DNA from: Terrabacter sp. Root85
GTDB taxonomy: Bacteria; Actinomycetota; Actinomycetes; Actinomycetales; Dermatophilaceae
Direction: 5' to 3'
Length of the DNA stretch: 64,000 nt
Assembly (NCBI RefSeq): GCF_001429185.1
Contig: NZ_LMIW01000008.1
Coordinates: 496,001 to 560,000, forward strand
Within the stretch, counting starts at the first letter, position 1, and each line of letters opens with the position of its first letter. The translations under genes were made by a program, and so were the position numbers. Below, one piece after another: positions 1-64,000 of the stretch. Under the pieces are notes generated by a model. It saw nothing but the letters and a program-made list of their open reading frames with translations, did no database searches and was not told the origin of the DNA.

Positions 1-238
1 CGAAGACGACGGGACTGTGCCACACGTGACGCGGGTCGAGCTTGCGCACGGCCTCGGGGAAGGTCGCGACCAGCTGGCGCGCGAGCGTGCCGAGCGACAG
101 CGGGGCCTTCCCCGCCCTGATGAGAGGCATCTCGCTGCCGGAGCCGCCGCGCCGGTGGGCCGAGCCGCCGTGGGCGCCGGGGCCGCGCGGGTCGGTGGTG
201 TCGGGGGACGACGGGGTCGTCGTCGGGGACGGGGTCAT
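1..238 (-). CDS. kdpB: Potassium-transporting ATPase ATP-binding subunit KdpB (N-terminal fragment, cut by window edge)
   Basis: Only the first 79 codons are inside the window; the gene continues past the left edge. The ATG at 238-236 overlaps the kdpA stop codon in an ATGA junction, the usual translational coupling of kdp subunits. After a Thr/Pro/Gly/His-rich N-terminal extension of about 45 residues, the segment FPEAVRKLDPRHVWHSPVVF matches the conserved start of KdpB before its first membrane helix. KdpB is the P-type ATPase subunit that powers high-affinity K+ uptake. The catalytic DKTGT motif would lie outside the window. Identification rests on this short match plus the kdpF-kdpA context. 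Confidence 0.9.
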   Translation of the reverse strand, partial: MTPSPTTTPSSPDTTDPRGPGAHGGSAHRRGGSGSEMPLIRAGKAPLSLGTLARQLVATFPEAVRKLDPRHVWHSPVVF

Positions 239-1881
239 GACAGTGCCTCCGCGAGGGGACCGAGGGCCAGGGCAGGGAAGAACGTGAGTCCGGTGACGAT
301 GATCGCCACCCCGACGAAGAGGCCCGCGAACGTGGGTGTGTGGGTGGGAAGGGTGCCAGCGTTGGCTGGCCGACGTCGTTGCGCCACCAGGGAACCGGCA
401 AGGGCCAGCACGAGGACGATCGGCACGAAGCGGCCGAGGAACATGCACAGGGCGAGGGTGAGGTTCGTGTACGGCGTGTCGGCCGAGAAGCCGGCGAACG
501 CGCTGCCGTTGTTGTTGGCGGCCGAGGCGTAGGCGTACATCACCTCAGTGAGCCCGTGCGGGCCGCTCGCGAGCATCTGCGACGACACCAGGGGCGCCAC
601 CATGCCGATCCCCGTGAAGACGAGCACGAGGGCCGGCATGACGAGCAGGGCCAGCGCGACCAGCGTGATCTCGCGCCGACCGATCTGCTTGCCGAGCAGC
701 TCGGGCGTGCGCCCGACCATGAGCCCGGAGATGAACACGGTCAGCATCGCGAGGAGCAAGGCGCCGTAGAGTCCCGACCCGACACCGCCGGGGGAGACCT
801 CGCCGAGGAGCATGTGGACGAGCGCACCGCCTCCACCGAGGGGGCTGTAGCTCTCGTGCATCGAGTTGACGGCGCCGGTCGAGGTGCCGGTGGTGCTCGC
901 CGCGAAGAGGGCGGACGGCCAGACGCCGAAACGCACCTCCTTGCCCTCGAGTCCGCCGAGCGGGCCGCTCGCCGCGCTCACCTCGGCCCACGTCACGGCC
1001 GCGACCATGAGGCCCCAGAGCGTGGCCATGAAGCCGAGCACTGCCCAGCCCTGCCGCCGGTCGCCGACGAGGATGCCGTAGGTCCGCGGCAGGGAGAACG
1101 GGATGACGAGCAGCAGGAAGATCTCGACGAGGTTCGTGATGGCGTTCGGGTTCTCGAAGGGGTGGGCGGAGTTGGCGTTGAAGTAGCCGCCGCCGTTCGT
1201 GCCGAGCTCCTTGATCGCCTCCTGCGACGCGACGAGGCCGCCCTGGACGACCTGCGACCCGCCAGAGAGCGTCGTGACCTCCGTCGGCGCCGTGAGGTTC
1301 TGGATGACGCCACCGAGCAGCAGGACGACGGCCCCGACGACGGCGAGGGGCAGCAGGACACGCAGCGACCCACGCACGAGGTCGACCCAGAAGTTGCCGA
1401 TCTCGGCCCCGCTCGAACGGGCGAGGCCGCGCACGAGCGCCACGGCCACCGCCAGCCCCACCGCCGGCGAGACGAAGTTCTGGACGGTCAGCCCGAGCGT
1501 CTGGACGAGCGGCGACGTGCCCGACTCCCCGGCATACGACTGCCAGTTGGTGTTCGTCACGAACGAGACGGCCGTGTTGAGAGCGGTGTCGAGGTTCATC
1601 GACGCACCGCGGGCGAACGGCAGGACGCCCTGCAGGGCGATGAGCGCGAAGAGCAGGACGACGCCGACGACGGAGAAGCCGAGGACGGCGACGGCATACG
1701 TGCTCCAGCGCTGCTCGGACGCGGGGTCGACGCGGCAAAGGCGGTAGACGAGGCGCTCCACGCGCCAGTCCCGGGTGTCGGTGAAGACGCGTGCCATCCA
1801 CGACCCGAGTGGCACGTGGACGGCGGCGAGCGCGGCGACGAGGACGGCGATCGTGAGCAGCCCGCTGACGGTGTCGCTCAT
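235..1881 (-). CDS. kdpA: Potassium-transporting ATPase potassium-binding subunit KdpA
   Basis: 548 residues, a normal KdpA length. This is the K+-selective channel-like subunit of the KdpFABC pump. All four pore-loop signatures are visible: TNTNWQSYAGES near the N-terminal third, NGGGYFNANSAHPFENPN, STTGTSTGAVNSMHES and NNNGSAFAGF. About ten hydrophobic segments span the protein. The ATG at 1881-1879 shares one base with the kdpF stop (TGATG), and the stop overlaps the kdpB ATG, so kdpF-kdpA-kdpB are translated as one coupled unit. A longer in-frame reading beyond 1881 lacks kdpA-like residues and covers kdpF, so it was rejected. Confidence 0.97.
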   Translation of the reverse strand: MSDTVSGLLTIAVLVAALAAVHVPLGSWMARVFTDTRDWRVERLVYRLCRVDPASEQRWSTYAVAVLGFSVVGVVLLFALIALQGVLPFARGASMNLDTALNTAVSFVTNTNWQSYAGESGTSPLVQTLGLTVQNFVSPAVGLAVAVALVRGLARSSGAEIGNFWVDLVRGSLRVLLPLAVVGAVVLLLGGVIQNLTAPTEVTTLSGGSQVVQGGLVASQEAIKELGTNGGGYFNANSAHPFENPNAITNLVEIFLLLVIPFSLPRTYGILVGDRRQGWAVLGFMATLWGLMVAAVTWAEVSAASGPLGGLEGKEVRFGVWPSALFAASTTGTSTGAVNSMHESYSPLGGGGALVHMLLGEVSPGGVGSGLYGALLLAMLTVFISGLMVGRTPELLGKQIGRREITLVALALLVMPALVLVFTGIGMVAPLVSSQMLASGPHGLTEVMYAYASAANNNGSAFAGFSADTPYTNLTLALCMFLGRFVPIVLVLALAGSLVAQRRRPANAGTLPTHTPTFAGLFVGVAIIVTGLTFFPALALGPLAEALS

Positions 1882-1967
1882 CAGAACCGGTCCGCGTGGA
1901 GCAGGACGTGGACGAGGTACACCAGCACGGCGACGCCGACCACGAGCAGGAGGATGGAGGTGAACAT
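1881..1967 (-). CDS. kdpF: Small membrane subunit KdpF of the potassium pump
   Basis: A 28-residue protein, nearly all one hydrophobic helix (FTSILLLVVGVAVLVYLVHVLL) followed by HADRF. Size, position directly before kdpA and single-helix character match KdpF, the lipid-like stabilising peptide of the Kdp complex. A strong ribosome binding site, AGGAAGGAG, lies three bases before the ATG at 1967-1965. The stop overlaps the kdpA start by one base. It is too short for most gene callers. Confidence 0.93.
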   Translation of the reverse strand: MFTSILLLVVGVAVLVYLVHVLLHADRF

Positions 1968-2007
1968 GACTCCTTCCTAGGGTCGCCCGCCGGGCGCCCT
2001 GCAGCCG

Positions 2008-2046
2008 TTGACCGCGCGCTGACGGCTCTTGACGCGTTCTTGACGG
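2008..2046. promoter_or_regulatory. Four helically phased TGAC repeats between kdpF and the channel gene
   Basis: The units TTGACCG, CTGACGG, TTGACGC and TTGACGG begin at 2008, 2019, 2029 and 2040, a spacing of 11, 10 and 11 bases. Same-strand repeats at one helical turn are typical of OmpR-family response regulators, and KdpE, the usual kdp activator, belongs to that family. Binding of KdpE is inference; kdpD and kdpE are not in the window. Confidence 0.5.
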
Positions 2047-2055
2047 GCCCGCCAC

Positions 2056-2061
2056 TAGAGT
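2056..2061 (+). promoter_or_regulatory. Predicted -10 element of a leaderless transcript (ion channel gene)
   Basis: TAGAGT lies seven bases before the GTG start at 2069. Transcription would begin at or next to the start codon, and no Shine-Dalgarno sequence is visible. This supports the 2069 start. Confidence 0.5.
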
Positions 2062-2068
2062 CCGAGTC

Positions 2069-2815
2069 GTGAGTGCGTCGCTGGAGCTCTGGCCGTCATC
2101 GCCCCGTCGCGCCGGGCCGCCTTCACGGCTCGACCAGCTGCGGCGCAAGGTCAACGAGCTGCCGTGCGCCCTGCTCCTCTTCGTCCAGCTGGGTGCGCTG
2201 TTGGCCTACCCCTTCGTCGAGACCGCGACCCTCGGTGACTACCGCGAGGCGGGACGCGCGGTCTTCGGCCTCATCGGCCTGCTCGTGCTCTTCCTCGCCG
2301 TGCGCGCGGTGCGGGCGACCCCGGCGCTGACGTGGGTCGCCGTCGTGCTGGGCGGGCCGGTGGTCCTGCTCACCGTGGCCGAGGCCGTGTGGCCCGACAA
2401 CAGCCCGATCGCCTTCTGGAGCGCTCTGCTGCACGCGCTCTTCTACTTCTACACGGGCTACGGCCTGCTGCGGTACATGTTCGCCGACAACTGGGTGACC
2501 CGTGACGAGCTCTACGCCACGGGCGCGACGTTCACCGTCGTCGCCTGGGGCTTCGCCTACCTCTACGTCGCCGTGCAGTTCATCTGGCCGAACTCGTTCA
2601 CCATCTACGGCGAGACCCTGCCGGGGGTGCGCACCTGGTACGAGCTGCTCTACCTCTCGATCACGACGATGACCTCGACCGGCCTCTCCGACATCTACGC
2701 GGTGACCCCGCACGCGCGGTCGTTCGTGCTGCTCCAGCAGATCGCCGGCATGCTCTACGTCGCGCTCGTCGTCGCCCGCCTCGTCGGGCTCACCATCGCC
2801 CGATTCCGTCAGTAG
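2069..2815 (+). CDS. Ion-channel domain membrane protein (two-helix pore family, atypical filter)
   Basis: 248 residues with about six to seven hydrophobic segments. The last part has the layout of the Ion_trans_2 pore: an outer helix, a pore loop reading TTMTSTGLSDIYAVTP, and a final helix (FVLLQQIAGMLYVALVVARLVGL). K+ channels carry T-x-G-Y-G-D in this loop; here the equivalent is T-G-L-S-D, so ion selectivity cannot be inferred. It is divergent from kdpFAB across about 100 bases with phased repeats, which suggests a role in K+ or ion balance. The GTG start is supported by a -10 element seven bases upstream. The family call is fair; substrate and direction are unknown. Confidence 0.72.
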   Translation: MSASLELWPSSPRRAGPPSRLDQLRRKVNELPCALLLFVQLGALLAYPFVETATLGDYREAGRAVFGLIGLLVLFLAVRAVRATPALTWVAVVLGGPVVLLTVAEAVWPDNSPIAFWSALLHALFYFYTGYGLLRYMFADNWVTRDELYATGATFTVVAWGFAYLYVAVQFIWPNSFTIYGETLPGVRTWYELLYLSITTMTSTGLSDIYAVTPHARSFVLLQQIAGMLYVALVVARLVGLTIARFRQ

Positions 2816-2868
2816 CGGGCTGCGCCCACCGAGGGCGTATGCCGTGTGCCCGGGTCGCGCTCAGCTGC

Positions 2869-4089
2869 TCAGCGGGTGCCGTCGAGCTCGGCGAACGTCC
2901 TGAGGCTCGGGGTGCGGGTCGTCTGGAGGTCGCGGGCCACGGCCTCGACGTCGCGCATGACGCGCAGCGTGTTGCCGCGGACGAGCTGCGCGACCTCGGC
3001 CTCGGACCACGACCGTGCGAGCAGGGCCGCGACGAGCCGCGGGTAGCCGCTGACGTCCTCGAGCCCGACCGGGAAGGTGTCGGTGCCGTCGTAGTCTCCG
3101 CCGATGCCGATGTGGTCGATGCCGGCAACCTCGCGGACGTGCTCGAGGTGGGCGACGACCTGCTCGACCGTCGCGTCGGGCTTGGGGTGCTCACGCTGCC
3201 ACCCGGCGGTGAACCGGCCGAACGCCTCCCAGTCGCGGGCCTCCACGCCGACCTCCGCCGCGGCGGCGGCGGCCTCGACGCGCCAGGCGGCGGTCGCGGG
3301 CGAGACGAACTCGGGGACGAAGGTCACCATGCACACGCCGCCGTTGGCGGGCAGCGCGCCGAGCACGTCGTCAGGCACGTTGCGGGGGGTGTTGCACAGG
3401 GCCAGCGCCGAGGAGTGGCTGAAGATGACCGGTGCGTCGGTGGTCTCGAGCGCGTCCCGCATCGTCGTCGCGGCGACGTGGCTGAGGTCGACCATCATCC
3501 CGAGGCGGTTCATCTCGCGCACGACCTCGCGGCCGAACTCGCTGAGGCCGCCGACGACGGGCACGTCGGTGGCCGAGTCGGCCCACGGCGTGTTGTCGTT
3601 GTGCGTCAGCGTCAGGTAGCGCACGCCGAGGACGTGGAGCATCCGCAGGGTCCCGAGCGAGCAGCCGATGGAGTGTCCGCCCTCGGCGCCGAGGAGCGAC
3701 GCGACGCGGCCCGTCGCGGTGGCAGCCTCCACCTCGTCCGCGGTGCGGGCGAGCGCCAGCCGGTCGGCATACGACCCGATCATCCGGTGCACGCCGTCGA
3801 CCTGCTCGAGCGTCGCCGTGACGGCCGAGTCGCCCTGGAGGGTGCTCGGCACGAAGACCGACCAGAACTGCGCGCCGACCCCGCCCTCGGTGAGGCGGGG
3901 CAGGTCGGTCTGCGTCGTCGTGAGGCGGCCGGAGATGTCGAGGGCCTCGAAGTCGTAGCCGGTCTGCTCGCGCGCCTCCCAGGGGAGGTCGTTGTGGCCG
4001 TCGACGAGGGGGTGCGCCCGCAGCAGGTCGCGTGCCCTCGTGAGCAGGTCGTCGTGGCCGTGGGGGGCGGTTCCGAGCATGTCGGCCAT
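2869..4089 (-). CDS. Membrane dipeptidase, renal dipeptidase family (peptidase M19)
   Basis: About 406 residues. M19 enzymes are binuclear zinc hydrolases that cleave dipeptides, including those with a D-residue. Visible metal ligands: H32 and D34 in VDGHNDLPW, the bridging E136 in LLGAEGGHS, and the later histidines in [12 protein letters not shown] and [22 protein letters not shown] near the C-terminus is the family's Asp-containing signature. No signal peptide is seen, so it is probably cytoplasmic. I prefer the ATG at 4089 (GGGGTG six bases upstream); an ATG at 4104 adds five residues. It is divergent from rimO. A function in dipeptide or muropeptide turnover is inference. Confidence 0.9.
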
Positions 4090-4105
4090 TGAACACCCCG
4101 GCATC

Positions 4106-4111
4106 TAGAGT
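4106..4111 (+). promoter_or_regulatory. Predicted -10 element of a leaderless rimO transcript
   Basis: TAGAGT is followed by exactly six bases and then the rimO ATG at 4118, with no Shine-Dalgarno. The element sits in the short gap between the divergent dipeptidase and rimO genes. Confidence 0.5.
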
Positions 4112-4117
4112 GGACGC

Positions 4118-5593
4118 ATGACCCCTCCCCACCCGAGCGCCGACAAGAGCGTCGCACTCGTCACCCTCGGGTGCACGCGCAACGAGGTCGACTCCGAGGA
4201 GCTGGCCGGTCGGCTGCTCGCGGAGGGATGGCGTCTCGTCGACGACGCGTCCGAGGCCGATGTCGCCGTCGTCAACACGTGCGGCTTCGTCGAGCAGGCC
4301 AAGAAGGACTCCATCGACGCGCTGCTCGAGGCCTCCGACCTCAAGGGCGAGGGCAGCCGCACGCAGAAGGTCGTCGCCGTCGGCTGCCTCGCCGAGCGCT
4401 ACGGCAAGGAGCTCGCCGACCAGCTGCCCGAGGCCGACGCCGTGCTCGGCTTCGACTCCTACCGCGACATGAGCACGCACCTGCAGACGATCCTCGCGGG
4501 CGGCCACGTCGAGAGCCACACGCCGGGCGACCGTCGCACGCTGCTCCCGCTGACCCCGGTCGAGCGCCAGCAGGGCTCCGCGTCCGTCGCGCTGCCGGGC
4601 CACGGTGACCCCCGCCCCGACCTCGCCGACGACGACGTGCCGACCCCCGCCTCCGGTCCCCGGGTCATCCGCGCCCGCCTCGACGGCCGTCCGTGGGCGC
4701 CGCTCAAGATCGCCTCGGGCTGTGACCGTCGGTGCTCGTTCTGCGCCATCCCGATGTTCCGTGGCGCGTTCCTGTCGCGCCGTCCCGCCGACATCGTCGC
4801 CGAGGGCCGCTGGCTCGCCGAGCAGGGCGTCAAGGAGCTCTTCCTCGTCTCCGAGAACTCCACGAGCTACGGCAAGGACCTCGGCGACCTCGCCCTGCTC
4901 GAGAAGCTGCTGCCCGAGCTGACCGCGATCGAGGGCATCGAGCGCGTCCGCGTCTCCTACCTCCAGCCGGCCGAGATCCGCCCCGGCCTGCTGCGCGCCA
5001 TGGCCGACACCCCCGGCGTCGTGCCCTACTACGACATCTCGTTCCAGCACGCGTCCGAGCCGCTCCTGCGCTCGATGCGCCGGTTCGGCTCGCGCGAGGC
5101 CTTCCTCGAGCTCCTCGGACGGGTGCGTGCCGACGCTCCCGAGGCCGGCATCCGCTGCAACGTCATCGTCGGCTTCCCGGGCGAGACCGAGGCCGACCTC
5201 GACGAGCTCGAGGCCTTCCTCACGGAGGCCCGTCTCGACGTCGTCGGCGTCTTCGGCTACTCCGACGAGGACGGCACCGAGGCCGAGGGGTATGTCGGCA
5301 AGCTGGCTCCCGAGGTCGTCGCCGAGCGTCTCGACCGCTTCACCCGCCTCGTCGAGGAGCTCAACGCCCAGCGGGCCGAGGAGCGCGTCGGCGAGCGGGT
5401 CCTCGTCCTCGTCGAGGAGATCGACGACGAGGAGGGCACCGTCGTCGGGCGCGCCGACTTCCAGGGCCCCGACGTCGACGGCGTCACCATCGTGCACGTC
5501 CCCGAGGGTGCCCCGGCCCCTCAGGTCGGCGACCTCGTGCCGGCTGTCGTCGTCGGCACCGAGGGGATCGACCTCGTCGCGGAGCCGCGATGA
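4118..5593 (+). CDS. rimO: Ribosomal protein S12 methylthiotransferase RimO
   Basis: 491 residues. RimO adds a methylthio group to a conserved aspartate of ribosomal protein S12, using two 4Fe-4S clusters and S-adenosylmethionine. The N-terminal MTTase domain starts with [16 protein letters not shown] and has the cluster cysteines C19, NTCGF and VGCLAE. The radical SAM motif CDRRCSFC is at about residues 202-209, and a C-terminal TRAM-like domain follows ([28 protein letters not shown]). The LGCxRNxVDSE start distinguishes RimO from MiaB, which is present separately at 15 kb. An acidic linker of about 45 residues before the radical SAM domain is longer than in many homologues. It overlaps pgsA by four bases. 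Confidence 0.96.
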
Positions 5594-6306
5594 CGCCACA
5601 GACCTTCCACCGGGGGGAGGGGCCGGCGCCCCGACCCACCGACTGGAACCTGCCCAACGCCCTGACGGTCCTGCGCTTCCTGCTCGTCCCGGTCTACGCC
5701 GTGCTGCTCTTCCAGGACGGCGGCAACGAGCCGTGGTGGCGCTTCTGGGCCTGGGTGGTCTTCGCGCTCGCCGCCGTCACCGACGGCGTCGACGGCAAGA
5801 TCGCCCGGCGACGCGGGGAGATCACCAACTTCGGCAAGGTCGCCGACCCGATCGCCGACAAGGCGCTGACCGGCACGGCCTTCATCGGGCTGTCGCTGCT
5901 CGGGGTCGTCTGGTGGTGGGTGACCGTCGTCATCCTCGTCCGCGAGATCGGCATCACCGTGCTGCGCTTCGTCGTCATCCGGCACGGCGTCATGCCGGCC
6001 GGCCGTGGCGGCAAGCTCAAGACGATGCTCCAGACGCTGTCGCTCGGGGCCCTGACCTTCCCGCTCTGGGTGCTCCCGTTCGGTAGCGCGTGGTTGCTCG
6101 TGGCCTACGTCGTGCTCGGCGCGGCGCTCGTCATGACCGTGGTCAGCGGCATCGACTACGTCTTCAAGGCGGCACGGCTGCGCGAGACGAGTGAGCGCAC
6201 GCTGGCTCGGCGGGCCGCCCGCGCCGCCGCCCGGGAGGCGAGGTCCGAGACGCCGGACGGCTCCACCGGCGACCCGGCGCCACCCCGGACGGCGAAACGG
6301 GACTGA
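5590..6306 (+). CDS. pgsA: CDP-diacylglycerol-glycerol-3-phosphate 3-phosphatidyltransferase
   Basis: 238 residues with four to five membrane helices. The enzyme makes phosphatidylglycerol phosphate from CDP-diacylglycerol and glycerol 3-phosphate at the inner membrane. The CDP-alcohol phosphotransferase motif D-x2-D-G-x2-A-R-x8-G-x3-D-x3-D is complete (D65, D68, G69, A72, R73, G82, D86, D90). The Arg/Ala-rich C-terminal tail after residue 195 looks disordered. The ATG overlaps the rimO stop (ATGA), and cinA begins two bases after the stop, so the three genes form one operon. Confidence 0.93.
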
Positions 6307-6307
6307 C

Positions 6308-6892
6308 GTGGACGACGTGTCCGAGGCGCCGGGGGCACGTCTCGTGGCCCGGCTGACCGAGGCGCGCGAGACCGTGGCCTGTGCCGAGTCGCTGACCGCG
6401 GGGCTCGTCGCCGCCACCGTGGCCGACACCCCCGGCGCGTCCGTGGTGCTGCTCGGTGGGGTCGTCGCGTATGCCGCCGCGGTGAAGACGGCGCTGCTCG
6501 ACGTGCCTGCCGAGCTCATCGCACGGGTGGGCACCGTCGACCCCGAGGTGGCCGCCCTCATGGCCGAGGGCGTACGCCGTCGGCTCGGCTCCACGTGGGG
6601 CCTCGCGACGACCGGTGTGGCCGGCCCGGGACCGTCGGAGGGCAAGCCCGCGGGCACCGTCCACGTGGCAGTCTCCGGCCCGTCGGGAACAGTGACGCGT
6701 GCCCTGGAGTTGAACGGGACCAGGGCCCAGATCCGGTCGGCCACCGTCGACGCGGTGCTCCGGCTCGCGGTGGAGGAGACGGGCGCCACGCGCCAAACAC
6801 CTGCGCCGCCGTGGGGGCCTCGGGGTACGGTAGGGCTGTCGGGTCACCCCGACGACGGCACGGCACCCGAACGCACGACACCAGCGACCTGA
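6308..6892 (+). CDS. cinA: CinA C-terminal domain protein, nicotinamide-nucleotide amidohydrolase type (PncC-like)
   Basis: 194 residues from a GTG one base after the pgsA stop. It is the stand-alone C-terminal CinA domain: [25 protein letters not shown], then the loop [17 protein letters not shown], and the signature [21 protein letters not shown]. Such domains deamidate nicotinamide mononucleotide to nicotinate mononucleotide. There is no N-terminal MoeA-like half. About 25 tail residues after EETGATRQT look unstructured. Gene order pgsA-cinA-clgR is conserved in actinobacteria. A GTG at 6317 is an alternative start. Confidence 0.88.
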
Positions 6893-6903
6893 AGGAGGAC
6901 GAC

Positions 6904-7206
6904 ATGACGACACTGCTGCGGCGCGAGCTCGGCGACGTCCTCCGTGAGCGCCGACGCGCCCAGGGCCGCACCCTCCGTGAGGTCTCCGCGACGGCCTCCG
7001 TCTCCCTCGGCTACCTCAGCGAGGTCGAGCGCGGCGAGAAGGAAGCCTCGTCCGAGCTGCTCGCCTCGATCTGCGGGGCGCTGGCCCTGCCGTTGTCGCA
7101 GGTCCTCATCGACGTGTCCAACCGGATGGCCGAGAGCGAGGGCCTCGCCCCGACCGTCTCGCTGCCCGTCCCGTCGGGCGACGTGGTGTCCGCCTCCGCT
7201 GCCTGA
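6904..7206 (+). CDS. ClgR-like helix-turn-helix transcriptional regulator
   Basis: 100 residues: one Cro/C1-type helix-turn-helix ([54 protein letters not shown]) and a short hydrophobic tail ending ASAA. The sequence, size and position after cinA match ClgR, the actinobacterial activator of clp protease and other stress genes. ClgR is itself a Clp substrate through small C-terminal residues, and the AA end fits this. AAGGAGG sits seven bases before the ATG. The assignment is by family and synteny; its targets are not shown here. Confidence 0.85.
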
Positions 7207-7211
7207 TCGTC

Positions 7212-7217
7212 TACCGT
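7212..7217 (+). promoter_or_regulatory. Predicted -10 element of a leaderless transcript (serine hydrolase)
   Basis: TACCGT lies six bases before the GTG at 7224, directly after the clgR-like stop codon. The hydrolase-epimerase pair may therefore have its own promoter as well as operon read-through. Confidence 0.45.
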
Positions 7218-7223
7218 GCTGGG

Positions 7224-8219
7224 GTGCCCAGCCCCTTCTCGGACCTCGACTCACGACTGGACCGGGCCGTCTCGGCCTCGGACCCCTCGGAAGCCACGAA
7301 CCCCACGCGCCCCTCGGATCCTGACGCGACGGTGTCGGTGTGGCTGGGAGACCTCGACGGCCGGCCCCGCTACGAGCACGACGCGTTCGCGCCGCACTAC
7401 GCCGCGTCCACGATGAAGCTCCCGCTCGTCATCGCGGCCTTCCGCCGCGTCGTGCGCGGCGAGCTTGACCTCGACGCGCCGGTCGCAGTGACCGGCACCT
7501 TCGCCTCGGTGCTCGACGGCTCCCCGTTCGACCTCGACGAGGCCGAGGACCAGGACCCGCAGACCTGGGCGGCGCTCGGCGGCACCCGCACGCTGGGAGA
7601 GCTGGCGGAGCAGGCCATCACCCACTCGAGCAACATCGCGACCAACCTGCTCGTCGACGTCGTCGGTCTCGACGAGGTCGCCGAGGTGCTGCGCATCGTC
7701 GGCTGCTCGCCGGCCACCGTGGTCGGGCGCGGCATCGAGGACGCCGTGGCCCGTCGAGCCGGCATCACCAACACCGTGACCGCCGCCGACCTCGGGCTCG
7801 TCATGGCCGCGGTCGGGCGCCGCGAGCCCGCGCTCGGTGGCGACGAGGTGCTGGCGCCCGTCGAGGCGATGCTGGCCCGGCAGGAGCACGTCGACCAGGT
7901 GCCGGCGGGCCTGCCGCCGGGCACCCCGACTGCGAGCAAGTCTGGCTGGATCCCGGGCGTCTCCCACGACGTCGCGCTCGTGCGGCCGGTGGGCGAGGAG
8001 CCGTTCGTCATCGCCGTCTGCACGACGATCGACCTCGACGAGACGGAGGCCGCCGTCTTCGTTGCCGGCATCGCCCGGGACGTCTGGCGTGCCGAGCACC
8101 CGACCGACGACCCGACCGACGACCCGACCGACGACCCGACCGAGCCCGTGACCGAGTCCGTGACCGAGTCCGTGACCGACCTCGCGGCGCAGCCGGGGTC
8201 CGAGGGGGAGCACGCATGA
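7224..8219 (+). CDS. Serine hydrolase of the class A beta-lactamase / penicillin-binding fold
   Basis: 331 residues. The three active-site boxes of penicillin-interacting enzymes are in order: S62-T-M-K65 (SxxK), S135-S-N137 (SxN) and K239-S-G241 (K[S/T]G). No signal peptide or membrane segment is seen, so it is probably cytoplasmic, unlike a secreted beta-lactamase. The class A E166 region is not recognisable, which favours a peptidase or esterase role. The C-terminus carries a low-complexity Pro-Thr-Asp repeat (see the repeat entry). The stop overlaps the ATG of the dipeptide epimerase gene, so the two are coupled. A role in trimming recycled cell-wall peptides is inference. Confidence 0.8.
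   Translation: MPSPFSDLDSRLDRAVSASDPSEATNPTRPSDPDATVSVWLGDLDGRPRYEHDAFAPHYAASTMKLPLVIAAFRRVVRGELDLDAPVAVTGTFASVLDGSPFDLDEAEDQDPQTWAALGGTRTLGELAEQAITHSSNIATNLLVDVVGLDEVAEVLRIVGCSPATVVGRGIEDAVARRAGITNTVTAADLGLVMAAVGRREPALGGDEVLAPVEAMLARQEHVDQVPAGLPPGTPTASKSGWIPGVSHDVALVRPVGEEPFVIAVCTTIDLDETEAAVFVAGIARDVWRAEHPTDDPTDDPTDDPTEPVTESVTESVTDLAAQPGSEGEHA
8101..8180 (+). repeat. 12-base tandem repeats encoding the acidic tail of the serine hydrolase
   Basis: Three copies of a 12-base unit encode PTDD repeats and three copies of a related unit encode V-T-E-S/D repeats. The array is in frame and multiple of three, so copy number can vary without a frameshift. Confidence 0.8.
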
Positions 8220-9322
8220 CGACCGTCGCGCGGGTCACGACGACGACCTCGTCCGTGCGGCTCCACACCCCGTTCGTCACGGCCCTGCGCCGCACCGAGA
8301 CCACCGACACCGTCGTCGCGACGATCACCGACAGCGACGGCCGCACGGGTTGGGGCGAGGCGCCCCAGGTGTGGCAGGTGACGGGGGAGTCGCTCGCGAG
8401 CGCCACGGCGTGCATCGAGCAGATGCTCGCGCCTGCCGTCACGGGCCACCGGCTCGACGACCGCAGCGACCTCGCCGCTGCCGCTGCCGTCGTCCAGAGG
8501 TCCGTCGCCCGCAACTTCGGTGCCAAGGCCGCGGTCGACGCGGCCCTGCACGACCTCGTCGCCCAGGCGGAGGGCACGTCGGTGGCGGCGCTGCTCGCGA
8601 CCCGGCCCGACGGCATACGCGAGGTGCTGACGACCGACGTCACCCTGTCGGCAGGTGCGGCTGACGCCCTCGCCGACACGGCGCGCGCGCGCGTCTCCGA
8701 CGGCTTCCGCACCCTGAAGATGAAGGTGGGCACCGACGCGAGCACCGATGTGCAGCGCGTCGCGGCGGTGCGCGACGCCGTCGGACCCGACGTCGGCATC
8801 CGGCTCGACGCCAACCAGGGGTGGACGCGCGAGGAGGCCGTCCAGGTCATCCGCGCACTCGAGGTCGCCGACCTCGGGGTCGAGTTCGTCGAGCAGCCGG
8901 TCGTGGCCGACGACGTCGAGGGCCTGGCCTGGGTGCGGGAGCGGGTCGGGCTGCCGGTCATGGCCGACGAGTCGTGCTACGTGCCCTACGACCTCGAACG
9001 GATCATCCGGCTCGGCGCGGCGGACCTCGTCAACGTCAAGCTCGCCAAGTGCGGATCGCTCACCGTGGGCCGCGACATGCTGCGCCGCGCCCACGACGTC
9101 GGCCTGCGCACCATCGTGGGCTCGATGATGGAGAGCCACGTCGGGGTCGGGGCCGCGGCAGCGCTCGTGGCTGCCGAACCGACGACCGAGGTGAGTGACC
9201 TCGACGCCGCATGGTGGTCGGTCACGTCACCCGTCGTGGGTGGAATCGCCTACTCGGGCAACCAGATCCGTGTGCCGATGACCGGCGGTCTCGGGATCAG
9301 CGGGTTCGTCCACCACGACTGA
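8216..9322 (+). CDS. Dipeptide epimerase, enolase superfamily (L-Ala-D/L-Glu epimerase type)
   Basis: 368 residues with the enolase-superfamily layout: an N-terminal capping domain and a barrel with the K-x-K catalytic motif (TLKMKVG, about residue 166), then metal ligands D (RLDANQGW, about 197), E (FVEQP, about 224) and D (MADES, about 250), and a second catalytic lysine (KLAKCG, about 275). This residue set is that of the muconate lactonizing subgroup containing L-Ala-D/L-Glu epimerases, which help recycle murein peptides. The ATG overlaps the upstream serine hydrolase stop. Exact dipeptide specificity cannot be read from the sequence. Confidence 0.88.
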   Translation: MTTVARVTTTTSSVRLHTPFVTALRRTETTDTVVATITDSDGRTGWGEAPQVWQVTGESLASATACIEQMLAPAVTGHRLDDRSDLAAAAAVVQRSVARNFGAKAAVDAALHDLVAQAEGTSVAALLATRPDGIREVLTTDVTLSAGAADALADTARARVSDGFRTLKMKVGTDASTDVQRVAAVRDAVGPDVGIRLDANQGWTREEAVQVIRALEVADLGVEFVEQPVVADDVEGLAWVRERVGLPVMADESCYVPYDLERIIRLGAADLVNVKLAKCGSLTVGRDMLRRAHDVGLRTIVGSMMESHVGVGAAAALVAAEPTTEVSDLDAAWWSVTSPVVGGIAYSGNQIRVPMTGGLGISGFVHHD

Positions 9323-9342
9323 CCCACCGCACACCGCACGCA

Positions 9343-9372
9343 CGAAGGGCCCCGCCGGAGCGGGGCCCTTCG
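9343..9372. terminator. Bidirectional hairpin terminator
   Basis: Perfect 12-base inverted repeat (CGAAGGGCCCCG / CGGGGCCCTTCG) with a six-base loop, between the convergent epimerase and DUF3352 genes. There is no clear T-run, as is common in actinobacteria. Confidence 0.85.
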
Positions 9373-9388
9373 CGCGTTGCAGGTGGTG

Positions 9389-10981
9389 TCAGTCGCCCAG
9401 GACGCGCAACGTGAACGAGCCTTCACCGTTGCCGGTGTTGGTGGCGGTGAAGCCCACGGCACGCAGCGACTCGAGGAAGGACTTGGCCTCGCCGTGGACG
9501 TCGCCCTTGACGATGGCGTCGACCTTGTCGAGGTCGACGAAGAGCGTCGCCGTCGCGTTGCTGACGTCACCGACCGCGACCTTGAAGGTGTCGCTGTCGC
9601 CGAGCTTGCCGCCCGACTTGAGGTCGTCGGCGTAGTCGGGCGTCGTCGCCACGAAGACCTTGTCGCCCTCGACCTTGTGGGTCAGCACGTCGCCGCCGAC
9701 GCCGACCGACTCCATGAGTCGGCCGACGAGCTCGTCGGCGCGCTTGGCGTCGCTCGAGACGACCTTGGCCCCGAGGACCGGAACGTCGCTCTTGAGGTCC
9801 TGCTCGGGCATGGCCAGGGTGAAGGAGCGGCCGAGCAGCACCTTGAGGTCGTCGGGCAGCTTGATGCCGAGCTGCTGCTCGACCATGCCGATCGGGTCGG
9901 ACTCACCGTCGGCGGCGGCGAGGCTCTCGATCTGCTTCTTCAGCTGGGGCCACGCCGAGTCGAGCATCTGGTCGGCGCCGGAGACGTTGAAGGCAGCCAT
10001 CGTGTTGGCCGGCAGCGAGGCCACCTCGCTGCCGTCGCCCTTGACGGACTTCGTCGCGTCGGCGCCGCGCACGACGCCGGCCATCTCGACGTAGTCGGCG
10101 TCGAAGCGCACCGCCGTCGCGAAGCGTCCCTTGGCCGAGGCCAGGGCCGTCGCGTCCATGCCGGTCGTGCCGCTGAACTTCTGGATCTCCTTCAGCCCCG
10201 TGCCCATGTCGAACCAGGCCGACAGGATGCCCTGCTCGCCGAGGGCCGCCATGTCGGCGGTGAAGTCGGCGTTCTGCGCGAGCGTGCCCTTGGCGGCAGC
10301 CGCGAGGGTGGCGTCGCCCACGCCGGGCGGCGTGACGATGGCGTAGCCGTCCTTCATCCGCAGCTCGGTGTCGGACCCGCCCTTGTCGCAGGCGAACAGC
10401 TTGGTCAGGGTGTCCTTGGCCGCGGACTCGTCCTTGACCTGGATCGCGATGGCGACGTTGGGCGCGTCCGCGGTGCCACCGGGACGGATCGCGGCGCCGA
10501 CCCGGTCACCGAGCCAGGGCGCGATGTCCGTGTCGTAGCTGAACTTGGCGACGCAGTCGTTGCTCGCGTCCTTCGAGGCGAGCTGCCACAGCTGCTTGCG
10601 GGGGTCGTCGGCACCGAGCGTGTCCTTGACCTGGGGCAGCTTGCCCAGGAAGCGCACGGCGGCGATCTTCTGGCCGGCGGACGGGTCGATGTCGAGACGG
10701 ACGTAGGCGTAGGCGTCGCCGGGCAGCACGTCAGCGGGCTGCGAACCGCCGCCGCTCAGCGTCTGGAAGGCGAAGGCGCCGGCGCCACCGAGGACGAGGG
10801 CGGTGACGACGCCACCGACGAGCAGACCCGTGCGCTTGCGGCCCCCGGACGTCGGCGGCTGCGGGTCGTCGGAGAGGGTGACCTCGCCGGGAACGGTCTC
10901 GGCCGCTCCGGCGGGCGTCGGGTAGGTGTAGGGCTGGCTCGCCCCGTGCGTGGGCTCGGTGGGCTCGGTGGGCTCGGTCAT
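9389..10981 (-). CDS. DUF3352 family membrane-anchored protein
   Basis: 530 residues: a Pro/Thr-rich cytoplasmic N-terminus of about 48 residues starting with repeated TEP, one membrane helix (TGLLVGGVVTALVLGGAGAFAF), and a large extracellular part. The body matches DUF3352, starting ADVLPGDAYAYVRLDIDPSAGQKIAAVRFLGKLP. The domain has two related halves, typical of proteins built from repeated alpha/beta units. AGGGGAG lies upstream of the ATG at 10981. The function is unknown in the family. It is convergent with the epimerase and divergent from the DUF3046 gene. Confidence 0.8.
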   Translation of the reverse strand: MTEPTEPTEPTHGASQPYTYPTPAGAAETVPGEVTLSDDPQPPTSGGRKRTGLLVGGVVTALVLGGAGAFAFQTLSGGGSQPADVLPGDAYAYVRLDIDPSAGQKIAAVRFLGKLPQVKDTLGADDPRKQLWQLASKDASNDCVAKFSYDTDIAPWLGDRVGAAIRPGGTADAPNVAIAIQVKDESAAKDTLTKLFACDKGGSDTELRMKDGYAIVTPPGVGDATLAAAAKGTLAQNADFTADMAALGEQGILSAWFDMGTGLKEIQKFSGTTGMDATALASAKGRFATAVRFDADYVEMAGVVRGADATKSVKGDGSEVASLPANTMAAFNVSGADQMLDSAWPQLKKQIESLAAADGESDPIGMVEQQLGIKLPDDLKVLLGRSFTLAMPEQDLKSDVPVLGAKVVSSDAKRADELVGRLMESVGVGGDVLTHKVEGDKVFVATTPDYADDLKSGGKLGDSDTFKVAVGDVSNATATLFVDLDKVDAIVKGDVHGEAKSFLESLRAVGFTATNTGNGEGSFTLRVLGD

Positions 10982-11124
10982 GGTGTGCTCCCCTGAAGAG
11001 TTCGGTGCGTCCTGCGGTTGCGCGCGGGACGAGAGGACGATACCGGCAGCGCCGGACGTCCGCGGCCGGTTGCGATAACGCTCCGACGACGGATTCGCGC
11101 GGAACGGTTCCGGTGCTCCGGGTG

Positions 11125-11140
11125 GCACACTGCAGTGTGC
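11125..11140. promoter_or_regulatory. Perfect 16-base palindrome covering the DUF3046 gene start
   Basis: GCACACTGCAGTGTGC is a perfect palindrome. It includes a possible -10 element (CACACT, 11126-11131) and the GTG start codon at 11137-11139. A repressor bound here would block a leaderless transcript. No candidate regulator is adjacent. Confidence 0.45.
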
Positions 11141-11385
11141 GGATCAGCCACTTCTGGACCTTGATGGACGACGAGTTCGGCGCGGCGTATGCCGGGTCGC
11201 TCGCCCGTGACCACGTGCTGGGTGCGCTCGGCAACCGCACCGTCGTGCAGGCCCTCGCCGATGGCGAGGCGCCGCGTGCGGTGTGGGAAGCGCTGTGCGT
11301 CGACATGGACGTGCCACCGGAGCGACGTCTCGGACGTGACACCCGTGTCGCCCGGGGAGCCCAGGGCGGTCAGGCCGGTCGCTGA
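11137..11385 (+). CDS. DUF3046 family small protein
   Basis: 82 residues from a GTG start. The core [64 protein letters not shown] is the typical DUF3046 sequence, a small helical actinobacterial protein usually encoded just upstream of recA, as here. The tail after RRLGRDTR is Gly/Ala/Arg-rich. Its stop overlaps the ATG of the macro-domain gene (TGATG), so the two are coupled. The molecular function is unknown. Confidence 0.88.
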
Positions 11386-11933
11386 TGCCGGCGTCGCTCG
11401 ACCCCGGTCTGTCGCGGATCACGCTGCGGCACGGCGACATCACGAGCGACGCCTCGGCCGACGCCATCGTCAATGCCGCGAACCGGTCCCTGCTGGGCGG
11501 CGGCGGTGTCGACGGGGCGATCCACCGGGCAGCGGGGCCGGCTCTGCTCGCCGAGTGCCGGCTGCTCGGCGGGTGCGACACCGGCGACGCGAAGATCACC
11601 GGCGCCGGTCGGCTGCCCGTGCGGCACGTCATCCACACGGTCGGCCCGGTCTGGCGCGGGGGAGGTGACGGTGAGCCGGAGCTCCTGGCGAGCTGCTACG
11701 TGCGGTCGGTCGAGGTCGCCGACGCCGCCGGCTGCGCGGTGCTCGCCTTCCCCGCCGTGTCGTGCGGGGTCTACGGCTACCCGCTCGACGCGGCGGCGGT
11801 GGTGTCGCTCGAGGCGCTGGCGGGAGCGCTCACGGTGCACGGCGGGGTGCGCGAGGCGCGGTTCTGGCTCTTCTCCGACACGGCCTACGCCGCGTTCGAC
11901 CGGGCGCTGACGCGGCTGAGAGCGACACGCTGA
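11385..11933 (+). CDS. Macro-domain protein, O-acetyl-ADP-ribose deacetylase type
   Basis: 182 residues forming one macro domain. Diagnostic segments are the start [41 protein letters not shown] (ADP-ribose pocket with NAAN and [10 protein letters not shown]) and [17 protein letters not shown]. This pattern is the MacroD/YmdB class that hydrolyses O-acetyl-ADP-ribose or mono-ADP-ribosyl groups. It lies between DUF3046 and recA and overlaps DUF3046 by one base. The precise substrate is not resolved. Confidence 0.9.
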
Positions 11934-11959
11934 CCCGGGATCGGCGTGTCGTACGGACT

Positions 11960-11981
11960 TCGAACACCTGTTCGGTAGTGT
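11960..11981 (+). promoter_or_regulatory. SOS box (LexA site) with adjoining -10 element of recA
   Basis: TCGAACACCTGTTCGG (11960-11975) matches the actinobacterial LexA consensus TCGAAC-N4-GTTCGA at all but the last base. TAGTGT (11976-11981) directly follows and is a good -10 element, so LexA would cover the promoter. The recA ATG is about 170 bases downstream, leaving a long leader. Confidence 0.85.
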
Positions 11982-12152
11982 TCTCCACAGGTCCTGCGCC
12001 ACCACCCGCATCGTCCACAGGCCGTCTCGTGGATCCTCCCGATGTCGGCGCCGGCACCTAGCGTCTGACCCGACAGCGGACCTCGCAGCACGAGGCCGTG
12101 GCCCGGGTCGAAGGTAGACGACCGCAACGCAGACGGCAGATAGGTGACCGAC

Positions 12153-13202
<1,050 letters not shown>

Positions 13203-13204
13203 TC

Positions 13205-14122
13205 ATGGGTCTCTCCGAACAGGAGACCGCACGGGACCGTCTGGCTCGCGCCGCGGCCGCCCTGGCTGAGGCCGAGGGGGTGGCCGGGGTGCGAGCCGGC
13301 GGTGCGTCGGCGGAAGGCTCGGATGCAGGTTCGGGGGAGTCGGCGGCCGAGGCCGGTGCGAGCCGGTCCGTACTGCCGTGGTCCGTGCCCGTCCGCGCCG
13401 AGCCGACCGGGCATGAGAGCGCGCGGCCCGCGAGCACACGCATGACCCGATCCGACGGGTCGAGCCCGTCGGGAGGGTCCCGCGGCGGCGGGCGTTCGGG
13501 CCGGTCGGGCGGTGCCAGCGGCTCCGGCCGTCAGGGGCGCCGGTCTGCCAAACCGCGCTCCGGCTGGGGTTCCGCTGACGTGGGGGAGCGACCCGACTGG
13601 GCGCCCCCGCCGGAGGACGTCGAGACGGCCGTGCCCGAGGCCGATGCCGAGTCGGTGGCACGCGCGATCGTCCTGCGACAGCTGAGCATGGCGCCGCGCA
13701 GCCGTGCCCAGCTCGAGAAGAAGCTGCGCCAGCGCGGCTGCGAGGACGACGTGGCGGCAAAGGTCCTCGACCGGATGGCCGAGGTCGGTCTCATCGACGA
13801 CGAGGCGTACGCCCAGATGCTCGTCCGCTCGAAGCAGTCGGACAAGGGCCTGGCCCGGCGCGCGCTCGCGCACGAGCTGCGCAAGCAGGGCATCGACCAG
13901 GAGATCGCCGACGAGGCGCTCGGTCGGGTGGGTGCCGGGGACGAGAGGCTTCGGGCCGAGCAGCTCGTGGCCAAGAAGCTGCGCTCGATGCGCGGGTTGG
14001 CTCCCGAGGTCCAGACCCGACGTCTGGCCGGGCTGCTCGCTCGCAAGGGCTACTCGGGGGAGGTCGCGTGGCCGATCATCCGCGACGCGGTCGACGGGCT
14101 GCCCGAGCACCGTCGTGACTGA
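13205..14122 (+). CDS. recX: Recombination regulatory protein RecX with a long disordered N-terminus
   Basis: 305 residues. The C-terminal 150 or so form the RecX three-helix repeats (AESVARAIVLRQLSMAPRSRAQLEKKLRQRGC, then VLDRMAEVGLIDDEAYAQMLVRSKQ, then KGLARRALAHELRKQGID). RecX binds RecA filaments and limits their activity. The first 140 or so residues are low-complexity Gly/Ser/Arg/Glu and probably disordered; typical RecX proteins are 150-200 residues. An internal ATG at 13442-13444 could give a shorter protein. It starts two bases after the recA stop. Confidence 0.92.
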   Translation: MGLSEQETARDRLARAAAALAEAEGVAGVRAGGASAEGSDAGSGESAAEAGASRSVLPWSVPVRAEPTGHESARPASTRMTRSDGSSPSGGSRGGGRSGRSGGASGSGRQGRRSAKPRSGWGSADVGERPDWAPPPEDVETAVPEADAESVARAIVLRQLSMAPRSRAQLEKKLRQRGCEDDVAAKVLDRMAEVGLIDDEAYAQMLVRSKQSDKGLARRALAHELRKQGIDQEIADEALGRVGAGDERLRAEQLVAKKLRSMRGLAPEVQTRRLAGLLARKGYSGEVAWPIIRDAVDGLPEHRRD

Positions 14123-14163
14123 GGAGCGTCGCGGTGCTCACGGCATGCCCTCCGGACACCACG

Positions 14164-14195
14164 AGGGGGTGAGGACCGTGTGGTCCTCACCCCCT
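14164..14195. terminator. Bidirectional hairpin terminator after recX
   Basis: Perfect 14-base stem (AGGGGGTGAGGACC / GGTCCTCACCCCCT) with a GTGT loop, followed by TTGG, between convergent recX and the YceI gene. Confidence 0.88.
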
Positions 14196-14220
14196 TGGGT
14201 GTGCTGTGGTGCGGTGCTGC

Positions 14221-14826
14221 TCAGACCTCGGCGGGCACGTTGGCGATCGCGGAGACGTCGAACTCGAGCTTGACCTTCTCGCTGACGAGAACGCCACCGG
14301 TCTCGAGGGCCGCGTTGAAGGAGAGGTTCCACTCGGTGCGGTCGATGGTGACGTCACCCTCGAAGCCGACGCGCGTGTTGCCGAACGGGTCCTTGGCCGA
14401 GCCGGTCTCCTCGAAGGGGATCGTCACGGACTTGGTGACACCGTTGATGGTCAGGTCGCCGGTGATGTCCCACTCGGCGCCGTCGCGCTCGACGTTCGTC
14501 GAGACGAACGTGATCTGCGGGTAGGTGGCGATGTCGAAGAAGTCAGGGGTCTTGAGGTGACCGTCGCGCTGCTCGTTGCCCGTGGTGACGCTGGCGGCCT
14601 GGATCGTCACGGTGACCGAGGAGTTCGCCGGCGTCACGGTGTCGACGTGGGCCGAGCCCTCGAACTCGTCGAAGTGGCCGCGGACCTTCGTGACCATCGC
14701 GTGGCGGGCGGAGAAGCCGATGCGCGTGTGGCTCGGGTCGATGGTGTAGTCGCCGGAGATGTTCTCGACAGCGACCGAGGGGGTCTCGGAGACGGTCTCG
14801 TCCTTGGTGCGGTTGAACAGGCCCAT
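14221..14826 (-). CDS. YceI family lipid-binding-like protein
   Basis: 201 residues. The body is one YceI lipocalin-like beta barrel: ISGDYTIDPSHTRIGFSARHAMVTKVRGHFDEFEG near the N-terminus and FDIATYPQITFVSTNVERDG and LTINGVTKSVTIPFEETGSAKDPFGNTRVGFEGDVTIDRTEWNL later. YceI proteins bind isoprenoid or other amphiphilic lipids and are often stress-induced. No export signal is visible, so this one is probably cytoplasmic. GAAGGA precedes the ATG. The upstream AT-rich region contains an operator-like inverted repeat. Confidence 0.9.
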   Translation of the reverse strand: MGLFNRTKDETVSETPSVAVENISGDYTIDPSHTRIGFSARHAMVTKVRGHFDEFEGSAHVDTVTPANSSVTVTIQAASVTTGNEQRDGHLKTPDFFDIATYPQITFVSTNVERDGAEWDITGDLTINGVTKSVTIPFEETGSAKDPFGNTRVGFEGDVTIDRTEWNLSFNAALETGGVLVSEKVKLEFDVSAIANVPAEV

Positions 14827-14849
14827 GATGTGTCCTTCGGAGTAGGTTA

Positions 14850-14888
14850 TTGAATCTTCAACAACTATGATGCACCCAAGTTGTTGAA
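14850..14888. promoter_or_regulatory. Operator-like TTGAA/TTCAA inverted repeats upstream of the YceI gene
   Basis: A perfect 10-base inverted repeat, TTCAACAACT (14857-14866) and AGTTGTTGAA (14879-14888), has a 12-base spacer. TTGAA-TC-TTCAA at 14850-14861 overlaps the left arm. The region is much more AT-rich than its surroundings. MarR-type regulators often control YceI genes, but none is adjacent here, so the regulator is unknown. Confidence 0.6.
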
Positions 14889-15007
14889 CTGTCAAGCAAT
14901 GGGGTCAACAGGTCCACCGTCGCCCCTATTCCTTCGTCTCGCGCGCTGGGATCGAGGCCGGACCAGAGCGTCGACGGCGCCCGGCCGTGGGAGCGCGCTG
15001 CACGACG

Positions 15008-15013
15008 TACCCT
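15008..15013 (+). promoter_or_regulatory. Possible -10 element of miaB
   Basis: TACCCT lies ten bases before the miaB ATG at 15024, so the transcript would have at most a very short leader and no Shine-Dalgarno is visible. Confidence 0.4.
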
Positions 15014-15023
15014 TGTCGGTGCC

Positions 15024-16595
15024 ATGACAACGCAGAACTTCGCGCCCACGCCCGAGGCCGCCACGACCGCGCCCGCCGGCTCGCCCCGCACCTACGACGT
15101 CCGCACCCACGGGTGCCAGATGAACGTCCACGACAGCGAGCGACTCGCCGGGCTGCTCGAGACGGCGGGCTACGTCGACCTCGCGAGCCTGCCGACCGGG
15201 GAGCGGCCGGAGGTCGCCGACGTCGTCGTCTTCAACACGTGCGCCGTGCGCGAGAACGCCGACAACAAGCTGTACGGCAACCTCGGACAGCTGCGCCCGG
15301 CGAAGCAGAAGAACCCCGACATGCAGATCGCGGTCGGCGGCTGCATGGCCCAGAAGGACCGTGGCACCATCGTCCAGCGCGCGCCGTGGGTCGACGTCGT
15401 CTTCGGCACCCACAACATCGGGTCGTTGCCCGCCCTGCTCGACCGGGCGGCCCACAACAAGCGCGCCGAGGTCGAGATCCTCGAGAGCCTCGAGGTCTTC
15501 CCCTCGACCCTGCCGACCCGTCGGGACTCGGCCTACAGCGCCTGGGTCTCCATCTCGGTCGGCTGCAACAACACGTGCACCTTCTGCATCGTGCCGAGCC
15601 TGCGCGGCAAGGAGCAGGACCGTCGCCCCGGCGAGATCCTCGCCGAGATCGAGGCGCTCGTGGCCCAGGGCGTCGTCGAGGTGACCCTGCTCGGCCAGAA
15701 CGTCAACACCTACGGCGTGGAGTTCGGCGACCGCCTCGCCTTCGGCAAGCTGCTGCGTGCCTGCGGCGAGATCGAGGGCCTCGAGCGCGTCCGCTTCACG
15801 AGCCCGCACCCGGCTGCTTTCACCGAGGACGTCATCCTCGCGATGGCCGAGACGCCCAACGTGATGCCCAGCCTGCACATGCCGCTCCAGTCCGGCTCGG
15901 ACAAGGTGCTCAAGGACATGCGCCGCTCCTACCGGAGCACGAAGTTCCTCGGGATCATCGAGACCGTCCGCCAGCACATCCCGGACGCGGCGATCACGAC
16001 CGACATCATCGTCGGCTTCCCCGGCGAGACCGAGGAGGACTTCCAGGGCACGCTCGACGTCGTCCGCGAGTCACGCTTCTCCAGCGCCTTCACCTTCCAG
16101 TACTCCATCCGGCCCGGCACCCCCGCTGCGACGATGGATGACCAGGTCCCCAAGGCCGTCGTGCAGGAGCGCTTCGAGCGACTCATCGCCCTGCAGGAGG
16201 AGCTCAGCTGGGCCGGCAACCGCGCCGTCGAGGGCCGTGAGGTCGAGGTGCTCGTCGCGCCGTCGGAGGGTCGCAAGGACGTCGAGACGAAGCGGCTGTC
16301 AGGGCGGGCCCGCGACAACCGGCTCGTCCACTTCGCCGTTCCCGAGGGCGCTGAGGTGCCCCGCCCCGGCGACATGGTCACCGTGAAGGTCACGTACGGC
16401 GCGCCGCACCACCTCGTGGCCGACTCGGGCCTCGAGGGCGGGACGTATGCCGTCCGGCGCACCCCCGGGGGTGACGCCTGGGCGGCGCTCCAGGACGCGC
16501 CGCAAGGCACGGGCAAGCCGGCCGTGAGCCTCGGCATGCCGTCCATCGGTCGACCGGCCGTCACCCCGGTGGCGTCGGGCTGCTCTGTCGTCTGA
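15024..16595 (+). CDS. miaB: tRNA-2-methylthio-N6-dimethylallyladenosine synthase MiaB
   Basis: 523 residues. MiaB adds the methylthio group to i6A37 of tRNAs after MiaA has made i6A. The N-terminal MTTase domain shows [30 protein letters not shown] and GGCMAQK (three cluster cysteines). The radical SAM motif CNNTCTFC is at about residues 180-187, and a TRAM domain follows ([10 protein letters not shown] ... [14 protein letters not shown]). HGCQMNxxDSE is the MiaB signature. The C-terminal 70 residues after the TRAM domain look unstructured. miaA is two genes downstream, so both steps of ms2i6A synthesis are encoded together. Confidence 0.97.
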
Positions 16596-16637
16596 GCCGA
16601 TTCGGGTCAGCGCGTCCCCACGTGCTTGACTTGGTGC

Positions 16638-17252
16638 ATGAGTGTGCGCCCCATCGTCATCACCGGTGAGCCCGTCCTGCACCGGGCCGCCGCCCTCGTC
16701 ACGGACTTCGACGACGAGCTGCGCACCCTCGTCGAGGACATGTACGAGACGAACGTCGCGGCCAACGGCGTCGGGCTCGCGGCACCCCAGATCGGCGTCG
16801 GGCTGCGGGTGTTCATCTGGAAGATGGCCAACGAGGACGGCGTCCCGGAGCAGGGACACGTCATCAACCCGACGGTGACCACCTCGAAGATCCCGCAGGA
16901 GCGCCCGAACCCCGACGAGGAGACCGAGGGCTGCCTCTCCGTGCCCGGTGAGGCCTTCCCGCTCAAGCGCGCCGACCGCGCCCACGTCATCGGTTTCGAC
17001 ATCGACGGCAACCGCGTCGAGTTCGACGCCTCCGGCTGGTTCGCCCGGTGCATGCAGCACGAGTACGACCACCTCAACGGCACGCTCTACGTCGACCGTC
17101 TCGACGACCGCCAGTCCAAGAAGGCCCGCAAGGCCGTCAAGCGCAACGGGTGGGGCAAGCCCGGCAGCTCGTGGCACCCGGGCGTCGACAAGGACCCCTT
17201 CGGTCACGACGAGGACGAGGTCGACGAGTACGCCGACGACCTCATCGGCTGA
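16638..17252 (+). CDS. def: Peptide deformylase
   Basis: 204 residues. The enzyme removes the formyl group from N-terminal methionine. All three motifs are present: GVGLAAPQIG (44-53), EGCLS (97-101, with the metal-binding Cys99) and HEYDH (141-145, with the two metal-binding His and catalytic Glu). The C-terminal 40 residues are charged and acidic (HDEDEVDEYADDL), longer than in minimal deformylases. The ATG at 16638 gives the conserved RPIVITGEPVLH start. Confidence 0.96.
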   Translation: MSVRPIVITGEPVLHRAAALVTDFDDELRTLVEDMYETNVAANGVGLAAPQIGVGLRVFIWKMANEDGVPEQGHVINPTVTTSKIPQERPNPDEETEGCLSVPGEAFPLKRADRAHVIGFDIDGNRVEFDASGWFARCMQHEYDHLNGTLYVDRLDDRQSKKARKAVKRNGWGKPGSSWHPGVDKDPFGHDEDEVDEYADDLIG

Positions 17253-17300
17253 GCGCGCGCCCCTCGTGACGGACCCGCCCGGCCTCCGGTCCCGTACGCC

Positions 17301-18266
17301 GTGACGCCCGTGAACGCGCCGACGGTCGGTGCGCCCGTGGTCGCGGTCGTCGGGCCGACGGCGACGGGCAAGTCCGACCTGGCCCTCGACCTCGCCGCGC
17401 GGCTCGGTGGTGAGATCGTCAACGCCGACGCCATGCAGTTCTACCGCGGCATGGACATCGGCACGGCCAAGCTCCCCGCCGCCGAGCGGCGCGGCATCGC
17501 CCACCACCAGCTCGACGTCCTCGACGTGACCGAGGAGGCCAGCGTCGCCGGCTACCAGGCGGCGGCCCGCGTCGACATCGCCGCGATCCGCGGGCGGGGC
17601 CACCGGCCGCTCCTCGTCGGCGGTTCGGGGCTCTACGTCCGAGCCGCCCTCGACCGGCTCGAGATCCCGCCCACCGACGCCGCCGTGCGCGGGCGCCTCG
17701 AGGCCGAGGCCGAGGTGGTCGGTGGTGACGCGATGCACGCGCGGCTGCTCGCTCTCGACCCACGGGCCGCCGCCGCGATCCTGCCCGGCAACCGCCGACG
17801 GGTCATCCGGGCCCTCGAGGTCATCGAGCTCACCGGCCGCCCGTTCAGTGCGTCGATGCCCACGCGTGAGTTCGTCTCTCCGGCAGTGGTCCTGGGCCTC
17901 CGCGTCGACCGTGACGTCCTCGTGGAACGCATCGAGCGGCGTGTCGAGCGCATGTGGGAGGCGGGGCTGCGTGATGAGACCGAGGCCCTGCTCGCCGTGG
18001 GTCTGCGCGACGGCGTCACCGCGAGTCGGGCCATCGGCTACAGCCAGGCCGTCGCCGTCGTCGACGGCGCCCTCGACGAGGCAACGGCGCGCAGCGACAC
18101 GGCCCAGGCGACGCGCCGCTACGCCCGCCGGCAGGAGTCGTGGTTCCGGCCCGACCCCCGAATCGTGTGGCTCGATGCCACCGACCCGGACCTGCTCGAC
18201 CGGGCCCTCGCGGCGGTTCGTGAGGCGGATGCGCGGGTGCGCGACGGCATACCGGAGAATGACTGA
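17301..18266 (+). CDS. miaA: tRNA dimethylallyltransferase MiaA
   Basis: 321 residues. MiaA transfers a dimethylallyl group to A37 of tRNAs reading UNN codons. Walker-like P-loop GPTATGKS at 18-25, the [15 protein letters not shown] segment, GGSGLYVRA, and [20 protein letters not shown] are all family signatures. The GTG start at 17301 is preferred; an in-frame GTG at 17310 is possible. dapF follows one base after the stop. The C-terminal GIPEND includes an ATA codon in the CGGCATAC word at 18245-18252. Confidence 0.96.
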
Positions 18267-18267
18267 C

Positions 18268-19119
18268 ATGACGCGCTTCACCAAGGGCCACGGCACCGAG
18301 AACGACTTCGTCCTCGTCCCCGACCTCGAGGGCTCGCTCGAGCTCACCCCCGCCCAGGTGCAGCGCATCGCCGACCGGCACGCCGGCCTCGGGGCCGACG
18401 GCGTCATCAGGGTCGTGCGCACGGCGCTGTCGACCGACGAGGCCGTCCGCGCCCAGTCGCGCGAGGCCGAGTGGTTCATGGACTACCGCAACGCCGACGG
18501 TTCGCTGGCGGAGATGTGCGGCAACGGCACGCGCGTCTTCGCCGAGTACCTCCGCCGGGAGGGGCTCGCCTTCGGCTCGACGTTCAGCATCGCCACGCGT
18601 GCCGGTGTCAAGACGGTGCGCGTCGTCGAGCAGGGGTATGCCGTCGACCTTGGTCCGTGGCGTCTCGGCGACGAGGAGGGTGCCCGCCGCGACGGCTTCG
18701 ACGTCATGGTGAAGCCGCGCCACGGCAAGCCCGTGCCGGCGCTGACCCTCGACCTCGGCAACCCGCACGCGGTCGTCATGCTGCCCGAGGGCATCGCCCT
18801 CGAGAACCTCGACCTCGGTGAGGCGCCCGAGCTGCATCCGGAGCCGGCCGACGGGTCCAACGTCGAGTTCGTCCGGGCCGTCGGACCCGGTCACATCGCC
18901 ATGCGCGTCCACGAGCGTGGGGTCGGCGAGACCCGGTCGTGCGGCACGGGCGCTGCTGCGGCCGCCCTTGCGACGCGCTTCTGGTCCGGGGTGGAGGACC
19001 TGAGCCCGTGGACGGTCGACGTGCCGGGCGGGCGCCTCACCGTCACGCCCCTGGCCGGCCAGCGGGTCGAGCTCGCAGGACCCGCGGTGCTCGTCGCCGA
19101 CGGGGACTTCCCGCTCTGA
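18268..19119 (+). CDS. dapF: Diaminopimelate epimerase
   Basis: 283 residues. DapF converts LL- to meso-diaminopimelate for lysine and peptidoglycan synthesis. Both catalytic cysteines are present: C84 in AEMCGNGTR and about C225 in TRSCGTGAAAAA. FTKGHGTENDFV at the N-terminus and DLGNPHAVVM are also characteristic. The meso-diaminopimelate product fits an actinobacterial wall. GGAG lies about ten bases before the ATG. It is translationally close to miaA. Confidence 0.97.
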   Translation: MTRFTKGHGTENDFVLVPDLEGSLELTPAQVQRIADRHAGLGADGVIRVVRTALSTDEAVRAQSREAEWFMDYRNADGSLAEMCGNGTRVFAEYLRREGLAFGSTFSIATRAGVKTVRVVEQGYAVDLGPWRLGDEEGARRDGFDVMVKPRHGKPVPALTLDLGNPHAVVMLPEGIALENLDLGEAPELHPEPADGSNVEFVRAVGPGHIAMRVHERGVGETRSCGTGAAAAALATRFWSGVEDLSPWTVDVPGGRLTVTPLAGQRVELAGPAVLVADGDFPL

Positions 19120-19126
19120 CGACCGT

Positions 19127-19190
19127 CGGCTCCCGTTCGGGTGGTGGCGGCAGCCACCCGGGGCTCGGGATCAGGTCGAACCGGGAGCCG
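19127..19190. terminator. Nested hairpin at the dapF / nucleotidyltransferase junction
   Basis: An inner hairpin (CGGGTGG 19138-19144 with CCACCCG 19154-19160) sits inside an outer 9-base inverted repeat (CGGCTCCCG 19127-19135 with CGGGAGCCG 19182-19190). The right arm lies in the end of the convergent gene. It probably terminates dapF transcription. Confidence 0.55.
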
Positions 19191-19920
19191 GTGGCGCAGC
19201 AGGGTCGGTGCCGGAGAGCCTGAAGCCCTCGAACAGCGGACCGCCATGGCGGGCCAGCACGTCGTCGGCGAAGGCGAGCAGCAGCGACACGTCGCCGGCA
19301 GCCGCCGTGACGAGCGCCTTCTCGTGCCTCTCCCGCCAAGAGGTGTTCTCGCGCTCGTCGAAGTCGGCCAGCTCGCGCGCCACCCACTTGCCGCGGCCCC
19401 ACCAGTGAGCCGATCCGTGCAGGAGCAGGTGGGCGGCCTCGTCGGCGAGCAGCACGGCGCAGACGAGCCGCTCGTGGGCGTCGTGCGCGTGGGTCACGTC
19501 GTCGAGCAGGTCGGTGACGGCATACCTCATCGTGTCGAGGTCGTCTCCGGTGAGCCGGGGAGGTCCCGCGGCGAGCAGCCGCGCCGCCGTCCGCTGCCAC
19601 TGGGCACCGGACCCGTCGCTGTCGAGGAGGACGACCGAGCGTCCGAGCAGCCGCACCATGGTGGGCCGCCCGCCGGCGACGTCGCGCCGCACGTAGTGGC
19701 CGAGCGACGTCTCGGTGTGCACGAAGAGCTCGACCGGCCAGTCGCGGAAGTGCCGCGCATCGCGGTACGGCGCTGGTGGCCCGGGCAGGAGCACGGTCAC
19801 GTCGAGGTCGGAGCCCGGGGTGGCGGAGCCGAGGACGACGCTCCCGCCGAGCCACGCAGCCCGCGCCTCGGGGAACCAGTGCGCCACGAGGGCACGCGCG
19901 TCGTCGACGGCCCCGTCCAT
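19171..19920 (-). CDS. Nucleotidyltransferase-fold protein
   Basis: 249 residues. The N-terminal half has the polymerase-beta nucleotidyltransferase signature GGSVVLGSATPGSDLDVTVLLPG, in which GS and the two aspartates D-x-D would bind metal and nucleotide. VELFVHTETSLGHYVRRD supplies a probable third strand. The C-terminal half is helical (DDLDTMRYAVTDLLDDVTHAHDAHERLVCAVLLADEAAHLLL), like minimal nucleotidyltransferases with a substrate-binding helical domain. The ATG is one base after the stop of the methyltransferase gene, so the two are co-transcribed. Substrate unknown. Confidence 0.75.
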   Translation of the reverse strand: MDGAVDDARALVAHWFPEARAAWLGGSVVLGSATPGSDLDVTVLLPGPPAPYRDARHFRDWPVELFVHTETSLGHYVRRDVAGGRPTMVRLLGRSVVLLDSDGSGAQWQRTAARLLAAGPPRLTGDDLDTMRYAVTDLLDDVTHAHDAHERLVCAVLLADEAAHLLLHGSAHWWGRGKWVARELADFDERENTSWRERHEKALVTAAAGDVSLLLAFADDVLARHGGPLFEGFRLSGTDPAAPPAPGST

Positions 19921-19921
19921 G

Positions 19922-20533
19922 TCAGGAACGGCGCACCTCGAGGATCCGGAACGCCTTGGCGGACGACAGGCGGGTGCACCTGAGGCCCCAGTCCTGCTCG
20001 GTGATCCACCGCTGGAGCGAGTCGGAGCCGAGGTGCTTCTGGACGACGAGGTGCGCGACGCCGTCGTCGGCCAGGCGTGGGAGCCACCGCTCGAGCAGGG
20101 CGTGGAGGGCGGCCTTGCCGACGTGGATCGGCGGGTTGGACCAGATCGTCGTGAAGCGCACGTCGTCGGGCACGTCGTCCGGCTCGCAGAAGGTCGTGTT
20201 GTCGACCCCCACCGCCGCGGCGTTGGTCCGCGCCAGGTCGAGCGACCGGCGGTTGACGTCGACACCCCAGACCCTGGAGCCGGGGGAGCGGAGCGCGAGC
20301 GTCAGGGAGATCGGGCCCCAGCCGCAGCCGATGTCGAGCAGGTCGCCGGTCGGGCTCGGGTCGGGAGCGCCCTGGAGCAGCACGGCCGTGCCCGGGTCGA
20401 GGCGGTCGGGGGAGTAGACGCCGCGGGCCGTCGTCAGCGTGTACCGGTGCCCGTCGAGGGTGACCTCGATGGTGCGACGCTCCTCCGGGGTGGCCGGCTC
20501 GGCGGTGAAGTAGTGGTCGGTCGGCTCGCTCAT
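19922..20533 (-). CDS. RsmC/RlmG-like class I methyltransferase (MTS domain)
   Basis: 203 residues. The MTS domain shows the SAM-binding motif LLDIGCGWGPISLTLA, the acidic turn VWGVDVNRRSLDLARTNA, and the N-P-P-I/F motif (IWSNPPIHVGK) of methyltransferases acting on exocyclic amino groups of rRNA guanines. The N-terminus (HYFTAEPATPEERRTIEVTLDGHRYTLTTARGVYSPDRLDPGT) is typical of single-domain actinobacterial homologues. It is a likely 16S or 23S rRNA guanine-N2 methyltransferase; the exact position is unknown. The ATG at 20533 is preceded at seven bases by TACGGT. Confidence 0.85.
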   Translation of the reverse strand: MSEPTDHYFTAEPATPEERRTIEVTLDGHRYTLTTARGVYSPDRLDPGTAVLLQGAPDPSPTGDLLDIGCGWGPISLTLALRSPGSRVWGVDVNRRSLDLARTNAAAVGVDNTTFCEPDDVPDDVRFTTIWSNPPIHVGKAALHALLERWLPRLADDGVAHLVVQKHLGSDSLQRWITEQDWGLRCTRLSSAKAFRILEVRRS

Positions 20534-20540
20534 CACGGTC

Positions 20541-20546
20541 ACCGTA
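20541..20546 (-). promoter_or_regulatory. Predicted -10 element of a leaderless transcript (rsmC-like gene)
   Basis: TACGGT on the minus strand is seven bases before the ATG at 20533, without a Shine-Dalgarno. Confidence 0.5.
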
Positions 20547-20654
20547 TCGGCCCCGGCCCGTCGTCCGCGGCACCCAACCCGCCGTGCCCTGCACGCCGGT
20601 TCGGGCACAAACGAGTGGCTCGTGGCGTTCTAGGGGTGGGACCATAGGGAGAAC

Positions 20655-22160
20655 ATGACGAGCAACCACACGAACCACCCCAGCGACACCGACCGCGCCG
20701 TGCAGCGGGAGCGCACCCTCTTCGCCACCCGCGCCGACGCGCTGGCCGAGGAGCTCCACGAGACCGACGAGACGGCATACCCGCTCTACGACGGCGACCA
20801 GCTCGACCGCGAGGAGCGCGCCGCGCTCCGCCGCGTCCAGGGCCTCTCGACCGAGCTCGAGGACATCACCGAGGTCGAGTACCGCCAGCTGCGCCTCGAG
20901 CGGGTCGTGCTGGCCGGTGTCTGGACCGAGGGCACCGCCGACGACGCCGAGAACTCCATCCGTGAGCTCGCGGCGCTCGCCGAGACCGCCGGCTCGACCG
21001 TGCTCGAGGGCGTCGTCCAGCGTCGTCAGAAGCCCGACCCGGCGACCTGGCTCGGCAAGGGCAAGGCGATCGAGCTGCGCGACATCGTCGTCGAGGAGGG
21101 CGCCGACACCGTCATCTGCGACGGCGAGCTGGCCCCGAGCCAGAGGCGCGCCCTCGAGGACGTCGTCAAGGTCAAGGTCATCGATCGCACGGCGCTCATC
21201 CTCGACATCTTCGCCCAGCACGCCAAGAGCCGTGAGGGCCGCGCCCAGGTCGAGCTGGCCCAGCTCCAGTACCTCCTACCGCGCCTGCGTGGCTGGGGCG
21301 AGTCGATGTCCCGTCAGGCCGGTGGCCGGGTCGCCGGCGGTGAGGGCATCGGCTCGCGTGGACCCGGTGAGACGAAGATCGAGCTCGACCGCCGTCGCAT
21401 CAACACGAAGATCGCCAAGCTGCGCCGCGACATCAAGGGCATGAAGACGAGCCGAGACACCCGTCGCCACTCGCGCCGCGCCGGCGGCGTCCCGTCCGTC
21501 GCGATCGCCGGCTACACCAACGCCGGCAAGAGCTCGCTGCTCAACCGGCTCACCGGCGCCGGCGTCCTCGTCGAGAACCAGCTCTTCGCGACCCTCGACC
21601 CGACGGTGCGCCGCACCGAGACCGAGGACGGTCGCGTCTACACGCTCGCCGACACGGTCGGTTTCGTGCGCAGCCTGCCCCACCAGCTCGTCGAGGCGTT
21701 CCGCTCGACGCTCGAGGAGGTCGGCGACTCCGACCTGCTCCTGCACGTCGTCGACGGATCGCACCCCGACCCCGAGGGCCAGATCTCGGCCGTGCGCGAG
21801 GTGCTCGCGGAGGTCGGTGGCGACCAGATCAAGGAGATCATCGTCGTCAACAAGGCCGACATCGCCGACCCGGAGGTGCTCGACCGGCTGCGCCGTCACG
21901 AGAAGCACTGCATCACGGTGTCGGCCCGCACCGGCGCCGGGCTCGACGAGCTGCGCGCGCTCATCGACCACGAGCTGCCCAAGCCCGACATCGAGGTCGA
22001 GGTGCTCGTGCCCTACGAGCGCGGCGACCTCATCTCGCGCCTCCACGAGGAGGGCGAGATCCTCGAGAGCGAGCACGTGGCCGAAGGGACCCGGCTGCGC
22101 GCGAAGGTCACGCCCAGCATGGAGCCCGACCTCGCGGCCTACGCCGTCGTCGCCAGCTGA
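20655..22160 (+). CDS. hflX: Ribosome-associated GTPase HflX
   Basis: 501 residues. HflX splits or rescues stalled ribosomes under stress. The N-terminal HflX domain includes VLAGVWTEGTADDAENSIRELAALAETAG and DPATWLGKGKAIELRD, followed by the glycine-rich linker GGEGIGSRGPGETKIELDRR. The GTPase domain has G1 GYTNAGKSSLLN, G3 DTVGFVRSLPHQLVEAF and G4 NKAD. The first 60 residues are an extra charged extension. Divergent from the rsmC-like gene; followed by a strong terminator. Confidence 0.96.
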   Translation: MTSNHTNHPSDTDRAVQRERTLFATRADALAEELHETDETAYPLYDGDQLDREERAALRRVQGLSTELEDITEVEYRQLRLERVVLAGVWTEGTADDAENSIRELAALAETAGSTVLEGVVQRRQKPDPATWLGKGKAIELRDIVVEEGADTVICDGELAPSQRRALEDVVKVKVIDRTALILDIFAQHAKSREGRAQVELAQLQYLLPRLRGWGESMSRQAGGRVAGGEGIGSRGPGETKIELDRRRINTKIAKLRRDIKGMKTSRDTRRHSRRAGGVPSVAIAGYTNAGKSSLLNRLTGAGVLVENQLFATLDPTVRRTETEDGRVYTLADTVGFVRSLPHQLVEAFRSTLEEVGDSDLLLHVVDGSHPDPEGQISAVREVLAEVGGDQIKEIIVVNKADIADPEVLDRLRRHEKHCITVSARTGAGLDELRALIDHELPKPDIEVEVLVPYERGDLISRLHEEGEILESEHVAEGTRLRAKVTPSMEPDLAAYAVVAS

Positions 22161-22168
22161 CGGACACC

Positions 22169-22197
22169 GCCGAAGGGCCCTCACCGGGCCCTTCGGC
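22169..22197 (+). terminator. Hairpin terminator of hflX
   Basis: Perfect 12-base stem (GCCGAAGGGCCC / GGGCCCTTCGGC) with a TCACC loop, eight bases after the hflX stop. Confidence 0.88.
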
Positions 22198-22241
22198 ATG
22201 TCGGTGCCCGGCCGTCGGGGGTGTCGGGGAGGATGAGGAGC

Positions 22242-22397
22242 ATGGCCCTCGAGATCCCGTGCCCCTACTGCGGCACCCAGATGTATGCCGAGCAGGCGCA
22301 CAACCGCTGCCCGAAGTGCCTCTACATCGAGCCCTGCTGCGACGGCGCGCCTCTGGCCGCCTGCGAGACGCGCGCGCCCGAGCGACAGGCGCCGTGA
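22242..22397 (+). CDS. Tiny zinc-ribbon protein
   Basis: 51 residues: MALEIPCPYCGTQMYAEQ, then HNRCPKCLYIEPCCDG and a short tail. CPYC and CPKC form a zinc ribbon, and CC-DG adds two more cysteines. Similar short cysteine-rich proteins occur near hflX or dinG in actinobacteria; I know of no assigned function. GAGGAG lies a few bases before the ATG. Its stop overlaps the GTG start of the GNAT gene (GTGA), so the pair is coupled. It is short enough to be missed by gene callers. Confidence 0.8.
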   Translation: MALEIPCPYCGTQMYAEQAHNRCPKCLYIEPCCDGAPLAACETRAPERQAP

Positions 22398-23464
22398 CCG
22401 CTGCTGCCGACGACGGGGGAGCTTGGCTGACGACCGAGCGGCTCATCCTGCGCCGTCCGCGGGCCGACGACCTCGACGACTACCTCCGCCTCCACAGCGA
22501 CCCGCGCACGTATGCCCACTCGCCCTCGAGCATGCCGAGCCCCGAGCGGTGCCGTGAGCGTCTCGCGGACGACGTCGCCGACTGGGAGCGGGACGAGCTG
22601 GGGTATGCCGCCGTCGTCGACCGCGCGACCGGCGAGGTCATCGGGTGGGCGGGCTTGCGGCACAAGGACTCCGACGCCTCGAGCCTCAACCTCTACTACC
22701 GACTCGCGCACGACCGCCTGGGTGCAGGTCTCGGGCGGGAGATCTCGCGCGCGGTCGTCGCGTGGGGCGTCGAGCACCGCCCGGACGCGCTCGTGACGGC
22801 GATGGTCGACGCCGTCAATGCGGCGTCGATGCGCACGGCGGTGTCGGCGGGACTCGTCCAGGTCGGCACACGGCGGATGAAGGGCGAGCCGGACACCGAG
22901 CCGATGCCCTACTTCGAGGCGCCGAAGGTCGCGTCCGTGCCTCGAGAGGCGGTCGGCGCCGAGCTCCGGGAGGCCGTCGTGGACCTCTGGGTGCGCGTCA
23001 ACGACGCCGGTGGCTCCGTCGGCTTCCTGCCCGGCGCGAACCGGCACGACGTGGCGGCCGCGCTCGACGGGCACCTCGACGACGTCCGTGCGCGGCGCTC
23101 GCTGCTCTGTGTGCTCAGGGAGCCCGGCGGTTCCTTGCTCGGCATCGGCTTCTGGGAGCACTCGAGAGGCTTCCCCTACGACCACGTCGCCGGGCTGAAG
23201 CGGCTCATGGTCGACCCGGCCGCCCACGGGCGCAACCTCGGCCGCATCCTCCTCGGCGGCATGGTCGGCATCGCCCGACGCGAGCTGCCGTGGGTCGAGC
23301 TGCTGCGCCTCGACTACCGCGACGGCCTCGGTCTGGGGGAGTTCTACGAGCGGTCGGGCTGGACCGAGGTGGGCCGGGTGCCACGCGGGCTCCGCCTCAC
23401 CGCCACCGACTACCGCGACGACGTCGCGATGGCCCGTCGCGTCGACGGCCTGCCCCTGGACTGA
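22394..23464 (+). CDS. Tandem GNAT-family N-acetyltransferase
   Basis: 356 residues with two GNAT domains. The first (about 10-160) resembles RimJ/RimL-type enzymes: TERLILRRPRADDLDDYLRLHSDP, GWAGLRHK, YRLAHDRLGAGLGREISRAVVAW and NAASMRTAVSAGLVQVG. The second (about 190-340) shows RLMVDPAAHGRNLGRILLGGMV, the acetyl-CoA loop, and LGEFYERSGWTEVGRVP. The partly degenerate loop of the first domain suggests that one half may be non-catalytic. The GTG overlaps the zinc-ribbon stop. Substrate unknown. Confidence 0.85.
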   Translation: MTAAADDGGAWLTTERLILRRPRADDLDDYLRLHSDPRTYAHSPSSMPSPERCRERLADDVADWERDELGYAAVVDRATGEVIGWAGLRHKDSDASSLNLYYRLAHDRLGAGLGREISRAVVAWGVEHRPDALVTAMVDAVNAASMRTAVSAGLVQVGTRRMKGEPDTEPMPYFEAPKVASVPREAVGAELREAVVDLWVRVNDAGGSVGFLPGANRHDVAAALDGHLDDVRARRSLLCVLREPGGSLLGIGFWEHSRGFPYDHVAGLKRLMVDPAAHGRNLGRILLGGMVGIARRELPWVELLRLDYRDGLGLGEFYERSGWTEVGRVPRGLRLTATDYRDDVAMARRVDGLPLD

Positions 23465-23472
23465 CCGGTGAC

Positions 23473-23488
23473 GAGCTCGGCCGAGCTC
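23473..23488. terminator. Perfect palindrome between convergent GNAT and fhs genes
   Basis: GAGCTCGGCCGAGCTC is a perfect 16-base palindrome nine bases after the GNAT stop. It could fold into a short-loop hairpin ending transcription in either direction; the stem is modest. Confidence 0.45.
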
Positions 23489-23540
23489 CGACGAGACGGT
23501 GCCGTGGCGGTCGGAGCGGTCGTGAGGAGGCCTACCGGGG

Positions 23541-25244
23541 TCAGGACAGGCCGGTGACGGAACCGTTCTCGTCGATGTCGATGCGTTCGGCGTTGGGGGA
23601 GGTCGGCAGGCCCGGCATGGTCCGCATGTCTCCGCAGATCGCGTAGACGTAGCCGGCCCCGACCGCTGCCCGGACCTCGCGCACCGGCATCCGCCACCCG
23701 CGTGGGGCTCCGCGCAGCGAGGGGTCGGACGAGATCGACAGGTGCGTCTTGGCGATGACCACGGGCAGCCCGCCGTAGCCGAGCCGTTCGTAGTCCTTGA
23801 GCGCCTTGGCCGCCGCCGGGCTGACGTCGATCCCGTCGGCGCCGTAGATCTGTGTGGCGATGGCCTCGATCTTCTGCTCGAGCGGCAGGTCGAGGGGATA
23901 GAGGAACTCGAAGCTCGTCGGCTCGTGCGCGGCCTCGATGACGACCTGGGCGAGCTCCAGCGCTCCCGCCCCGCCCTCGGCGACGTGACGGGTCACCGCT
24001 GAGCGGACCCCGAGGCTGTTGCAGAAGCGGCGGATGACGGCGTGCTCGGAGTCGTGGTCGTCGGGGAACGCGTTGATCGCGATGACGGGCTGCACGCCGA
24101 AGCGACGCACGATCTCGACGTGCTTGCGAAGGTTGGCCAACCCGGCCTCGACGTCCTTGGGACTCTCCTTGAGCAGGCCCGCGGGCAGGGGCTTTCCGGC
24201 CTTGACGGCATACCTCCCCGAATGGGTCTTGAGCGCGCGGACCGTCGCCACGATCACGGCGACGTCGGGCCTGAGCCCGCTGACCCGGCACTTGACGTCG
24301 AAGAAGCGCTCGGCTCCCATGTCGGCCCCGAAGCCGGCCTCGGTGATGGCGTAGTCGCTGCCGCGCATGGCGATGAGGTCGGCCGTGACGGACGACGTGC
24401 CCGTCGCGATGTTGCCGAACGGCCCGCAGTGGATGATGGCCGGCCCGCCCTCGAGCGTCTGGAGCAGGTTGGGCTTGAGGGCGTCCGCGAGGATCGCCGT
24501 CATCGCTCCGGCGGCGTGCAGGTCCTCGGCGCTGACGCCCTTCCCCTCGGTCGTGTAGCCGACGACGATCCGGCCGAGGCGCTCGCGCAGGTCGCGCAGC
24601 GAGGTCGCGAGGGTGAGCAGCACCATGACCTCGCTCGCGGCCGTGATGTCGAACCCCGTCTCGCGGGCCACGCCGTCCTGACGTGCACCGAGCCCGATGA
24701 CGACGTTGCGCAGGGCCCGGTCGTTGACGTCGAGCACCCGGCGCCACGTGATGTTGCGGACGTCGAGGCCGAGCGCGTTGCCGTGGTGCAGGTGGTTGTC
24801 GATCATCGCGGCGAGCAGGTTGTGGGCCGACGTGACGGCGTGGAAGTCACCCGTCAGGTGCAGGTTGAGCCGCTCCATGGGGACGACCTGGCTGTAGCCG
24901 CCGCCGGCCGCACCGCCCTTGATCCCGAACGTCGGACCCATCGAGGGCTGGCGCAGCGCGACGACGGCACGCTTGTCGAGCCGCTGCAGCGCCTGGGCGA
25001 GCCCGACGGAGGTCGTCGTCTTGCCCTCGCCGAGCGGCGTCGGCGTGATCGCGGTGACGACGACGTACTTCGCGTCGGGCTGGTGGGGTGGCTCGTCGAG
25101 GACGGCGAGGTCGATCTTCGCGACGTCACGCCCCCACGGCTCGAGGTGGTCGGACGTGACGCCGAGGTCGGCGGCGACGTCGGCGAGCGGACGCAGGGTC
25201 GCCGCGTTCGCGATGTCGAGGTCGGTGGGCAGGGGTGCGCTCAT
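23541..25244 (-). CDS. fhs: Formate-tetrahydrofolate ligase
   Basis: 567 residues, the normal length. The enzyme makes 10-formyltetrahydrofolate from formate, ATP and tetrahydrofolate. The P-loop is TPTPLGEGKTTTSVGLAQAL, followed by the family's RQPSMGPTFGIKGGAAGGGYSQVVPMERLNLHLTGDFHA, and EAGFGADMGAERFFDVKCR further on. The ATG at 25244 gives the typical N-terminus. It is convergent with the GNAT gene. A longer in-frame reading upstream has no family similarity. Confidence 0.97.
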   Translation of the reverse strand: MSAPLPTDLDIANAATLRPLADVAADLGVTSDHLEPWGRDVAKIDLAVLDEPPHQPDAKYVVVTAITPTPLGEGKTTTSVGLAQALQRLDKRAVVALRQPSMGPTFGIKGGAAGGGYSQVVPMERLNLHLTGDFHAVTSAHNLLAAMIDNHLHHGNALGLDVRNITWRRVLDVNDRALRNVVIGLGARQDGVARETGFDITAASEVMVLLTLATSLRDLRERLGRIVVGYTTEGKGVSAEDLHAAGAMTAILADALKPNLLQTLEGGPAIIHCGPFGNIATGTSSVTADLIAMRGSDYAITEAGFGADMGAERFFDVKCRVSGLRPDVAVIVATVRALKTHSGRYAVKAGKPLPAGLLKESPKDVEAGLANLRKHVEIVRRFGVQPVIAINAFPDDHDSEHAVIRRFCNSLGVRSAVTRHVAEGGAGALELAQVVIEAAHEPTSFEFLYPLDLPLEQKIEAIATQIYGADGIDVSPAAAKALKDYERLGYGGLPVVIAKTHLSISSDPSLRGAPRGWRMPVREVRAAVGAGYVYAICGDMRTMPGLPTSPNAERIDIDENGSVTGLS

Positions 25245-25360
25245 ACCTCGATACAACCCCCGGACCTGCCTCGGCACAACGAGATCGGCGCAGTCGGTGG
25301 CGTGACGTCCGTCCCAGGCCGGCACGTCCGGACGGACGGTCGGAGACGGACGGCTGCGGC

Positions 25361-25954
25361 TCAGCGCGTCGGGGACCAGCTGGGGTCTCGTCCGAGGTAG
25401 CGCAGCAGCCGGTCGACGGCATCACCCTGGACGCCGGGCAGTGCTGCGGCATAGGCGAATCCGCGCAGGGGCTCGACGATCTCGACAGCCACGGCGTACA
25501 GCTGCGCGGCGAGCCCGGCGTCCATGGGGGACGGCTGGCCGGTCGCGACCGCGATGTCCCAGGCGTGCACCGCTGCGTCCAGCGCGGCCGCGCCCACGGC
25601 GACCGGAGCGACCAGCCGTGCCTGCGGGAGCGGCACGGCGACCGCGGGGTCGTCCGCGCCGACGCGCGAGAAGGCAAGGCGGGATGCCCTGAGCGGCGGG
25701 TCGAGCAGCTCGAGCGCGCTCGTCTCCAGCGTGCCCGTGGGGGAGAAGGGGTCGTATGCCGGGAAGTCGCCCTCGCCGAGCAACGCGGCGTAGGCCTGCT
25801 GGTCGCCGGCTGCGTGCTGGAGCACCTGCGCCACGGTCCAGTCGGAGCACGGGGTGGGGCCGTCCCACTCGTCGGTGCGCACCGCGGTCACGGTGTCGCG
25901 CAGGGCCGCGTGCGCCGCGTCGAGGATCGTCCAGGCGGTCTGCGTCGTGTCCAT
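25361..25954 (-). CDS. TIGR03086-like metal-binding protein, DinB / mycothiol-dependent isomerase superfamily
   Basis: 197 residues. The N-terminal four-helix bundle shows DGPTPCSDWTVAQVLQHAAGDQQAYAALL, the region holding the first metal-binding histidine of the DinB/maleylpyruvate isomerase superfamily, and a later HAWDIAVATG with a second histidine. This pattern fits the TIGR03086 actinobacterial family, thought to use mycothiol. It is divergent from a TetR gene across two identical operators, so expression is probably controlled by that regulator. Substrate unknown. Confidence 0.82.
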   Translation of the reverse strand: MDTTQTAWTILDAAHAALRDTVTAVRTDEWDGPTPCSDWTVAQVLQHAAGDQQAYAALLGEGDFPAYDPFSPTGTLETSALELLDPPLRASRLAFSRVGADDPAVAVPLPQARLVAPVAVGAAALDAAVHAWDIAVATGQPSPMDAGLAAQLYAVAVEIVEPLRGFAYAAALPGVQGDAVDRLLRYLGRDPSWSPTR

Positions 25955-25970
25955 CGGGGTGCCTCTCTAT

Positions 25971-26016
25971 CGGAATGGTTCGTTCCGTATAGACATTAAC
26001 GGAATGGTGCGTTCCG
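25971..26016. promoter_or_regulatory. Two near-identical TetR-type operators
   Basis: CGGAATGGTTCGTTCCG (25971-25987) and CGGAATGGTGCGTTCCG (26000-26016) are inverted-repeat sites with GGAA/TTCC arms, 29 bases apart start to start. They fill the gap between the divergent DinB-like and TetR genes and lie just before the TetR -10 element. Confidence 0.85.
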
Positions 26017-26025
26017 TTCAAGTGG

Positions 26026-26031
26026 TACGGT
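26026..26031 (+). promoter_or_regulatory. Predicted -10 element of a leaderless tetR-family transcript
   Basis: TACGGT is six bases before the ATG at 26038 and ten bases after the second operator, so bound repressor would block its own promoter. Confidence 0.5.
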
Positions 26032-26037
26032 CGGTCC

Positions 26038-26712
26038 ATGCCGAGCCGCACGCCAGGGGAGCCCGACGCCGACGACGCGCGGGACCGCCCGCGACGCGGT
26101 CGCCAGGCGGAGGCGGCGCGCAACGACGCTGCCATCGTCGAGGCGGCGCGGGAGGTGCTGCTGCGCGATCCGGAGGCCTCGATGGCCGCGGTCGCGCAGG
26201 CGGCCGGAGTCGGTGTCGGTGGTCTCTACCGTCGCTATGCCGGCCGGGACGAGCTGCTGCAGCGGGTGTGCGGCGACGGGCTACGCCGTTTCGTCGAGCT
26301 GGCCGAGCGGGCGCTCGCCGACGACCGTGACGCGTGGTCAGCCTTCGAGGCCTTCCTCGCCGACGTGGTCGAGGCCGACGTCCACGCCCTGACCGTCCGG
26401 CTGGCCGGCACGTTCCGGTCGACGGTCGAGCTGCGCGACCTCGCCGTCCGCGGCGGCGACCTCGTCGACACTCTCGTGCAGCGGGCGCAGGCCACCGGTC
26501 GCCTGCGCCGCGACGTCGAGGCAGCTGACGTCCCCATGCTGCTCGAGCAGCTGACCGCCGTACGCGTCGACGACCCCGAGCGGACCGTCGCCCTCCGGCG
26601 CCGCTACCTCGGCCTGCAGCTCGACGCCTTGTGCACGCCAGAGCCCTCGACGCTCGACGCCACCGCGCCGACGGGCACCGAGCTCGGCGAACGCTGGGCA
26701 CGGAGTCACTGA
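26038..26712 (+). CDS. TetR family transcriptional repressor
   Basis: 224 residues. After a charged N-terminus of about 25 residues comes a TetR helix-turn-helix domain: NDAAIVEAAREVLLRDPEASMAAVAQAAGVGVGGLYRRYAGRDELLQRVCG. The C-terminal helical domain (about 80-195) is the ligand and dimer part. Two matching operators lie in the divergent promoter region, so autoregulation and control of the DinB-like gene are likely. The inducer cannot be inferred. Confidence 0.92.
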   Translation: MPSRTPGEPDADDARDRPRRGRQAEAARNDAAIVEAAREVLLRDPEASMAAVAQAAGVGVGGLYRRYAGRDELLQRVCGDGLRRFVELAERALADDRDAWSAFEAFLADVVEADVHALTVRLAGTFRSTVELRDLAVRGGDLVDTLVQRAQATGRLRRDVEAADVPMLLEQLTAVRVDDPERTVALRRRYLGLQLDALCTPEPSTLDATAPTGTELGERWARSH

Positions 26713-26746
26713 GCCTCCGAGCCTCCGAGCCTCCGCGCCTCCGCGC
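26711..26746. repeat. 8-base tandem repeat after the TetR gene
   Basis: About 4.5 copies of GAGCCTCC/GCGCCTCC in direct tandem immediately after the stop codon. No further structure is obvious in the 90 bases up to the dinG promoter. Confidence 0.8.
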
Positions 26747-26824
26747 CACAGCCCCTGCGCGCGGACCGGACCGCGGGTCACGCGACGCGGGGGACGGGTG
26801 GCACGGCGAGTCGGCCCTGCGGCA

Positions 26825-26830
26825 TACGCT
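26825..26830 (+). promoter_or_regulatory. Predicted -10 element of a leaderless dinG transcript
   Basis: TACGCT is six bases before the ATG at 26837. Its first three bases are part of the dispersed word CGGCATAC (26820-26827). Confidence 0.5.
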
Positions 26831-26836
26831 GATCCA

Positions 26837-29077
26837 ATGCCTCAGCGACCCGCGCTCGACGACCTCCTCCACGCCGCGGTGTCGGGGGTCGGCGGTGTCG
26901 AGCGCCCCGGGCAGGTCGAGATGGCCAAGGCCGTCGCTCACGCCATCGACGGCGGCGAGCACCTGCTCGTGCAGGCCGGGACCGGCACCGGCAAGTCGCT
27001 CGCCTACCTCGTGCCCGCCGTCGCACACGCCTTCGAGGCGGGCAAGCCGGCAGTCGTCGCGACCGCGACCCTGGCGCTGCAGGCACAGATCGTCGACCGC
27101 GACATGCCGCGGGTCGCCGATGCGCTCGCGCCGGTGCTCGGGCGACGACCGACCTACGCCCTCGTCAAGGGGCGGCGCAACTACGTGTGCCTCAACAAGC
27201 TCGAGGGTGGCTTCCCCGACGACGAGGACGGACTGCTGTCGGTCGGGCAGGTCGACGCCGCCGTCGGCCGTCTCGGCCAGGAGGTCGTCCGGCTGCGCGA
27301 GTGGGCGAGCACGACCGACTCCGGTGACCGCGACGAGCTCGTGCCCGGCGTCTCGGAGCGCGCGTGGCGGCAGGTCTCGGTGTCGGCGCACGAGTGCATG
27401 GGCGGCAAGTGCCCGCTCGTCGCCGAGTGCTTCGTCGAGCGCGCCCGCGAGGCCGCCAAGGACGTCGACGTCATCGTCACCAACCACTCCTTCATGGCCA
27501 TCGACTCCTTCGAGGGCCGGCAGATGCTGCCCGAGCACGACGTGCTCGTCGTCGACGAGGCCCACGAGCTCGTCGACCGCGTCACCGCGACGATCACCGA
27601 CGAGCTGACCGGCACCATGGTCATGACGGCTGCGAAGAAGGCCGGTCGCATGTCCGACAACACCGCCGCCATGGACGAGGCGGGGGAGATGCTCGCCCAG
27701 GCGCTCGAGCCGCTCGAGGAGGGGCGGATGCTCGGCATCCCCGACTCCGTCGGCCTCGCGCTCGCCCGGGTGCGTGACACGGCCCGCACCGTCCAGAGCG
27801 ACCTCAAGCCACCGCCCGGCCAGGAGGCCGACGGCGCCCGCCAGGTGGCCCGTGCCGCCGTGGACGAGATCCACGAGAACGCCGAGCGGATCCTCGAGGA
27901 GCGCGAGCTCGACGTCGTCTGGCTCAATCGCGACCAGCGCCGCGGGCCGGTCCTGCGCGTCGCGCCGATGAGCGTCGCGATGCTCGTGCGCGACAAGGTC
28001 TTCGAGGCGCGCACCGTCGTCCTCACGTCCGCGACGCTCGAGCTCGGCGGCACGTTCGACGCGGTGGCCGGCACGATCGGGCTGCGCGGCGAGGGCGCTC
28101 CCACGTGGCAGGGCCTCGACGTCGGCAGCCCCTTCGACTACCCGAAGCAGGCCATCGCCTACGTCGCCGCCCACCTGCCGCCGCCCGGCCGTGACGGCGC
28201 CGGCGACGACACGCTGGACGAGATCGAGGAGCTCGTGCGTGCTGCCGGAGGCCGCACCCTCGGTCTCTTCTCGTCGATGCGGGCGGCCCAGACGGCCGCC
28301 GAGGTCATGCGCGCGCGGTTCGGCGACGACATCCCGGTCCTCTGCCAGGGCGAGGACCAGATCACGACCCTCGTGCGCCAGTTCGCGCGCGACCCTCGCA
28401 CCTGTCTCTTCGGCACGCTCACCCTGTGGCAGGGCGTCGACGTGCCGGGCTCGTCGTGCCAGCTCGTCATCATCGACCGCATCCCGTTCCCGCGACCCGA
28501 CGACCCGCTCGCCTCCGCCCGGTCGCAGGCGATCGCGCGGATGGGCGGCAACGGCTTCATGGCCGTCTCGGCGACCCACGCCGCGCTGCGCCTGGCCCAG
28601 GGCGCCGGACGTCTCGTGCGCCGTGCCGACGACCGCGGCGTCGTGGCCTTCCTCGACTCCCGGATGATGACGGCGAGGTATGCCGGCTTCCTCCAGCGTT
28701 CGCTGCCCCCCTTCTACCCGACGACCGACAGGAAGATGGTGCTCTCCGCGCTGGCCCGGCTCGACGCCATGGCGCCGCCGCCCGTCGCCGTCGAGGAGCC
28801 GGCCCTGCGGTCGCTCACCGGGGCCCGGTCCGACGCCGACGGCACGGAGCACCCGAGGCCGGTCGCGGTGGCCCCGCCGGCTCCGGTCTCCTCGCGCAGC
28901 GCGGTGACGTCCGGGCACGCGTGGACCGACGAGCAGGACGAGGAGCTGCGCGACGCAGCAGAGACCGGCATGCAGCTCGACGAGCTCGTCGACCACTTCG
29001 AGCTGCCCGAGGAGACGATCGCCGCTCGCGTCGAGCAGCTCGGGCTGACCATCACGTCGGGCGCCCTCTTCGACTGA
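26837..29077 (+). CDS. dinG: ATP-dependent helicase, DinG/XPD family
   Basis: 746 residues. Superfamily 2 iron-sulfur helicase, 5'-to-3' on DNA. Walker A QAGTGTGKSLAYLVP near residue 45, an Fe-S cluster region with YVCLNKL then HECMGGKCPLVAECF (four cysteines), the VVDEAHE Walker B box, and C-terminal motifs TLTLWQGVDVPGSSCQLVIIDRIPFPRPDDP and RLAQGAGRLVRRADDRG (motif VI). The last 100 residues add a Pro/Ala linker and a helical tail (WTDEQDEELRDAAETGMQLDELVDHFELP). An upstream ATG at 26798 is unlikely because a -10 element lies six bases before 26837. Confidence 0.94.
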   Translation: MPQRPALDDLLHAAVSGVGGVERPGQVEMAKAVAHAIDGGEHLLVQAGTGTGKSLAYLVPAVAHAFEAGKPAVVATATLALQAQIVDRDMPRVADALAPVLGRRPTYALVKGRRNYVCLNKLEGGFPDDEDGLLSVGQVDAAVGRLGQEVVRLREWASTTDSGDRDELVPGVSERAWRQVSVSAHECMGGKCPLVAECFVERAREAAKDVDVIVTNHSFMAIDSFEGRQMLPEHDVLVVDEAHELVDRVTATITDELTGTMVMTAAKKAGRMSDNTAAMDEAGEMLAQALEPLEEGRMLGIPDSVGLALARVRDTARTVQSDLKPPPGQEADGARQVARAAVDEIHENAERILEERELDVVWLNRDQRRGPVLRVAPMSVAMLVRDKVFEARTVVLTSATLELGGTFDAVAGTIGLRGEGAPTWQGLDVGSPFDYPKQAIAYVAAHLPPPGRDGAGDDTLDEIEELVRAAGGRTLGLFSSMRAAQTAAEVMRARFGDDIPVLCQGEDQITTLVRQFARDPRTCLFGTLTLWQGVDVPGSSCQLVIIDRIPFPRPDDPLASARSQAIARMGGNGFMAVSATHAALRLAQGAGRLVRRADDRGVVAFLDSRMMTARYAGFLQRSLPPFYPTTDRKMVLSALARLDAMAPPPVAVEEPALRSLTGARSDADGTEHPRPVAVAPPAPVSSRSAVTSGHAWTDEQDEELRDAAETGMQLDELVDHFELPEETIAARVEQLGLTITSGALFD

Positions 29078-29147
29078 CACGCGTCAGCGGGCTTGCCGGG
29101 ATCCCGGGCGTCCCGCGGTGTCGCCGTCGCATGGCAGAGTTGCGGCC

Positions 29148-30107
29148 ATGACCGACCCGGCCATCCTTCCCTTCGTGCTCGTGACCGGCCCCGAGGGCGT
29201 CCTCGTCGAGCGGGCCGTCGCCGGCGTCCTCGCCGGCGCCAAGGAGGCCGACGTCGAGGTCATCCGCATCGAGGCCGCGACCTACGAGTCCGGCGCCCTC
29301 CAGATGCACGCCAGCCCCTCGCTCTTCGGCGGCGCCAAGACGATCGTCGTGCGCGACCTCCATGAGTCGCCCGACGAGCTCCAGCTCGACCTGCTCGCGC
29401 TCCTCGCGGCGCCCGACCCCGACGTCGGCCTCGTCGTCGCGCACGGGGGAGGGATGAAGGGCAAGAAGGTCCTCGACACGATGAAGAAGGCCGGGGCCCG
29501 CGTCATCGAGTGCCCGGCCATCAAGACCGACCGCGACAAGACCGACTTCGTCATGAAGGAGTTCTCAGCGGCCCGGCGCAAGATCACGAGCGAGGGCGTG
29601 CGGGCCCTCATCGAGGCCGTGGGCAAGGACGTCCGCGAGCTCGCCGCGGCCTGCTCCCAGCTCGTCTCCGACACCGAGGGCACGATCGACGACGCCGTCG
29701 TCGACACCTACCACGGGGGCAAGGTCGAGGCCACGGGCTTCCGGGTCGCCGACGCGACGATCGCCGGGCACTCCGGGGAGGCGCTGCGCCTGCTCCGACA
29801 CGCCATCGCCACCGGGGTCGACCCGGTCCCGATCGTCGCCGTCATCGCCTCGCAGCTGCGTCAGCTCATCAAGGTCGGCGCGGCCGGCCGGGGCAGCTCG
29901 GCCCAGCTCGCCAAGAGCCTCGGCATGGCCCCGTGGCAGATCGACAAGGCCCGCCGCGCCGTCGGCCACTGGACCGCGGACGGGCTCGCCGTCGCCGTGG
30001 AGGCGGTGGCAGCCGCGGACTTCGAGGTCAAGGGCGGCGGCCGCGACCGCGTGTACGCCGTCGAGCGGGCGATCCTGACCATCTCCCGGGCGCGAGCGGC
30101 CCGCTGA
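29148..30107 (+). CDS. holA: DNA polymerase III subunit delta
   Basis: 319 residues. HolA opens the beta clamp in the clamp loader. Family segments: LVTGPEGVLVERAVAGVLAGAK at the N-terminus, SLFGGAKTIVVRDLHESPDE, and the C-terminal collar PIVAVIASQLRQLIKVGAAGRGSSAQLAKSLGMAPWQIDKARR. The ATG at 29148 gives the expected start; a CAGAGT element seven bases upstream may be its promoter. It lies just upstream of rpsT, as in most actinobacteria. Confidence 0.94.
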   Translation: MTDPAILPFVLVTGPEGVLVERAVAGVLAGAKEADVEVIRIEAATYESGALQMHASPSLFGGAKTIVVRDLHESPDELQLDLLALLAAPDPDVGLVVAHGGGMKGKKVLDTMKKAGARVIECPAIKTDRDKTDFVMKEFSAARRKITSEGVRALIEAVGKDVRELAAACSQLVSDTEGTIDDAVVDTYHGGKVEATGFRVADATIAGHSGEALRLLRHAIATGVDPVPIVAVIASQLRQLIKVGAAGRGSSAQLAKSLGMAPWQIDKARRAVGHWTADGLAVAVEAVAAADFEVKGGGRDRVYAVERAILTISRARAAR

Positions 30108-30160
30108 GGTCGAGCTCACCGGACGACCGCGCGGACCGCGCCGGACGGCATACCTCCGGT

Positions 30161-30228
30161 TTGGTCGAGCGCCCCGCCCGCTGGTAACTTTGACCCTTGC
30201 GTGCGCGCTCAGGTCGTGCGCGCATGCA
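30161..30228 (+). promoter_or_regulatory. rpsT promoter and leader hairpin
   Basis: TTGGTC (30161-30166) and TAACTT (30185-30190) are spaced by 18 bases, a good -35/-10 pair. Just downstream, TGCGTGCGCGC (30198-30208) pairs with GCGCGCATGCA (30218-30228) in an 11-base stem with one G-U pair and a nine-base loop. The whole leader is about 140 bases before the GTG, which allows regulation of S20 synthesis, though none is demonstrated. Confidence 0.65.
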
Positions 30229-30333
30229 TGCACCATCCAGAGCCGCTCACGCAGGGTGTCCCCACGCCCGGTCCCGAGCAGCTTTGCCGCCCTCTAACGG
30301 CAACCATCCGACCGAACGAAAGAAACCATCAAC

Positions 30334-30594
30334 GTGGCAAACATCAAGTCGCAGCTCAAGCGCATCAAGACGAACGCGACGCGCACCGAGCGCAACAAGG
30401 CCGTCAAGAGCGAGCTTCGCACGTGGGTCCGCAAGGTCCGCGAGGCCACGGCCTCCGGCGACAAGGACGCTGCTGCCGAGGCCCTCAAGACCGCCTCGAA
30501 GAAGCTCGACAAGGCTGTCAGCAAGGGTGTCATCCACCAGAACCAGGCTGCCAACAAGAAGTCGGCGCTGGCGAAGAAGGTCGCGTCGCTCTGA
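30334..30594 (+). CDS. rpsT: 30S ribosomal protein S20
   Basis: 86 residues, Lys/Ala-rich, starting [35 protein letters not shown] and ending [12 protein letters not shown], the usual S20 pattern. S20 binds 16S rRNA during 30S assembly. It uses a GTG start preceded by a purine stretch (GAAAGAAA). It has its own promoter and a strong terminator, so it is probably monocistronic. Confidence 0.98.
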
Positions 30595-30615
30595 CGCACC
30601 ACCCTCTCGTCTGAA

Positions 30616-30645
30616 CGGGCCCGTCACCTCGTGGTGGCGGGCCCG
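30616..30645. terminator. Hairpin terminator of rpsT
   Basis: CGGGCCCG-T-CACC pairs with GGTG-G-CGGGCCCG around a TCGT loop, a 13-base stem with one mismatch. It lies between convergent rpsT and the PemK-like gene and can serve both. Confidence 0.85.
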
Positions 30646-30654
30646 ATCTGCGTC

Positions 30655-31200
30655 TCAGCCGTGGTGGGCGCGCGCAGCGGCCACGACCTCGTCGTAGCGG
30701 TCGCGGGGGAGCACGGCACCCTCGCGGCGCACGCCGTCGGGGTCGACCCGGACGAGCCGGTTGACCCGGACCTCGCTCGGGCGCCCTCGGCCGTCCCACG
30801 CGCCGGTGCCGACGTCGACCCACTCGCGGCCCGAGCGTCGTTCCTGCTGCTCGTCGCGGTCGTGGTCCTTGCTCGTCAGGGGCAGTGCGACGAGCCAGTC
30901 GCCCTCGCGCCCGATGACGAGCACCGGCCGGTCCTTGCCCTGCCTGTGGTCCTCCTCGTAGGGCACCCAGGTCCAGACGATCTCGCCGGGATCGGGGCGG
31001 CCGTCCGGTCGCGGCGCATACGTGGTGTCCGGCAAGGTCGTCGCGTCGCCGGGGTAGGGCCTCGCGGTGGCGGACGGAGTCGAGGTGGCAGCCGGACGCT
31101 GCGGCGCGCTGGGCGCGGACGAACGGGTGCGCGTCGTTGAGGGCGAGGCTCGCACGAGGCCGCGCAGGCGACCGACCAGGCGTTCGAAGGTGCTGGGCAT
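30655..31200 (-). CDS. PemK/MazF-like protein with N-terminal linker
   Basis: 181 residues. The C-terminal two thirds resembles the PemK/MazF beta-barrel: GEIVWTWVPYEEDHRQGKDRPVLVIGREGDWLVALPLTSKDHD and VRVNRLVRVDPDGVRREGAVLPRDRYDEV. Toxins of this family cleave RNA, using an Arg and a Ser/Thr near the first strands. The first 85 residues are a helical start followed by a Pro/Ser/Thr/Ala-rich linker not found in classic MazF. There is no adjacent antitoxin gene, so it may be a domesticated protein. The ATG at 31200 has TACGGT seven bases upstream. Confidence 0.75.
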   Translation of the reverse strand: MPSTFERLVGRLRGLVRASPSTTRTRSSAPSAPQRPAATSTPSATARPYPGDATTLPDTTYAPRPDGRPDPGEIVWTWVPYEEDHRQGKDRPVLVIGREGDWLVALPLTSKDHDRDEQQERRSGREWVDVGTGAWDGRGRPSEVRVNRLVRVDPDGVRREGAVLPRDRYDEVVAAARAHHG

Positions 31201-31207
31201 GGGAATC

Positions 31208-31213
31208 ACCGTA
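31208..31213 (-). promoter_or_regulatory. Predicted -10 element of a leaderless transcript (PemK-like gene)
   Basis: TACGGT on the minus strand lies seven bases before the ATG at 31200. Confidence 0.5.
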
Positions 31214-31325
31214 GCCGCGGCACCGTTACCGTTGGGGTCCGAGACCGGGTCGACGGCGATCCGCACCACTCATGCCCGCCGCCACCATCGTGGATGCCGA
31301 CGAACGACCGAACCCGGAGAGCCCT

Positions 31326-32564
31326 GTGAGTCCCGCAGCACGCCGCACGACCCTCGCCATCCTCGCCATCGCCGTCGGTGGGTTCGCCATCGGCACGACG
31401 GAGTTCGTGACGATGGGCCTGCTGCCGCAGATCGCCGACGGGACGGGGGTCGGCATCGCCACCGCCGGTCACTACGTCTCCGCCTACGCCCTAGGCGTCG
31501 TGGTCGGTGCGCCGCTCATCGCCATCGCGTTCGCCAAGGCGCCGCGCAAGGGTCTGCTCATGGGGCTCATGGCCTTCTTCGCCGTCGCGCACCTCGCCGT
31601 CCTCGCGGCGAACACGTACCCGACCGTCATGGCTGCCCGCTTCCTCGCGGGTATGCCGCACGGTGCCTTCTTCGGCATCGGCTCGGTCGTCGCCGCGTCC
31701 CTCGTGTCGCACCGGCGCCGCACGGCGGCCGTCGCCGCCATCCTCGGTGGCCTCGGTGTCGCCAACGTCGTCGGCGTGCCGCTCGCGACCCTGCTCGGGC
31801 AGCGCTTCTCGTGGCACCTGCCCTACGTCCTCGTCGGCGTCATCGCCGCCCTGACCGTCGCGGCCATCGCGGTCTTCCTGCCGCACCAGCCGCCGAGCGG
31901 TGAGGAGTCGATGCGGGCCGAGATGCAGGCGCTGCGCCGGCCTCAGGTCTGGCTCGCGCTCCTCATCGGCGTCGTCGGCTTCGGCGGCATGTTCGCGATG
32001 TACTCCTTCATCACCCCGACCATGACCGAGCTCGCCGGGCTCGACGAGCGCTACATCCCGTGGGTCCTCGCGGCCTACGGCGTCGGCATGGTCGTCGGCA
32101 TGGTGCTCGCCGGCCGGGTCGCCAACCGGGTCGGCGTGCTCAAGGGGATCATCGGGGCGCTCGCGGCCATCGCCGTGCTCCTCGCCCTCTTCGGGTGGGC
32201 CGCCCAGATCCTCTGGCTCGCGGTCGTCATGGTCTTCGTCCTGGGCCTGCTGCCCTCGATCGTCGTGCCGCTGCTCCAGACGCGCCTCATGGACGTCGCG
32301 CACGAGGGGCAGTCGCTCGCGGCCGCGCTCAACCACTCGACGCTCAACACCGCGAACGCCCTCGGCGCCTGGCTCGGCTCGATCGTGCTCGCGGCGGGCT
32401 GGGGCTACGGCGCGCCGAGCCTCGTCGGTGCCGGTCTCGCCGTGCTCGGTGTCGGCGTGGCGGTGCTGTCAGCGGTGCTCGAGCGCCGCGCGAGTGCTGC
32501 TGCCACCGGCTCCGGGCGTCAGGTCGAGCACGCTGCCGCCGTGTCGGCCACGACGAACGCCTGA
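31326..32564 (+). CDS. MFS transporter, DHA1 / AraJ-like efflux family
   Basis: 412 residues from a GTG with GGAGAG a few bases upstream; an ATG at 31272 would add 18 unstructured residues. Twelve hydrophobic helices are visible. The first helix region, LAILAIAVGGFAIGTTEFVTMGLLPQIADGTGVGIATAGHYVSAYALGVVVGAPLIA, is the hallmark of the AraJ/YdhP-like drug and sugar efflux group, and RFLAGMPHGAFFGIGSVVAASLV in helices 4-5 fits. It exports an unknown small molecule. Divergent from the PemK-like gene; the C-terminal 25 residues are a cytoplasmic Ala/Thr tail. Confidence 0.9.
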   Translation: MSPAARRTTLAILAIAVGGFAIGTTEFVTMGLLPQIADGTGVGIATAGHYVSAYALGVVVGAPLIAIAFAKAPRKGLLMGLMAFFAVAHLAVLAANTYPTVMAARFLAGMPHGAFFGIGSVVAASLVSHRRRTAAVAAILGGLGVANVVGVPLATLLGQRFSWHLPYVLVGVIAALTVAAIAVFLPHQPPSGEESMRAEMQALRRPQVWLALLIGVVGFGGMFAMYSFITPTMTELAGLDERYIPWVLAAYGVGMVVGMVLAGRVANRVGVLKGIIGALAAIAVLLALFGWAAQILWLAVVMVFVLGLLPSIVVPLLQTRLMDVAHEGQSLAAALNHSTLNTANALGAWLGSIVLAAGWGYGAPSLVGAGLAVLGVGVAVLSAVLERRASAAATGSGRQVEHAAAVSATTNA

Positions 32565-32570
32565 CGGCGG

Positions 32571-32637
32571 GACGGGGCGCTCACTCGACTGGGACGGGGC
32601 GCTCACTCGACTGGGACGAAGCGCCCAGCTCGACTGC
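32571..32637. repeat. 22-base tandem repeat between convergent genes
   Basis: Two perfect 22-base copies (32571-32592, 32593-32614), starting GACGGGGCGCTCACTCGACT, are followed by a degenerate third copy (32615-32637). They lie just after the MFS stop and before the end of the M48 gene. Confidence 0.85.
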
Positions 32638-32660
32638 GGCCGGGACGCTCGCCCGACGGG

Positions 32661-33806
32661 TCAGGGGCGCCAGCGGTCGTCGTCACGGACCGGCTCCGGC
32701 TGGTCGGTCGGGTCGCGACGAGGTTCCGGGGCCGCGTCCGCGCCCTCACTCACCACGGCGGGCACGGCATACGGCACGGCGCTGGACAGGGCCCCCGACG
32801 CGGTGTTGGCCACGGCGTCGACGGGGACGCGATCGGCCACCTGCCGGGTGGACAGCACCTCGGGCAGCGGCGTCGGCGAGAAGCCGACCATGGCGGGCAG
32901 GGCGTAGGCGCCGGGCGCCGCGGGAGTGCCCCACAGCCACGGCTCCCTCGGGCGCCAGAGCAGCCGCCCCGGACGGCGTCGGTCGCGGAGGGCGTGCATG
33001 CGCCACAGCAGCACCGGGTGGCTCGCAGCGGCGTTGGTCACCCACACGAAGAAGCCGGGCTCGGTGACGGCGCGGTCGGCCATCGCGTCGACGTCGACCG
33101 ACCGGCCGAGGTACTTGCCTCCGGCGAGCGTCGCCATCGCCGACCGGGCACCCTGCGGTGCGAGAGCGTGGCCGTAGTTGTCCGCGGTGTACTCCTGGGC
33201 CCGGCTCAGCGTCGACCCGACGAGCGGGATCCACTGGGAGGCGAACGTGCCGAGGATGCGCCAGTAGCTGACGTGACCCGCGGCGATGTGCCCGACCTCG
33301 TGGGCGATGACGAACCGGAGCGCGTCGGGCTCGCGTGCTGCTCCACCGACCTCGAGGAGGTCGCTGTTGACGAACACGAACCGTCGGAAGCCGTGGCCGG
33401 ACGCCGCCGCGTTGATGACACCGTTGCCGAGCACGACGTACGCGTCGGGCACGTAGGAGAGGCCAGAGCGGCTCGCGGCGTCGACGAGCATCGCGTACGC
33501 CTCGGGGAACTGCTCGGGGGTCAGCTTGATGCCGGTGAGCCGCTGCTGCGCCCACAGCTGCCCGCGCGCGAACCAGACGAGCAGCGGGGCGAACACGAGC
33601 GCCAGCGCGTAGACGTCCGGTGTGCGCTGCTCGTCGATGGCGGCCGACACCTCTGCGAAGGCGGCCAGGAGCAGGAGCAGCGAGGCGATGATCGCGACGA
33701 CGAGCGTCAGGATCTCCCGCGGGTGCCGCACGTGACGGCGCAGCGGCACGTGCGACCCGGGGGCCACGGGCAGGACCTGCATGGGTTGGGCGCGCATGGC
33801 CGCCAT
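32661..33806 (-). CDS. M48 family membrane metalloprotease
   Basis: 381 residues. Zinc motif HEVGH in RFVIAHEVGHIAAGHVSYWRIL with the third ligand in AQEYTADNYGHA about 40 residues later, the Ste24/HtpX pattern. Two membrane segments near residues 33-53 and 65-80 precede the catalytic domain. LRFVIAH is preceded by the substrate strand NGVINAAASGHGFRRFVFVNSDLLE. The last 90 residues are Pro-rich and look disordered. The likely role is membrane protein quality control. The ATG at 33797 is an alternative start (CACAAT seven bases upstream). Confidence 0.9.
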   Translation of the reverse strand: MAAMRAQPMQVLPVAPGSHVPLRRHVRHPREILTLVVAIIASLLLLLAAFAEVSAAIDEQRTPDVYALALVFAPLLVWFARGQLWAQQRLTGIKLTPEQFPEAYAMLVDAASRSGLSYVPDAYVVLGNGVINAAASGHGFRRFVFVNSDLLEVGGAAREPDALRFVIAHEVGHIAAGHVSYWRILGTFASQWIPLVGSTLSRAQEYTADNYGHALAPQGARSAMATLAGGKYLGRSVDVDAMADRAVTEPGFFVWVTNAAASHPVLLWRMHALRDRRRPGRLLWRPREPWLWGTPAAPGAYALPAMVGFSPTPLPEVLSTRQVADRVPVDAVANTASGALSSAVPYAVPAVVSEGADAAPEPRRDPTDQPEPVRDDDRWRP

Positions 33807-33987
33807 TGTGCGTCACGTCTCGGGTCGGTGGTCGGCGCGGGCCACGAGGGCGTGAGCGGCAGATCCCCAAAGCATGGGAGACTGTGGGGGCTGCGGGGGC
33901 ACTCCGAGCGGCTCGATTGACTCGAGCGCCGCCCGCCCACCGACCAGCACCATCCCCGTCACCCTGACTCTGCGAGGTTCGTCCCAC

Positions 33988-35841
<1,854 letters not shown>

Positions 35842-35903
35842 CCACAGCCGCAGCCTCTGTGGTGCCGTCGGGCTGTCGCCCCAACGCCATGGGCCGTGGC
35901 GGC

Positions 35904-36734
35904 TCAGGCCTCGAGGAGCTTGCGGCGCAGGCGCTCCGTGTCGGCCGCCGTCCAGCCCTGGGAGTCGAGCCAGCCCAGCGGGCCGCCGTAGCGCTCGTCG
36001 AGCGTGGCGAGCAGCAGGCGCATCGTGTCGGTGGTCGGCGACTGCTGCGCCACCGTCTTGTCCTTGAGGTTCGCGGCGTACGCCTCCTTGGCGCGCAGCC
36101 GGTCCATGATCGCGGCGACGCGCTCGGCCGACGCCGCGTAGTCGGCCACGACGAGGTCGTCGGGCACGCCCACGACCTTGAGCGCGAGTCCCACGACCGT
36201 GCCGGTGCGGTCCTTGCCGGCGGCGCAGTGCACGATGGCCGCGCCCTGGCTGGAGGCGATGGCATGCAGCGCCGCGACCACCGAGTCGGGGCGGCTCGCG
36301 AGGTAGCTGAGGTAGTGCTCCGACCAGAACTGGTCGTGGCTCGGGCGGTGGCCGCCGTTGCGCTCGGCGGCGTCGGCCGCCGCGGCGTCGCGGCGCTCAT
36401 CGGTCTCCCAGGGGAGAGCGCGCTCCGCGGCCGGGATGCCCGACTCGGTCGTGTCCTCGCGGTAGAGCGTGTGGTGGTGGTGTCGTATGCCGTCCAGCGC
36501 GCGGAGCGGGCCGTCGCCCTCCTTGGCGACCTCGACGTCGGTGCGCAGGTCCACGACGTCACTGACGCCGTAGCGGTTGACGAGGGCGTCGACGGAGCCG
36601 GGGGTGAGGTCCTGGAGGTTGTCGGAGCGCAGCAGCCGGCGCGGTCGGACGGTGTCGCCACCGGCTGTCACCATGCCTCCCAGGTCACGCATGTTGACGA
36701 CGCCGTCGAGCTCGATCCAGTTGGGGCTGTACAC
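35904..36734 (-). CDS. Tyrosine/dual-specificity phosphatase, actinobacterial PtpB-like
   Basis: 276 residues from a GTG. The P-loop HCAAGKDRTG (C-x5-R) near residue 168 is the catalytic cysteine and arginine. The N-terminal NWIELDGVVNMRDLGGMVTAGGDTVRPRRLLRSDNL is characteristic of the Y_phosphatase3 family that contains the lipid/protein phosphatase PtpB. The middle part has a long insertion and a His run (RHHHHTLYRED). TATGGT lies six bases before the GTG, supporting this start over upstream in-frame codons. Substrate unknown. Divergent from an MFS gene. Confidence 0.87.
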   Translation of the reverse strand: MYSPNWIELDGVVNMRDLGGMVTAGGDTVRPRRLLRSDNLQDLTPGSVDALVNRYGVSDVVDLRTDVEVAKEGDGPLRALDGIRHHHHTLYREDTTESGIPAAERALPWETDERRDAAAADAAERNGGHRPSHDQFWSEHYLSYLASRPDSVVAALHAIASSQGAAIVHCAAGKDRTGTVVGLALKVVGVPDDLVVADYAASAERVAAIMDRLRAKEAYAANLKDKTVAQQSPTTDTMRLLLATLDERYGGPLGWLDSQGWTAADTERLRRKLLEA

Positions 36735-36740
36735 CCCAGC

Positions 36741-36746
36741 ACCATA
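36741..36746 (-). promoter_or_regulatory. Predicted -10 element of a leaderless transcript (phosphatase)
   Basis: TATGGT on the minus strand is six bases before the GTG at 36734. Confidence 0.5.
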
Positions 36747-36792
36747 TGCGACGGTCGATAACGACTTGCACCGATGTGCCCACCGCCAGATA

Positions 36793-36806
36793 TCTTGACG
36801 TCGAGA
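36793..36806. promoter_or_regulatory. Operator-like palindrome upstream of the MFS gene
   Basis: TCTTGACGTCGAGA is a near-perfect 14-base palindrome (one mismatched pair), set in an AT-richer stretch (GATATCTTGACG...). It lies 24 bases before the MFS ATG. Sites of this kind are bound by MarR- and PadR-like regulators; none is encoded nearby. Confidence 0.55.
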
Positions 36807-36830
36807 GAAATGTGGGACGAGGAGAGTGTC

Positions 36831-38081
36831 ATGACGTCGACGACGACCCAACCGCTGACCCGGCGGGGCATCCCGGTGGACCGCGACCTGCGCATCCTCG
36901 CGCTGGGGTCGTTCGCCAACCGGTTCGGCGCCGGCGCCGTCCTCACGACGAGCGCCCTCTACTTCACCCGCCAGGTCGGCTTCAGCGCCACCGAGGTGGC
37001 GCTCGCGATGTCGGTGTCGGCGGTGGTCGGCATCGTCGTCCAGGTGCCGGCCGGGCACCTCGGCGACACGCGCGGCCCGCGCCGGGTGCTCACGGCGTTC
37101 ATGGTCGGCGCGGCCGTCTTCAGCGCGCCGCCGGTCCTGGCCACGACCCCGTCGATGCTGGCGCTCCTGCTCGGCGTCCTCGCGTTCTTCGAACGGGGTG
37201 CGGGCGCGGTCAACCAGGGCGTCATCGCCCAGCTCGCCACCGGTGGTCGGGGAGTGCTCTTCAAGGCCTACCTCCGGGCCGTCACGAACACGGCGCTCGG
37301 CCTAGGGTCGGTCTTCGGTGGTGCGGCGCTCATCATCGACGAGCGGTGGGCCTACGTCACCGTCTTCGTCCTCAACGCCGTCTTCACGGGGTTCGCCGCC
37401 TGGAACTCGACGCGGCTGCCCGACATCGCCCCGCACGCGCGTGCCGTCGGCGAGCCGCGGCTCGCGGTCATCCGCGACTGGCCCTACGTCGTCATCACCG
37501 TCATCACCGGGCTCTTCTCCCTCCACTTCTTCGTCATGGAGCTCGGCCTCGCGCTCTACGTCTCGGCCCACACGGCCGCGCCCACGGTCATGGTGGCCGT
37601 CCTGCTCGTCATCAACACCGCAGCCGTCGCGCTCTTCCAGGTCCGGCTGTCACGTCGCGCCGACTCCGTCGTGGCCGGCGCCCGGGCGCTCGTGCGTGGG
37701 GCGTGGTGGATCGCCGGAGGCTTCGCGATCGTCGCCCTCGCCGACAGGGGGTCGACGTGGCTCGCCGTCGCCGCCCTGGTCGCCGGCTCCCTCGTGCACG
37801 TCGTCGGCGAGATGATCGGCTCGGGTGGGCAGTGGGGACTGCAGATGGGCCTCGCGCCGCACGAGCGGCAGGGTCAGTACCAAGGCTTCGCCGGCCTCGG
37901 GTTCAGCGTCCTCGCGGTCGTTGCGCCGCCGGTCGTCACCTACCTCTGTGTCGACCTCGGCGAGACCGGCTGGCTGGTCCTCGCGGCCTTCATGGTCGTC
38001 ATCGCGCTCGTGTCGGTGCCCGCGGCCCGCTGGGCGCTGGCCTCCCGGGGCCGCTACGGCGTCACGACGCACTCGGGCTGA
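36831..38081 (+). CDS. MFS transporter
   Basis: 416 residues, twelve hydrophobic segments. The helix 2-3 loop signature is AGHLGDTRGPRRVLTAF, close to the MFS G-x3-D-R/K-x-G-R-R/K motif. FANRFGAGAVLTTSALYFTRQVGFSATEVALAM at the start and GQYQGFAGLGFSVLAVVAPPVVTYL near the end resemble a group of actinobacterial multidrug-type transporters. GAGGAGAG precedes the ATG. Divergent from the phosphatase gene, with an operator-like palindrome in between. Substrate unknown. Confidence 0.88.
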   Translation: MTSTTTQPLTRRGIPVDRDLRILALGSFANRFGAGAVLTTSALYFTRQVGFSATEVALAMSVSAVVGIVVQVPAGHLGDTRGPRRVLTAFMVGAAVFSAPPVLATTPSMLALLLGVLAFFERGAGAVNQGVIAQLATGGRGVLFKAYLRAVTNTALGLGSVFGGAALIIDERWAYVTVFVLNAVFTGFAAWNSTRLPDIAPHARAVGEPRLAVIRDWPYVVITVITGLFSLHFFVMELGLALYVSAHTAAPTVMVAVLLVINTAAVALFQVRLSRRADSVVAGARALVRGAWWIAGGFAIVALADRGSTWLAVAALVAGSLVHVVGEMIGSGGQWGLQMGLAPHERQGQYQGFAGLGFSVLAVVAPPVVTYLCVDLGETGWLVLAAFMVVIALVSVPAARWALASRGRYGVTTHSG

Positions 38082-38147
38082 GCGCGGCCTGTGAGCTCTC
38101 CGGCAACCGTCCCGTCCTGACGCTCCCGGTGGCGAGGGCGTGCTTGG

Positions 38148-40082
38148 ATGTCCCCTGTGCCAGCCACGCGACCCACGGACGGTGATGCCGCCGACCCCGC
38201 CGTGGGGGAGCCGGCGGTGCACCCGGCGAGCGAGCTGGTCCGGCGCGCCGACCAGCAGCGGTGGGCCGACGTGCGGCCGCACCTCGCCGCCATGGAGGTC
38301 GTCGTCGACGCCCTGCAGGGGCGCACGGACAGCGCCGTGCTCGTCGTGGGCGGCCCTGACGCCGCACCGTGGTCGACCATCCTCGCGGGCCAGTGGCCGG
38401 GCCTGCGCGTGTCGACGGTGCAGCTGCCCGACAACGCCTCGACGACGCATGCGCGGCTCACCGTCGAAGGACCCTTCGACCTCGTCGTCGACGCGTCCGA
38501 CGAGGACGGCAACGACCAGGCACTGCTCTTCCAGCGGGTCTTCATGCACCTGCGCCGGGGCGGCGAGTACGTCGCCCGCCGGCTCGTCCCGCACCCGGTC
38601 GAGGACTCCGCCGCCACTCCGGGCCCGGAGGCTCTGCTCCTGCAGCGTCTCTCCGCGTCGCTGACGGCATCGGACGGCGGCACCCGGATCGCGGTCGACG
38701 ACGCCCTGCCCAACGAGAACCTGCCGCCCGAGGCTGCCTATGCCGGCGACCTGTGGGGCCTCGTGGCCGCAGCGCTGGAGGCACGCACCCGCGACTTCCA
38801 CGACGACCGGGTCGAGGCGCCTTCCTACCGGGACGTCGAGGGGCTCGGGCGCTCGCTCGAGCAGGTCCACGTCCACAGCAAGGTGCTCCGGGTCGTCAAC
38901 GGCGTGCGCGTCGCCCCGAAGCTGCGCGAGGAGGAGGTCGACGCCGTCCTCGCAGGGCGGCCGGAGCTCGGGGAGCGGCTCGATGCCCTGCCGCCGGTGA
39001 CGTGGACCGCGACGTGCGCCTACGACGTCAACCGGGAGGCCGACCCCTACGTCCAGTCCCGCCTCGCCGTACCCGAGATGGTCCTGCGGCGCTACGACGC
39101 CCCGACGTGCTCGCGCGGGCAGATCGTGACGCGAGACGACATCCTCTTTCCCGAGACGTTCCGCCAGAGCTGGATGGAACGGATCGCCAACGTCTACGTC
39201 GTCGAGGGCGCGCCCCGGTTCGGGACGGTGCGGCGGGACATCAGCGCCCCCGACGAGCTGCCCGGTGCCTGGTTCCACCTCGACTCCGAGTGGCCGGGGC
39301 ACTTCGGTCACCTCATGACCGAGCAGCTGAGCCGGATGTGGGCCTGGGAGCGGGTCCGCGAGCTCGAACCCGACGTCAAGGTGCTCCTGACGCTCCAGCA
39401 CGACCGGGAGCCGGCCGTCCTCGCGCCCTTCGAGATCGACATCCTCGGTGCGTTCGGGATCACGCCCGACGACATCCACGTCTTCACGGCCCCCTGCCGA
39501 CCCGAGCGGCTCTACACCTCGACGGGCATGTTCTCGCTGCCGCGCTTCGTCCACCCCTCCATGGCGGCCATCTGGGACCGCGTCGGGGACCACGTCGTCG
39601 CCTCGGCCGAGAAGCGCGAGCGCCCTCGCCGGATCTTCGTCTCCCGTCGGCCCTCCCTCAAGCGCTCGTGCCACAACGTCGCCGAGGTGGAGGCGTTCTT
39701 CGTCGATCGAGGCTTCGAGGTCGTCCACCCCGAGGACCACCCGCTCGCCGAGCAGGTGGCCCTCTTCCGCGCCGCCGGGACGATCGCAGGCTTCGCCGGC
39801 AGCGGCCTCTTCTCGCTGGCCTTCTGCCGGACGCCCAAGCGCGTCTTCGCGCTCGGACCCGATGCCTACACGGCCCGCAACGAGTACCTCATCTCGGCCC
39901 TGCGCGGTCACGACCTCACGGCGGTGCGCAGCCGGTCGGACCTCGAGCACCCCGAGGGCTCATGGACCCAGCAGGCGTTCGCGTCGAGCTTCACCTTCGA
40001 CCTCGACGACGAGGGTCGCTTCCTCGCCGAGCGGCTCGACCGCGCAGACTCCCTCGGGCCGCTGTCCCGACGGCGCGGCTGA
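38148..40082 (+). CDS. GT61-family glycosyltransferase with an N-terminal Rossmann-like domain
   Basis: 644 residues. The C-terminal 340 match the DUF563/GT61 pattern: WPGHFGHLMTEQLSRMWAWERV (the GHF-GH box), LLTLQHDREPAVLAPFEIDILGAFGI, RRIFVSRRPSLKRSCHNVAEVEAFFVDRGFEVVHPE and TIAGFAGSGLFSLAFCRTPKRVFAL. Such enzymes transfer sugars such as xylose or GlcNAc to glycans or proteins. The first 200 residues have a methyltransferase-like layout (SAVLVVGGPDAAPW, then PFDLVVDASDEDGNDQALLFQRVFMHLRRGGEYVARRLVP) but no canonical glycine-rich SAM motif. There is no signal peptide. Acceptor unknown. Confidence 0.82.
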   Translation: MSPVPATRPTDGDAADPAVGEPAVHPASELVRRADQQRWADVRPHLAAMEVVVDALQGRTDSAVLVVGGPDAAPWSTILAGQWPGLRVSTVQLPDNASTTHARLTVEGPFDLVVDASDEDGNDQALLFQRVFMHLRRGGEYVARRLVPHPVEDSAATPGPEALLLQRLSASLTASDGGTRIAVDDALPNENLPPEAAYAGDLWGLVAAALEARTRDFHDDRVEAPSYRDVEGLGRSLEQVHVHSKVLRVVNGVRVAPKLREEEVDAVLAGRPELGERLDALPPVTWTATCAYDVNREADPYVQSRLAVPEMVLRRYDAPTCSRGQIVTRDDILFPETFRQSWMERIANVYVVEGAPRFGTVRRDISAPDELPGAWFHLDSEWPGHFGHLMTEQLSRMWAWERVRELEPDVKVLLTLQHDREPAVLAPFEIDILGAFGITPDDIHVFTAPCRPERLYTSTGMFSLPRFVHPSMAAIWDRVGDHVVASAEKRERPRRIFVSRRPSLKRSCHNVAEVEAFFVDRGFEVVHPEDHPLAEQVALFRAAGTIAGFAGSGLFSLAFCRTPKRVFALGPDAYTARNEYLISALRGHDLTAVRSRSDLEHPEGSWTQQAFASSFTFDLDDEGRFLAERLDRADSLGPLSRRRG

Positions 40083-40088
40083 GGGAGT

Positions 40089-40814
40089 TCAACCGGCGTG
40101 CACTCCGACGGAGAGCACGCTGATCGAGGTGAAGGGGGGCCCGTCCGACCGGAAGTCCTCGCCGCCGAGCCCCGCGATGTGCTGCACGACCTCCTGCCCC
40201 GACGTCACCCTGCCGATGAGGGAGTAGACCGGTGCCCCGGCCGGCACCGTGAAGTCGCGGTGGACGACGAAGAACTCACCGGCGGTCCCGGGGAAGCCGT
40301 CCCCCCGGGCCAGCCCGACGTCGCCGACCCGGTAGGTCCGATCCGCGGGCACGTTCTCGAGAGGCAGGTCGTAGCCGGGCTCGGCCGTGCTGCGTCCTGA
40401 CGGGTCACCGCACTGGAGAAAGGCGGTCGGCGCCGGGTCCGTGGTGAGCCGGTGGCAGACGCTGTCGGTCCAGTAGCCCGCCCGGGCCAGCGTGACGAAC
40501 GATGCGACGCTCCTGGGGGCGCGCCTCCCGTCGAGGCGGAACGTCAGGTCGCCACACGTCGAGCGGACGTCGGCGATCCAGCTCGAGCCCGCTGCCACGG
40601 ACGCGTCCGGAGCTGCCGTGAAGGTCGGGAACGCCGAGGGCGGTAGCGGGGGAGCCGTGCACGAGACGCCGTCCGCGGCGGGCCCGGATGCCGGCTCCCC
40701 GCCGCGCAGTGCGACGACGGCGACGTACAGCGCGACCGCCAGTGCGGCGACGACCAGCGCGACCGTCGCGAGGAACCGCACGTTCCTGCGTCGCGACGAC
40801 GGCGCCTCGGGCAT
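40089..40814 (-). CDS. Membrane-anchored cyclophilin-type peptidyl-prolyl isomerase
   Basis: 241 residues: a short basic cytoplasmic start (SSRRRNVRF), one signal-anchor helix (LATVALVVAALAVALYVAVVAL), an extracellular linker, and a cyclophilin domain from STCGDLTFRLDGRRAPRSVASFVTLARAGYWTDSVCHRLT to ISVLSVG. The active-site FHR is CHR and QGGD is QCGD here, giving two cysteines that may form a disulfide, a variant seen in secreted actinobacterial cyclophilins. The ATG at 40814 has TACGCT six bases upstream; an in-frame ATG at 40850 was rejected for that reason. Confidence 0.88.
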   Translation of the reverse strand: MPEAPSSRRRNVRFLATVALVVAALAVALYVAVVALRGGEPASGPAADGVSCTAPPLPPSAFPTFTAAPDASVAAGSSWIADVRSTCGDLTFRLDGRRAPRSVASFVTLARAGYWTDSVCHRLTTDPAPTAFLQCGDPSGRSTAEPGYDLPLENVPADRTYRVGDVGLARGDGFPGTAGEFFVVHRDFTVPAGAPVYSLIGRVTSGQEVVQHIAGLGGEDFRSDGPPFTSISVLSVGVHAG

Positions 40815-40820
40815 GGGGGC

Positions 40821-40826
40821 AGCGTA
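40821..40826 (-). promoter_or_regulatory. Predicted -10 element of a leaderless transcript (cyclophilin)
   Basis: TACGCT on the minus strand is six bases before the ATG at 40814 and decides between two possible starts. Confidence 0.5.
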
Positions 40827-40864
40827 CGACCGGCGGAGTGGACGGGACATGCCTTCCGGGCTGG

Positions 40865-40870
40865 GACAAT
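40865..40870 (+). promoter_or_regulatory. Predicted -10 element of a leaderless hemW transcript
   Basis: GACAAT is six bases before the hemW ATG at 40877. The first base departs from TANNNT but positions 2 and 6 fit. Confidence 0.4.
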
Positions 40871-40876
40871 GGACGT

Positions 40877-42112
40877 ATGCCGCCCTCAGCCCTCCCCGAC
40901 GGCGACCCCGCTCCCAGCACGGGTGAGCTGCCCGCCGCGGCCCTGGCCGACCTCCCGGGCACCGACCTCGGCATCTACGTGCACGTGCCGTTCTGCACGG
41001 TCCGCTGCGGCTACTGCGACTTCAACACCTACACGCTGACCGAGCTCGGCGGCCCGGGCGCGAGCATCGGCATCGACACGTACGCCGACGCGGCCCTGCG
41101 AGAGCTCGACCTCGCCCGTTCGGTCCTGGGCGACGAAGCGCCCGCGGTGTCAACGGTGTTCGTCGGTGGTGGCACTCCCACGATGCTGAGGTCCGCCGAC
41201 CTCGTGACGGTGCTGGACGGCATACGCACGCGGTTCGGACTGGCCCCCGACGCGGAGGTCACGACCGAGGCCAACCCCGACTCCGTGACGCCCGACTCGC
41301 TCCGGGAGCTCGCCGAGGGCGGCTTCACGCGCGTCTCCGTCGGGATGCAGTCGGCGGTGCCCCACGTGCTCCGCACGCTCGAGCGCACCCACGACCCCGA
41401 CAACGTCGCGCGAGCCGTCGCCGCCACGAAGGCGGCCGGGATGCAGGTCAGCGTCGATCTCATCTACGGCACGCCGGGGGAGTCGCTCGAGGACTGGCGA
41501 CGCAGCCTCGAGACCGCCGTCGCCCTCGAGCCCGACCACATCTCGGCCTACGCGCTCGTCGTCGAGGACGGCACCAAGCTCGCGGCCCAGGTGCGCCGCG
41601 GGCTCGTGCCCGCGCCGGAGGACGACGACGAGGCCGACAAGTACGAGCTCGCCGACGAGCTGCTCTCCGCCGCCGGGTTCGGGTGGTACGAGGTGAGCAA
41701 CTGGGCGCGCTCGGAGCGGACCCGGTGCCGCCACAACGTCGCCTACTGGTCGGGGACGAACTGGTGGGGCGTCGGGCCGGGCGCCCACAGCCACGTCGGC
41801 GGCCTCCGCTGGTGGAACGTCAAGCACCCCAGTGCGTATGCCGCCCGGCTGGGTGCGGGGGAGTCGCCCGCCCAGGCGCGCGAGATGCTCACCGACGACC
41901 AGCGCTACGACGAGCGTGTGCTGCTCGGCACACGCCTCGTCGAGGGACTGCCGGTCTCCGATCTGCGAGGATCGGGTCGCACCGCCGTGGCCGGCCTCAT
42001 CGCCGACGGACTGCTCGACGGCACGGCCGTCCTGCGGGACTCGCGTCTCGTCCTGACCCGGCGCGGGCGCCTGCTCGCGGACACGGTGGTGCACCGGCTC
42101 CTCGCCTCCTGA
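40877..42112 (+). CDS. hemW: Radical SAM heme chaperone HemW
   Basis: 411 residues. HemW carries heme to target proteins; it was formerly called an oxygen-independent coproporphyrinogen oxidase homologue. The radical SAM motif is C40-T-V-R-C44-G-Y-C47 followed by [27 protein letters not shown] and [21 protein letters not shown] are conserved. The CxxxCxxC is followed by D-F rather than the extra cysteine of true HemN oxidases, which supports HemW. The ATG lies inside one GTATGCCG word. It usually sits between lepA and hrcA, as here. Confidence 0.94.
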
Positions 42113-42138
42113 GGAGCCCTCGACGAGGAAGGCCCCCG

Positions 42139-43635
42139 ATGAGCGAGACCCTGTCGACGACCACCGGTGACGCGGCGGACTCCCACGCGAGCCGCGGAGC
42201 GGTGTCCCACGCCGCGGAGGTCGTCGCCGCGGCCCGACGCGCCTTCGACGACGGGGTCACCAAGCCCCGGGAGTGGCGCGTCGCCCAGCTGCGGGCCCTG
42301 CGCTCGCTGCTCGTCGACCACGAGGACGAGCTCGCCGAGGCGCTGCACGCCGACCTCGGCAAGAGCGCCACCGAGGCCTGGGTCACCGAGACCGGCTTCG
42401 TCGTCCGCGAGATCGACCACACGCTGCGACACCTTCGGTCGTGGACCGCCCCGCGCCGCGTGCCGGTGCCGCTCTCGCTCGCACCCGGCCGGGCCAAGGT
42501 CGTGCGGGAGCCGCTCGGTGTCGTCCTCGTCATCGCGCCGTGGAACTACCCGGTCCAGCTGTGCCTCGCCCCGCTCGTGGGCGCGCTCGCCGCCGGCAAC
42601 GCCGTCGTCCTCAAGCCGAGCGAGGTCGCCCCCGCCACCTCGCGGGTGCTCGCACGCCTGTTGCCCCTGAAGCTCGACGCCGCGGCAGTCCACGTCGTCG
42701 AGGGTGCGGTCCCGGAGACGACCGCCCTGCTCGCCGAGCGTTTCGACCACATCTTCTACACCGGCAACGGAGTCGTCGGCCGGGTCGTCCTCGAGGCAGC
42801 CGCCCGTCACCTGACGCCGGTGACGCTCGAGCTCGGGGGCAAGTCCCCGGCCTACGTGGCCGACGATGCCGACCTCGAGGTGACCGCCCGGCGGCTCGTC
42901 TGGGGCAAGTTCACCAATGCCGGCCAGACGTGCGTGGCGCCCGACTACGTGCTCGCGAGCCGCTCGACGCTCGATGCCCTCAAACCCCTTCTCAGGCAAG
43001 CGATCCGAGAGGCGTTCGGTGACGACCCGTCGGCATCGGCCGACTACGGCCGGATCGTCAACGCGCGCCACTTCGAGCGGCTCACCGCTCTCGTCGACCC
43101 GGCCAGGGTCGTTGCCGGCGGTCGGTCCGACGCGTCCACGCGCTACCTCGAGCCGACTCTGGTCGAGGTCGACGACGCGGACGACCCGCGTGAGCTCGTC
43201 ATGCGTGAGGAGATCTTCGGGCCCGTCCTGCCTCTCGTCGCCGTCGACGGGCTCGACGCGGCGATCGACGTCGTCAACCGCCGTGACAAGCCGCTGGCGC
43301 TCTACGTCTTCACGAGCTCCGACGAGGTGCGTCAGCGCTTCGTGCGCGACACCTCGTCCGGCGCGCTCGGCTTCAACATCCCCCTCGCGCACCTCGCCGT
43401 CCCCGGCCTGCCCTTCGGTGGGGTGGGGCCCAGCGGCATGGGCGCGTACCACGGCGAGCGGTCCGTCGCGCTCTTCTCGCACGACAAGGCCGTGCTCACG
43501 CTGCCCGCCAGGCCCGACACCACGGTCTGGGTGCGACCGCCCTTCACCTCGCTCAAGGAGCAGGTCATCGCCCGCCTCGCCGTCCCCGGCCGCCGGCGAC
43601 GCGGGGACCGCTCGGAGCCGCAGCAGCACAAATGA
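42139..43635 (+). CDS. Aldehyde dehydrogenase, class 3-like
   Basis: 498 residues. NAD(P)-dependent oxidation of an aldehyde. The cofactor-binding [30 protein letters not shown], the catalytic Glu in TLELGGKSP (about 230) and the catalytic Cys in [11 protein letters not shown] (about 264) are all present. The overall pattern, ending [25 protein letters not shown], matches the class 3 (ALDH3, coniferyl/fatty aldehyde) group. GAAGG precedes the ATG. The C-terminal 30 residues are basic (RRRRGDRS). Substrate unknown. Confidence 0.9.
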
Positions 43636-43648
43636 CAGCCGTGTCATT
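43631..43648. terminator. Perfect inverted repeat at the aldehyde dehydrogenase stop codon
   Basis: AATGACA and TGTCATT flank a four-base GCCG loop; the left arm contains the stop codon. It is AT-rich for a terminator here, so an operator for the downstream secreted CHAP protein is equally possible. Confidence 0.45.
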
Positions 43649-43776
43649 AACACAGGAGTGGTCCGAGGTCACGTAGATCTCTCGCGTGTCGCATGGGATT
43701 TCTGGGAAACCAGTGATCGTGTGGTCCGATTGTCCTAGATTGCCGAGAGCACCCACGGCGACCACGGGAGACACCG

Positions 43777-45495
43777 ATGCCACTCGAGCGCGACCCCATG
43801 GCCGAGCCACGTCTCTCCGGGCCCGGCACCGCCGCCGCTCGGGGGTGCCGTCCCGCACGGACGCGCACCGGCGCCGTGCTCCTCGCGCTGGTCGCGCTCC
43901 TGCTCGGCGCCGTCGGGACGGTCGGTCGGGCGGGACCGGCCCGCTCCGCCGAGTGGATCGTGCTGTGCACCGGCTACGACCCGTGCCAGGCGGCCGGCTA
44001 CCCGAACTCGGGCTACAAGGACAACAGCGCCACGAGCTACTGGCGCCAGTCGACGGGGCACAACTGCACGAACTACGTCGCCTACCGCCTCGTGAAGAAC
44101 GGCCTGCCCAACACCAAGCCCGCCACCTTGTCCGGCAACGCCTACAACTGGGGTCCGGCCTTCCCGAGCCAGACCAACGACGACCCTGCCGTCGGCTCGG
44201 TCGCCTGGTGGAACACCTCCTTCTCCTCGACTGGACACGTCGCCTACGTCGAGAAGGTGGTGTCGGCCGACGAGATCCTCGTGTCCGAGGACAACTGGGG
44301 TGGCGACTTCAAGTGGCGCAAGGTCACCCGGGCCGGCGGCAAGTGGCCCAACGGCTTCATCCACCTCAAGGACCAGGGCGCGACGGTCGTCGACACCGAC
44401 GTCTACCGCCCCGTGACCCCCACCCGGCTGCTCGACACCCGCACCGGCCTCGGGGCTCCGGCCGCCAAGGTCGCGGCCGGCACGTCGATCGGCCTGCAGG
44501 TCAGCGGCCGAGGCGGCGTCCCGAGCGGCGGGGTCGGCACCGCGTTCCTCAACGTGACGGTCACCGCGCCCGCCGCGGCCGGCTACCTCACGAGCTACCC
44601 GTCCGGTGTGACCCGGCCCGGCTCCCGCAGCGTCACCTACCCGGCCGCCGGCACGATCAGCGAGCTCGTCCCGGCCCGGCTCGGCACCGACGGCAAGGTC
44701 CGGCTCTACACCTCGGCGGCGGCGCACCTCGTCGCGGAGGTCGTCGGGTGGTACCCCACGACGGGGCACCTCGTCTCCGTCACGCCGGCCCGTGTCCTCG
44801 ACACGCGCACCGGTCTCGGCACCGCCCAGGTGCGCGTGCCCGCGAACGGCAGCGTCGACCTGCCGGTGGCCGGCGCCGGCATCGTCCCGAGCACGGGGGC
44901 GTCGGCCGTCGTCCTCGCCGTCTCGGCGGCCGCGCCCAGCGCGGGCGGCTGGCTGACGGCATACCCGACGGGGACGACCCGGCCGACGACCGCGCACGTG
45001 CGCTACGACGCGGACGCCGCCATGACGGGCGTCGTCGTGTCGCGGATCGGCACCGGCGGCAAGGTGACCATCCAGTCCACGGCCGAGACCGACCTGCTCG
45101 TCGACGTGGTCGGCTGGTTCAGGACGGGCGGTGACCACGTCGCGCTCGCCCCGTCACGAGTGCTCGACACGCGCATCGGGCTCGGTGCCCCGACGGGGCG
45201 CGTCGCGGCGGGCTCGACCGTCTCGGTGCCCGTCCTCGGCCGGGCCGGGGTGCCCACCGTCGGGGTGGCGGCCGTGTCGATCACCCTGACGCCCATCGCG
45301 CCGACGGCGACGACCGCCGTGACGGCGTACGCCTCGGGCACGACCCGACCGACCCCCGCGAACGTCACCGTGGCCTCGGGCCGCGCCCGGGTCAACGCCG
45401 TCGTCGTCCCCGTCGGCGCCGACGGGGCGATCACGGTGCACACGAGCGCGGCGTCCTACCTCGTCGTCGACGTCCAGGGCTACCTCAAGAAGTGA
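43777..45495 (+). CDS. Secreted CHAP-domain protein with three C-terminal RVLDTR repeats
   Basis: 572 residues. A basic start and hydrophobic helix (TGAVLLALVALLLGAVGTVGRAG, about 31-53) form an export signal. The CHAP domain (about 60-200) has catalytic C97 in GHNCTNYVAYRL, H154 in STGHVAYVEK and N173 in VSEDNWGG, as in peptidoglycan amidases/endopeptidases. Three repeats of about 120 residues follow (starting near 213, 338 and 458), each opening with P-x-R-[LV]-L-D-T-R-x-G-L-G and ending V-x-V-x-G-[WY]. They are beta-rich and probably surface-binding. GGGAG precedes the ATG. A cell-wall hydrolase role is likely; the repeat ligand is unknown. Confidence 0.82.
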   Translation: MPLERDPMAEPRLSGPGTAAARGCRPARTRTGAVLLALVALLLGAVGTVGRAGPARSAEWIVLCTGYDPCQAAGYPNSGYKDNSATSYWRQSTGHNCTNYVAYRLVKNGLPNTKPATLSGNAYNWGPAFPSQTNDDPAVGSVAWWNTSFSSTGHVAYVEKVVSADEILVSEDNWGGDFKWRKVTRAGGKWPNGFIHLKDQGATVVDTDVYRPVTPTRLLDTRTGLGAPAAKVAAGTSIGLQVSGRGGVPSGGVGTAFLNVTVTAPAAAGYLTSYPSGVTRPGSRSVTYPAAGTISELVPARLGTDGKVRLYTSAAAHLVAEVVGWYPTTGHLVSVTPARVLDTRTGLGTAQVRVPANGSVDLPVAGAGIVPSTGASAVVLAVSAAAPSAGGWLTAYPTGTTRPTTAHVRYDADAAMTGVVVSRIGTGGKVTIQSTAETDLLVDVVGWFRTGGDHVALAPSRVLDTRIGLGAPTGRVAAGSTVSVPVLGRAGVPTVGVAAVSITLTPIAPTATTAVTAYASGTTRPTPANVTVASGRARVNAVVVPVGADGAITVHTSAASYLVVDVQGYLKK

Positions 45496-45558
45496 CCTGG
45501 GGGACCTGGGCGACCTGGGCGCCCTGCCCGCCACGGCGTCCCGGGCGCCCGTCGCCCC

Positions 45559-46443
45559 TCAGGCGCCGGGCTCGGTGACGAAGTCGATGAGCTCCTCGAC
45601 GCTCGCGAGCAGCGTCGGCTCGAGGTCGGCGTAGGTGCGCACCGTGCCGAGGATCCGCTTCCACGCGTTGGCGATGTCGGCCTGGCTCGCGTGGGCCCAC
45701 CCGAGCTCGGCGCAGATGCCGTGCTTCCACGACGTCCCGCGCGGGATGACCGGCCACTGCTGCCAGCCGAGCCGTTCCGGGCGCACGGACTGCCAGACGT
45801 CGACGTAGGGGTGGCCGAGGATGCGCACGTGCTGGGACAGGCCCGGGAGCGCCTGGGCCTGCGCGACGATGCGGGCCTCCTTGGTGCCGGGGACGAGGTG
45901 GTCGACGAGCACGCCGAGGCGCCGACCGGGTCCCGGCTGGAACTCGGAGATGATGCCGGCGAGGTCGTCGACGCCGTCCATGAGCTCGACGACGACGCCC
46001 TCGACGCGCAGGTCGTCGCCCCAGACCTTCTCGACGAGCTCGGCGTCGTGACGACCCTCGACGTAGATCCGCGACCCGCTCGCGACGCGCGCTCGCGCTC
46101 CCTCGACGGCGACCGAGCCGCTCGCGGTCCGGGACGCGGCCCGGCGGGCGTCGGCGAGGGCAGCGCCGGCGGCGGCCTGCGGGGGAGTGAGTGTCACCGG
46201 GGCGCCGTCGACGAGGAAGCCCGGGCCGAGGGGGAAGGCCTTGGTGCGCCCGCGGCGGTCCTCGAGGTGGACGACGTGCATGCCGCCGGCCTTCTCGACC
46301 CGCACGACGGCGCCGACCCAGCCGGTCTCGACCTCCTCGACGACGAGGTCGGGCTCGGCCGGGGTCGGGGTCGACCGGCCGCGGCGCGGGGCACGCCAGT
46401 CGCCGCTGAGCACGTCGGATCCGTAGCGATCGTTGGGGGACAC
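45559..46443 (-). CDS. DUF3097 family protein
   Basis: 294 residues from the GTG at 46443. The sequence starts VSPNDRYGSDVLSGDWRAPRRG, then PDLVVEEVETGWVGAVVRVEKAGGMHVVHLEDRRGRTKAFPLGPGFLVDG, and has IYVEGRHDAELVEKVWGDDLRVEGVVVELMDGVDDL, the conserved core of DUF3097, which resembles a Toprim-like nucleic-acid domain (E followed by a D-x-D-like pair). Widespread and of unknown function in actinobacteria, next to hrcA. Upstream in-frame codons reach 46569 but a -10 element eight bases before 46443 supports this start. Confidence 0.85.
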   Translation of the reverse strand: MSPNDRYGSDVLSGDWRAPRRGRSTPTPAEPDLVVEEVETGWVGAVVRVEKAGGMHVVHLEDRRGRTKAFPLGPGFLVDGAPVTLTPPQAAAGAALADARRAASRTASGSVAVEGARARVASGSRIYVEGRHDAELVEKVWGDDLRVEGVVVELMDGVDDLAGIISEFQPGPGRRLGVLVDHLVPGTKEARIVAQAQALPGLSQHVRILGHPYVDVWQSVRPERLGWQQWPVIPRGTSWKHGICAELGWAHASQADIANAWKRILGTVRTYADLEPTLLASVEELIDFVTEPGA

Positions 46444-46451
46444 GACTAGGG

Positions 46452-46457
46452 AGGGTA
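46452..46457 (-). promoter_or_regulatory. Predicted -10 element of the DUF3097 gene
   Basis: TACCCT on the minus strand is eight bases before the GTG at 46443 and overlaps the dispersed word GTATGCCG at 46455-46462. Confidence 0.4.
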
Positions 46458-46557
46458 TGCCGCTTGGTGGACCCGGACGCAGCCGCCACGCGGGCGGGGT
46501 CGGAGCTGCCCCGACGGCATACGGTTGGATGAAATCGGAGATCCGCGAGGCACGACG

Positions 46558-46589
46558 TAGACTTGGCACTCGTCGATCGAGAGTGCCAG
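46558..46589 (+). promoter_or_regulatory. hrcA promoter -10 element and CIRCE operator
   Basis: TAGACT (46558-46563) is followed directly by TTGGCACTC-N9-GAGTGCCAG (46563-46589), which matches the CIRCE heat-shock operator TTAGCACTC-N9-GAGTGCTAA with two symmetric changes. HrcA bound here would block its own promoter and that of dnaJ downstream. Confidence 0.9.
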
Positions 46590-46610
46590 ACCCGTGAAGG
46601 AGGGGACGCG

Positions 46611-47654
46611 ATGAGCGAGGACCGCAGGCTGATGGTGCTGCGCGCGATCGTGCAGGACTACGTCCAGACCTCCGAGCCCGTGGGGAGCCGGGCCCTCGTC
46701 GAGCGCCACCACCTCGGCGTCAGCGCCGCGACCGTGCGCAACGACATGGCCCTGCTCGAGGAGGAGGGCCTGATCCACGCGCCGCACACGTCGGCCGGGC
46801 GCGTGCCCACCGACGCCGGTTACCGCGTCTTCGTCGACCGCCTGAGCGCCGTCAAGCCCCTCGGGTCGGGCGAGCGCCGGGCCATCGGCCAGTTCCTCGA
46901 GGGCGCCGTCGACCTCGACGACGTCGTCGACCGCACCGTGCGCCTGCTCGCGAGCCTGACCCGTCAGGTCGCCGTCGTGCAGTACCCCTCGCTCACGCGG
47001 TCGACCGTGCGCCACATCGAGCTCGTGCCGATGGGGTCCTCGCACCTGATGATCGTGCTCATCGTCAACACCGGGCGCGTCGAGCAGCGCGTCGTCGACA
47101 CGGGCCGCGTGCTCTCCGACGGCACGGGCGAGGCGCTGGTCGCCACGATCCGCGCGCGCATCAACGAGGTGGCGGCCGGCGTGCCGTTCACCGTGGCCGC
47201 GACCCGCCTTCGGCGCCTCGTCGACGAGGCCGACGAGGCCGACCGTGCCGCCATGGAGGCCGTGGTGTCCGCCCTCGGCGACGCCCTCGTCGAGGAGCGT
47301 GAGGAGCGCGTCGTCCTCGCCGGTCAGGCCAACCTCGCACGCGCCGGCACCGACTTCCCCCGCACCATCGGCCCGATCCTCGAGGCCCTCGAGGAGCACG
47401 TGACGCTGCTGCGCCTGCTCGGCCAGCTCGGCGACGACCCCGACCTCGTCTCCGTGCGCATCGGGTCCGAGAACCCCGTGACCGGGCTCCAGTCTACGTC
47501 CCTCGTGTCGATGGGCTATGGCTCCGGTGCCGAGCGCGTCGCGAGCCTCGGAGTGCTGGGCCCGACCCGCATGGACTACCCCACGACGATGGCCTCGGTC
47601 CGCGCCGTCGCGCGCTACGTCTCCGAGATCCTCGACGAGAACCAGGCCACCTGA
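46611..47654 (+). CDS. hrcA: Heat-inducible transcriptional repressor HrcA
   Basis: 347 residues. HrcA binds CIRCE and represses chaperone genes. N-terminal winged helix: [74 protein letters not shown], the family signature. A GAF-like C-terminal domain follows. GAAGGAGG lies about eight bases before the ATG. A CIRCE site sits 22 bases upstream, so it is autoregulated. dnaJ follows after 82 bases. Confidence 0.97.
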
Positions 47655-47736
47655 CCCACCTGCAGCACAGCGGCCAGTCCGCCGGCGCAGCGCCGCGCCG
47701 GAACCGAAAGCACCACGTACCAAAAGGAATCTCAGC

Positions 47737-48870
47737 TTGAACGACTACTACGCCGTCCTCGGGGTCTCGCGCGACGCGAGCCAGGAGGAGATCAAGAAGG
47801 CCTACCGTCGGCTCGCCCGCAAGCTGCACCCGGACGTGAATCCCGGCGCCGAGGCCGAGGAGGAGTTCAAGCGGGTCTCGCAGGCCTACGACGTGCTCTC
47901 CGACCCGCAGAAGCGCCAGTCCTTCGACATGGGCGCCGACCCCTTCGCCTCGGGTGGTGGCGCCGGTTTCGGTGCGGGACAGGGTTTCTCGTTCAGCGAC
48001 GTCATGGACGCCTTCTTCGGCGCGGGCGCCCAGGCCGGCACGCGCGGACCCCGGGCCCGCGTGCAGCGCGGCCAGGACGCCCTCGTGCGCCTCGACATCG
48101 ACCTGTCGAAGGCCGTCTTCGGCTCCGAGGAGGAGCTGACGCTCGACACCGCGGTCGGCTGCAAGCGCTGCGACGGCGACGGAGCCGAGCCCGGGACCGG
48201 TCGCCAGACCTGCCAGATCTGCAAGGGCGCCGGTGAGGTGCAGCAGATCCAGCGGAGCTTCCTCGGCCAGGTCATGACCTCGCGCCCGTGCGTCAACTGC
48301 CAGGGCTACGGCTCGACCCTCACCGACCCGTGCCACGACTGCTCGGGTGACGGCCGCGTGCGCACCCGTCGCTCGCTCAAGCTCAAGGTGCCCGCGGGCG
48401 TCGACACCGGCACCCGCATCCAGCTGACCGGAGAGGGCGAGGTCGGCCCCGGCAACGGGCCCAAGGCCGACCTCTACGTCGAGATCCGCGTCGTCAACCA
48501 CGACACCTACACGCGTCGCGGTGACGACCTGCACTGCAACGTCGAGCTGCCCATGGCCGCGGCCGCGCTCGGCACGAGCTTCAAGCTGTCCACCTTCGAC
48601 GGCATGCAGGACCTCGAGATCAAGCCCGGCACGCAGAGCGGCGACGTGCTGACCCTGCGCGGCCTCGGCGTCACCCACCTGCGCCACGGGGGTCGCGGCG
48701 ACCTGCTCGTGCACGCCACGGTGCAGACGCCGACCCGCCTGACCGAGGAGCAGCGGGAGCTGCTGCACCAGTTCGCGACCCTGCGCGGCGAGGAGCGGCA
48801 CGAGGGTCGCCTCACCCCCGCCAACAAGGGGCTGTTCGGCAAGCTGCGCGACGCCTTCAAGGAGAAGTGA
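47737..48870 (+). CDS. dnaJ: Chaperone protein DnaJ
   Basis: 377 residues from an unusual TTG start, supported by AAAGGA eight bases upstream and the conserved [37 protein letters not shown] is at 31-33, a Gly/Phe region at about 60-95, and four zinc motifs CxxCxGxG ([32 protein letters not shown]) follow. Type I DnaJ, cochaperone of DnaK. This is the hrcA-linked DnaJ2 of actinobacteria; another copy near dnaK is expected elsewhere. Confidence 0.97.
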
Positions 48871-48888
48871 CCCCCACGTGAGCGCCCG

Positions 48889-49632
48889 GTGACCCACCAG
48901 CTCTTCCTCGGCGAGCCGTCCGAGGTCGCCGGCGCCGTGGTCGGGGCGTCCCTGCTCCTCGACGGTGCCGAGGGGCGCCACGCCGCGACGGTCGTGCGCC
49001 TCCGACCGGGTGAGCGCTACTTCGTCGCCGACGGTGCGGGCCGGCGCGCCCTGCTCGAGGCCACCGACGTCGACCGGGCGTGGGTGCGGGGCCGCGTGAT
49101 CGAGGTCAGCGACGAGGCCGAGCCGGCCCCACGCCTCGTCCTCGTCCAGGCCCTCGCCAAGGGCGACCGCGACGAGCAGGCCGTCGAGGCCGCCACCGAG
49201 CTCGGTGTCGACGAGGTCGTGCCGTGGCAGGCGGAGCGCTCCGTCGTCGTCTGGCGCGGAGACCGCGCCGCCAAGTCACTGGCCAAGTGGGCCGCGGTGG
49301 TGGCCCGGGCGACCAAGCAGTCACGCCGGTCGCGTGTGCCGGTGACGTCCCCCGCGATCGGGCTCGCTCCGCTCGTGGCCCGTGTCGGGGAGGCCGCCCT
49401 CACGCTCGTGCTCCACGAGGACGCCACCGAGCCGCTCGCGTCCGTCGAGCTGCCCGCATCGGGCGACGTGCTCGTGGTCGTCGGTCCGGAGGGTGGCATC
49501 ACCGACCGCGAGATCGAGGCCCTCAGCGCCGCGGGAGCGCGACCGGTCCGGCTCGGGTCGACGATCCTGCGGGCGTCGTCCGCCGGTCCCGCCGCCCTCG
49601 CCGTCCTCAGCGCACGCACCCGCTGGACCTGA
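48889..49632 (+). CDS. rsmE: 16S rRNA (uracil-1498-N3)-methyltransferase
   Basis: 247 residues from a GTG. A PUA-like N-terminal domain is followed by a SPOUT (trefoil-knot) domain with LVLVQALAKGDRDEQAVEAATELGVDEVVPWQAERSVV, then VLVVVGPEGGITDREIEAL and VRLGSTILRASSAGPAALAVLS. These are the RsmE hallmarks. Methylates U1498 of 16S rRNA. Follows dnaJ by 18 bases in the usual actinobacterial order. Confidence 0.95.
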   Translation: MTHQLFLGEPSEVAGAVVGASLLLDGAEGRHAATVVRLRPGERYFVADGAGRRALLEATDVDRAWVRGRVIEVSDEAEPAPRLVLVQALAKGDRDEQAVEAATELGVDEVVPWQAERSVVVWRGDRAAKSLAKWAAVVARATKQSRRSRVPVTSPAIGLAPLVARVGEAALTLVLHEDATEPLASVELPASGDVLVVVGPEGGITDREIEALSAAGARPVRLGSTILRASSAGPAALAVLSARTRWT

Positions 49633-49648
49633 CGGCATACGCCCTCTG

Positions 49649-49696
49649 GTTCGAGGTGATCCCGTCAGGGGTCTGGGTGCCGCGATCACCTCGAAC
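49649..49696. terminator. Long-loop inverted repeat after rsmE
   Basis: GTTCGAGGTGATC (49649-49661) is perfectly repeated in inverted form, GATCACCTCGAAC (49684-49696), around a 22-base loop, between convergent rsmE and the GerMN/Gmad2 gene. It may end transcription both ways; the long loop is unusual for a terminator. Confidence 0.6.
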
Positions 49697-49714
49697 GGGG
49701 CGGAGCGGGTCCGG

Positions 49715-50908
49715 TCAGCGAGCGGTCACGGGGACGAGCTGCTCCGCGATCGGCGACCCGTCCTTCGCGCTGCTGGCGAAGACGCGGACGACGTAGGCGC
49801 CGGGCGCCAGCGACGTCTTCGTGGTGAACCGGTACGTGCCGCGGTCCGGGGCACCCACCGAAGCCGTCGTGAAGCCCTGGTCGACGCGCTGGCCGTCGCG
49901 GAGGAGCTCCCACTCGACGGTGGCCTCGAACGTGCTGGCGACGCCCTTGACGGTGAGCCGTGCGCCGGCCTTGACGGCGGAGCCCCGGGCCGGCTCGTCG
50001 ACCCAGACGGGTGCGACCTGGTCGAGGACCGTCATCGGGTCGGTGGGCCGCGTGAAGGACGCCGAGACCGGGTGGCCCGGTGAGACCTCGTTGCCGCCGT
50101 CGGCGAGCTCGAAGCGGACGGGCCGTGCCGTGCCCGCCGCGGCCTGTGCGGTCCAGCCGAGCTGCTCCGCGGCGAGGGAGTCCGTGCTGGTCGTGCCCGA
50201 CGAGAGGCGGACGGTGATCGCGCCCGGACCGATCGTCACCGACTGCACGGTCACCCCCGACCACGCGAACGCGTAGGAGGAGCCCTTCGGCGGGGTGCCC
50301 GTCGCGAGGCGGAGCGCGGCCAGGGCCCTGGCTTCACCGGTCACGGGCGTCGTGACACCGGTCGACACGAACTCGCGGAAGAGACGGAGCTGGTCGCTGC
50401 CGGCCACGAGCGGGCCGAGGTAGTAGACCGGCACGCTCGCGGTCGTCGTGGCCGGAGGCGGGAGCGCGGTCGTCGCCGGGGAGGTCGGCCGCTGCGCGGT
50501 CTGGGTCGGGACGCTCGACGGTGCGCCGGACGAGGTCGGGGTCGACGCCCGCGCGGTCGAGGTGGCCACGGCGGTCGGAGTCCCGGCGACCGGTGGTGTC
50601 GGCGCGGACGGCCGGTTCACGGCCCAGACGGTGCCGGCGACGAGGACGGCGGCGGCCGCCGCCACCGCAGGCACGAGCCACCGGTGGCGCCGGGACCCGG
50701 GGCCGGCGCCGGGGCCGGCCCCCCAGGACGACTCGTCCGACGCATGGGCGTCGGCGAGGATCGCGCCGAGTCGGTCGGTCGGGGTGATCGACCGCGCCTC
50801 GGCATCGAGGGCGCGGCGCACCCGGTCCTCGACGGGGCGCAGGCCGGCACCGATGAGGGTCGGCTCCTCGCCGGGCGTCTCGCCCGGTCGCGTCGGCTCG
50901 GTGTTCAT
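49715..50908 (-). CDS. Membrane protein with GerMN and Gmad2 domains, possible anti-sigma partner
   Basis: 397 residues. A cytoplasmic N-terminus (about 1-72), with a helix VEDRVRRALDAEARSITPTDRLGAILADAHA, is followed by one membrane helix (HRWLVPAVAAAAAVLVAGTVWAV), a Thr/Ser/Pro-rich linker, a GerMN-like domain (VPVYYLGPLVAGSDQLRLFREF ... ALAALRLATGTPPKGSSYAFAW) and a C-terminal Gmad2 immunoglobulin-like domain (VWVDEPARGSAVKAGARLTVKGVASTFEATVEWELLRDGQ). These domains occur in spore-germination and cell-envelope proteins. The ATG overlaps the ECF sigma stop (ATGA). An anti-sigma or sensor role is inferred from topology and coupling only. Confidence 0.78.
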   Translation of the reverse strand: MNTEPTRPGETPGEEPTLIGAGLRPVEDRVRRALDAEARSITPTDRLGAILADAHASDESSWGAGPGAGPGSRRHRWLVPAVAAAAAVLVAGTVWAVNRPSAPTPPVAGTPTAVATSTARASTPTSSGAPSSVPTQTAQRPTSPATTALPPPATTTASVPVYYLGPLVAGSDQLRLFREFVSTGVTTPVTGEARALAALRLATGTPPKGSSYAFAWSGVTVQSVTIGPGAITVRLSSGTTSTDSLAAEQLGWTAQAAAGTARPVRFELADGGNEVSPGHPVSASFTRPTDPMTVLDQVAPVWVDEPARGSAVKAGARLTVKGVASTFEATVEWELLRDGQRVDQGFTTASVGAPDRGTYRFTTKTSLAPGAYVVRVFASSAKDGSPIAEQLVPVTAR

Positions 50909-51567
50909 GACAGCTCCAGGGGGTCGATGGTGCGGCGCAGGGCCGTCAGGCCGCGGTGGGCGTGGGTCTTCACGGCGCCGGGGGAGATCTCGAGGGTGTG
51001 GGCGATCTGGGCCTCGGAGAGGTCGGAGTAGTAGCGCAGCACGAGCACCTCCCGCTGCCGGGAGGGCAGGGTGCGCAGCGCGTCCAGGACGGCGTCGCGG
51101 TCGGCCGTGTGGAGCACCTGGGTCTCGGCGCTGCCGTGGGTGCCTCGACCCGGGGCGTCGGCGGCGCCCGCGTCGCGGACGTTCTGGCGGTTGACGACGA
51201 CGGTGTGCCGCTGCACCGACCGGCACCCGTTGACGACGGCGGTCTGGAGGTAGCCGACGACGCGGCCGCCGTCCCGGATGGCCGACCAGCTGCGGTGCGT
51301 CGCGACGAACGCGTCCTGCACGACGTCCTCCGCTGCCAGCTGGTCGCGCAGCAGCAGCCAGGCCAGGCGGACGAGCCGGTGCCAGTGCGCGTGGTAGAGC
51401 TCGGTGATGGCGACGTCGGGGTCGGTCGGCAGCTCGGACCCGCCGGGGGTGACCACTCCCGCGGCGTCCGGGGCGGGAGCCCCACCACCGCCAGTGGCGG
51501 GACGACCAGCGGCCCCGGAGGCCGCGGGGTCGCTGAGCTGGCCGGCCGGCATACCCAACGTTCTCAC
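50905..51567 (-). CDS. ECF-type RNA polymerase sigma factor
   Basis: 220 residues. Region 2 at about 57-95: ITELYHAHWHRLVRLAWLLLRDQLAAEDVVQDAFVATHRSW, with the DAEDVVQDxF-like box. Region 4 at about 160-215: LRTLPSRQREVLVLRYYSDLSEAQIAHTLEISPGAVKTHAHRGLTALR. Typical of the SigE/SigM-like actinobacterial ECF group. The N-terminal 50 residues are an Ala/Gly/Pro-rich extension; the GTG start could be followed by a later start. Its stop overlaps the next gene's ATG. Target promoters are unknown. Confidence 0.9.
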   Translation of the reverse strand: MRTLGMPAGQLSDPAASGAAGRPATGGGGAPAPDAAGVVTPGGSELPTDPDVAITELYHAHWHRLVRLAWLLLRDQLAAEDVVQDAFVATHRSWSAIRDGGRVVGYLQTAVVNGCRSVQRHTVVVNRQNVRDAGAADAPGRGTHGSAETQVLHTADRDAVLDALRTLPSRQREVLVLRYYSDLSEAQIAHTLEISPGAVKTHAHRGLTALRRTIDPLELS

Positions 51568-51691
51568 GGACAGATGACGCGCAACGGGAGCACAGGGTTG
51601 ACACGTCGGAGGCGTGAGGGTCCGGAATGCGCCGCAGGTCCACGGCTGCCCGGGGGCTGCCGTGGACCTGCGGTTCGAGCGACCGGTCGGG

Positions 51692-54667
51692 TCAGCCGGC
51701 CGCCTTGGCCAGGACCTCGACCTCGCTGACGGTCATGTAGCTCGCCGCCGTCATGACGACCCGCACTGCCGAGGTACGTGTGGGGGTGATCGGCACCGTC
51801 ACCACCGGTGCGGCTGGTCCGCTCGCAGCCACCGTCACCTCGCTCGACACGGGGGTCCAGGTGCTGCCGACGAGCGCCTCGACGTGGAGCGTCCGGGCGT
51901 AGCTGACGTTCCCGCCGTCCTGGTAGAAGCGGGTCGTCACCCGGGTGACGTCCCGAGCGCCGGGCAGTGTGACCGTCAGGGTGTCGCCGGGACGCTGGGT
52001 GCCCGAGCGCCAGTTCGACCAGGCCTTGTCGGTCAGCACGCCGTTGACGATGCCCTGCACGGAGTAGCCCGGCTCCGTGAAGGTGGCCGAGGCCGTCGTG
52101 CCCGGGGCGAGGGCCGCATTGGCCTCGACCGGCTCGGTCACCGTGACGACCGCCGTGGCCGGTGCGGTGGACCCGTCGGGCAGGGTGGCTCGGCCGGGCA
52201 GCGTGACCGTGCCGAGCGAGTCGTACGCCGCGCCGGTCGTGTCCCACGCCACCGGCAGGGTGACCGTCACGTCGTAGCGGTCCGACGTCGCCGTGACGGT
52301 TGCCGGCAGGTCCGGCGTGCCGCCGACGTACGTGCGTGCCGCGGCCGGCGTGGTCGACGAGATGGCGTCAACGGTGACGACGGCCCGCGCCGCGTACTCC
52401 CGCCCGGTGGCGGGGTCGGTGGCCGTGCCGAAGACGAAGACCTGGCCCGGGCGGGCCCACCGCACCGCGGGCACGGGGCGCCACGTCACGGGCAGGGCGG
52501 CCGTCGCGGCGCCGACGCGGTCGGGCGTCACCGCCGTGGGAAGGGTCGGAGCAACTCCGGGCATCGTGAAGACCGCGACGTCGGCGACGCCGCGCACGGT
52601 CTCGTCGACGAGTCGCCACCGCTGGTTCGCGGCGGCGTTCGGCTGCCAGACCCCCACGGACGAGCCGTCGGCCGTGGCCTGTCCGCCCACCTCGACGTTG
52701 CCGGGACCGGTCGCGCTCGAGATCGTCCACGTGCCGTCGCCCGTGGTCGAGAGGTACCACTGTGCCGTTGCGTCTGGCGTGGTCTGCGCCGCCTCGAGGA
52801 CCAGAGCGCCGGATCGCAGGGCGACCTGACGACCGTCGAGTGCTCGCAGCTGGTAGCGCTCACGGTTCGTGTCACCGCCCGTGACCTTCGTCGCGGTCCA
52901 GAGCTGGTCGGCGCTCGCGGTGTCCGTCGTGCGGATCGCGATACCGGTCTGCTCGGCGTCGAGGGAGCGCCCGCTCTGGACGCCGACGAAGCGGTACACG
53001 TGGCCCTCCTGGAAGGTCGGCGCGTCCGTGGCGACGCCACGGACGTCGGAGACGACGAGGGTCGTGACGGACTGGGCCGGCACTCGCACCGTGGCCGAGG
53101 TGCCGTCGACCGCCACCGGGGTCTGCGACCGGAGTGCGCCGTCGGCGTCGGTGACGACGACGGTCACGCTGGCCTTGGGGCCGATCTTGCCGAACTTCGA
53201 GAGGTCGATCGCGAGGTCCTGCGCTGTCGTCGATCCGTTCGTGTGCACGAGGGTCGCGGTGCGCGCGTCCGGACGGATCGCCGCGATCGTGCTCGTGTCG
53301 TCGACCTTGACGACGTGGTCGCCGGGACGGATGTAGTGCGTGAAGTTGCGCACGGTGTTGAACTTCTGGTTCGTGTAGATGGGGCAGGTGGCCAGCGTGT
53401 CCTTGGCCGTGCAGTCGAAGCGCATCTGGATGCTGCCCCAGTTGGCGCCCGCCGCGCTCTCCCCGCCGGGCTTCATGTTGTCGTAGTCCTCGACGGGCTG
53501 CCAGAAGACCCACGCCGAGGGCTCGAGCTCGCGCAGGTCGTCGGTCATCCGCTGCGCCATGCCGATACCGGGCTCCATGGAGGTGAAGCTCTGGCCGTTG
53601 CCCCAGCTGCCCTCGACCTCGGACATCCACAGAGGCTTGTCGTCGGACTTGCTGAGGTCACGCACGGCCGTCCGCTGGGCGGTGCCGTAGGTGTGGACGT
53701 TCATCCGCGACACGGCGGCCTTGACGTCGGCCGGGTAGCTCATCCAGTTGGTGACGAAGGTCCCGGGGTTGGTCTCGTCCATCGCCGCGATCTTCGCGTC
53801 GGTCCCTGAGCCCGCGAGGCGCTGGTCGAGCGAGCGCACGACGTCCTGCTGCAGCTGTGGTCCGATGTGGGCGCCCTCCTGGCGGCCGCCGGTGGGCCGG
53901 CCGTCGGCGCCGAGCTGGGTGCCCCAGTAGCTCGTGTTCGGCTCGTTGAAGGGGTCGATGGTGTCGACCTTGATGCCGTGCGCCGCCTCCAGGTGCTCGG
54001 TCACCTTGACGAGGTATGTCGTGAAGTCGCCGATGCTCGTGCGCTTGAGCTGGTCCTGGCCGGCGTTGTAGTTCCCCGAGACGTAGCCGCTCTCGGTCAT
54101 GAACCATGGCGGGGAGTTGCTGAAGGTCTCCCACTTCGTGATGCCGCCCTTGATGCGGTCGACCCACCAGCGCTGGGTCTGGTCGGCATCCCAGTTCCAG
54201 TCGGCCGCGTCGTCGGGCGACCACCAGTCGACGTCGGTCCGCGTCGTGCCCGCCGGTGCCTTCCACCAGCCCTGCACGGCGCCGCCGGGACGCAGGTAGT
54301 CCTCGACGTCCGGCGCGTTGCCGCCGCCGATGTTGTAGCGCGCGATGTTGAGCGCGAGCCCGTCCTTGCCGAAGACGAGGTCGGCGAGCTTGTTGCGGAC
54401 GGCGTCGGGGTAGTCGCCTGTCGCGTTGGCGAACCACACGAGGCTCGTGCCCCAGCCCTCGAAGGCGGGCTGCTGGTAGGACGGGTCGGGCGTGAGGCGC
54501 ACGACGGGGACACCGTCGCCGCTGGGGGAGGCGGCCGTGGCGGAGGTCGTGGAAGCAGCGGCCGGTGCGGGCGCCGCAACGGCGACGGAACCGGCGAGCA
54601 GCGAGCCGACGGCGACCGTGACGGTCGCCAGGGCGCCCGAGGCGACGCGGGTGGGACGGGGTCTCAT
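51692..54667 (-). CDS. Secreted GH30-like glycosidase (endo-beta-1,6-galactanase type) with lectin and Ig-like modules
   Basis: 991 residues. Signal peptide at about 1-38. The catalytic domain (about 55-500) has FEGWGTSLVWFANATGDYPDAVRNKLADLVFG, the acid/base region DTIDPFNEPNTSYWGTQ (E242) and the nucleophile region KPLWMSEVEGSWGNG (E350), matching the GH30 endo-beta-1,6-galactanase group. After a beta sandwich come a ricin-type lectin-like module (YRFVGVQSGRSLDAEQ ... DQLWTATKV ... QWYLSTTGDGTW), two Ig-like Big_4-type modules, and a C-terminal F5/8-type discoidin domain (STWTPVSSEVTVAASGP ... SEVEVLAK). Divergent from a LacI repressor gene. Substrate, probably a plant arabinogalactan, is inference. 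Confidence 0.85.
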   Translation of the reverse strand: MRPRPTRVASGALATVTVAVGSLLAGSVAVAAPAPAAASTTSATAASPSGDGVPVVRLTPDPSYQQPAFEGWGTSLVWFANATGDYPDAVRNKLADLVFGKDGLALNIARYNIGGGNAPDVEDYLRPGGAVQGWWKAPAGTTRTDVDWWSPDDAADWNWDADQTQRWWVDRIKGGITKWETFSNSPPWFMTESGYVSGNYNAGQDQLKRTSIGDFTTYLVKVTEHLEAAHGIKVDTIDPFNEPNTSYWGTQLGADGRPTGGRQEGAHIGPQLQQDVVRSLDQRLAGSGTDAKIAAMDETNPGTFVTNWMSYPADVKAAVSRMNVHTYGTAQRTAVRDLSKSDDKPLWMSEVEGSWGNGQSFTSMEPGIGMAQRMTDDLRELEPSAWVFWQPVEDYDNMKPGGESAAGANWGSIQMRFDCTAKDTLATCPIYTNQKFNTVRNFTHYIRPGDHVVKVDDTSTIAAIRPDARTATLVHTNGSTTAQDLAIDLSKFGKIGPKASVTVVVTDADGALRSQTPVAVDGTSATVRVPAQSVTTLVVSDVRGVATDAPTFQEGHVYRFVGVQSGRSLDAEQTGIAIRTTDTASADQLWTATKVTGGDTNRERYQLRALDGRQVALRSGALVLEAAQTTPDATAQWYLSTTGDGTWTISSATGPGNVEVGGQATADGSSVGVWQPNAAANQRWRLVDETVRGVADVAVFTMPGVAPTLPTAVTPDRVGAATAALPVTWRPVPAVRWARPGQVFVFGTATDPATGREYAARAVVTVDAISSTTPAAARTYVGGTPDLPATVTATSDRYDVTVTLPVAWDTTGAAYDSLGTVTLPGRATLPDGSTAPATAVVTVTEPVEANAALAPGTTASATFTEPGYSVQGIVNGVLTDKAWSNWRSGTQRPGDTLTVTLPGARDVTRVTTRFYQDGGNVSYARTLHVEALVGSTWTPVSSEVTVAASGPAAPVVTVPITPTRTSAVRVVMTAASYMTVSEVEVLAKAAG

Positions 54668-54740
54668 GGGTTGGTGCCTTCCTGGAGCGACGGCGGTGGC
54701 GGTCCGGGGTGAATGCGCACCCCACGCCCGGAATGAGCGT

Positions 54741-54756
54741 ATGTTTGCGCAAACAT
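54741..54756. promoter_or_regulatory. Perfect 16-base LacI-type operator
   Basis: ATGTTTGCGCAAACAT is a perfect palindrome with the central CG typical of LacI-family operators. It lies between the divergent glycosidase (ATG 54667) and LacI gene (GTG 54901), in a locally AT-richer stretch. Confidence 0.85.
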
Positions 54757-54900
54757 CGGCCGTCGACACGGTCCCAGCCGGGCTGGACGGGTGTCAAGGG
54801 GCCGTCTCGCGGCGGCTGGCAGGATGGCGTCGGAAGCGGACGGCATACGCGAGCAGGACGAATGGGACGAGCAGGAGGAACGGTGGGGGAGCGACGAGCG

Positions 54901-55923
54901 GTGTCGATGGCCGACGTGGCGCGCCTCGCCAACGTCTCGTCGCAGACGGTGTCCCGCGTGGCGAACGGCGAGACGAGCGTCGTCGAGAGCACGCGCCAGA
55001 CGGTGCTCCGCGCCATGGAGGAGCTCGGCTACCGTCCCAACAGCGCGGCGCGAGCCCTCAAGCGTGGGGCGTTCCGCGCCATCGGGGTCATGACGTTCAC
55101 CTTGTCGACGACCGGAAACGTGCGCACGCTGGAGGGCATCGTCGCGGCGGCCGCCGTGCACGACTACGCGGTGACCCTCATCCCGGTCAACGCCCCTTCC
55201 CAGGACGCCGTCCGCGGAGCCTTCACGCGGGCCGGTGAGCTCGCCGTCGACGCCGTGGTCGCCATCATGGAGACCCACCTCGCGAGCGACGCCCCCGCGC
55301 CCTACCCGCCCGGTTTCAAGGTCGTCGTCGCCGACTCCGACGACGCCGGCGACCGTCACCCCGTCGTCGACACCGACCAGGCGGCGGGCGCCGCCTCGGC
55401 GACCGACCACCTGCTCGACCTGGGGCACCGCACCGTGTGGCACGTGGCCGGCCCCGAGAGCTCGTATGCCGCCCAGCGGCGTCGCGATGCCTGGCGGGCG
55501 CGGCTCGTGGCCAGGGGGCTCCAGGTGCCTCGGGTGCTGCACGGTGACTGGACGCCCGAGTCCGGCTACGAGATCGGTCTTCGGCTGGCCGACGAGCCCT
55601 CCTGCACAGCGGTTTTCGCCGCCAATGACCAGATGGCACTCGGGCTCCTCCGAGCCTTCCACGACCGCGGCCTGCGGGTCCCTGAGCAGGTGAGCGTCGT
55701 CGGGTTCGACGACGTGCCCGAGGCGGCGTCATACATCCCCCCGCTCACCACGGTGCGCCAGGACTTCGAGCAGATCGGCCGGCTCTGCGTCGAGCAGGTG
55801 CTCGGCCAGGTGCGGGGCACGGGGCCGACCACCGGCACGACCCTCGTGCCGACGCAGCTCGTCGTGCGGGCGAGCAGCGCCGCGCCGGGCCGCACGGGTG
55901 CGCGCCGACCACGTCGTGCCTAG
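54901..55923 (+). CDS. LacI family transcriptional regulator
   Basis: 340 residues. The N-terminal HTH and hinge MADVARLANVSSQTVSRVANGETSVVESTRQTVLRAMEELGYRPNSAARALKRG is the LacI signature. The periplasmic-binding-like core includes DHLLDLGHRTVWHVAGPESSYAAQRRRDAWRARL and AVFAANDQMALGLLRAFHDRGLRVPEQVSVVGFDDVPEA. GTG at 54901 (GGGGGAG upstream) or ATG at 54907 starts it. With the adjacent palindrome it probably represses the divergent GH30-like gene until a sugar is present. Confidence 0.93.
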   Translation: MSMADVARLANVSSQTVSRVANGETSVVESTRQTVLRAMEELGYRPNSAARALKRGAFRAIGVMTFTLSTTGNVRTLEGIVAAAAVHDYAVTLIPVNAPSQDAVRGAFTRAGELAVDAVVAIMETHLASDAPAPYPPGFKVVVADSDDAGDRHPVVDTDQAAGAASATDHLLDLGHRTVWHVAGPESSYAAQRRRDAWRARLVARGLQVPRVLHGDWTPESGYEIGLRLADEPSCTAVFAANDQMALGLLRAFHDRGLRVPEQVSVVGFDDVPEAASYIPPLTTVRQDFEQIGRLCVEQVLGQVRGTGPTTGTTLVPTQLVVRASSAAPGRTGARRPRRA

Positions 55924-55926
55924 GGT
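55921..55926 (+). promoter_or_regulatory. Predicted -10 element of a leaderless HIT-protein transcript
   Basis: TAGGGT is six bases before the ATG at 55933. Its TAG is also the stop codon of the LacI gene. Confidence 0.5.
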
Positions 55927-55932
55927 GCAGTC

Positions 55933-56292
55933 ATGACCTCGCAGACCCCCAGTGACTGCCTCTTCTGCAAGATCGTCGCCGGTGAGATCCCGTCCGACCG
56001 GGTCGCCGAGAGCGAGCGGTCGATCGCCTTCCGCGACATCAGCCCCGCCGCGCCGATCCACGTCCTCGTCGTGCCGAGGCGCCACGAGCCGACGGTGGGT
56101 GCCCTGGCGGCGGCGTCCGGTGACGACCTCACCGACGTCTTCCGGCTCGCGGCCCGCGTCGCGGAGCAGGAGGGCGTGACCGACGCCCACCGGATGATCG
56201 TCAACACCGGCAGCGGCGCCGGCCAGACCGTCTTCCACGCACACGTCCACCTGCTCGCCGGGGCGGCCTTCACCGAGGGGAGGATGGTGTGA
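55933..56292 (+). CDS. Histidine triad (HIT) family nucleotide hydrolase
   Basis: 119 residues. Starts DCLFCKIVAGEIPSDRVAESERSIAFRDISPAAPIHVLVVPRRHEPTV and carries HAHVHLLAG, the His-x-His-x-His-x-x triad that hydrolyses phosphoramidates on nucleotides. C9 and C12 may bind zinc with later His. Lies at the start of the phoH-ybeY-corC-era group, as usual in actinobacteria. The stop overlaps the GTG of the S10 peptidase. Confidence 0.95.
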   Translation: MTSQTPSDCLFCKIVAGEIPSDRVAESERSIAFRDISPAAPIHVLVVPRRHEPTVGALAAASGDDLTDVFRLAARVAEQEGVTDAHRMIVNTGSGAGQTVFHAHVHLLAGAAFTEGRMV

Positions 56293-57821
56293 GCGACGAG
56301 ACCTCCACCATCGACGAGAAGCCCGACGCGACAACGGGATCGGCGGCCGAGAAGCCCAAGACCGATGCCGCCGAGGCGAAGCCGGTCGACCCCGTCGACG
56401 ACCTCGTGACGACCCACCACACGCTCAAGATCGGCCGGCGTCGGCTGCGCTACACCGCGACGACAGGGCGGGTCGTGCTCCGCGAGGAGGAGCACAAGGA
56501 CGGCACCTTCGGCGGCCACAAGGCGCGCGCGGAGCTGTCGATGACGAGCTACGTCCTCGACGACGCCGATGCGCGCACGCGTCCGGTCACCTTCGCCTTC
56601 AACGGTGGTCCCGGCAGCTCGAGCGTCTGGCTGCACCTCGGCCTGCTCGGTCCGCGCCGCGTCGTCAGCGGCGACGTGGGCGCCCTCCAGCCGCCCCCGT
56701 ACGACCTCGTCGACAACCCCGAGTCGCTCCTCGCGGTCAGCGACCTCGTCTTCATCGACCCCATGTCGACCGGCTACTCACGCGCGGTCGAGGGCGGCAA
56801 GCCGGGGGACTACCACGGCTACCAGAAGGACATCGAGTCCGTCGGCGAGCTGATCCGGCTCTGGACCTCGCGCAACGGCCGCTGGATGTCGCCCAAGTTC
56901 GTCGCGGGGGAGTCCTACGGCACCCTCCGCGGCGCGGCGCTCGCCGAGCACCTCCAGTCCCGCTACGGCATGTACCTCAACGGGCTCGTCCTCATCAGCA
57001 GCGTCCTCGACCTCAGCTCGGTCGACTTCGAGAACCAGCGCAACGACCGCGCGCACGCGCTCTACCTGCCGACGTATGCCGCCGTGGCCCACTTCCACGG
57101 CAAGCACGGCCGCCGTTCGCTGCGGTCCGTCCTCGACGAGGCCGAGGCGTATGCCGCCCGCGACTACCCGTGGGTGCTCTCTCGTGGCCACCGGCTGACG
57201 AAGGCCGAGCGCACCGAGGCGGTCTCGACCCTGGCCCGGCTCTCGGGGCTGACCGAGGACTACGTCGACCGCGCCGACCTGCGCATCGAGCACTGGCGCT
57301 ACTTCACCGAGCTGCTGCGCGACGAGCGCCTCTCCGTGGGTCGGCTCGACGCCCGGTTCACGGGACCGGCCGCCGCCGCCATCGCCGAGAACATGGACGC
57401 CGACCCGTCTCACGACGCCATCGCCGGCCCCTACGCCGCGGCCTGGAACCACTACGTCCGCGACGAGCTCGGCTACGTCAGCGACCTGCACTACGAGCAG
57501 ATCTCGCGTCTCGTGCACCCGTGGTCGTTCAAGGACTTCGAGGGGCGGCCCATCGACGTGTCCCCGAAGCTCGAGCGCGCGATGCGCCAGAACCCGCACC
57601 TCAAGGTCCACATCGCCTACGGCTACTACGACGGCGCCACGCCGCACTTCGCCGCGGAGGACGTGGTGGCCCACCTGCAGCTTCCTGCCGACCGGCTCGC
57701 GAACGTCGAGCACGCCTACTACGAGGCCGGCCACATGATGTACGTCCACGAGCCGTCACGCGTGCAGCAGAGCAAGGACCTTGCGGAATTCGTGGTGAGG
57801 AGCTCGGGCCGCGACACGTAG
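56289..57821 (+). CDS. Serine carboxypeptidase-like protein (peptidase S10)
   Basis: 510 residues, an alpha/beta hydrolase. GGPGSSSVWLHLGLLGPRRV is the oxyanion-hole region, GESYG holds the nucleophile (about Ser209), YYDGATP the aspartate (about 446) and AGHMMY the histidine (about 480), the S10 order Ser-Asp-His. The first 40 residues are charged and disordered, and there is no signal peptide, unusual for a family often secreted. The GTG overlaps the HIT stop (GTGA). It sits inside a block otherwise conserved in actinobacteria, so it is an insertion. Substrate unknown. Confidence 0.85.
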   Translation: MSDETSTIDEKPDATTGSAAEKPKTDAAEAKPVDPVDDLVTTHHTLKIGRRRLRYTATTGRVVLREEEHKDGTFGGHKARAELSMTSYVLDDADARTRPVTFAFNGGPGSSSVWLHLGLLGPRRVVSGDVGALQPPPYDLVDNPESLLAVSDLVFIDPMSTGYSRAVEGGKPGDYHGYQKDIESVGELIRLWTSRNGRWMSPKFVAGESYGTLRGAALAEHLQSRYGMYLNGLVLISSVLDLSSVDFENQRNDRAHALYLPTYAAVAHFHGKHGRRSLRSVLDEAEAYAARDYPWVLSRGHRLTKAERTEAVSTLARLSGLTEDYVDRADLRIEHWRYFTELLRDERLSVGRLDARFTGPAAAAIAENMDADPSHDAIAGPYAAAWNHYVRDELGYVSDLHYEQISRLVHPWSFKDFEGRPIDVSPKLERAMRQNPHLKVHIAYGYYDGATPHFAAEDVVAHLQLPADRLANVEHAYYEAGHMMYVHEPSRVQQSKDLAEFVVRSSGRDT

Positions 57822-57825
57822 ACTC

Positions 57826-59058
57826 GTGACCACGATGAATGACGCGCAACCTCGACCATCCGACAGCGACGGCCCTGACGCCCCTGACGGCACGCAGCTC
57901 CCCGTGGGAGCCGAGAGCGGCAGTGACACGCCGGTGCTGACCCGGCAGATCCCGCCGCCGATCGACATGGTGACTCTTCTCGGTCCCCGCGACGAGCTGC
58001 TGCGCACCATGGAGCGCCAGTTCCCGCTCGTCGACACCCACGTGCGCGGCAACGAGATGACCTTCGCGGGACCCGCCGGTGAGCTCGAGATCATCGACAC
58101 CCTCGTCGACGAGCTGCTGACGATCGTCTCGACCGGCCAGCCGCTCAACCGCGACGCCGTCGAGCGGTCGATCTCGATGCTGCGCGGGCAGACGGCCGAG
58201 CGCCCGGCCGACGTGCTGACGATGAACATCGTCAGCAGCCGCGGTCGCACGATCCGTCCGAAGACGCTGAACCAGAAGCGCTACGTCGACGCGATCGACG
58301 AGCACACCGTCGTCTTCGGCATCGGCCCCGCCGGCACCGGCAAGACCTACCTCGCGATGGCCAAGGCGGTCGCGGCGCTGCAGGCCAAGCAGGTCAACCG
58401 CATCATCCTGACCCGCCCCGCCGTCGAGGCCGGCGAGCGTCTCGGCTTCCTGCCCGGCACGCTCAACGACAAGATCGACCCCTACCTGCGCCCGCTCTAC
58501 GACGCGCTGCACGACATGGTCTCGCCCGAGACGATCCCGCGGCTCATGGCGTCCGGCACGATCGAGGTGGCCCCGCTCGCGTACATGCGCGGTCGCACGC
58601 TCAACGACGCGTTCATCATCCTCGACGAGGCCCAGAACACCTCGAGCGAGCAGATGAAGATGTTCCTCACGCGTCTCGGCTTCGGCTCGAAGATGGTCGT
58701 GACGGGCGACATCACCCAGGTCGACCTCCCGGGTGGCACCCGGTCGGGTCTGCGGGTCGTGCGCGACATCCTCGAGGGCGTCGAGGACGTCCATTTCGCC
58801 GAGCTGACCTCGCACGACGTCGTGCGCCACCGCCTCGTCAGCGCCATCGTCGACGCCTACGAGCGCGACGAGGTGCGTGCCGAGCGTCGGGCCCGGTCCC
58901 GGGCCGCATCGGGCGACCACCGTGACCACCGTGGGTCGCGACGGAACTCCGACCGTTCCCCGGACCGGGGAGCCGAGCGCGACGACCACGGGCGCGACCA
59001 CCGCGACGACCGCGACGACCACGGCGGACGCCGTGACGCCACGGAGGCCGGCGCGTGA
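57826..59058 (+). CDS. PhoH-like protein with a His/Asp/Arg-rich tail
   Basis: 410 residues. An N-terminal KH-like part is followed by the PhoH ATPase: Walker [17 protein letters not shown] (about 167-182), [29 protein letters not shown] and [21 protein letters not shown]. PhoH proteins bind ATP and are linked to RNA metabolism; gene order phoH-ybeY-corC-era is conserved. The last 60 residues are charged ([15 protein letters not shown]-like), His-rich and possibly metal- or RNA-binding. GTG start at 57826. Confidence 0.93.
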
Positions 59059-59522
59059 GCATCGACGTCCTCAACGAGACCGACCACGATGTCGACGAGC
59101 TCGAGCTGCTGGCCTGCGCCGCCTACGTCATGGAGCAGATGCGGGTCCACGCGCAGGCCGACCTCTGCATCAAGCTCGTCGACGAGGACGCCATGGAGGT
59201 CCTCCACGTGCAGTGGATGGACCTGCCCGGGCCCACCGATGTCATGAGCTTCCCGATGGACGAGCTGCGACCGGGTCGCGAGGGCCAGGAGCCCGAGGAG
59301 GGCACCCTCGGCGACATCGTGCTCTGCCCGTCCGTGGCGACGAAGCAGGCGCTCGATGCCGGTCACGCGCCGATGGAGGAGATGCTGCTGCTCACGACGC
59401 ACGGCATCCTCCACCTGCTCGGCTACGACCACGCCGAGCCGGACGAGGAACGCGAGATGTTCGAGCTGCAACGTCAGCTGCTGCTCACCTTCCTCGCCAC
59501 GCGCAACCGCCCGAGCGCCTGA
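59055..59522 (+). CDS. ybeY: Endoribonuclease YbeY
   Basis: 155 residues. The metal-binding H-x3-H-x5-H motif in [20 protein letters not shown] identifies YbeY, which matures 16S rRNA 3' ends and acts in ribosome quality control. [10 protein letters not shown] and [13 protein letters not shown] are also conserved. GTG overlaps the phoH stop (GTGA). Confidence 0.95.
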
Positions 59523-59541
59523 CCGCGGACGAGAGACCGAG

Positions 59542-60855
59542 ATGTTCCCGCAGTTCGCGCTCCCGGCCCTCATCAGCATCGTCGTGGCGTTCCTGCTGTC
59601 GGCCGCCGAGGCCGCCATCTTCCGCATGTCCCGCGTGCGCGCCCAGGAGCTGTTCGACGAAGGTCGGTCGGGCGCCAAGTCGCTGATGACCGTGGTCGGC
59701 GACTCACCGGCATACCTCTCGGTCATCGCGTTCCTGCGCGTCGTCGCCGAGGCCACCGCGGCGGTGCTCGTCACCCTGGCCGTCGCCGGGCGCTTCGAGT
59801 CGACGTGGAGCCGCGCCCTCATCAGCATCACGATCATGGCCGTCGTGTCGTTCGTCGTCGTCGGCGTCTCGCCGCGCACCCTCGGACGGCAGAACTACGA
59901 CACCGTCGCGCTGTGGAGCGCCCCCTTCGCCGTCGGCCTGCGCCGCGTGCTCGGGCCGGTGGCCAAGCTCCTCGTCGTCCTCGGCAACGCGGTCACGCCC
60001 GGCAAGGGCTACACCGACGGCCCCTTCCAGACCGAGTCCGAGCTGCGCGACCTCGTCGACATGGCCGGTGACTCCGACGTCATCGAGGCCGACGAGCGCG
60101 AGATGATCCATTCGGTCTTCGAGCTCGGCGACACCCTCGCCCGCGCGGTGATGGTGCCGCGCACCGACATGGTCGTCCTCGACGCGGACAAGACGCTGCG
60201 CAGCGCGATGTCGCTCTTCCTCCGCTCGGGCTTCTCCCGGATCCCGGTCGTCGGCGAGGACAGCGACGACGTCCGGGGCCTGCTCTACTTCAAGGACGTC
60301 GCGCGCCGGCTCAACGCCGCCCCCGAGGACGGCCGCCACCCCGCCACCGAGGTCATGCGGCCCATGCACTTCGTGCCCGAGAGCAAGCCGGTCGACGACC
60401 TGCTGCGCGAGATGCAGCGCGACCAGAACCACTTCGCCATCGTCGTCGACGAGTACGGCGGCACCGCCGGCCTCATCACGATCGAGGACATCATCGAGGA
60501 GATCGTCGGCGAGATCGCCGACGAGCACGACCGCGAGGCGCCCGGCATCGAGCAGCTCGAGGACGGCACCCTGCGGGTGCCGGCGTCGATGGACATCGAC
60601 GATCTCGCCGAGCTCTTCGACGTCAGCATCGACGAGGAGGACGTCGACACCGTCGGCGGACTCCTCACCAAGGTGATCGGCCGGGTCCCGATCGTCGGGT
60701 CGTCCGGTACGGTCGCTGGGCTGGAGCTGACGGCCGAACGCATGGCCGGACGCCGCCACCGCGTCGCGTCGGTCATCGTGCACCGGGCCTCGGTGCCGGA
60801 GGACGACGCCGCGTACACCGAGACGGAGGACGCCCATGGGCACCCAGGACGCTGA
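59542..60855 (+). CDS. Hemolysin/CorC family transporter with CNNM and CBS domains
   Basis: 437 residues. DUF21/CNNM domain with four membrane helices at about 1-130 (ALPALISIVVAFLLSAAEAAIFRMSRVR opening), then two CBS domains (RAVMVPRTDMVVLDADKTLRSAMSLFLRSGFSRIPV and ATEVMRPMHFVPESKPVDDLLREMQRDQNHFAIVVDEYGGTAGLITIEDIIEEIVGEI) and a CorC-HlyC domain. Such proteins are linked to Mg2+/Co2+ transport or efflux. The end overlaps the era ATG by 20 bases. Confidence 0.92.
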   Translation: MFPQFALPALISIVVAFLLSAAEAAIFRMSRVRAQELFDEGRSGAKSLMTVVGDSPAYLSVIAFLRVVAEATAAVLVTLAVAGRFESTWSRALISITIMAVVSFVVVGVSPRTLGRQNYDTVALWSAPFAVGLRRVLGPVAKLLVVLGNAVTPGKGYTDGPFQTESELRDLVDMAGDSDVIEADEREMIHSVFELGDTLARAVMVPRTDMVVLDADKTLRSAMSLFLRSGFSRIPVVGEDSDDVRGLLYFKDVARRLNAAPEDGRHPATEVMRPMHFVPESKPVDDLLREMQRDQNHFAIVVDEYGGTAGLITIEDIIEEIVGEIADEHDREAPGIEQLEDGTLRVPASMDIDDLAELFDVSIDEEDVDTVGGLLTKVIGRVPIVGSSGTVAGLELTAERMAGRRHRVASVIVHRASVPEDDAAYTETEDAHGHPGR

Positions 60856-61810
60856 CCCGACGCACGGCGACACCGCGGCCTCGGGGACGACCGACCGGTC
60901 CGCCGACTACCGGGCGGGCTTCGCCTGCCTCGTGGGGCGGCCCAACGCGGGCAAGTCGACGCTGACCAACGCGCTCGTGGGCCAGAAGGTCGCGATCACG
61001 AGCTCGAAACCGCAGACGACCCGTCACACGATCCGGGGCGTCACCACGACCGCGACGGCCCAGTTGATCCTCGTCGACACCCCGGGTCTCCACAAGCCGC
61101 GGACCCTCCTCGGCCAGCGCCTCAACGACCTCGTCCGCGAGACGCTCCTCGAGGTCGACGTCATCGGCTTCTGCCTGCCGGCCGACCAGCGCATCGGCCC
61201 CGGCGACACCTTCATCGCCCACGAGCTCGCCGAGCTGCGTTCGGTCCGGCGCCGTCCGGTCGTCGCCATCGCCACGAAGGCCGACGCCGTCGACCGCGAA
61301 CGGCTCGCGGAGCACCTCATCGCCATCGACCAGCTGGGGGAGTGGGACGCGATCATCCCGTGCTCGGCCGTCTCCGGGAGCCAGGTCGAGGAGGTGCGCG
61401 ACGTCCTCGCGTCCTTCCTGCCGCGCTCGCCGCAGCTCTACCCCGACGGAATGCTCACGGACGAGCCCGAGATGGTCATGATCGCCGAGCTCGTGCGCGA
61501 GGCTGCGCTCGAGGGCGTGCGCGACGAGCTGCCGCACTCGCTCGCCGTCGTCGTCGAGGAGATGGTGCAGCGCGAGGGGCGGCCCGACGACAAGCCGCTG
61601 CTCGACGTGCGCGTCAACGTCTTCGTCGAGCGCCCCAGCCAGAAGGCCATCGTCATCGGACGCGGCGGCTCCCGGCTGCGCGAGGTCGGCACGAACGCCC
61701 GCAAGGGCATCGAGGCGCTCCTCGGGCAGAAGGTCTACCTCGACCTCCACGTCAAGGTGGCCAAGGACTGGCAACGCGACCCCAAGCAGCTCCAGCGCCT
61801 CGGCTTCTGA
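60836..61810 (+). CDS. era: GTPase Era
   Basis: 324 residues. G1 GRPNAGKSTLTNALVG (about 34-49), G2 region SSKPQTTRHTIRG, G3 DTPG, G4 TKAD, and a C-terminal KH domain with QKAIVIGRGGSRLREVGTNARKGIEALLGQKVYLDLHVKVAKDWQRD. Era helps 30S assembly by binding 16S rRNA 3' end. GGAGG lies before the ATG inside corC. The N-terminal 24 residues are an extra tail. Confidence 0.97.
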   Translation: MGTQDADPTHGDTAASGTTDRSADYRAGFACLVGRPNAGKSTLTNALVGQKVAITSSKPQTTRHTIRGVTTTATAQLILVDTPGLHKPRTLLGQRLNDLVRETLLEVDVIGFCLPADQRIGPGDTFIAHELAELRSVRRRPVVAIATKADAVDRERLAEHLIAIDQLGEWDAIIPCSAVSGSQVEEVRDVLASFLPRSPQLYPDGMLTDEPEMVMIAELVREAALEGVRDELPHSLAVVVEEMVQREGRPDDKPLLDVRVNVFVERPSQKAIVIGRGGSRLREVGTNARKGIEALLGQKVYLDLHVKVAKDWQRDPKQLQRLGF

Positions 61811-61874
61811 CCTGCGACGGGCACTGCAACGCAACGGGTTTCTCGTTCGTGGCCCGGTCCTCCAGCCTGCCGCG

Positions 61875-62147
61875 ATGAGCAGCCCCATCCAGCGCCGCGT
61901 CGGTCAGGTCTTTTTCCCGGTCCGCGACGTGGCCGCTGCCATCCGGTGGTATGCCGCCGTGCTCGGTTTCGAGACCGACGTGACCTCCCACGACGGCACG
62001 ATCTACGACATCCCGACGGACGGGCAGACCCCGAAGGCGCTCGGCGTGAGGATCACCTCGGACGTCGAGGACGTCGGCAGCGTCGTCGTCTTCGTGCAGT
62101 TCGAGGACCCTGACGGCAACGCGCTCATGGTCTGCCAGGGCGCCTGA
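61875..62147 (+). CDS. Shortened VOC (glyoxalase/bleomycin-resistance) family protein
   Basis: 90 residues. The start (RRVGQVFFPVRDVAAAIRWYAAVLGFETDVTSHDGTIYDIPTDG) and end (VEDVGSVVVFVQFEDPDGNALMVCQG) match the two ends of a typical 120-130 residue VOC domain, but the middle strand-helix unit with its metal ligand region is missing between TPKALGV and RITSDVED. The reading frame stays open, so it is an in-frame deletion of about 30-40 residues relative to the family. It may be inactive or rely on dimerisation. Confidence 0.75.
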   Translation: MSSPIQRRVGQVFFPVRDVAAAIRWYAAVLGFETDVTSHDGTIYDIPTDGQTPKALGVRITSDVEDVGSVVVFVQFEDPDGNALMVCQGA

Positions 62148-62187
62148 GGTCAGCGTCTCGCCCTACACTCCGGGCAAGGAGGCAGAC

Positions 62188-62331
62188 ATGTCCGAGCAGC
62201 CAGCGCACGACCACGAGCTCGAGGTCCTCGAGGAGGACCAGACGGTGCCGCCGCGTCCGGAGGAGCAGATCGCCGACGCCCGCGAGGAATCGACCGAGGC
62301 GGACACCACCGGCTCTGGTGCGACAGCGTGA
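62188..62331 (+). CDS. Small acidic hypothetical protein
   Basis: 47 residues, starting MSEQPAHDHELEVLEEDQTV and ending TTGSGATA; strongly acidic, no Cys or hydrophobic core, probably disordered. A good Shine-Dalgarno (AAGGAGG) lies seven bases before the ATG, and TACACT at 62164-62169 could be its -10. Its stop overlaps the GTG of the next gene (GTGA), which indicates that it is expressed with it. I do not recognise the family. Confidence 0.65.
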   Translation: MSEQPAHDHELEVLEEDQTVPPRPEEQIADAREESTEADTTGSGATA

Positions 62332-63707
62332 GGGACGACGACCCGTGGGGTCGAGCCGAGGCACCAGCGGTGGCCGAGGCTGATCTCGAGCCGCTGCCTC
62401 CTGCCCTGGCTGACATCGAGGCCATGCTCGAGATCGGTGAGGACCGGGTGCTCGCCCCGGGCGAACGGCTCACGCTTCCAGGGCTGGCCGATCTGCCAGA
62501 GATCGCGAGCCTCGCTGCGGAGGGCTGGGAGCCGTTGCCCACCGGGTTCATGGGCTTCGAGTGGGCGCTGCTCCCGGCGATCTGGCCGAGAGAACACCGT
62601 CGGTGGGTCCGTGACCGCATGCCGTGCTTCGGACTCATGTCCTACGACGACGAGGAGACCCGGCTCGGCCCCGAGACGGGACGTGACACCCACCAGCGGT
62701 GGATGCTCGCGCGGATGGCCCGGTCCGTCGACCTCCCGCCCCCGCCCCGGGACCGTATCTGGCTGCTGCGCTCGCCCTGGGCGACCATCCCGCTGTCGAG
62801 CCTGCTGCTCGTCATCGGCCAGCACCGTGACCGGAACGGGTTCGGCTGGGACTCCCTCGCGAACATGCGGGCTGCTCAGGACCTCCTGTCGCGTACCGAG
62901 GACGAGGTCTGGGCCATGTGGACCGGACGGCAGGCTGACGCCGCGCGCAGCTGGATCGGGACGGAGCGTGGACCGCGGGGCGCTGAGCACTGGATCAGGC
63001 TGGGGCTGGGTCCCCGTCACGTGGAGACCCTGCTGGCGCCTCTCGAGGGCGATGGCGCGGGGCTCGACCTGGAGCAGGCCCGGGCCTGGGCCGAGGTGAT
63101 CGCGATGCGCGAGGAGCCGGGTGCCCACGTGGTCCGGCACATCATCGACTGGCGGCGGGCCGGGCTGCCTGCAGATGCCGATGTCGAACGGCTCGGCATG
63201 GTCCTGCTCGAGCGAGACCCGGGCGACGTGGCGCACTGGCTCGATTCCGGTCTCACCGTCGACGACGTCGCTGTGTGGCAGGGAGATGACCTCGAGCGGG
63301 CCCGGCGGTGGAGCGATGCGGGTTTCGGCGCGCGCGAGGCGCGGGAGCTGGTTCTCGCCGATCCCACCCTCACCCCGGCTGAGGCACGTGCCTTCGATGC
63401 CTCGGGCATCGACCCGTCGGTCCGGCACCGTTGGGTCGCTGCAGGATTCACGCCGGAGCAGGCTCACGCATGGACCGATCTCGACATCGTCGCGTCCGAG
63501 GCGCGCGTCTGGCGGTCGCTCGGCAAGGGACCCAGCGAGGCTCGGGACCAACGGGCCTCGGGAGGAGGCGCCCTTCCGCTCGGAGTGGAGCTCGGATGGG
63601 CGGCGATGGGCTCTGACCGCGACGACGTCAGCTATGGCGTCACCGATCCGCCGGGCACGCGCGGAACCGTGGCGAACACCGGTCCGGACGGCATGCCGCT
63701 TCCCTGA
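62328..63707 (+). CDS. Hypothetical protein with helical W-x2-[AS]-G repeats
   Basis: 459 residues, not recognised. The N-terminal half is acidic with Trp-rich helices (GWEPLPTGFMGFEWALLPAIWPREHRRWVRDRMPCFGL). From about residue 220 onward, degenerate helical repeats appear, with W..[DASV]-[AS]-G-[FIL] followed some 10-15 residues later by E-A or similar (HWLDSGLTVDDVAVW, RWSDAGFGAREAREL, RWVAAGFTPEQAHAW). No membrane or signal segment and no catalytic motif is visible. It is coupled to the small acidic gene upstream by GTGA. Function unknown. Confidence 0.7.
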   Translation: MRDDDPWGRAEAPAVAEADLEPLPPALADIEAMLEIGEDRVLAPGERLTLPGLADLPEIASLAAEGWEPLPTGFMGFEWALLPAIWPREHRRWVRDRMPCFGLMSYDDEETRLGPETGRDTHQRWMLARMARSVDLPPPPRDRIWLLRSPWATIPLSSLLLVIGQHRDRNGFGWDSLANMRAAQDLLSRTEDEVWAMWTGRQADAARSWIGTERGPRGAEHWIRLGLGPRHVETLLAPLEGDGAGLDLEQARAWAEVIAMREEPGAHVVRHIIDWRRAGLPADADVERLGMVLLERDPGDVAHWLDSGLTVDDVAVWQGDDLERARRWSDAGFGAREARELVLADPTLTPAEARAFDASGIDPSVRHRWVAAGFTPEQAHAWTDLDIVASEARVWRSLGKGPSEARDQRASGGGALPLGVELGWAAMGSDRDDVSYGVTDPPGTRGTVANTGPDGMPLP

Positions 63708-63772
63708 GCAGCCCCGTGTCTCACGATCCGGGCAGCGGTCCCGAGGGGTGGACGCGAGCGGAGCGACCGGCA

Positions 63773-63778
63773 TACGGT
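63773..63778 (+). promoter_or_regulatory. Predicted promoter of the leuA leader
   Basis: TACGGT is six bases before the leader GTG at 63785, with TGGACG (63749-63754) 18 bases upstream as a possible -35. The first bases belong to the CGGCATAC word at 63768-63775. Confidence 0.55.
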
Positions 63779-63784
63779 GAACGG

Positions 63785-63829
63785 GTGCGAGCGGTGAGCC
63801 TCCTTCTTCTCTGCCGCGACGAGGCCTGA
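63785..63829 (+). CDS. Leucine leader peptide of leuA
   Basis: A 14-codon reading frame, V(M)-R-A-V-S-L-L-L-L-C-R-D-E-A, with four consecutive leucine codons (CTC CTT CTT CTC), two of them the uncommon CTT. It lies about 75 bases before leuA. A run of the regulated amino acid in a short leader is the hallmark of attenuation. An in-frame GTG at 63794 is a possible later start. Confidence 0.8.
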   Translation: MRAVSLLLLCRDEA

Positions 63830-63874
63830 CCCCGGCCCTCCTCGTCGCGGAGTTTCCCGTGTCCGGCCGGACAC
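63812..63874 (+). promoter_or_regulatory. leuA leader RNA hairpins (probable leucine attenuator)
   Basis: CCGCGACGAGG (63814-63824) pairs perfectly with CCTCGTCGCGG (63840-63850) as an 11-base stem overlapping the end of the leader peptide. GTGTCCGGCCGGACAC (63859-63874) forms a second hairpin. A ribosome stalled on the Leu codons would cover the left arm. A leucine-responsive leader element has been described before leuA in actinobacteria; I cannot tell from sequence alone whether control is of transcription or translation. Confidence 0.7.
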
Positions 63875-63904
63875 CGAGCGAAACGCAGACGAGAGAGTGA
63901 CGCG

Positions 63905-64000
63905 ATGATCCACCCCCAGCAGACGTCGGGAATGCCGTTCCAGAAGTACGTCCCCTTCCACGAGCAGATCCCGTTCGAGCTCCCGGACCGCACGTGGCCG
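63905..64000 (+). CDS. leuA: 2-isopropylmalate synthase (N-terminal fragment, cut by window edge)
   Basis: The first 32 codons are present: MIHPQQTSGMPFQKYVPF followed by HEQIPFELPDRTWP. The G-M-P-x-x-K-Y-x-P-F and L-P-D-R-T-W-P pattern is the start of actinobacterial LeuA, which condenses acetyl-CoA and 2-oxoisovalerate in leucine synthesis. GAGAG lies before the ATG. Regulated by the leader described upstream. The gene runs off the window. Confidence 0.9.
   Translation, partial: MIHPQQTSGMPFQKYVPFHEQIPFELPDRTWP

Follow-up and report, generated by a model that had tools for sequence, protein, structure and literature searches.

Four phased direct repeats upstream of kdpFABC in Terrabacter sp. 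Root85: a probable KdpE operator beside a divergent channel-like gene

Terrabacter sp. Root85 carries a short array of phased repeats between its kdp operon and a divergently oriented channel-like gene, an arrangement that raises the questions of which regulator would read the array and which of the two genes it would control. We analysed this locus within a window of 64,000 nucleotides (contig NZ_LMIW01000008.1, positions 496,001 to 560,000). A preliminary description of the window had reported four repeats spaced 11, 10 and 11 bases apart, and both the repeats and their phasing proved correct, with TTGACCG at 2008-2014, CTGACGG at 2019-2025, TTGACGC at 2029-2035 and TTGACGG at 2040-2046 (TGAC words starting at 2009, 2020, 2030 and 2041). 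When both strands of the 64 kb were searched this was the sole chain of four TGAC words with 10 or 11 base spacing, and the mean number of such chains in 100 dinucleotide-preserving shuffles of the window was 0.000. A scan of the genome (4.87 Mb) with the four-box pattern found a single place with 0 mismatches, which is the array in the window, and a search allowing up to 3 mismatches returned only one other place, with 3 mismatches; the reversed-pattern control gave 0 places. Read in the direction of kdpF, on the minus strand, the repeats become CGTCAAGA-type boxes, a motif of known type that the preliminary description did not mention, and all four are oriented toward kdpF. The features of the locus are as follows.

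2005-2046, minus strand: four-box array, proposed KdpE operator, in kdpF sense CCGTCAAGAACGCGTCAAGAGCCGTCAGCGCGCGGTCAACGG
2038-2045, minus strand: box 1, CGTCAAGA, closest to the channel-like gene, kdpF start 78 bases away
2027-2034, minus strand: box 2, CGTCAAGA
2017-2024, minus strand: box 3, CGTCAGCG
2006-2013, minus strand: box 4, GGTCAACG, closest to kdpF
1974-1979, minus strand: candidate -10 element of kdpF, TAGGAA
1881-1967, minus strand: kdpF (Pfam PF09604, 6e-8), start assigned by homology
235-1881, minus strand: kdpA (PF03814, 5.6e-219)
2056-2061, plus strand: -10-like element of the channel-like gene, TAGAGT, between the array (10 bases away) and the GTG start (7 bases away)
2069-2815, plus strand: channel-like gene with an Ion_trans_2 pore (PF07885, 6.9e-6)

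The array lies directly upstream of kdpFABC in a genome that encodes the cognate KdpD and KdpE. The preliminary description had suggested looking for kdpDE past the left edge of the window, and both genes were found there in the same operon as kdpFA: kdpB (which extends into the window to position 238), kdpC, kdpD and kdpE complete one kdpF-A-B-C-D-E run on a single strand. The kdpD gene was identified by PF02702 (6e-95), and the kdpE product is a response regulator whose best NCBIfam model is KdpE, at 219 bits and thus below the cut-off of 325. The closest solved structures to this protein are 6lgq ('DNA-binding response regulator') and 4kny (named KdpE), the latter of which we take to be E. 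coli KdpE. An FtsK-like gene on the opposite strand follows kdpE, and the channel-like gene to the right of the array is followed by genes for an M19 peptidase and rimO. The element TAGGAA, which we only infer to be the -10 of kdpF, overlaps a possible ribosome-binding site, AGGAAGGAG, and an element similar to TAGGAA is found at its position in relatives. We also noted a run of PAE tripeptide repeats at the C-terminus of KdpD, just before kdpE (L002:4763-4860, minus strand).

Conservation of the array and its relation to known KdpE sites

KdpA was detected in 79 of the 186 genomes sampled from the family, with 86 places listed. After exclusion of two fragments in genome G128, upstream DNA was taken from 84 kdpA places, of which two stretches were too short, and the remaining 82 were scored with a box matrix built from 30 of them. 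An array scoring at least 20 was found upstream of kdpA at 65 of these 82 loci (the maximum of 600 shuffles was 4.2) and, with the training loci set aside, at 35 of the remaining 52; the 11-10-11 spacing was kept in 58 of the 65. The array is therefore conserved upstream of orthologous kdpF genes, one of the points on which the preliminary description had let its reading stand or fall. These conserved arrays mostly occur without an adjacent channel gene. Box 1 is separated from the homologous kdpF start by 78 or 79 bases in all 30 training loci, in 10 of which the start was set by hand to the homologous in-frame codon.

The pattern is also close to specific for kdp. The 186 genomes contain 39 matches to the four-box pattern with at most one mismatch (control 0), of which 38 are located at kdp and one, in G179, is not; two of the 38 (in G010 and G011) precede a DUF4118 gene that itself precedes kdpF. 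Beyond the family, full arrays were found at L108, L109 and L132, while many kdpA upstream regions carry pairs only and some carry nothing. In a reverse-strand control 4 of 148 upstream regions scored above 5, one of them (L211) reaching 38.6.

Seventeen of the 82 loci had no array within 450 bases, and for 14 of these none was clear in the fetched DNA. The 17 comprise nine divergent kdpA copies of 57-59% identity, two loci from G179 and G180, three loci whose array lies some 1 kb upstream (L096, 36.3; L097, 43.7; L087, 20.1) and three without a clear array (L104 scoring 4.4). A further divergent copy of kdpA, L227, reaches 35.5. L228 and L229, which are second, divergent copies in G029 and G043, share one and the same 641-base upstream sequence, and for L230 and L231, second copies in G142 and G184, the upstream stretches match at 575 of 600 bases; such near-identity between upstream regions of divergent copies suggests recent transfer. 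All four of these loci show other 11-base repeats, CGTATGG/CGTTAGGA.

Operators of PhoB and similar OmpR/PhoB-family regulators consist of tandem 11-base direct repeats that are read by a winged-helix response regulator. The array shares its tandem 11-base direct repeats with the Pho box of PhoB and differs from it in the flanking bases, the regulator and the association of the Pho box with phosphate genes. The half-site of the Pho box is given as TGTCA(T/C) (PMC3264566). The KdpE site of E. coli kdpFABC is a pair of 6-base direct repeats, separated by 5 bases, upstream of the start (PMC3264566); it has the 11-base period and the position upstream of kdpFABC in common with the array, in contrast to its T-rich half-sites (TTTATA/TTTACA rather than CGTCAAGA) and its single half-site pair. 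KdpE residues R193, R200 and T215, described there as needed for DNA binding (PMC3264566), are conserved in the aligned KdpE of this genome.

A counterpart from the same phylum is the one minimal KdpE site, of 22 bases, footprinted at Mycobacterium smegmatis kdpFABC (PMC5401905). Of the 22 positions of this site, 16 agree with boxes 1 and 2. No other place in the window matches it as well, but the next three reach 15 of 22, so that this test is weak on its own; scored with the family box matrix, the M. smegmatis site reaches 21.8. Like the array, it lies on the same side and in the same sense upstream of kdpF, and it can be read as two boxes 11 bases apart, a reading of ours, since the term 'direct repeat' does not appear in the text. 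It differs in having two boxes in place of four and in carrying CGTAAAGA in its box 1, and the mapped transcript start 120 bases upstream of kdpF (PMC5401905) contrasts with the very short leader inferred here.

Taken with the likeness to the M. smegmatis footprint, the presence of kdpDE in the operon, the conservation and the near-specificity for kdp strongly support the earlier proposal of a KdpE-type site. From these comparisons of sequence we consider it highly probable (roughly 0.88) that the array is the KdpE operator of the kdp operon, a four-box form of a known kind for which two boxes had been described. At low K+, KdpD would phosphorylate KdpE, which would then bind the four head-to-tail boxes, probably as one dimer on boxes 1-2 and another on boxes 3-4; all boxes would lie on one face of the DNA, because they are spaced 11 bases within pairs and 10 between pairs. 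Bound KdpE would recruit RNA polymerase to the kdpF promoter, with the kdpF start codon held at a fixed distance from box 1 and transcription probably leaderless. For this actinobacterial family the result is a precise candidate KdpE box (CGTCAAGA, 11-10-11, with 78-79 bases between box 1 and the start codon), which should allow KdpE targets to be read from sequence and which already suggests that a DUF4118 gene is a second one.

The divergent channel-like gene

The product of the channel-like gene contains a K+-channel-type pore domain (PF07885, 26.3 bits against a cut-off of 22.5) and matches the profile of KirBac3.1 at 5.9e-5. The usual selectivity filter of K+ channels is of the GYG type; here the filter position reads TGLSD, not GYG, a non-canonical sequence that does not vary among the relatives aligned (20 of 20). 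A search with the predicted model (mean pLDDT 81.3) gave no fold match at E<=0.001, and its top entries, all above that value, were K+ channels whose TM-scores ran from about 0.3 to 0.5. Homologues of the channel were found in 115 of the 186 genomes, and 51 genomes carry the channel together with kdpA, the two being linked in 24 and unlinked in 27 (some perhaps by contig breaks). The linked genomes divide into 15 with the divergent layout, 3 in which the channel directly follows kdpE and 6 with kdp beyond the channel, the gene layout having been checked in 13 of the 24.

The proposal that the site could control both the Kdp pump and the channel found no support in so far as it implies activation, since the boxes face kdpF and the channel has none facing it: among the 15 divergent genomes, 0 had a channel-facing box pair above the 99% null of 7.5, the best scoring 4.2. 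The distance from the array end to the channel -10-like element is 10 bases in 11 of the 15, 9 bases in G040, G138 and G143, and 29 bases in G084. We do not accept this regularity as proof that the array controls the channel: distances on the kdpF side vary just as little, so that spacing does not single out the channel, and G084 deviates. At six channel loci without adjacent kdp (L008, L011, L015, L017, L018 and L020) the array is absent, while the start and the -10-like element are kept, the latter as TAGAGT in all except L015, which has TAAAGT. In Terrabacter tumescens (L010), where kdpA and kdpD were not found, a decayed array remains beside the channel. We regard control of the channel by the array as doubtful. 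In this clade the kdp operon sits between ftsK and the channel gene, so that its operator abuts the channel promoter, and on this reading the nearness of array and channel is mostly a by-product of gene order. The corresponding ftsK-channel interval of L008, which has no kdp, contains 32-base tandem repeats (L008:3674-3962; 2.8 and 5.7 copies).

What the layout does allow is occlusion, given that only 10 bases separate the array from the -10-like element of the channel. KdpE bound to the array might thus act as a two-way switch that activates kdp and blocks transcription of the channel when K+ is scarce, a reading that we hold possible though not probable. If the transcript starts at the GTG codon, the array would occupy the channel promoter from about -63 to about -23, and the near-constant distance described above fits such an overlap. 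A KdpA tree of 33 rows requires 3 changes to account for the divergent layout, at least 2 of them forced by well-supported branches, and KdpE has been reported as a repressor in S. aureus (PMC5401905). Against repression of the channel stand the equally constant spacing on the kdpF side, the other layouts in 9 of the 24 linked genomes, the 27 of 51 genomes in which the genes are unlinked, and the lack of an array at the channel loci without kdp.

Activation of kdp and channel together by array-bound KdpE, as the preliminary description had it, we judge very unlikely. The channel has no -35 element at normal spacing, and the position of the array beside the channel -10 resembles that at some promoters where an OmpR/PhoB-type activator replaces the -35 element. 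However, all four boxes face kdpF, channel-facing pairs exceed the 99% null in none of 15 genomes as opposed to 10 of 11 for the divergent DUF4118 genes described below, and a channel promoter exists without the array where kdp is not adjacent. Least likely of the readings is that the array does not belong to KdpE: TTGAC is similar to a -35 element, and several OmpR-family regulators use direct repeats of about 11 bases, but stacked -35 elements of the channel promoter or sites of another such regulator were rejected on spacing (the TTGACG-to-TAGAGT gaps measure 10 and 21 bases rather than about 17), on orientation, on conservation (the array is present at kdp without the channel and absent from channels without kdp) and on specificity, the array being nearly confined to kdp and matching a KdpE footprint. 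A literature search, restricted to open-access text and hence weak, returned no report joining KdpE with a divergent potassium channel.

A second array and the DUF4118 genes

The same genome contains a second KdpE-like array of three boxes with 11-11 spacing (L240:3073-3101, corresponding to G000:C15:13572-13600), placed 79 bases before an orphan DUF4118 gene (G000:C15:12787-13521, minus strand), as compared with 78 bases for kdpF. The encoded protein (276 residues by the chosen start; Pfam 7.4e-19) has no kinase domain. DUF4118 is a KdpD-like membrane domain that the KdpD of this genome carries too, and BLASTP between the two proteins gave a weak match (E 0.11).

A survey of the family identified 52 DUF4118 places in 50 genomes, and 30 of these loci were fetched. 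A gene-facing box pair above the shuffle maximum of 19.1 was present at 17 of the 30; four others had a kdp array on the other strand and nine had neither, including one truncated where its contig stops. kdpA occurs in 44 of the 50 genomes with a DUF4118 gene as against 35 of the 136 without (Fisher p 1e-14, not corrected for relatedness). In a genome without KdpA and KdpD matches, G177, the DUF4118 gene lies in two pieces in different frames and looks broken (G177:C2:592458-593067).

In 11 genomes a DUF4118 gene and kdpF are transcribed away from each other on either side of such a kdp array. A second pair facing the DUF4118 gene scored above the 99% null of 7.5 in 10 of these 11 (the eleventh at 5.5), and in 5 of 11 above the null maximum of 12.2. 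By this measure the divergent DUF4118 gene looks KdpE-controlled, and the contrast with the channel, at 0 of 15, indicates that a partner under apparent KdpE control brings its own boxes whereas the channel does not. The two kinds of divergent neighbour, one with facing boxes and one without, provide a natural experiment on whether the orientation of an operator determines which neighbour it controls. A broader and rather unlikely reading is that one KdpE box module governs a small K+ regulon, in which it would switch on kdpFABCDE and, through its separate three-box copy, an orphan KdpD-like DUF4118 membrane protein acting to tune the system, and in which the kdp array of this clade would also shut the adjacent TGLSD channel by covering its promoter; if this were true, pump on would mean channel off.

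We also noted an 11-base tandem repeat, CCTGACGCGCC, of about 6.7 copies at L242:2377-2450 (contig C9 of the genome), away from kdp, which because of its 11-base period could be mistaken for a KdpE array.
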